The notes beneath the pieces were generated by a model, which was not told the origin of the DNA, did no database searches, and worked only from the letters and a program-made list of their open reading frames with translations. Below are positions 1 to 18,492 of a stretch of DNA of 18,492 nt, in pieces. Within the stretch, counting starts at the first letter, position 1; every line of letters starts with the position of its first letter. This stretch comes from Pseudomonadota bacterium (GTDB lineage Bacteria > Pseudomonadota > Gammaproteobacteria > Xanthomonadales > Xanthomonadaceae). Both the position numbers and the translations under genes were made by a program. Location of the stretch: positions 1 to 18,492 of the forward strand of contig JAFAFD010000490.1 of NCBI GenBank assembly GCA_023423675.1, read 5' to 3'.

Positions 1-675
1 GCTGCGCAGGTGGTTCGGGCGCTTGCGCGGGCCGGGCCCGCCGGGCGGACGACGCGTGTTGAACGGCGGCTGCCCCCGCCAGTAGCGGATCAGCAGCCAG
101 CCGAACAACATGCCGCCCAGATGCGCGAAGTGGGCCACGCCGGGCTGCCAGCCGGTCATGCCCAGCACCAGTTCACCCACGCCGAACAGGATCACGAACG
201 TCCGTGCCTTCATCGGAATGGGCGGGAACAGCAGCATCACGCGCTGGTTCGGGAACAGCATGCCGTAGGCCAGCAGCAGGCCGAACACACCGCCGGATGC
301 ACCCAGCACCGGTGCCGGGTTTTCCAGCAGCGAGCCGACCAGCAACTGGCACAGGCCGGCGCCTACCACGCACACCAGGTAATAGATCAGGAACCGCTTC
401 TCGCCCCAGGTCTGTTCCAGCGGCGCGCCGAACATGAAGACGGCCAGCATGTTGAAGAACAGGTGGCCGAAGCTGCCGTGCAGGAAACCATAGGTCAGCA
501 GCTGCCAGGGCTGGAAGTTGCCGCCCGGCGAGAAGGCGTCGAAGCCCTGCTGCAACGGCTGCAGCATGAACGGTTCGAAGGTCTGCATGCCGAGCAGGAA
601 CGGCTGCTGCAGCAGGAACAGGATCACATTGGCGATCAGCAATGCCTTGGTGACGGTGGGCAGTCGCGGGAACAT
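1..675 (-). CDS. Rhomboid family intramembrane serine protease (3' end outside window)
   Basis: Cleaves transmembrane substrates within the inner membrane. The 225 visible residues start at the ATG at 675 (MFPRLPTVTKALL) and stay open to the window edge, so the C-terminus is missing; the family's usual length suggests only a few residues are lost. Seen: several hydrophobic segments, the rhomboid HGSFGHLFFNM signature at residues 66-76, the catalytic serine motif GASGG (Ser127), and the catalytic histidine in AHFAHLGGM (His185). The tail after residue 200 is rich in Pro, Arg and Gly and probably cytosolic. Its substrate cannot be inferred. The next gene on the same strand ends about 93 bp upstream of this start, so co-transcription is possible but not shown. 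Family assignment is secure; the physiological role is unknown. Confidence 0.93.
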   Translation of the reverse strand, partial: MFPRLPTVTKALLIANVILFLLQQPFLLGMQTFEPFMLQPLQQGFDAFSPGGNFQPWQLLTYGFLHGSFGHLFFNMLAVFMFGAPLEQTWGEKRFLIYYLVCVVGAGLCQLLVGSLLENPAPVLGASGGVFGLLLAYGMLFPNQRVMLLFPPIPMKARTFVILFGVGELVLGMTGWQPGVAHFAHLGGMLFGWLLIRYWRGQPPFNTRRPPGGPGPRKRPNHLRS

Positions 676-768
676 GGGAATACCGGCATGGAACGGCCTC
701 CATCATAGCCGCAGCCTCACGACAGCGTGGCGACCGCCCTGCCCGTTCCGTTCAGTCGCCGCTGGTGA

Positions 769-1107
769 TCAGCCCGGGCCCCAGATCGCCGCGTCCAGCG
801 CGGCAGCCGGATCGCTGGCAGGCATGCGCACGCGGCCGTTTTCCACCACCACGCCTTCGGCGCGCAGCCGCTGCGACTGCTCGCGCCAGCCGGCCGAGCC
901 TTCGGCCATGGCAATGCGCCCGTCCGAGCGCAGCACACGGTGCCAGGGCAAGTCCGGGTCTTCGTTCTGGCCGAGGATGCGTGCGGTCAGACGGGCGCGT
1001 CCGGGCAGGCCGGCGCGCATCGCCACCTGGCCATAGCCCAGCACCTGGCCCGGCGGGATCGCTCGGATCACCGCCAGGATGCGGTCACGCGCCTGCTCCG
1101 GCGTCAG
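769..1107 (-). CDS. Alkyltransferase-like (ATL) protein, MGMT-fold DNA-lesion binder
   Basis: The protein has the MGMT DNA-binding domain: an IPPGQVLGYGQVA segment, an arginine-bearing recognition region (ARLTARILG) and PWHRVLRSDGRI. True O6-methylguanine methyltransferases have PCHR; here tryptophan replaces the reactive cysteine, which defines ATL proteins. These bind O6-alkylguanine, flip it out and are thought to flag it for nucleotide excision repair without removing the alkyl group. The start is uncertain. The frame has no ATG, GTG or TTG between an ATG at 1197 (142 aa, with an arginine-rich extension that overlaps the exporter gene by about 94 bp) and an internal GTG at 1071 that would cut into the conserved N-terminal helix. 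I give the CTG at 1107, which overlaps the exporter's TGA stop and yields 112 aa, close to family size. The 1197 ATG is the main alternative. Coupling to the upstream gene is likely. Confidence 0.82.
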   Translation of the reverse strand: MTPEQARDRILAVIRAIPPGQVLGYGQVAMRAGLPGRARLTARILGQNEDPDLPWHRVLRSDGRIAMAEGSAGWREQSQRLRAEGVVVENGRVRMPASDPAAALDAAIWGPG

Positions 1108-2024
1108 CGCCGCAGGCGGGTCACCAGCAGTACGCCGATCAGCACCAGCACGGTGCCGGCGATCTGCGCCGGCCCCATCGGCTCGTCGAGCAGCCATAGA
1201 CTCATCACGATGGTGGAAACCGGGCCCAGCATACCCACCTGCGCAGCCAGCGACGAGCCGACGCGCTGCACCGCCAGCATGATCGCCAGCACCGGCAGCA
1301 CGGTGCACACCGTGGCGTTGACCAGCGACAGCCACTGCACCGGCGCCGGTGCCTGCCACAGCAGCGGCAGCGGATGGGTGATGGCAAAATGCAGCAGCAC
1401 CAGCACGCCGGCCACGCAGCTGGCGTAGGCGGTCAGGCGCACCGCGCCGATGCGCGCGACCACCTGGCCGCTGCCGAACAGGTACAGCGCGTAGCTGATC
1501 GCGCTGCCCAGCACCAGCAGGCTGCCGACGATGATCTGCCCGCCCTCGCGCTGCAGGTCATGGCCGAAGGCCAGCAGCACGCCCAGGTAGCTCAGCACCA
1601 GCGCCGCGACCTGCCAGCGGCCCGGGCGCTGCCGCGCCAGCAGCACGTTGATCAGCAGCACCAGGGTCGGGTTCAAGTACAGGATCAGCCGTTCCAGGGT
1701 CACGCTGATGTACTGCAGGCCCTGGAAATCGAGCAGGCTGGACAGGTAGTAGCCGGTGAAGCCCAGCCACAGCACGCGGGCACGGTCGGCCCAGGACAGC
1801 GGTTCGGCACGGCGCGCCGACCACAGGGCCATCAGCACGAACAGCGGCAGCGCCATCAGCATGCGCAGGGCAAGCAGCGTGGTGGCATCGACGCCGTGGC
1901 GCAGGCCCAGCTTGACGATGATGGCCTTGCCGGACGCGGCGATGGCACCGACCGCAGCCAGGCCGATGCCGCCCAGGGCAATGCGTGGGGAGGCCGTAGC
2001 GATGCGGGGGGAAGGGCTGGACAT
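1104..2024 (-). CDS. EamA/DMT-family transporter
   Basis: This 306-residue, highly hydrophobic protein has the length and the two-repeat layout of EamA (drug/metabolite transporter) exporters, with about ten membrane helices. Each half has the usual small-residue-rich helices; the second ends in the typical LDEPMGPAQIAGTVLVLIGVLL motif region near residues 278-300. The family exports small metabolites, amino acids or drugs through the inner membrane; the substrate cannot be read from sequence. The chosen ATG at 2024 is followed by a short polar N-terminus and then the first membrane helix. The stop overlaps the start region of the ATL gene, so the two are probably translated from one message. 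A cluster of GTAG palindromes lies upstream, between this gene and glutathione reductase. Confidence 0.88.
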   Translation of the reverse strand: MSSPSPRIATASPRIALGGIGLAAVGAIAASGKAIIVKLGLRHGVDATTLLALRMLMALPLFVLMALWSARRAEPLSWADRARVLWLGFTGYYLSSLLDFQGLQYISVTLERLILYLNPTLVLLINVLLARQRPGRWQVAALVLSYLGVLLAFGHDLQREGGQIIVGSLLVLGSAISYALYLFGSGQVVARIGAVRLTAYASCVAGVLVLLHFAITHPLPLLWQAPAPVQWLSLVNATVCTVLPVLAIMLAVQRVGSSLAAQVGMLGPVSTIVMSLWLLDEPMGPAQIAGTVLVLIGVLLVTRLRR

Positions 2025-2103
2025 CAGGACGACGGCAGGCCGCAGGGGGCGGCCATGGGATATGTGGGGACGCGCATTGTCGCATGCGGGGGGGCGCTGC
2101 CCT

Positions 2104-2239
2104 GTAGAGCCGAGCCGACGCTCGGCTCCGCGGTTCCAAGGCGGAGAAAGCCGAGCATGGGCTCGGCTCTACAGACAGGCTTAGTCGAGCATGGCTCGAC
2201 TCTACAGATGGGCGCAGCCGAGCATGGGCTCGGCTCTAC
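2104..2239. repeat. Cluster of four SMAG-type (GTAG) palindromic repeats
   Basis: Four short palindromes lie in the spacer between the exporter and glutathione reductase genes. Copy 1 is GTAG (2104-2107) followed by AGCCGAGC (2108-2115), a CGAC loop and GCTCGGCT (2120-2127). Copies 2 (2149-2172), 3 (2183-2205, stem variant AGTCGAGC/GCTCGACT) and 4 (2216-2239) are in the opposite orientation and end in CTAC. Copies 1 and 2 face each other and could form a dimeric cruciform. This structure matches the SMAG REP-like family of Stenotrophomonas. Such elements are moved by REP-associated tyrosine transposases (RAYTs) elsewhere in the genome and often act as mRNA stabilisers or weak terminators. Here they sit at the 3' end of the glutathione reductase transcript. 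Confidence 0.88.
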
Positions 2240-2251
2240 AACAACCGCGCG

Positions 2252-3610
2252 TCAGCGCATCAGCACCACTTCCTCGGCCGAGGTCGGGTGGATGGCCACG
2301 GTGTCGTCGAACTGGGCCTTGGTCGCGCCCATCTTCACCGCCACCGCGAAGCCCTGCAGGATCTCATCGGCTGCTTCGCCGAGCAGGTGGATGCCGACCA
2401 CGCGCTCCTCCGCACCGGCACACACCATCTTGAACAGGCTGCGCTGGGTGCCGTTGGCCAGCGCCTGCAGCATCGGCCGGAACCGGCTGTGGTAGACCGT
2501 CACCTGGTCGAAGCAGGCGCGTGCTTCTTCCTCGCTCATGCCCACCGCGCCCAGAGGCGGGTGCGAGAACACCACGCTGGCCACGTTGCTGTAATCCATC
2601 TTCGCTTCAGGGCGGCCGCCGAACAGGCGGTCCATCAGGCGCCGTGCCGCGGCCACCGCGACCGGAGTCAGGCCGACCTTGCCGGCAATGTCACCCACCG
2701 CATGCACGCTGGGCACCGCCGTGGTCTGCCACGCATCCACCTCCACCTGCTGGTGTTCGCCGATGCCGATGCCCAGCGCTTCCAGGCCGAGATCGCGGCT
2801 GTTGCCACGGCGGCCGGTGGCGAAGAACACCGCATCGAACACGCTGTCCAGCGGGCCGTCATGGCCCAATGCGCGCACGCGATCACCGTCGCGCTGCAGT
2901 TCACGCAGGCGATAGTCGAAATGAATGCGCACTCCCTGCTGTTTCAGGTTCTCGGCCAGCTGGTCGGTCAACTCGTAGTCGAAACGCTCCAGCAGCCGGT
3001 TGCCGCGCACCAGCAGGCTGACCTTGCTGCCCAGCGCCTGCAGCAGGCCAGCCAGTTCCACCGCGATGTAGCCGCCTCCGATGATCGCCACTTCGGCCGG
3101 CGCACCGCGCAGGTCGAAGAAATCATCGGAGACCAGGCCCAGCTCCGCGCCGGGAATGTCCGGGCGCTGCGGGTGCGCCCCGGTGGCGATGAGGATGTGT
3201 CCGGCGCTGTAGTGCACGCCATCGCTGCAGGCCACGGTATGCGCGTCGACCAGGTGGCCGCGCGCGGGGATGCGCACCACGCCGGTTTCGTCCAGGCGCT
3301 TGGTGTAGCTGGTATGGATGTTGGTGATGTAGGCCTGGCGATGGATCACCAGTTCCTTCCATGACAGCGCCGGGCGTGCCGGCACATCGAAACCCATCGC
3401 ACTGGCCAGGCCGATGCGCTCGTGCAGGTCGGCCGCCAGCCACATCGCCTTTTTCGGCACGCAGCCGACGTTGACGCAGGTGCCCCCCAGCGCTCCGGGT
3501 TCCAGCAACCCCACGCGCTTGCCGTGCTGGGCCGCGCGGATGGCACCGGCCAGGCCGGCGGAACCGCCGCCAAGCACGATCAGGTCGTAGTCAAAGGATG
3601 CAGTGCTCAT
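2252..3610 (-). CDS. gor: Glutathione-disulfide reductase
   Basis: Reduces oxidised glutathione with NADPH in the cytoplasm. The 452-residue flavoprotein has the expected order: an FAD-binding GGGSAGL motif at residues 14-20, the redox-active disulfide GGTCVNVGCVPKK with Cys45 and Cys50, a second nucleotide-binding loop GGGYIAVELAG, an arginine-containing stretch after it (SLLVRGNRLL) typical of NADPH rather than NADH preference, the second FAD motif VHAVGDIAG, and the dimerisation domain with SHPPLGAVG and the C-terminal HPTSAEE carrying the catalytic His/Glu pair. The motif spacing matches glutathione reductase better than mercuric reductase or dihydrolipoamide dehydrogenase. The ATG at 3610 begins MSTASFDYDLIVLGGG, so no extra N-terminal sequence is present. 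I see no OxyR site or strong promoter. The exporter and ATL genes follow after a repeat-rich spacer. Confidence 0.95.
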   Translation of the reverse strand: MSTASFDYDLIVLGGGSAGLAGAIRAAQHGKRVGLLEPGALGGTCVNVGCVPKKAMWLAADLHERIGLASAMGFDVPARPALSWKELVIHRQAYITNIHTSYTKRLDETGVVRIPARGHLVDAHTVACSDGVHYSAGHILIATGAHPQRPDIPGAELGLVSDDFFDLRGAPAEVAIIGGGYIAVELAGLLQALGSKVSLLVRGNRLLERFDYELTDQLAENLKQQGVRIHFDYRLRELQRDGDRVRALGHDGPLDSVFDAVFFATGRRGNSRDLGLEALGIGIGEHQQVEVDAWQTTAVPSVHAVGDIAGKVGLTPVAVAAARRLMDRLFGGRPEAKMDYSNVASVVFSHPPLGAVGMSEEEARACFDQVTVYHSRFRPMLQALANGTQRSLFKMVCAGAEERVVGIHLLGEAADEILQGFAVAVKMGATKAQFDDTVAIHPTSAEEVVLMR

Positions 3611-3723
3611 CGGAATCGCTCGAAGAAAGAAGATGCGTGCCGCTCAGCGGATCACGGCCACAGGCAGCGAGCATGCCATGGCGCGTACCCACCACGATGT
3701 GAGCGGCAGCAGAACAGTTCAGT

Positions 3724-4968
3724 TCACCCGTGCCCGCGTTCGCGGCGCATCGGCGGCCATTGCCGGTAGGTCATCGCACGCCACAGCCATTCCATCGGGC
3801 CGAAGCGGAAGCGCCGCAGCCACAGCTGCGAGATGCCCACCTGCAGCGCGAACAGCAGCAATGCGAACACCAGCTGCCATGCGCGCGGCATCAGGTCGAA
3901 CCAGCCCAGACCGTAGTGGTTGAACAGCCAGGTGCAGACCAGCGACTGCGCCAGATAGTGGGTCAGTGCCATGCGCCCCGCCGGTGCCAGCCAGCCCAGC
4001 CGCGCGCGCCAGTGCACGATCCAGGCCAGATAGCCCAGGCACATCGGCACCGCGCCGACCGATACCAGCGACATCACCGCGGTGGTTTCAAGGGTGTATT
4101 CGCCCGGCGCCAGGTACGGCTTCCACAGCACCCCGCCGAGGGTGACCAGCAGGCCCAGCGGCAGCGCGACCCAGCGCAGGCTGGCATACAGCCTCGGGAA
4201 GCGCTCCGGCTCGGTCAACGCACCACTGGCGGCGAACCAGCTGCCGATCAGGAACATGCCCAGCACTTCCGGCCCGGTGATCACCAGCGCGCCCAGCGAG
4301 CTGCCGAACTCCTGCAGGCGCTGCACGTTGCCCTGCATCCACGTGCCCTGCCCGTACACCAGGCGCTGCTGGTCGATGGCCTGCTGCGCATCGACCAGCA
4401 TCTTCTGCAGGTCCTGCGGCGGCGAGATCGTCACCATCGCGCCGATCAGCAGCATCATCGACACACCGGCCAGGTAGACCACGATGCCCATCCACGGCAG
4501 CCAGCTGCGCGGCGCTTCGCGGCAGGCCAGCAGAGGCAGCGACACCAGCGCGTACATCACCAGGATGTCGCCGGACCAGACCAGCAGCGCGTGGCACAGG
4601 CCGATCAGCGCCAGGCCGAGGCTGCGCCGCAGGTAGAACGGTGCGAATTCACGCCCGGCCGCCTGCGCGCGTTGCGCCATGACCGCAAAGCCGGCACCGA
4701 ACAGCAGCGAGAACAGGGTGAAGAACTTGCCCTGCACGAAGATGTAGACGAAGGCGTCGGCCGCGTAATCCAGCCCGTGCCAGCGCGTGTCGATGCCGGT
4801 GAAGGCCAGGTCCAGCGGTCCGCTGAGGGCCTCGATGTTCATCAGCAGGATGCCCAGCAGGGCCACCCCGCGCAGCACGTCCAGCACCGCGATGCGTTCG
4901 CCGGAAGCCACCGGCTGCAGGGAAAGGGAAGCGGCGTTCACGGGGCATCCGGCAGGCAGGTCCGTCAT
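3724..4968 (-). CDS. DUF418 / YeiB-family membrane protein
   Basis: A 414-residue polytopic membrane protein. Its N-terminal signature IAVLDVLRGVALLGILLMNI (about residues 28-47) is the hallmark of the DUF418/YeiB family, and the C-terminal half (PAGRMALTHYLAQSLVC, then FGPMEWLWRAMTYRQWPP) matches the DUF418 domain proper. Around ten hydrophobic segments are visible. The family has no firmly established biochemical role, though distant similarity to membrane acyltransferases has been suggested. The ATG at 4968 leaves about 27 residues before the signature, which is normal. It sits about 100 bp downstream of the SlyD gene, separated by a likely terminator, so it is probably transcribed on its own. 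Confidence 0.9.
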   Translation of the reverse strand: MTDLPAGCPVNAASLSLQPVASGERIAVLDVLRGVALLGILLMNIEALSGPLDLAFTGIDTRWHGLDYAADAFVYIFVQGKFFTLFSLLFGAGFAVMAQRAQAAGREFAPFYLRRSLGLALIGLCHALLVWSGDILVMYALVSLPLLACREAPRSWLPWMGIVVYLAGVSMMLLIGAMVTISPPQDLQKMLVDAQQAIDQQRLVYGQGTWMQGNVQRLQEFGSSLGALVITGPEVLGMFLIGSWFAASGALTEPERFPRLYASLRWVALPLGLLVTLGGVLWKPYLAPGEYTLETTAVMSLVSVGAVPMCLGYLAWIVHWRARLGWLAPAGRMALTHYLAQSLVCTWLFNHYGLGWFDLMPRAWQLVFALLLFALQVGISQLWLRRFRFGPMEWLWRAMTYRQWPPMRRERGHG

Positions 4969-5010
4969 TATGCCGCCGCCCTGCGCGCCATGGACGGCCG
5001 CGCCCTGTTC

Positions 5011-5043
5011 CAGAAACGCAACGACCCGCCGAAGCGGGCCGTT
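5011..5043 (-). terminator. Probable intrinsic terminator of the SlyD-type gene
   Basis: On the minus strand a 10-bp stem AACGGCCCGC / GCGGGTCGTT (one G-U pair) with a UUCG-type tetraloop occupies 5020-5043, about 25 bp beyond the stop codon. It is followed by a short, interrupted T-rich tail (GCGTTTCTGG). The stable stem and tetraloop support termination; the weak T tract lowers confidence. Confidence 0.6.
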
Positions 5044-5067
5044 GCTGCCATCACGATCGCGGGGCGA

Positions 5068-5550
5068 TCAGTGCTGGTGACCACCGTCGCCATGGACGTG
5101 GCCGTGGTCGATTTCTTCCTTGGCGGCTTCGCGCACTTCAACGATCTCGACGTTGAAATGCAGGTCCTTGCCGGCCATCGGGTGGTTCAGGTCGACGTCG
5201 ACCACGCTCATGCCGACCTTCTGCACGGTGACCGCGCGCGGGCCGAAGTTGGTCTGCAGCACGACCTGCTGGCCCGGGACCAGCTTGGCGGTGCCGAAGT
5301 GCTTCTTCGGCACGCGCTGGGACAGGCCTTCGCGGCGCTCGCCGTAGGCATCGGCCGCCGAGACGTCGACGTCGAAGGTCGCGCCGGCTTCCTTGTCCAT
5401 CATGGCGTTTTCCAGGCCCGGGATGATGTTGCCGTGGCCGCTCAGGATCGACAGCGGCTCACCGCGGTCCTTGGACGATTCGATCGGCGCCTGGCCGACC
5501 TCGGAGACGGTGTAGTGGAAGCGGACAACGCGGTCTTTTTCGATCTTCAT
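5068..5550 (-). CDS. slyD: SlyD-type FKBP peptidyl-prolyl cis-trans isomerase
   Basis: A 160-residue FKBP-family isomerase/chaperone that catalyses prolyl cis-trans isomerisation in the cytoplasm. Seen: the FKBP core with GHGNIIPGLENAM near residues 38-50, an inserted 'flap' domain (about residues 70-125), the return strand with VDVDLNHPMAGKDLHFNVEI that is diagnostic of SlyD, and a histidine-rich C-terminus (DHGHVHGDGGHQH, five His in 13 residues). In E. coli SlyD such a tail binds nickel and other divalent metals and supports hydrogenase maturation; here the tail is short, so metal binding is inferred. The ATG at 5550 (MKIEKDRVVRF) fits the family start; the frame stays open upstream only because of high GC. 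It is transcribed divergently from the first NlpC/P60 gene across a 111-bp spacer. Confidence 0.92.
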   Translation of the reverse strand: MKIEKDRVVRFHYTVSEVGQAPIESSKDRGEPLSILSGHGNIIPGLENAMMDKEAGATFDVDVSAADAYGERREGLSQRVPKKHFGTAKLVPGQQVVLQTNFGPRAVTVQKVGMSVVDVDLNHPMAGKDLHFNVEIVEVREAAKEEIDHGHVHGDGGHQH

Positions 5551-5661
5551 GCGCAACTCTGTCTGGATCTGCCGGAGGCAGGCGGGTTGGGGCGGGTTGT
5601 CGCCCGGCGGGGACGCCGCCATCATGACGGCCAATCCAAGGTGGCGCATTATCCGGAGAAC

Positions 5662-6201
5662 ATGCACAACACGCCAGTTTCGTCCGGCCTGCGCCGGATC
5701 CTCGCGCCCGCCCTGCTGCTGGCCCTGCCCCTGCTGCTGGCCGCCTGCGGTGGCGGCAAGGCCGTCCGCCCCGCCACGCCGCCGCCCACGGCGCACTGGC
5801 CGGCCACCACGCCGGACAACCCCGAGGCCGCCAATTCGGTGCTGATGCGCGCCATCAGCCTGGTCGGCACGCCCTACCGCTATGGCGGCAACACCCCCGA
5901 TTCGGGCTTCGACTGCAGCGGCCTGGTGACCTACGTGTACCGCGAGATGGTCGACCTGAAGCTGCCGCGCACCTCACGCGACCTGGCCGCCGTGCAGGGA
6001 CCGAAGATCGATCCGCAGCGCCTGGCCACCGGCGACCTTGTGTTCTTCGGCAGCCGCGGCAACGTCACCCATGTCGGCATCTACGTGGGCGAAGGCCGGT
6101 TCGTGCACGCGCCGAGCACCGGCGGCACCGTCCGCCTGGACTCGCTCAGTGGCGCCTACTGGAAAGACCACTACACAGGAGCGAAACGCGTCCTTCGCTA
6201 A
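5662..6201 (+). CDS. NlpC/P60-family cell-wall peptidase, lipoprotein
   Basis: A 179-residue lipoprotein predicted to cut peptide stems of peptidoglycan in the periplasm. The N-terminus is a type II signal with the lipobox LAAC (modified Cys29). A short Pro/Thr-rich linker leads to the NlpC/P60 domain from about residue 58: SLVGTPYRYGG, then GFDCSGLV with catalytic Cys85, GDLVFFGSRGNVTHVGIYVG with His137, and RFVHAPS with His149 as the third catalytic position. It resembles the single-domain Spr/MepS class of endopeptidases in size and lipidation. The ATG at 5662 follows an AGGAG-like sequence (CCGGAGAAC) and places the signal peptide correctly. A paralogue lies 131 bp downstream on the same strand. 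Confidence 0.93.
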   Translation: MHNTPVSSGLRRILAPALLLALPLLLAACGGGKAVRPATPPPTAHWPATTPDNPEAANSVLMRAISLVGTPYRYGGNTPDSGFDCSGLVTYVYREMVDLKLPRTSRDLAAVQGPKIDPQRLATGDLVFFGSRGNVTHVGIYVGEGRFVHAPSTGGTVRLDSLSGAYWKDHYTGAKRVLR

Positions 6202-6332
6202 AATGAACAGGCGATATGTTTAAAACTGTGATGGACGTCACTATGCAAATAACGGTTTATTAACGGAATTTTTAACTTATTGACGCTTTTACAGGGCATG
6301 ATGCCCCATCGTTTTTTTCCTGTGACCGACGC
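6202..6332 (+). promoter_or_regulatory. AT-rich leader between the two NlpC/P60 genes, with a hairpin and T-run
   Basis: This spacer is strikingly AT-rich compared with everything around it, which suggests a promoter. A TTTAAA-N17-TATGCA pair (starting near 6219) is a weak sigma-70-like candidate. Near the 3' end, GGGCAT-G-ATGCCC (6294-6306) forms a small hairpin, followed five bases later by seven T residues (6312-6318), 15 bases before the GTG start of the next gene. It could be the terminator of the first gene or an attenuator-like element for the second. I cannot tell which from sequence. Confidence 0.45.
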
Positions 6333-7103
6333 GTGACGACTGACGACCTGCAAGGCCAAGGCCAGACCGCCGCTTCTTCACGTAGTGTCCGCCCGCTTTT
6401 CCTGGGCCTGGCGCTGTGTCTGACCAGCCTTCCGGCCTGGTCGCAGAGTGCCCCCACCAAGACCGACGCGACCCCGGCCACCGTGGCCGAGACCGCCCGG
6501 CCGGCCGCCAAGGCCGACGCTGCCGCTCCCCAGCGCAGCCGTGCCGATGCCGCCGCCAGCGCCACCCTGGCCGCCCTGCTGCCGCATCTGGCCGCCAATG
6601 ACACCATTCCCCTGATGGACCGCTCGGCGATGGTCGCCGGCGACCTCAGCCGCCTGCTTGCCAACTACGACACCAGCAGCGCCGCCAATGGCAGCGTCGT
6701 TGGCACCGAGGCCGACAACGGCAAGGTGCAGTCCCTGCTGCGCCGCGCGATGACCCTGCTGGGCACCCCGTACCGTTGGGGTGGCAGCAACCCGGACAGC
6801 GGCTTCGACTGCAGCGGCCTGGTCGGCTACGTGTTCCGCTCGGCGCTGGGCATCGAGCTGCCGCGCGTCTCGCGCGAAATGGCCCATGACAACAATGCCG
6901 AACTGATCAACGACCGCGCCGCGCTGGCGGCGGGCGACCTGGTCTTCTTCGGCCGCAAGGGTCGCGTCGACCACGTCGGCATCTATGTCGGCGAAGGCCG
7001 CTTCCTGCACGCACCGAGCACCGGCAAGGACGTCCGCGTCGACACCCTGCTCAGCGGGTACTGGGGCAACAAGTTCATGCAGGCCCGCCGCGTCGACCTC
7101 TGA
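6333..7103 (+). CDS. NlpC/P60-family cell-wall peptidase, secreted
   Basis: A 256-residue peptidoglycan endopeptidase candidate and paralogue of the upstream lipoprotein. The GTG at 6333 is the only reasonable start. It precedes a signal peptide (FLGLALCLTSLPAWSQ, cleavage near residue 38) with no lipobox cysteine, so the product is expected to be free in the periplasm or exported. An Ala/Asp-rich region of about 100 residues follows, and then the NlpC/P60 domain: TLLGTPYRWGGSNPDSGFDCSGLV with the catalytic cysteine, GDLVFFGRKGRVDHVGIYVG with the catalytic histidine, and RFLHAPSTG. The two paralogues share nearly identical motif blocks, pointing to tandem duplication followed by a change in localisation. 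No clear Shine-Dalgarno precedes the GTG. A strong intrinsic terminator lies 24 bp after the stop. Confidence 0.92.
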   Translation: MTTDDLQGQGQTAASSRSVRPLFLGLALCLTSLPAWSQSAPTKTDATPATVAETARPAAKADAAAPQRSRADAAASATLAALLPHLAANDTIPLMDRSAMVAGDLSRLLANYDTSSAANGSVVGTEADNGKVQSLLRRAMTLLGTPYRWGGSNPDSGFDCSGLVGYVFRSALGIELPRVSREMAHDNNAELINDRAALAAGDLVFFGRKGRVDHVGIYVGEGRFLHAPSTGKDVRVDTLLSGYWGNKFMQARRVDL

Positions 7104-7127
7104 CCCGGACGCCCGGCACCGCACTGG

Positions 7128-7154
7128 AAGCCGCTGCCCTGCAGCGGCTTTTTT
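7128..7154 (+). terminator. Intrinsic terminator after the second NlpC/P60 gene
   Basis: A perfect 10-bp stem AAGCCGCTGC / GCAGCGGCTT (7128-7137 and 7141-7150) with a CCT loop runs directly into a T tract (7149-7154). Both its place just past the stop codon and its form are typical of a Rho-independent terminator. Confidence 0.92.
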
Positions 7155-7342
7155 GTTGCCCGCCTCCCCTGAAGTGCAGATGCGTGGCCGCTGGCCGCCG
7201 CTGCCTGCGTTGGTCACTGATGTCACGGCGGGATACATGCCGCGGCCGGCCGCTGGATGCGGCCATGGCATCCCGGCGTGGGGCGGCACGCGCGATGCCC
7301 GGTCTGACACCGCCCGCGTTGCCCGGATGCTTGGGGGAAGGC

Positions 7343-8691
<1,349 letters not shown>

Positions 8692-8695
<4 letters not shown>

Positions 8696-8815
8696 TGCCG
8701 GGCGCTGCCCTGCAGGAAGTCAGCCGAGCATGGCTCGGCTCTACTGAAAGCGGGCGCCTCAGTGACACCCCTCCGCGGTCGCGGAAAACAGCTGCCGGGC
8801 AGCGCCCGGCACTAC
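8692..8815. repeat. SMAG-type palindromes and 19-bp inverted repeat
   Basis: Three GTAG-type elements fill the spacer between the regulator and the fap operon. GTAG plus TGCCGGGC-GCT-GCCCTGCA lies at 8692-8714; its TAG is the regulator's stop codon. AGCCGAGC-ATG-GCTCGGCT-CTAC lies at 8722-8744 and belongs to the same subfamily as the 2104-2239 cluster. TGCCGGGC-AGC-GCCCGGCA-CTAC lies at 8793-8815. The outer pair shares a perfect 19-bp inverted repeat, GTAGTGCCGGGCGCTGCCC (8692-8710, complement at 8797-8815). It resembles a REP doublet with an unrelated core between the ends. Confidence 0.82.
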
Positions 8816-8833
8816 CATGCGTGAGGGCTGCTG

Positions 8834-8866
8834 CAAGAAAAAGAACGCCGGGCGAGGCCCGGCGTT
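8834..8866 (-). terminator. Intrinsic terminator of the fap operon
   Basis: Read on the minus strand, a 10-bp perfect stem AACGCCGGGC / GCCCGGCGTT (8844-8866) with a CTC loop is followed by CTTTTTCTTG. It lies about 25 bp after the fapF stop codon, where the operon should end. Confidence 0.9.
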
Positions 8867-8891
8867 GCCGATGCAGGATCACCGCAATCAG

Positions 8892-10187
8892 CTACAACAT
8901 GTACGGCACCTTGAACGACAGCGTGAAGTCCGGTGCATCCGGGGTCAGGCCGATGCCCAGCAGGGTCACCATCGTCGCGTGCTGGTTCAGCGCGTAGGTC
9001 ACGCCCAGGTTCAACGACGCCGCATTGGCATCGCTGCCGATCACCTTCACCCACTGCCCGCCCTGGAACCGCGTCGACGCGCGTGCACTGATCTTGTCGC
9101 TGAAGGAAATGCTCAGGCTAGTGCGTTCGTTGAAGGCGAAGGCCACGCCGGCACCGAAGTACACCGACCCGCCCAGCTTCACATCGCCGGGGTTCACGGT
9201 GTCCGGGTTGCTGTCGATATCGTCGAAGCCACGCGGGAAGGAATGGATGTAGCCGGCGTTGGCGAACAGGATCGCCGGATCGGCGGTCTTCACCATCGAC
9301 ACGCCCAGGTTGGCCTGCCAGACGCCGTTGCCGGTCGGCTGTTCGCGCGGGACCGCGAAGCGGATGTAGTCATCGTCATCACGCTCGATCACCCGCCAGT
9401 CCAGGCCATACGGTGCGCGGCCGGTCGGTGCGGTGACGCCGCCGGTCAGCACCGTTTCCGGGCGCCAGCCACGCTCGCCGAACAGGCGGTAGTTGGCGCT
9501 CATGCTGACATCGCCAATGCCGTTGCCGTTGGTCTCTTCCTGCGCGATCGCCGCCGCCGCGCCGCCCGCACCACCCTTCTGGTACACGGTGCGCCGTGCC
9601 AGGTAGGGCACGTCCATGTTCAACGTCAGGTTCGGGCTGACACCCCAGCGCGCGGCCAGGTTGTAGGTCAGCGAATCGGACTCGACATTCTCGATGGCGA
9701 TGTTGCCGAGGAAGATCGCATCCAGCGCCAGGAAGCCGTTGAGGGAGAGCTGCTTGCGGTCATAGCGCGCGTAGGTGAGGCTGTTTTCAACGGTGAACCT
9801 GCGCGAGAACAGCGCCGCCTGCTGCTGTTTCACATCGTCCACGCTGCGCCGCGCCTCCTGCTTGGCCTGCTGGGCCTCGGCCGCGGTGCTGGCATAACCT
9901 TCGCTGCTCGGTGGCACGGCGGCCGCCGCCGCAGACGCCAGGGGCGCCGCCGGGGTCGTGGCGCCGCCGGCCCGTCCACTCAGGCGGGCCTGCATGGCCT
10001 GCACCTGCATGTCCAGCTCGCGCAGGCGTCGCACCTCCTGCGCGTAGTTGGCCTTGAGCTGCTCGAGCTGGGTGATCAGTGCCTGTACATCGGCACCGTC
10101 CTTGGCCTCCGCCGCCGGTTGCTGGGCGAAGGCATTGGCCGCCAGCGCCGCCAGCGCCAGCGGGGTAAGCCGCAAATAGGTGTGCAT
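8892..10187 (-). CDS. fapF: FapF-like outer-membrane amyloid exporter
   Basis: A 431-residue protein expected to form the outer-membrane pore that secretes Fap amyloid subunits. The order of parts matches FapF: signal peptide (cleavage after AFA, residue 21), a periplasmic coiled coil (about 32-69, DVQALITQLEQLKANYAQEV onward) that trimerises in Pseudomonas FapF, an Ala/Pro-rich linker and a second charged helix (about 95-125), then a beta-barrel from about residue 128 (RRFTVENSLTYARYD) to the C-terminal strand FTLSFKVPYML. The barrel part has alternating hydrophobic strands and long polar loops. It is the last gene of the operon, 45 bp after fapE, with a strong terminator behind it. The Shine-Dalgarno is weak. 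Identification rests on this layout together with the neighbouring fapA-E genes. Confidence 0.88.
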   Translation of the reverse strand: MHTYLRLTPLALAALAANAFAQQPAAEAKDGADVQALITQLEQLKANYAQEVRRLRELDMQVQAMQARLSGRAGGATTPAAPLASAAAAAVPPSSEGYASTAAEAQQAKQEARRSVDDVKQQQAALFSRRFTVENSLTYARYDRKQLSLNGFLALDAIFLGNIAIENVESDSLTYNLAARWGVSPNLTLNMDVPYLARRTVYQKGGAGGAAAAIAQEETNGNGIGDVSMSANYRLFGERGWRPETVLTGGVTAPTGRAPYGLDWRVIERDDDDYIRFAVPREQPTGNGVWQANLGVSMVKTADPAILFANAGYIHSFPRGFDDIDSNPDTVNPGDVKLGGSVYFGAGVAFAFNERTSLSISFSDKISARASTRFQGGQWVKVIGSDANAASLNLGVTYALNQHATMVTLLGIGLTPDAPDFTLSFKVPYML

Positions 10188-10232
10188 GTCGTTGGCCTGC
10201 GTTGTCCGTCCTTCCCCCTTGACCGGGCCGTG

Positions 10233-10982
10233 TTACTGGCCCGGGCCCATGCCGCGGTTCAGCGCGATCGCCTGGGCCACGCTCTGGCTCAACGGCTGGT
10301 TGCTGGCCACGGTGCTGCGTACCAGCTCAAGCTGCAGCCGGTTGCTTGCCACTTGCCCATCACCGGACAGGGCGATGCCCTGGCCGACGCTGCCATTGCG
10401 GATCCACTGCTGGACCAGGCCCTGGCCGTCGATCTGCAGCATCAGGCGCGCCTGGTTGCCATCGAGCACCGCCGTGGCACTGGTCCCGCCCTGCTGCATC
10501 TGGGCGATGCGGTTGCCATCGTCGGTGGTGGTCGGCACCGCGCCATCACGTACGGTCAAGGTGGTCACGTTGCGCGCGGTGTTGCCATCGCCGGCCACCT
10601 GCACCGCCTGCACCAGGCCGGTGGCGTTGGCCAGGCCGCTGCTGTCGATGCTGCGTCCGTCCGGGGTGGGCATCGGGGCATCGGCGTTGGTGACCTGCAC
10701 GTGCGGCTGGAACGTCAGCCGCGGCGTACTGCCCTGGCGGAAGTCCATGCCCAGGGTCAGCGCGCCCTGCACGCTGCTGCCGTTGGCACCCTGCCATTGC
10801 GAAATCATAGTTACCCCGAACCAGGCCACGTTATTGCCGCCCACGGTGTAGCGGCCACGCATCAGGTTCAGTTCGGGATCGGGTATTTCCTTCAGGCCGC
10901 GCCCTGGTGCGCCTTCAGCGGCCCAGGCGGGCAGCACCGGCAACAGCAGCAGCGTGGCGATCAACAAACGTTGGCACAGCAT
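10233..10982 (-). CDS. fapE: FapE-like amyloid accessory protein
   Basis: A 249-residue secreted protein with a clear signal peptide (residues 1-22, cleavage after AWA). Pseudomonas FapE is found in small amounts in fibrils and is needed for their assembly or secretion; its mechanism is not known. Just after the signal peptide comes IPDPELNLMRGR (residues 33-44), which resembles the leader of double-glycine-processed peptides. Next is a beta-rich region beginning YTVGGNNVAWFGVTMISQWQ, and then Gly/Asn/Gln/Thr-rich segments with spaced Asn residues, as in fibre-associated proteins. The ATG at 10982 has a strong GAAGGAGG Shine-Dalgarno directly after the fapD stop (13-bp gap), which settles the start and implies coupling to fapD. 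The assignment combines this sequence with the operon position between the C39-type peptidase and FapF. Confidence 0.82.
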   Translation of the reverse strand: MLCQRLLIATLLLLPVLPAWAAEGAPGRGLKEIPDPELNLMRGRYTVGGNNVAWFGVTMISQWQGANGSSVQGALTLGMDFRQGSTPRLTFQPHVQVTNADAPMPTPDGRSIDSSGLANATGLVQAVQVAGDGNTARNVTTLTVRDGAVPTTTDDGNRIAQMQQGGTSATAVLDGNQARLMLQIDGQGLVQQWIRNGSVGQGIALSGDGQVASNRLQLELVRSTVASNQPLSQSVAQAIALNRGMGPGQ

Positions 10983-10995
10983 GATCGGGCCTCCT

Positions 10996-11700
10996 TCAGA
11001 ACAGGTCGGCATGGCTGAAGCCGAAATCGACCAGTTCGGCATCGGTGATCGGGCCCTGCCGCGCGTACAACGCACGCGCACTGGGCCGCTCGCTGGGTTG
11101 CAGAAGAACCGTGTTGCGATCGAAGTCGCTGCCGATCACGACGAAAACAGCGCGCGACGGCCACGCTTCGTTGAATTCGGCCAGGGACAGGCTGCGGTTG
11201 CCGAGGATGGGGTCGGCCACCTCGACGATGCCGCCACGGACCTGCTTGAGCACCACGAAGTGGCGGAACCCGCGCACGTCCATCAGCACCAGGCCGGGCA
11301 CGCGCAGGTTGCGCAGCCGGCTTTCATCGATGCGGTAGCCACGCCCGCGCATGCCGAGTGATTCGACATAGCGCTTGATGTCCAGCAGCGAGAAACCGCG
11401 TTCCTTCACCAGCTGCGGATCGGACACGCCCATCATCCCTTCGATCACCGTCGCCTCCGTGGTGTCCAGGTGGTAGGCGTAGCGCAGGATGGTGGCCAGT
11501 GCGGCCGCGCCACAGCTGTAATCGGTGTGTTGCCGCACCAGGTTGCGGTAGCGCCGCTCCTGCATGCTCTCCACCTTCTGCTGCATCAGCGCGCCGTTGG
11601 GCAGTACGCCGGTGAACTTGACGTCGCCCGCCCATGCGTGGGCGCTGCCCAGCAACAGCAGGCAGGACAGCAGGCGGATCCAGCAGCGGTGTGCGGCCAT
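10996..11700 (-). CDS. fapD: FapD-like C39-family cysteine peptidase
   Basis: A 234-residue papain-fold peptidase of the C39 type (the domain that cuts double-glycine leaders in bacteriocin exporters), here a stand-alone periplasmic protein. The signal peptide ends near residue 24 (AHAWA). The active site is complete: oxyanion Gln57 six residues before the nucleophile Cys63 (QHTDYSCGAAA), His147 in FRHFVVL and Asp163 in VADP. In Pseudomonas fap operons FapD is required for normal fibril export, but its substrate is unsettled. The ATG at 11700 is preceded by GGAGGG at good spacing; the frame stays open upstream only into the hairpin-rich spacer. The gene follows fapC after 139 bp with three hairpins, so its expression may be set below that of the structural genes. 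Confidence 0.92.
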   Translation of the reverse strand: MAAHRCWIRLLSCLLLLGSAHAWAGDVKFTGVLPNGALMQQKVESMQERRYRNLVRQHTDYSCGAAALATILRYAYHLDTTEATVIEGMMGVSDPQLVKERGFSLLDIKRYVESLGMRGRGYRIDESRLRNLRVPGLVLMDVRGFRHFVVLKQVRGGIVEVADPILGNRSLSLAEFNEAWPSRAVFVVIGSDFDRNTVLLQPSERPSARALYARQGPITDAELVDFGFSHADLF

Positions 11701-11721
11701 GGTGCCCTCCAGAAGAAGGAA

Positions 11722-11820
11722 GGAGCCCCTGCCCCAAGGGGGAGGAGGAGCAGGGGCTCCCGGGAGACCCGGCCATTGGCGGATGGCCGGGCTTGTTGCA
11801 CTCAACGCAGCTTCGCTGCG
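11722..11820 (-). promoter_or_regulatory. Three tandem hairpins in the fapC-fapD spacer
   Basis: Three inverted repeats lie in line. GGAGCCCCTGC (11722-11732) pairs with 11750-11760, 11 bp with a 17-nt loop. CCCGGCCAT (11768-11776) pairs with 11783-11791, 9 bp with a 6-nt loop. CGCAGC (11806-11811) pairs with 11815-11820 around a TTC loop. On the operon's strand the last hairpin is followed by TTCCTTCTTCT before the fapD Shine-Dalgarno. They could act as partial terminators or as a 3' shield for fapC mRNA. Confidence 0.65.
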
Positions 11821-11839
11821 AAAGCGATCACGCCAGGTG

Positions 11840-13222
11840 TTACTCGCCGCCGCCGGTGCCGCCACCGCCACCGGTGCTCGGCTGTGCCACGGCCAGGGCC
11901 AGGCTGTTGGCCTGCAGGTTGCCGGTGCCCGAGGCGACGTTCACGCCGATGTTGCCGGAGGCGCCCGAGAACGCACTGCCCGACAGCGCCGAGGTGTTGG
12001 TCGCATTCACGTTCACCCAGCGGGTGGTCGTGACGGTGCCGCTCAGGCTGGCGTACAGGTCGGCGACGCCCAGTTCGACGAACTGGCTGGTGCCGCTTTC
12101 ACGCGTATCGAAGCCCAGGCCACCGACGCCCTGACGGTACGGGTTCGGCGTCGCGTTCTGGATCTCGTTGTCCAGATCGATGTGGCCGGTCGCGTTGCCA
12201 CCCGGGTGCGGCAGGTCGCCACTCCAGGTATCCAGATAGTAGTTGGCCATCTGGTAGGCATTGCCACGGCCGCTGTAGGTGCCGGCGCCATAGGCCAGGG
12301 TCAGGCCGCTGACACCGCCGCTCATGCCGACCTGCACCGTATCGGTGTAGGACTGCACGAAGCCGGCATTGCTCACGGCATTGCCGCTGGACACCTGGTT
12401 GGAGCTGATGCTGGACTGGGCCATCGCGCTGGTGGCCACCGACGCAGCGAGCGCGTTCTTCTGCTCGTTGTTGTTGCCCGACGCGATGTTCACGCCGATG
12501 TTGCCGGACGCGCCGCCGAAGGCATTGCCACCGAGGCCGGCAGCGTTGGTGACGCCGGAGTTCATGGTGGTGTTGCCCATGCCGGACTGGTTGACGAACA
12601 CTTCAGCGTCGGCCATGCCGAAGCTGAAGGACGCGTCAGCGGCGGACAGCGAAGCCGCATTGTCCTGCGCGTTGTTGTCACCGGCCACGACGTTGAAGCC
12701 GAGGTTGCCCGAGGCACCCGAGCCGACGTCATCGGCGATCGAGGCGCTGTTGGTGACCAGGCTGTTGGACGCGGCGTTGTGGCTGATCGACTGGCGGTTG
12801 TCGATGACCGCGATGGCGGCCGAATCCAGGTCGATGTCACCGGTGATGGTCGGATCGCCGGAGAAGTTCACGTCGCTGCTCAGGCGCAGGTCCTTTTCCA
12901 GGTTCACGTCGACGCCGTGGTTGTTCTTTTCCTTGCGCTCGTCGGCCTGGATGTTGCTGTTCTTCTGTACCTGCTCGTTGACCGTACGGTTGCGGGTCAC
13001 GCTCGAGCTGTCGGTGTTGTTGCGTACCGTGGTGTTGGTACGGGTCCAGTTGCGGACCTCGTTGTCGGTGTGGTTGTGGGTGTCGTTACGGGTTTCGGTC
13101 ACGACATGGTTGTGGTTGATGTTCGCGTTGGCGTTCTGGTTGTCCCAGCCATTGGCCGCGGCGGCGGTCGAGGCAGAAGCAATTGCCATGGCGAGCAGAG
13201 ACTTCTTGAAAGTCGCGTTCAT
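11840..13222 (-). CDS. fapC: FapC-like major functional-amyloid subunit
   Basis: This is the expected main fibre protein, 460 residues with a signal peptide ending near residue 23. Three imperfect amyloid repeats can be seen, each built on GASGN(I/L)G(V/F)N followed by a glycine turn and an Asn/Gln/Ala strand: R1 about 141-197, R2 about 209-262 and R3 about 402-446. R1 and R2 are close together, while a linker of about 140 residues separates R2 from R3. Between the signal and R1 is an unusual Asn/Thr/Arg/His-rich stretch (about 26-103), with pairs such as HNH and HNHTDN. The protein ends in a Gly-rich tail and has no cysteine at all, whereas Pseudomonas FapC carries a C-terminal CXXC. The ATG at 13222 follows a GAGAGAGGA Shine-Dalgarno. 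It lies 45 bp after fapB. Confidence 0.9.
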   Translation of the reverse strand: MNATFKKSLLAMAIASASTAAAANGWDNQNANANINHNHVVTETRNDTHNHTDNEVRNWTRTNTTVRNNTDSSSVTRNRTVNEQVQKNSNIQADERKEKNNHGVDVNLEKDLRLSSDVNFSGDPTITGDIDLDSAAIAVIDNRQSISHNAASNSLVTNSASIADDVGSGASGNLGFNVVAGDNNAQDNAASLSAADASFSFGMADAEVFVNQSGMGNTTMNSGVTNAAGLGGNAFGGASGNIGVNIASGNNNEQKNALAASVATSAMAQSSISSNQVSSGNAVSNAGFVQSYTDTVQVGMSGGVSGLTLAYGAGTYSGRGNAYQMANYYLDTWSGDLPHPGGNATGHIDLDNEIQNATPNPYRQGVGGLGFDTRESGTSQFVELGVADLYASLSGTVTTTRWVNVNATNTSALSGSAFSGASGNIGVNVASGTGNLQANSLALAVAQPSTGGGGGTGGGE

Positions 13223-13267
13223 GGTGTCCTCTCTCTCATCAGTGATACATCGGGTGGTGGGTACTGC

Positions 13268-13891
13268 TCACGGGTTGCCCTGGACGACCATGCCAAGCAC
13301 GTTGGCCGTGTCGTTGCGGGCTCCCGCGATCTGATTGAGTTGCAGGACACCGTCGAAGCCCCGCAGTACCGAGGCGGAAACCCCGACGCTGCGGATACCC
13401 GCCGCAACACCGTCGCCGATGTCGCCCTGCCCCCCTGTTGACGCGATGTCCGACGCCGCCAAAGCCGCGTCGTCGGTCTCGCGTATCCCTTGCCGGGCCA
13501 GCGTCGCGCTGACGACGTTGAGGGTCGTATTGGCGATGCCACTGGCCTGGTTGATCGATGCGATGCCACTGGCGCCGTTCAGCGCCTGGCCTTCGATATG
13601 TGCGCTGGCCTGCAGCGGCCCCGACAGCACCACGTCGGCATGGCGCTGCTGGCGTGCAGCGATGGCGACGTTGGCCTGGTCGCCGGTGGCCATGCCCTGC
13701 AGGTTGGCCTGGATGTTCAGGTCGCCGCTGGCCTGGTTGACCATGATGGCGCCACTGGCACCGGCCAGCGCGCGGTCGCCGATACGGGCCACGTCCAGAT
13801 AGGACAGCATGCCGCTGTAATCATCGGCCCAGGCCAGTGCGGGCGCACCCGCCAGCACCAGCAGCAGCGCGCCACGCGCCGCGCGATTCAC
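13268..13891 (-). CDS. fapB: FapB-like minor amyloid subunit (putative nucleator)
   Basis: A 207-residue secreted protein with a signal peptide (cleavage near ALA-WA, residues 20-22) and three amyloid-like repeats: GASGAIMVNQASGDLNIQAN (about 44-63), GASGIASINQASGIANTTLN in the middle, and GFDGVLQLNQIAGARNDTAN close to the C-terminus. All share the pattern G-A/F-S/D-G-x4-NQ-x-(S/A)G, related to those of FapC. In Pseudomonas FapB is thought to nucleate FapC. The start is a GTG at 13891 that overlaps the fapA stop in GTGA, with a perfect GGAGGT Shine-Dalgarno upstream, so translation is coupled to fapA. No cysteines are present. The repeat pattern and the order fapA-fapB-fapC support the call over a second FapC copy. 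Confidence 0.87.
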   Translation of the reverse strand: MNRAARGALLLVLAGAPALAWADDYSGMLSYLDVARIGDRALAGASGAIMVNQASGDLNIQANLQGMATGDQANVAIAARQQRHADVVLSGPLQASAHIEGQALNGASGIASINQASGIANTTLNVVSATLARQGIRETDDAALAASDIASTGGQGDIGDGVAAGIRSVGVSASVLRGFDGVLQLNQIAGARNDTANVLGMVVQGNP

Positions 13892-14427
13892 TTGCCACCT
13901 CCCTGCGGTGCCGCGCCCAGCGGGAACTGCGCCAGCGCGCCGCGCACGGTATCGCCGATGCCGCGGGTGGTGTTGCCGACGGCGCCGAGCGGGCCGCTCA
14001 TCGCACCGCCCAGGCTGTTGCCGCCGAGCGCGCCGTCACTGGAACGGCCCAGCGTGCCGCCGAGGGCCTGGTGGGTCACCCGCTCCACGGTGGTGCCGCC
14101 TGGCGCGGCCATGCGGCCGGTCTGCCCCGCCCCGAGCCCGGCATAGTCGTCATCGCTCAATTCATCCATGCCGCTGGAGCCGCCGCCGCTGCCGAGTGCG
14201 GTGGCGATCTCATGCTGCGGTTTGGGATCGGCGATCAACGCCATGCCGGGCGCCGCCATGCGATAGGCCGGACGTGCGGCCACATCGCGCAGCAGGACGA
14301 TCTCGCCCGGCTGCGCCTTCACTCCCTGGCGCGCACCCGAGGCGGCGGCCGCCAGCGGGCAGGCCAGGGCCAGCAGCAGCGCCAGCTGCCGGACCGAGGA
14401 ACCGAGATGGGTGGTGCTGCTGTCCAT
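13888..14427 (-). CDS. fapA: FapA-like protein, first gene of the amyloid operon
   Basis: A 179-residue exported protein. The signal peptide spans about residues 12-29 (LALLLALACPLAAAAS). A compact region follows (GEIVLLRDVAARPAYRMAAPGMALIAD), then a Gly/Ser linker, the motif LSDDDYAGLGAG (residues 90-101), and a Gly/Leu-rich tail with repeated LGG/GALGG units to the end. In Pseudomonas FapA affects which subunit makes up the fibre and is regarded as a chaperone or regulator; the same role here is inferred mainly from operon position, size and low complexity. The ATG at 14427 has a GGGAGAG Shine-Dalgarno and lies about 22 nt from the predicted sigma-54 start site. The stop overlaps fapB's GTG by four bases. 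Confidence 0.78.
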   Translation of the reverse strand: MDSSTTHLGSSVRQLALLLALACPLAAAASGARQGVKAQPGEIVLLRDVAARPAYRMAAPGMALIADPKPQHEIATALGSGGGSSGMDELSDDDYAGLGAGQTGRMAAPGGTTVERVTHQALGGTLGRSSDGALGGNSLGGAMSGPLGAVGNTTRGIGDTVRGALAQFPLGAAPQGGGK

Positions 14428-14459
14428 GCCGCTCTCCCGTTGCGTATGCGCAGGGACAG

Positions 14460-14476
14460 AGCAGCTTCCGTGCCAA
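14460..14476 (-). promoter_or_regulatory. Sigma-54 (-24/-12) promoter of the fap operon
   Basis: On the minus strand the sequence TTGGCACGGAAGCTGCT matches the consensus TGGCACG-N4-TTGC with one mismatch (CTGC for TTGC). The invariant GG (14474-14473) and GC (14462-14461) are separated by exactly ten bases, as sigma-54 requires. Transcription should begin near 14449, about 22 nt before the fapA ATG. Confidence 0.85.
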
Positions 14477-14482
14477 CTTCCA

Positions 14483-14504
14483 AACCGCTTGGTAGCAAGC
14501 GGTT
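14483..14504. promoter_or_regulatory. 9-bp inverted repeat directly upstream of the -24 element
   Basis: AACCGCTTG (14483-14491) and CAAGCGGTT (14496-14504) form a perfect inverted repeat with a 4-bp centre. It is centred about 45 bp upstream of the predicted start and ends 7 bp from the -24 box. A protein bound here would touch or block the promoter, so a repressor or co-regulator operator is plausible. The binding factor is unknown. Confidence 0.55.
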
Positions 14505-14536
14505 CAGCCAGTCGAGGGGTGGCGCGTTGCCAGCAG

Positions 14537-14629
14537 GGTGTTACAGAGGCGTTCGGATTTCGTTTGCCTTAACGTGCAGGAAACAACGCTGCACAAGGCT
14601 TGGCAGGGGCTGTATCAGCGGTGTTACAG
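14537..14629. promoter_or_regulatory. Direct repeats GGTGTTACAG, candidate enhancer sites for the sigma-54 activator
   Basis: The ten-base sequence GGTGTTACAG occurs at 14537-14546 and again at 14620-14629, 83 bp apart (near eight helical turns). The copies are centred about 92 and 175 bp upstream of the predicted fap start, in the usual range for enhancer-binding proteins. Each contains the small dyad TGT-T-ACA. Between them is a 6-bp inverted repeat GTGCAG/CTGCAC (14574-14594). Confidence 0.5.
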
Positions 14630-14644
14630 GTGCTGATACAGCCC
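14607..14644. repeat. 13-bp perfect inverted repeat past the symporter stop
   Basis: GGGCTGTATCAGC (14607-14619) and its exact complement (14632-14644) flank a 12-bp centre that contains the distal GGTGTTACAG copy. It begins 15 bp after the symporter stop codon, so it may be a terminator hairpin, although no T tract follows on the minus strand. Its symmetry around the repeated motif also fits an operator for the fap regulator. Both uses are possible. Confidence 0.6.
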
Positions 14645-14658
14645 GTTGCAGTGCCGCT

Positions 14659-15993
14659 TCAGCTACGCGGCGGGGTCGGGTCGGGATCATCCAGGCCGAC
14701 GTTGGTCGAAGGGTTGTCGTACACCGACTGGTCGAGCAGGCCGGTTTCCTTGGCCACCAGCACCGGCACCAGCATCTGGCCCGTCACGTTCGTCATGGTC
14801 CGCATCATGTCCAGGATGCGGTCGATCGCGTACAGGTAACCGATGGTTTCCAGCGGCAGGTTGGCCGCACTCAGCACCACGGTGGCCATGATGACCGCCG
14901 TGCCCGGCACGCCGGCCGTGCCGAAGCTGCCCAGCACCGATGCGATCAGCACCACCACGTACTGCTCCGGCGTCAGCGGCACGCCGCTGTACTGGGCGAT
15001 GAACACCGCGCACAGCGCAGGGTAGATCGCACCGCAGCCGTCCATCTTGATGCTCGCGCCCAGCGGCACGGCGAACGAACCATAGTCCTTGTTGACGCCC
15101 AGGTTGTGGGTGATCGAACGCAGCGCCACCGGCATCGCCGCGAAGCTGGACGAGCTGACGAACGCCACCTGCATGCCCGGCGCGGCACCGCGGAAGAACT
15201 TCAGCGGATTCAGCCCGTGCGAGAGCAGCAGCGCGCTGTAGACCACGATGATGTGCAGCGCGCAGGCCACGTACAGGGCCAGCACGAAATGGCCCAGCGG
15301 CAGCAGCTTCTCGAAGCCGTAGCTGCCGACCAGGCCGGCGATCAGGCCGAAGGTTCCGATCGGGGTGACTTCCAGCACGAAGCGGGTCACCTGGATCATG
15401 ATGTCGCTCATCTGGCCGACCAGCTTGCGCGCCTCGGTCACCTTCTCGCCGAGCTTGACGATGGCGAAGCCGACCAGGCCGGCGAAGAAGATCACCGGCA
15501 GGATCGAACCACGGCCGGCCGCCAGCACGGTCTCGCCCGCGGCGTTGACCTTGGTGCCGATGCCCGACAGCGCGTAGAACACGTTGGACGGCACCACGTC
15601 CAGCAGCACCTGCACCACGCTGGGTACTTCGCGCGGCACGTAGTTGTTGGCCATCGACAGCTGCAGGCCACCGGCGCCGGGCTGCAGCACCGTGCCCACG
15701 CCCAGGCCCACGCACACCGCCAGCGCGGCGGTGATGACGAACCACAGGAACGTGCGGCCACTGAGCGCGGCGACCGATTTCTGGCCGTGCAGCGAGGAGA
15801 TGGCGTTGATGACCGCGAAGAACACCAGCGGTACCGCGATCATCTTGATGAGGGTGACGTACAGCTCGCCGAGCGGGCCGAACCACGTTTCAGCGGCCGG
15901 GCCAAGCGCCCAGCCCGCCAGCGCGCCGAGCACGAAGCCACCGACCACGCGCTGCCAGAATGGAATCCGCAGCCAGGCAGAGACCAGTTTCAT
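14659..15993 (-). CDS. Dicarboxylate/amino acid:cation symporter (DAACS family)
   Basis: A 444-residue inner-membrane secondary transporter that brings in C4-dicarboxylates or acidic amino acids with protons or sodium. Family hallmarks are present: an N-terminal helix block with LGELYVTLIKMIAVPLVFFAVINAI, the serine-rich re-entrant motif SSSSFAAMP, MDGCGAIYPAL in the position of the usual NMDGT region, PGTAVIMATVVLSAANLP for the second hairpin loop, and LDMMRTMTNVTGQ in the last helix. Substrate preference cannot be settled between DctA-like and GltP-like activity. The ATG at 15993 (MKLVSAWLRIPFWQR) gives normal length; the reading frame remains open far upstream only because of base composition. 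It is divergent from the alkaline phosphatase gene across 153 bp. Confidence 0.93.
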   Translation of the reverse strand: MKLVSAWLRIPFWQRVVGGFVLGALAGWALGPAAETWFGPLGELYVTLIKMIAVPLVFFAVINAISSLHGQKSVAALSGRTFLWFVITAALAVCVGLGVGTVLQPGAGGLQLSMANNYVPREVPSVVQVLLDVVPSNVFYALSGIGTKVNAAGETVLAAGRGSILPVIFFAGLVGFAIVKLGEKVTEARKLVGQMSDIMIQVTRFVLEVTPIGTFGLIAGLVGSYGFEKLLPLGHFVLALYVACALHIIVVYSALLLSHGLNPLKFFRGAAPGMQVAFVSSSSFAAMPVALRSITHNLGVNKDYGSFAVPLGASIKMDGCGAIYPALCAVFIAQYSGVPLTPEQYVVVLIASVLGSFGTAGVPGTAVIMATVVLSAANLPLETIGYLYAIDRILDMMRTMTNVTGQMLVPVLVAKETGLLDQSVYDNPSTNVGLDDPDPTPPRS

Positions 15994-16146
15994 AGGCAAT
16001 CCAGGGGGGAAGGAAGGGATACTGGCACGATAGCCCAAGCGGGCAGGCGGTACGACCGCCCCACCGGCAAACAGTGTGTCATCGGCGTGCATTGCAGGGT
16101 TGGGCATAATGAACGCCCCGTTACACTTTGTGAGATCCCAGCGTCC
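15994..16146. other. Divergent spacer between symporter and alkaline phosphatase
   Basis: This spacer must hold promoters for both genes. A CATAAT sequence near 16106-16111 could be a -10 box for the phosphatase, but no matching -35 at 16-18 bp can be seen, and no convincing Pho box (paired CTGTCAT-like repeats) is present. Nothing else stands out. Confidence 0.4.
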
Positions 16147-17853
16147 ATGCGTCGTTCCGTCTCCCTGTTGGCCGCCTGTGCCACCACCCTGCTGCTGGGC
16201 GCCTGCGCCAGCACCACCCCCGCCTCCGCCCCGGCCGGCCTGAAGGTCGCCGTCGAGCCCGTCGCCCACCCGGCCGGCGAGACCCCGCAGTGGTGGTACC
16301 GCAGCGGCGCCGCCCAGGCGGCCGCCAATGGCGCGATGGCCGGCAAGGCGAAAAACGTCATCCTGTTCCTGGGTGACGGCATGAGCTTGACCACCGTCGC
16401 CGCCTCGCGCATCTACGAAGGCCAGCAGAAGGGCGGCTCGGGCGAAGAGAACCTGCTGTCCTGGGAGCGCTTCCCGGCCACGGCGTTCAGCAAGACGTAC
16501 AACACCGATTCGCAGACGCCGGATTCGGCCGGCACGATGACCGCCATCACCACCGGCGTGAAGACCCACATGGGTGCGATCGGCGTCAGCGCCGGCAGCC
16601 GCAGTGACTGCGCCGACAGCCTGTCCAAGGGCCTGCTGACCTGGCTGCAGCTGGCTGACAGCGCCGGCCTGGCCACCGGTATCGTCTCCACCGCACGCCT
16701 GACCCACGCCACCCCGGCCGCGACCTACGCGCACTCGCCCGAGCGCAACTGGGAAAACGACACCGACCTGACCGACGCCGCCAAGGCCGCCGGCTGCAAG
16801 GACATCGCCCAGCAGCTGCTGTCGACCTCGCGCTATGGCCGTGGCCCGCTGGTCGCCCTCGGCGGCGGCCGTGGTGAATTCACCACCGTGGAAGAACGCG
16901 ACCCCGAGTACGACGACAAGGTCGGCCAGCGCCTGGACGGGCGCAGCCTGGTGCAGGAATGGCAGCAGTCGCATCCGCAGGGTGCCTACGTCTGGAACAG
17001 CACGCAGCTGGCGGCCGCGGCCACCGCGCCGGCCATCCTCGGCCTGTTCGAGCCGGACCACATGCGTTACGAGTACGAGCGCCCGCAGGACCCCGCCGGT
17101 GAGCCGAGCCTGGCCGAGCTGACCGCCGCGGCGATCAAGAACCTCGCGCAGCACCAGGAAGGCTACGTGCTGATGATCGAAGGCGCGCGCATCGACCACG
17201 CCAACCACAGCGGCAACGCCTACCGCGCCCTCACCGAAACCGTCGCCCTGTCCGACGCGGTGCGCGTGGCCAACGAACTGACCTCGGCCGACGACACCCT
17301 GATCATCGTCACCGCCGACCACTCGCACACCCTCAACTTCGTCGGCTACCCGGCGCGCGGCAACCCGATCCTGGGCAAGGTGAAGGACAAGGGCGGCGAA
17401 GACGGTGCAGGCAAGCTGGATTACGCGCTGGACGGTAACGGCCAGCCGTACACCACGCTGACCTACGCCAACGGCCCGGGCCACACCGGCACCACCAACC
17501 AGCAGCCGGCCGGCCCGAAGGTCTACCCGCACAACCCGAGCAGCTTCGAACAGGCCAACGGCCGCCCGAACCTGCATGACGTGGACACCGAGCACCCGGA
17601 TTACATGCAGGAAGCGCTGGTGCCGATGAAGTCCGAATCGCACGGTGGCGAAGACGTGGGCATCTGGGCGCGCGGCCCGGGCAGCAAGGCCATCCGCGGC
17701 ACCCTGGAGCAGAACGCGATCTACCACATGATCGTGCAGGCCACCCCGGCCCTGCGCGAGCGCCTGTGCCAGGCCGGCACCTGCGACGACAAGGGCGTGC
17801 CGGTGCAGCTGCCGGCGCCGACCGCCTTCGAGCGCAAGGCCGAGGCGCAGTGA
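16147..17853 (+). CDS. Alkaline phosphatase, lipoprotein, His153/His328-type active site
   Basis: A 568-residue phosphomonoesterase of the alkaline phosphatase superfamily, lipid-anchored through Cys20 (lipobox LGAC). All main catalytic residues can be matched to E. coli PhoA: Asp77 (D51), nucleophile Ser127 in PDSAGT (S102), Thr189 (T155), Arg200 (R166), Glu345 (E322), Asp350 (D327), His354 (H331), Asp391-His392 (D369-H370) and His499 (H412). Two positions differ: D153 is His187 and K328 is His351, the arrangement of mammalian enzymes, which usually brings a higher pH optimum and faster turnover. The stretch between His392 and His499 is about 65 residues longer than in PhoA, suggesting a surface insertion. 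The ATG at 16147 gives a correct lipoprotein signal. It overlaps the next gene by GTGA. Phosphate scavenging is the likely role. Confidence 0.93.
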   Translation: MRRSVSLLAACATTLLLGACASTTPASAPAGLKVAVEPVAHPAGETPQWWYRSGAAQAAANGAMAGKAKNVILFLGDGMSLTTVAASRIYEGQQKGGSGEENLLSWERFPATAFSKTYNTDSQTPDSAGTMTAITTGVKTHMGAIGVSAGSRSDCADSLSKGLLTWLQLADSAGLATGIVSTARLTHATPAATYAHSPERNWENDTDLTDAAKAAGCKDIAQQLLSTSRYGRGPLVALGGGRGEFTTVEERDPEYDDKVGQRLDGRSLVQEWQQSHPQGAYVWNSTQLAAAATAPAILGLFEPDHMRYEYERPQDPAGEPSLAELTAAAIKNLAQHQEGYVLMIEGARIDHANHSGNAYRALTETVALSDAVRVANELTSADDTLIIVTADHSHTLNFVGYPARGNPILGKVKDKGGEDGAGKLDYALDGNGQPYTTLTYANGPGHTGTTNQQPAGPKVYPHNPSSFEQANGRPNLHDVDTEHPDYMQEALVPMKSESHGGEDVGIWARGPGSKAIRGTLEQNAIYHMIVQATPALRERLCQAGTCDDKGVPVQLPAPTAFERKAEAQ

Positions 17854-18395
17854 CGGCACGGTCTGAGCGGCCGTCTTCTGCCAGCGGCCGCCTCGTGCGG
17901 TCGCTGGCACTGTGCGGCCTGCTGGCCAGCGGTGCGGCGTGGGCGCAGGCACCGGCGTGCACGCAGCTGACGGAAGAACAGGGCCTGGTGGCCCTGCCCG
18001 GCTGCGAGGTGGACGGACACCAGTTGAAGCTCAGCGCCGACGCGCTGAAGGGCCTGCAGTACGACGCGCAGGGCCTGGCGGTTGTGCATGCCGATGGCGG
18101 CTTCCACTACGTGGCACGCCGCGGCCGCAGCCTGCCGGTGCTGGCGTGGGACAACGGCGCGGACACGCCGCAGGAAGGCCTGCTGCGCGGGCGCGTGGGT
18201 GACCGCGTGGGCTACTTCGACCTGCAGTTCCGCCAGGTGATTCCGGCGCTGTTCGATTTCGCGTGGCCGTTCGAGGACGGCGTGGCGGAGGTCTGCAACG
18301 GGTGCAGGCGCGGCACGCCGGATGGCGATGGGCATACGCCGATGGAAGGCGGCGAGTGGTTCCGCATCGACCGCATGGGCCGTTGGGTGAAGTAG
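17850..18395 (+). CDS. Secreted WG-repeat-like protein
   Basis: A 181-residue exported protein of unknown function. The GTG start at 17850 overlaps the phosphatase stop (GTGA), so the two are translationally coupled and probably act in the same compartment. A signal peptide (LVRSLALCGLLASGAAWAQA, cleavage near residue 33) leads to a mature domain with WG/KWG-type beta-repeat features: GRVGDRVGYFDLQFRQVIPA, then LFDFAWPFEDGVAEVCNGC and a closing EWFRIDRMGRWVK. The pattern 'GYFD..G..VIPa.FD.A.pF..G.A.V' is the WG repeat consensus. The CNGC pair is unusual and could form a disulfide or bind metal. An in-frame ATG farther upstream lies inside the phosphatase gene and is not credible. No enzyme function can be assigned. 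Confidence 0.82.
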   Translation: MTARSERPSSASGRLVRSLALCGLLASGAAWAQAPACTQLTEEQGLVALPGCEVDGHQLKLSADALKGLQYDAQGLAVVHADGGFHYVARRGRSLPVLAWDNGADTPQEGLLRGRVGDRVGYFDLQFRQVIPALFDFAWPFEDGVAEVCNGCRRGTPDGDGHTPMEGGEWFRIDRMGRWVK

Positions 18396-18400
18396 GGGTT

Positions 18401-18431
18401 TTCGGCAGGGCTGCGCCCTGCACCTGCCGAA
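18401..18431 (+). terminator. Possible hairpin terminator after the WG-repeat gene
   Basis: TTCGGCAGG (18401-18409) pairs with CCTGCCGAA (18423-18431), and a competing inner stem GCAGGGC/GCCCTGC is also possible. It starts six bases after the stop codon, but no T tract follows, so termination is only suggested. The remaining 60 bases of the window show no start of another gene. Confidence 0.4.
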
Positions 18432-18492
18432 GCTTCAAGCAACAGCAACGTCAAAAGCCGAAGCGGCATTCCGTGGGATGGCGGGGCACTGT

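Follow-up and report, generated by a model that had tools for sequence, protein, structure and literature searches.

A complete fap operon of Stenotrophomonas and a candidate operator for its adjoining sigma-54 activator

The window, which is the entire 18,492-nucleotide stretch of DNA analysed in this study, very probably represents a complete and ordinary member of the Fap system together with a control module of its own, including the proposed switch formed by an activator and an upstream palindrome. For Stenotrophomonas and its order, we cautiously favor the view that Fap answers to a c-di-GMP switch of its own with a single target, in which a VpsR/BrfA-type activator would act on an operator that occurs essentially once per genome before fapA, lies in phase with further half sites, and co-travels with the relocated operon, and that the fibre dispenses with CxxC.

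The operon itself is ordinary, being a further example of a system that has already been published. Fap was already reported for Stenotrophomonas (S. maltophilia) and other Xanthomonadales in 2013 (Dueholm 2013, PMC3792158), and a screen of GTDB counted 1602 fap clusters, of which over 90% have the canonical order and in which three repeats are nearly universal (PMC12822426). Judging from its FapF, the DNA of the window is that of a Stenotrophomonas close to S. cyclobalanopsidis, and a fapF match is present in 83 of the 91 genomes of the genus.

Identity of the operon

The six genes fapABCDEF follow each other on the minus strand from position 14427 to 8892; the preliminary description had placed a complete operon at exactly this position, and the best NCBIfam match of each product is indeed its own Fap model. 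The operon begins with fapA (13888–14427), which encodes a glycine-rich, periplasmic chaperone-like protein of 179 aa (chaperone_FapA, E = 2.2e-9, 37.8 bits with a cut-off of 110). Its end is overlapped by fapB (13268–13891), which has a GTG start and encodes a minor repeat subunit and putative nucleator of 207 aa (FapB, E = 2.5e-22, 79.4 bits with a cut-off of 190). The major amyloid subunit, a protein of 460 aa, is encoded by fapC (11840–13222; FapC, E = 1.9e-49, 169.1 bits with a cut-off of 195) and is followed by a periplasmic C39-type cysteine peptidase of 234 aa (fapD, 10996–11700; FapD, E = 1.7e-76), the fibril-associated FapE of 249 aa (fapE, 10233–10982; E = 1.5e-24), and an outer-membrane transporter of 431 aa (fapF, 8892–10187; FapF, E = 2e-111). 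The order fapA-B-C-D-E-F on one strand, by which a Fap system is recognized, is thus that of the window, and it is shared by 79 of the 81 loci compared (the window plus 80 that were fetched), the remaining two being cut by contig ends; fapA is present in 78 of the 80 fetched loci and in the window.

Although every protein matches the model of its Pseudomonas counterpart, none of the six reaches the curated equivalog cut-off of NCBIfam, and the cut-off for FapF is passed in none of the 91 genomes of the genus. With all six scores below these thresholds, the proteins of the window fall outside the narrow equivalog families as currently drawn, but their E-values place the Fap assignment far from chance, and the wider Fap system of Dueholm 2013 takes in Stenotrophomonas (PMC3792158). 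The models of the FilB/FilC-type system, a putative pilus system, also match FapD and FapF, but much more weakly than the Fap models (120.6 vs. 256.4 bits for FapD; 76.8 vs. 372.7 bits for FapF).

The coiled coil and barrel on which the preliminary description had staked its case for FapF are both present in the predicted single-chain model, which comprises an N-terminal coiled-coil helix (residues 28–69), a plug helix (102–127), and a beta barrel (131–430). The model matches the solved structures of Pseudomonas FapF in a Foldseek comparison (5o67 and 5o65; TM 0.87–0.91 over the target), and the sequence retrieves PDB 5o65 with an E-value of 5.4e-78. Likewise, the C39-like nature of FapD is borne out by Pfam (Peptidase_C39, PF03412; E = 5.7e-19) and by the presence of an SCGAAA motif with the catalytic cysteine and an FRHF motif.

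Searches of Rfam returned no match within the window. The 1413-base stretch at positions 13268–14680 has no near match among 72,556 plasmid records, and FapF has 18 distant matches in plasmid records, every one below 60% identity. No fap locus of Pseudomonas was recognized either in these records or in samples of genomes drawn by class and family.

FapC and the missing CxxC motif

FapC consists of a signal peptide, a long Asn/Thr/His-rich N-terminal stretch, and three imperfect repeats near residues 172, 240, and 423, and ends in a glycine-rich tail (QPSTGGGGG). The repeats follow the pattern GN(I/L)GxN...N.Q.N, i.e., they are of the Gly/Asn/Gln type that characterizes Fap, and the respective Asn, Gln, and Gly columns are invariant in an alignment of 28 FapC sequences. 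A sequence search recovers the solved structures 9nqd (E = 3.8e-12) and 9u4u (E = 5.2e-12). In the predicted monomer, the repeats contain strands (pLDDT 70–83), but the overall confidence of the model is low; a fold search ranks the two solved FapC fibres first and second, though without significance (best E = 3.8e-3, probability 0.25).

The operon shares with that of Pseudomonas the six genes, their order and strand, a FapC with three repeats, a C39-type FapD, and a barrel-forming FapF; it differs in the sub-threshold scores, the length of linker 2, the long N-terminal stretch of FapC, and the complete lack of cysteines in FapB and FapC. The proposal that it belongs to a divergent branch of Fap is less well supported than its identification as a complete Fap system. 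Linker 2 of FapC is about 110 residues longer than that of Pseudomonas UK4, but long versions of this linker are found also elsewhere, and that of the window falls inside the published range of 35–259 residues (PMC12392863). The cysteine content differs as had been claimed, although FapC proteins lacking CxxC likewise occur in other lineages. The supposed difference in repeat length, by contrast, did not hold, as the part of FapC that contains the first two repeats aligns with UK4 FapC over 161 query residues to 157, and Fap is both common and already published in the genus.

The CxxC motif, which has been called conserved in FapC (PMC6173800), is absent from all 79 FapC proteins found in the 81 loci. 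This absence concerns the motif and not cysteine in general, since the FapC of one locus (L064) has at least one cysteine. Among 11 readable FapC proteins from elsewhere in the class, CxxC is present within the last 150 residues of four (L109, L111, L112, and L113) and absent from seven; the count leaves out L116, which has only a FapB-like ORF, and L119, which is masked. The QPST of the window stands where L111–L113 carry CxxC.

Together with the Asn-rich N-terminus of FapC, the loss of CxxC might indicate that the operon is derived from Fap but no longer forms an amyloid, i.e., that it has diverged into a secretion system in which the repeat proteins serve a different function. Pairs of FapD- and FapF-like proteins without matches to fapB or fapC do exist near similar activators (L120–L122). 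Nevertheless, we consider this hardly probable at all, because the residues that are invariant in the repeats are of the kind whose mutation slows fibre formation in UK4 (PMC12392863), because the fibre-core model places CxxC outside the core (PMC6173800), and because the motif is missing also in the majority of the FapC proteins from elsewhere in the class.

The sigma-54 promoter and the adjoining activator

A sigma-54 (-24/-12) promoter element, TTGGCACGGAAGCTGCT, is located on the minus strand at positions 14460–14476; it agrees with the consensus at 12 of 13 positions and ends 32 bases before the ATG of fapA. Within the window alone, sigma-54-like matches with up to two mismatches are not enriched (20 found vs. 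33 expected), so that the promoter call rests on conservation. Elements with at least 10 of 13 consensus positions are present in all 79 loci with fapA, compared with 7.3% of 7900 random segments, and those with at least 11 of 13 in 75 of the 79 loci, compared with 1.3% of random segments.

Pfam matches and adjacency identify the gene at positions 7343–8695 on the plus strand, convergent with fapF, as that of a BrfA-like bacterial enhancer-binding protein (450 aa). Its ORF is open from position 7184, and the ATG at position 7343 was chosen by homology. The protein combines a weak VpsR-type N-terminal domain with a sigma-54-interacting AAA+ domain carrying GAFTGA (Sigma54_activat, E = 3e-68) and a Fis-type helix-turn-helix (HTH_8, E = 8e-6). 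The latter two are present in all 14 activator sequences, including that of the window. The VpsR domain reaches an E-value of 0.01 or better in 11 of the 14 sequences (best 2e-8); in the window, it scores 20.1 bits (E = 5e-4), which is below the Pfam cut-off of 23.7. An activator adjoins fap in 80 of the 81 loci, either convergent downstream (61 loci) or divergent upstream (19 loci), and in the sole exception (L077) the contig ends 349 bases past fapF. Neither a regulator gene nor a promoter beside the operon was mentioned in the preliminary description.

Like VpsR from Vibrio and BrfA from P. fluorescens PF07, the protein is a sigma-54 activator with a Fis-type helix-turn-helix, the likeness to BrfA being drawn from its published description. 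The arrangement also agrees with that in PF07, where brfA lies reversed just downstream of fapF and a -24/-12 promoter precedes fapA (PMC9207406). According to the same source, fap expression in PF07 requires RpoN and BrfA, and fapF is not up-regulated along with fapA–E. BrfA is reported to be a c-di-GMP sensor (PMC13101488, citing its reference 20). The available text of a study on the c-di-GMP temperature module of S. maltophilia (PMC11404848) contains no occurrence of fap or amyloid.

A conserved palindrome upstream of the promoter

A candidate operator of the activator is the palindrome CCTGTAACACCGCTGATACAGC (TGTAACA-N4-TGTTACA; positions 14609–14630, minus strand), whose start lies 154 bases upstream of the -24 element. 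Approximately one helical turn further upstream, it is accompanied by the half site TGTATCAG (14633–14640, minus strand). Another half site, CTGTAACACC (14537–14546, minus strand), is closer to the promoter, roughly 70 bases before the -24 element, a position that recurs in many relatives. Half sites generally recur at steps of 11–12 bases and near position -70, and many loci have several of them. In the parts of the literature that were searched, which do not include the 2024 paper on BrfA in Microbiol Res (10.1016/j.micres.2024.127864), no printed operator of a fap activator was found.

With a matrix based on 79 loci, the palindrome scores 30.6 bits, whereas the next best site in the window scores 8.8. 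A site of at least 13 bits is present near fapA in all 79 loci, which are the same loci from which the matrix was built; applied to the 80 named loci, the matrix yields 100 sites near fapA and five elsewhere. For the genome-wide analysis, we used the nearest genome (75% of sampled 31-letter words shared) and its genus, 91 genomes in all. When up to one mismatch was allowed, 51 of 60 palindromes were located 4370–4810 bases upstream of fapF, whereas the reversed pattern yielded two sites. Because the palindrome was discovered in these same upstream regions and the genomes share a genus, these counts speak to the specificity of the motif and not to its independent recurrence. At the same stringency, 32 of the 83 fapF-bearing genomes have no palindrome upstream of fapF; in the named loci of the S. 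maltophilia complex, one half of the palindrome is degenerate. In six of 17 loci taken from elsewhere in the class, a site of at least 13 bits lies between the activator and the first fap gene.

The putative pairing of the activator with the palindrome is one of linkage, which leaves room for another regulator, such as a repressor or a global factor, to occupy the palindrome, while the activator would use the weaker proximal half sites or act from elsewhere. Regulators of the FleQ and AmrZ type act on biofilm genes of Pseudomonas, and the presence of several half sites in many loci would also fit such an arrangement. We regard it as unlikely, because the near-confinement of the palindrome to fap among the 91 genomes is what would be expected of a local regulator, and because its distance from the promoter and the 11-base spacing of the half sites agree with a Fis-type dimer upstream of a sigma-54 promoter.

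A relocated operon in the S. maltophilia complex

The palindrome is located 29–50 bases past the end of an upstream gene on the same strand, which encodes a transporter of the SDF family (14659–15993), and could form a hairpin; it might thus be conserved as the terminator of that gene. However, the palindrome is not followed by a run of T, and half sites repeat at regular steps and near -70. Further evidence against a terminator comes from the S. maltophilia complex, where the operon occupies another genomic place and the activator is its divergent upstream neighbour (19 loci), in contrast to the convergent downstream position in the window and the other 60 loci. The flanking genes that were searched for are absent from the nine of these 19 loci that were checked (matches to the upstream transporter in this comparison refer to orthologous DNA, not to protein), yet each of the 19 has the palindrome, with its start 153–154 bases from the promoter. 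Its retention where the upstream gene is absent leads us to reject the terminator, which we consider very improbable. The operon and its activator have moved together in the S. maltophilia complex, and the palindrome was retained.

A putative c-di-GMP-gated switch

The functions of the Fap proteins and the sensing of c-di-GMP by the activator are carried over from work on Pseudomonas. By analogy, signal peptides would take the Fap proteins to the periplasm, where FapA may prevent the subunits from becoming insoluble. Processing of Fap proteins by FapD, the C39 peptidase, would enable their export via FapF, whose outer-membrane barrel, plug, and periplasmic coiled coil would let out FapB, FapC, and FapE. 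Outside the cell, the three repeats of FapC are expected to stack into fibres, with FapB as the probable nucleator. Transcription would begin at the sigma-54 promoter before fapA and require the adjoining activator of the VpsR/BrfA type. The most likely binding site of this activator is the palindrome about 130–155 bases upstream of the promoter, and it would fire at high levels of c-di-GMP. We infer that fap is the only or main target of this activator, which would make the module a switch that is dedicated to fap and gated by c-di-GMP.

The control module yields a sharp prediction for a fap activator, namely the sequence and position of its operator and its near-exclusive target, in an order to which a group of opportunistic pathogens belongs, and narrows the question of what turns on fap in bacteria other than Pseudomonas. 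The absence of CxxC from every FapC seen in the order bears on whether the motif matters for fibres. If Fap is indeed run by a private switch, the production of fibres would serve as a clean and insulated indicator of c-di-GMP, with a fibre that dispenses with a pair of cysteines that has been held to be conserved in FapC.

A complete fap operon of known type

Six contiguous genes on the minus strand of the window (14427–8892) form the complete fapA to fapF operon claimed in the preliminary description. For each product, the Fap model of the same name is the best match in NCBIfam, with scores of 37.8 bits for FapA (14427–13888), 79.4 bits for FapB (13891–13268), 169.1 bits for FapC (13222–11840), 256.4 bits for FapD (11700–10996; also a Pfam C39 peptidase), 86.6 bits for FapE (10982–10233), and 372.7 bits for FapF (10187–8892); none of the six reaches the curated equivalog cut-off. 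Sequence searches matched FapF to the solved Pseudomonas homolog (PDB 5o65; E 5.4e-78) and FapC to the solved fibre subunits 9nqd (E 3.8e-12) and 9u4u (E 5.2e-12).

The coiled coil and barrel proposed for FapF are consistent with a single-chain model from 22 sequences (mean pLDDT 69, pTM 0.62), which predicts helices at residues 28–69 and 102–127 and strands at 131–430. Its best 18 PDB matches are all FapF entries (TM 0.87–0.91 over the target), followed by the COG4313 channel 4rl8. The FapC model (28 sequences) is of low confidence overall (mean pLDDT 55.9, pTM 0.41), with the repeat regions modelled as strands at pLDDT 70–83; its top PDB matches are again the fibres 9nqd and 9u4u, but with E values of 3.8e-3 and 0.13 and TM below 0.2.

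A single scan of named genomes, from which the best 80 of 102 stretches encoding a relative were kept, yielded 81 loci including the window. The nearest relative among those kept is Stenotrophomonas cyclobalanopsidis (FapF, 97%). All six genes are present in order in 79 of the 81 loci, and the other two are cut by contig ends. Within the genus, a fapF match occurs in 83 of 91 whole genomes; in a sample of the class, 35 of 369 genomes have a match with E ≤ 1e-20, weak matches included. Because of this prevalence in the genus, and because Fap has been known from Stenotrophomonas since a 2013 report (PMC3792158) and has since been screened across GTDB (PMC12822426), the operon is one more Fap system of known type, in a genus where Fap is close to core.

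Two separately located FapF copies (L110 and L123; 402 and 345 bits) are present in one genome (G353), where only the second (L123) has an activator match within the fetched stretch. One source assigns a FapC (P0123) to Flavobacterium sp. MXW15, and a contig with a fap locus of Stenotrophomonas type (L025) bears the title Bacillus subtilis SK7B5; the two records look mislabelled or contaminated.

Sequence features of FapB and FapC

The differences in cysteine content and linkers noted in the preliminary description hold, the latter for linker 2 of FapC, which exceeds that of Pseudomonas strain UK4 by about 110 residues; linker 1 is about equal. FapB and FapC of the window contain no cysteine. 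The CxxC motif described as conserved in FapC (PMC6173800) is missing from all 79 FapC checked in the 81-locus set, some of which have lone cysteines (e.g., in locus L064). When aligned by eye, this position reads AVAQPST in the window versus AVACNTC or AVSCVTC in loci L111–L113. Elsewhere in the class, 11 FapC were readable, a count that leaves out L116 and L119; the motif occurs within the last 150 residues in 4 of them and is absent from 7, so CxxC is not a universal mark of FapC.

Across 28 aligned proteins, the three FapC repeats are invariant at their Asn, Gln, and Gly columns; fibre formation in UK4 is reported to slow when the conserved Asn and Gln are mutated (PMC12392863). Ahead of the first repeat, residues ~102–143 of the product of 11840–13222 form a strongly conserved stretch, HGVDVNLEKDLRLSSD...DSAAIAVIDNRQ, in an otherwise variable N-terminal region.

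A putative sigma-54 promoter and its linked activator

A putative sigma-54 promoter, TTGGCACGGAAGCTGCT (14476–14460), ends 32 bases before the ATG of fapA. Similar matches are not enriched within the window (20 found, 33 expected), and the assignment is based on conservation across loci: among the 79 fapA-bearing loci, the promoter scores 12 of 13 in 25, 11 in 50, and 10 in 4, whereas only 7.3% of 7900 random segments reach 10/13 and 1.3% reach 11/13.

A sigma-54 activator gene (7343–8695) lies convergent with fapF. It adjoins fap in 80 of the 81 loci, either convergent downstream (61) or divergent upstream (19); the remaining locus meets a contig end. The N-terminal domain has a weak Pfam VpsR match in the window (20.1 bits, cut-off 23.7), and VpsR is matched at E 0.01 or better by 11 of 14 aligned activators. 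In other parts of the class, 16 of 17 loci have an activator match, and 7 of the 17 have an activator that matches the profile of the N-terminal domain with E ≤ 0.01. The layout is the same as that described for Pseudomonas fluorescens PF07, where fapF has a reversed brfA downstream, fapA has a -24/-12 promoter, and rpoN and brfA mutants show lowered fap expression (PMC9207406); BrfA was later reported as a c-di-GMP sensor (PMC13101488).

In L120, L121, and L122, FapD-like and FapF-like genes adjoin a sigma-54 activator, with no fapB or fapC match to these queries within the fetched stretch; they are perhaps FilB/FilC-type systems.

A candidate operator upstream of fapA

At least one exact copy of the half site TGTWWCA is present in 72 of 79 sequences upstream of fapA, compared to 2.8% of 4050 random windows. 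The copies cluster near -70, -152, -163, and -175 relative to the -24 element and pair into TGTAACA-N4-TGTTACA (14609–14630, minus strand, in the window); 34 of 79 loci carry the outer dyad TGTA-N10-TACA in exact form, versus 15 of 4960 controls. With a matrix built from the same 79 loci, all 79 have a best site of 13 bits or higher (an in-sample count), which is the proximal one in L047 (near -83) and L053 (near -82). Across the 80 named loci (1.6 million bases), the matrix places 100 sites scoring at least 13 bits near fapA and 5 elsewhere, not counting a sixth that is the fapA site of L124.

At up to one mismatch, the 91 genomes contain 60 palindromes, of which 51 are located 4370–4810 bases upstream of fapF and the remaining 9 at other positions (one of these, in G031, is perhaps on the fapA side of a contig break); the reversed control pattern has 2. 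The motif was itself derived from this genus, so the count tests specificity more than recurrence. At the same stringency, 32 of the 83 fapF-bearing genomes have no palindrome upstream of fapF. Sites in the 19 named loci of the S. maltophilia complex score 20.7–25.9 bits, with one half degenerate. Elsewhere in the class, 6 of 17 loci have a site scoring at least 13 bits between the activator and the first fap gene.

Probable joint relocation of operon and activator

In the S. maltophilia complex (L002–L017, L032, L040, and L065), fap is found elsewhere in the genome together with its activator, which lies upstream of fapA in divergent orientation. The FapF tree unites the 19 divergent-activator loci in a single clade (99/94), whose sister group comprises the window and S. 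cyclobalanopsidis. Searches of the fetched flanks recovered none of six flanking genes in the 9 divergent-activator loci checked, all six in 7 of 7 other Stenotrophomonas loci, and, among 5 loci from other genera, the genes in 1 but not in 4. Since the 19 loci form one clade and the checked members lack the flanking genes, the most likely history is a single joint relocation of operon and activator in the common ancestor of this clade.

The palindrome could also be read as a terminator. Its distance of 153–154 bases from the promoter is kept in this clade, beside a different upstream neighbour, which disfavours a terminator and speaks for a function tied to fap.

Outside the S. maltophilia complex, the 7 other Stenotrophomonas loci that were checked retain, as neighbours of fap, two tandem NlpC/P60 genes (5662–6201 and 6333–7103 in the window) beside an FKBP-type isomerase gene on the other strand (5068–5550). 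A tandem array at 2149–2240 (2.7 copies of a 33-base unit), situated between the genes for EamA and the reductase, contains the self-complementary AGCCGAGCATGGGCTCGGCT; the array resembles the short dyad repeats common in Stenotrophomonas.

Proposed mechanism

From linkage, position, and near-exclusive occurrence, we infer that the activator and the palindrome are paired. By analogy with BrfA, the activator would bind the palindrome when loaded with c-di-GMP and drive the sigma-54 promoter. If the roles known from Pseudomonas apply, the Fap proteins would be exported to the periplasm, where FapD would be responsible for processing and FapF would provide the exit for the subunits; FapB would nucleate the fibre, and FapC would polymerise.
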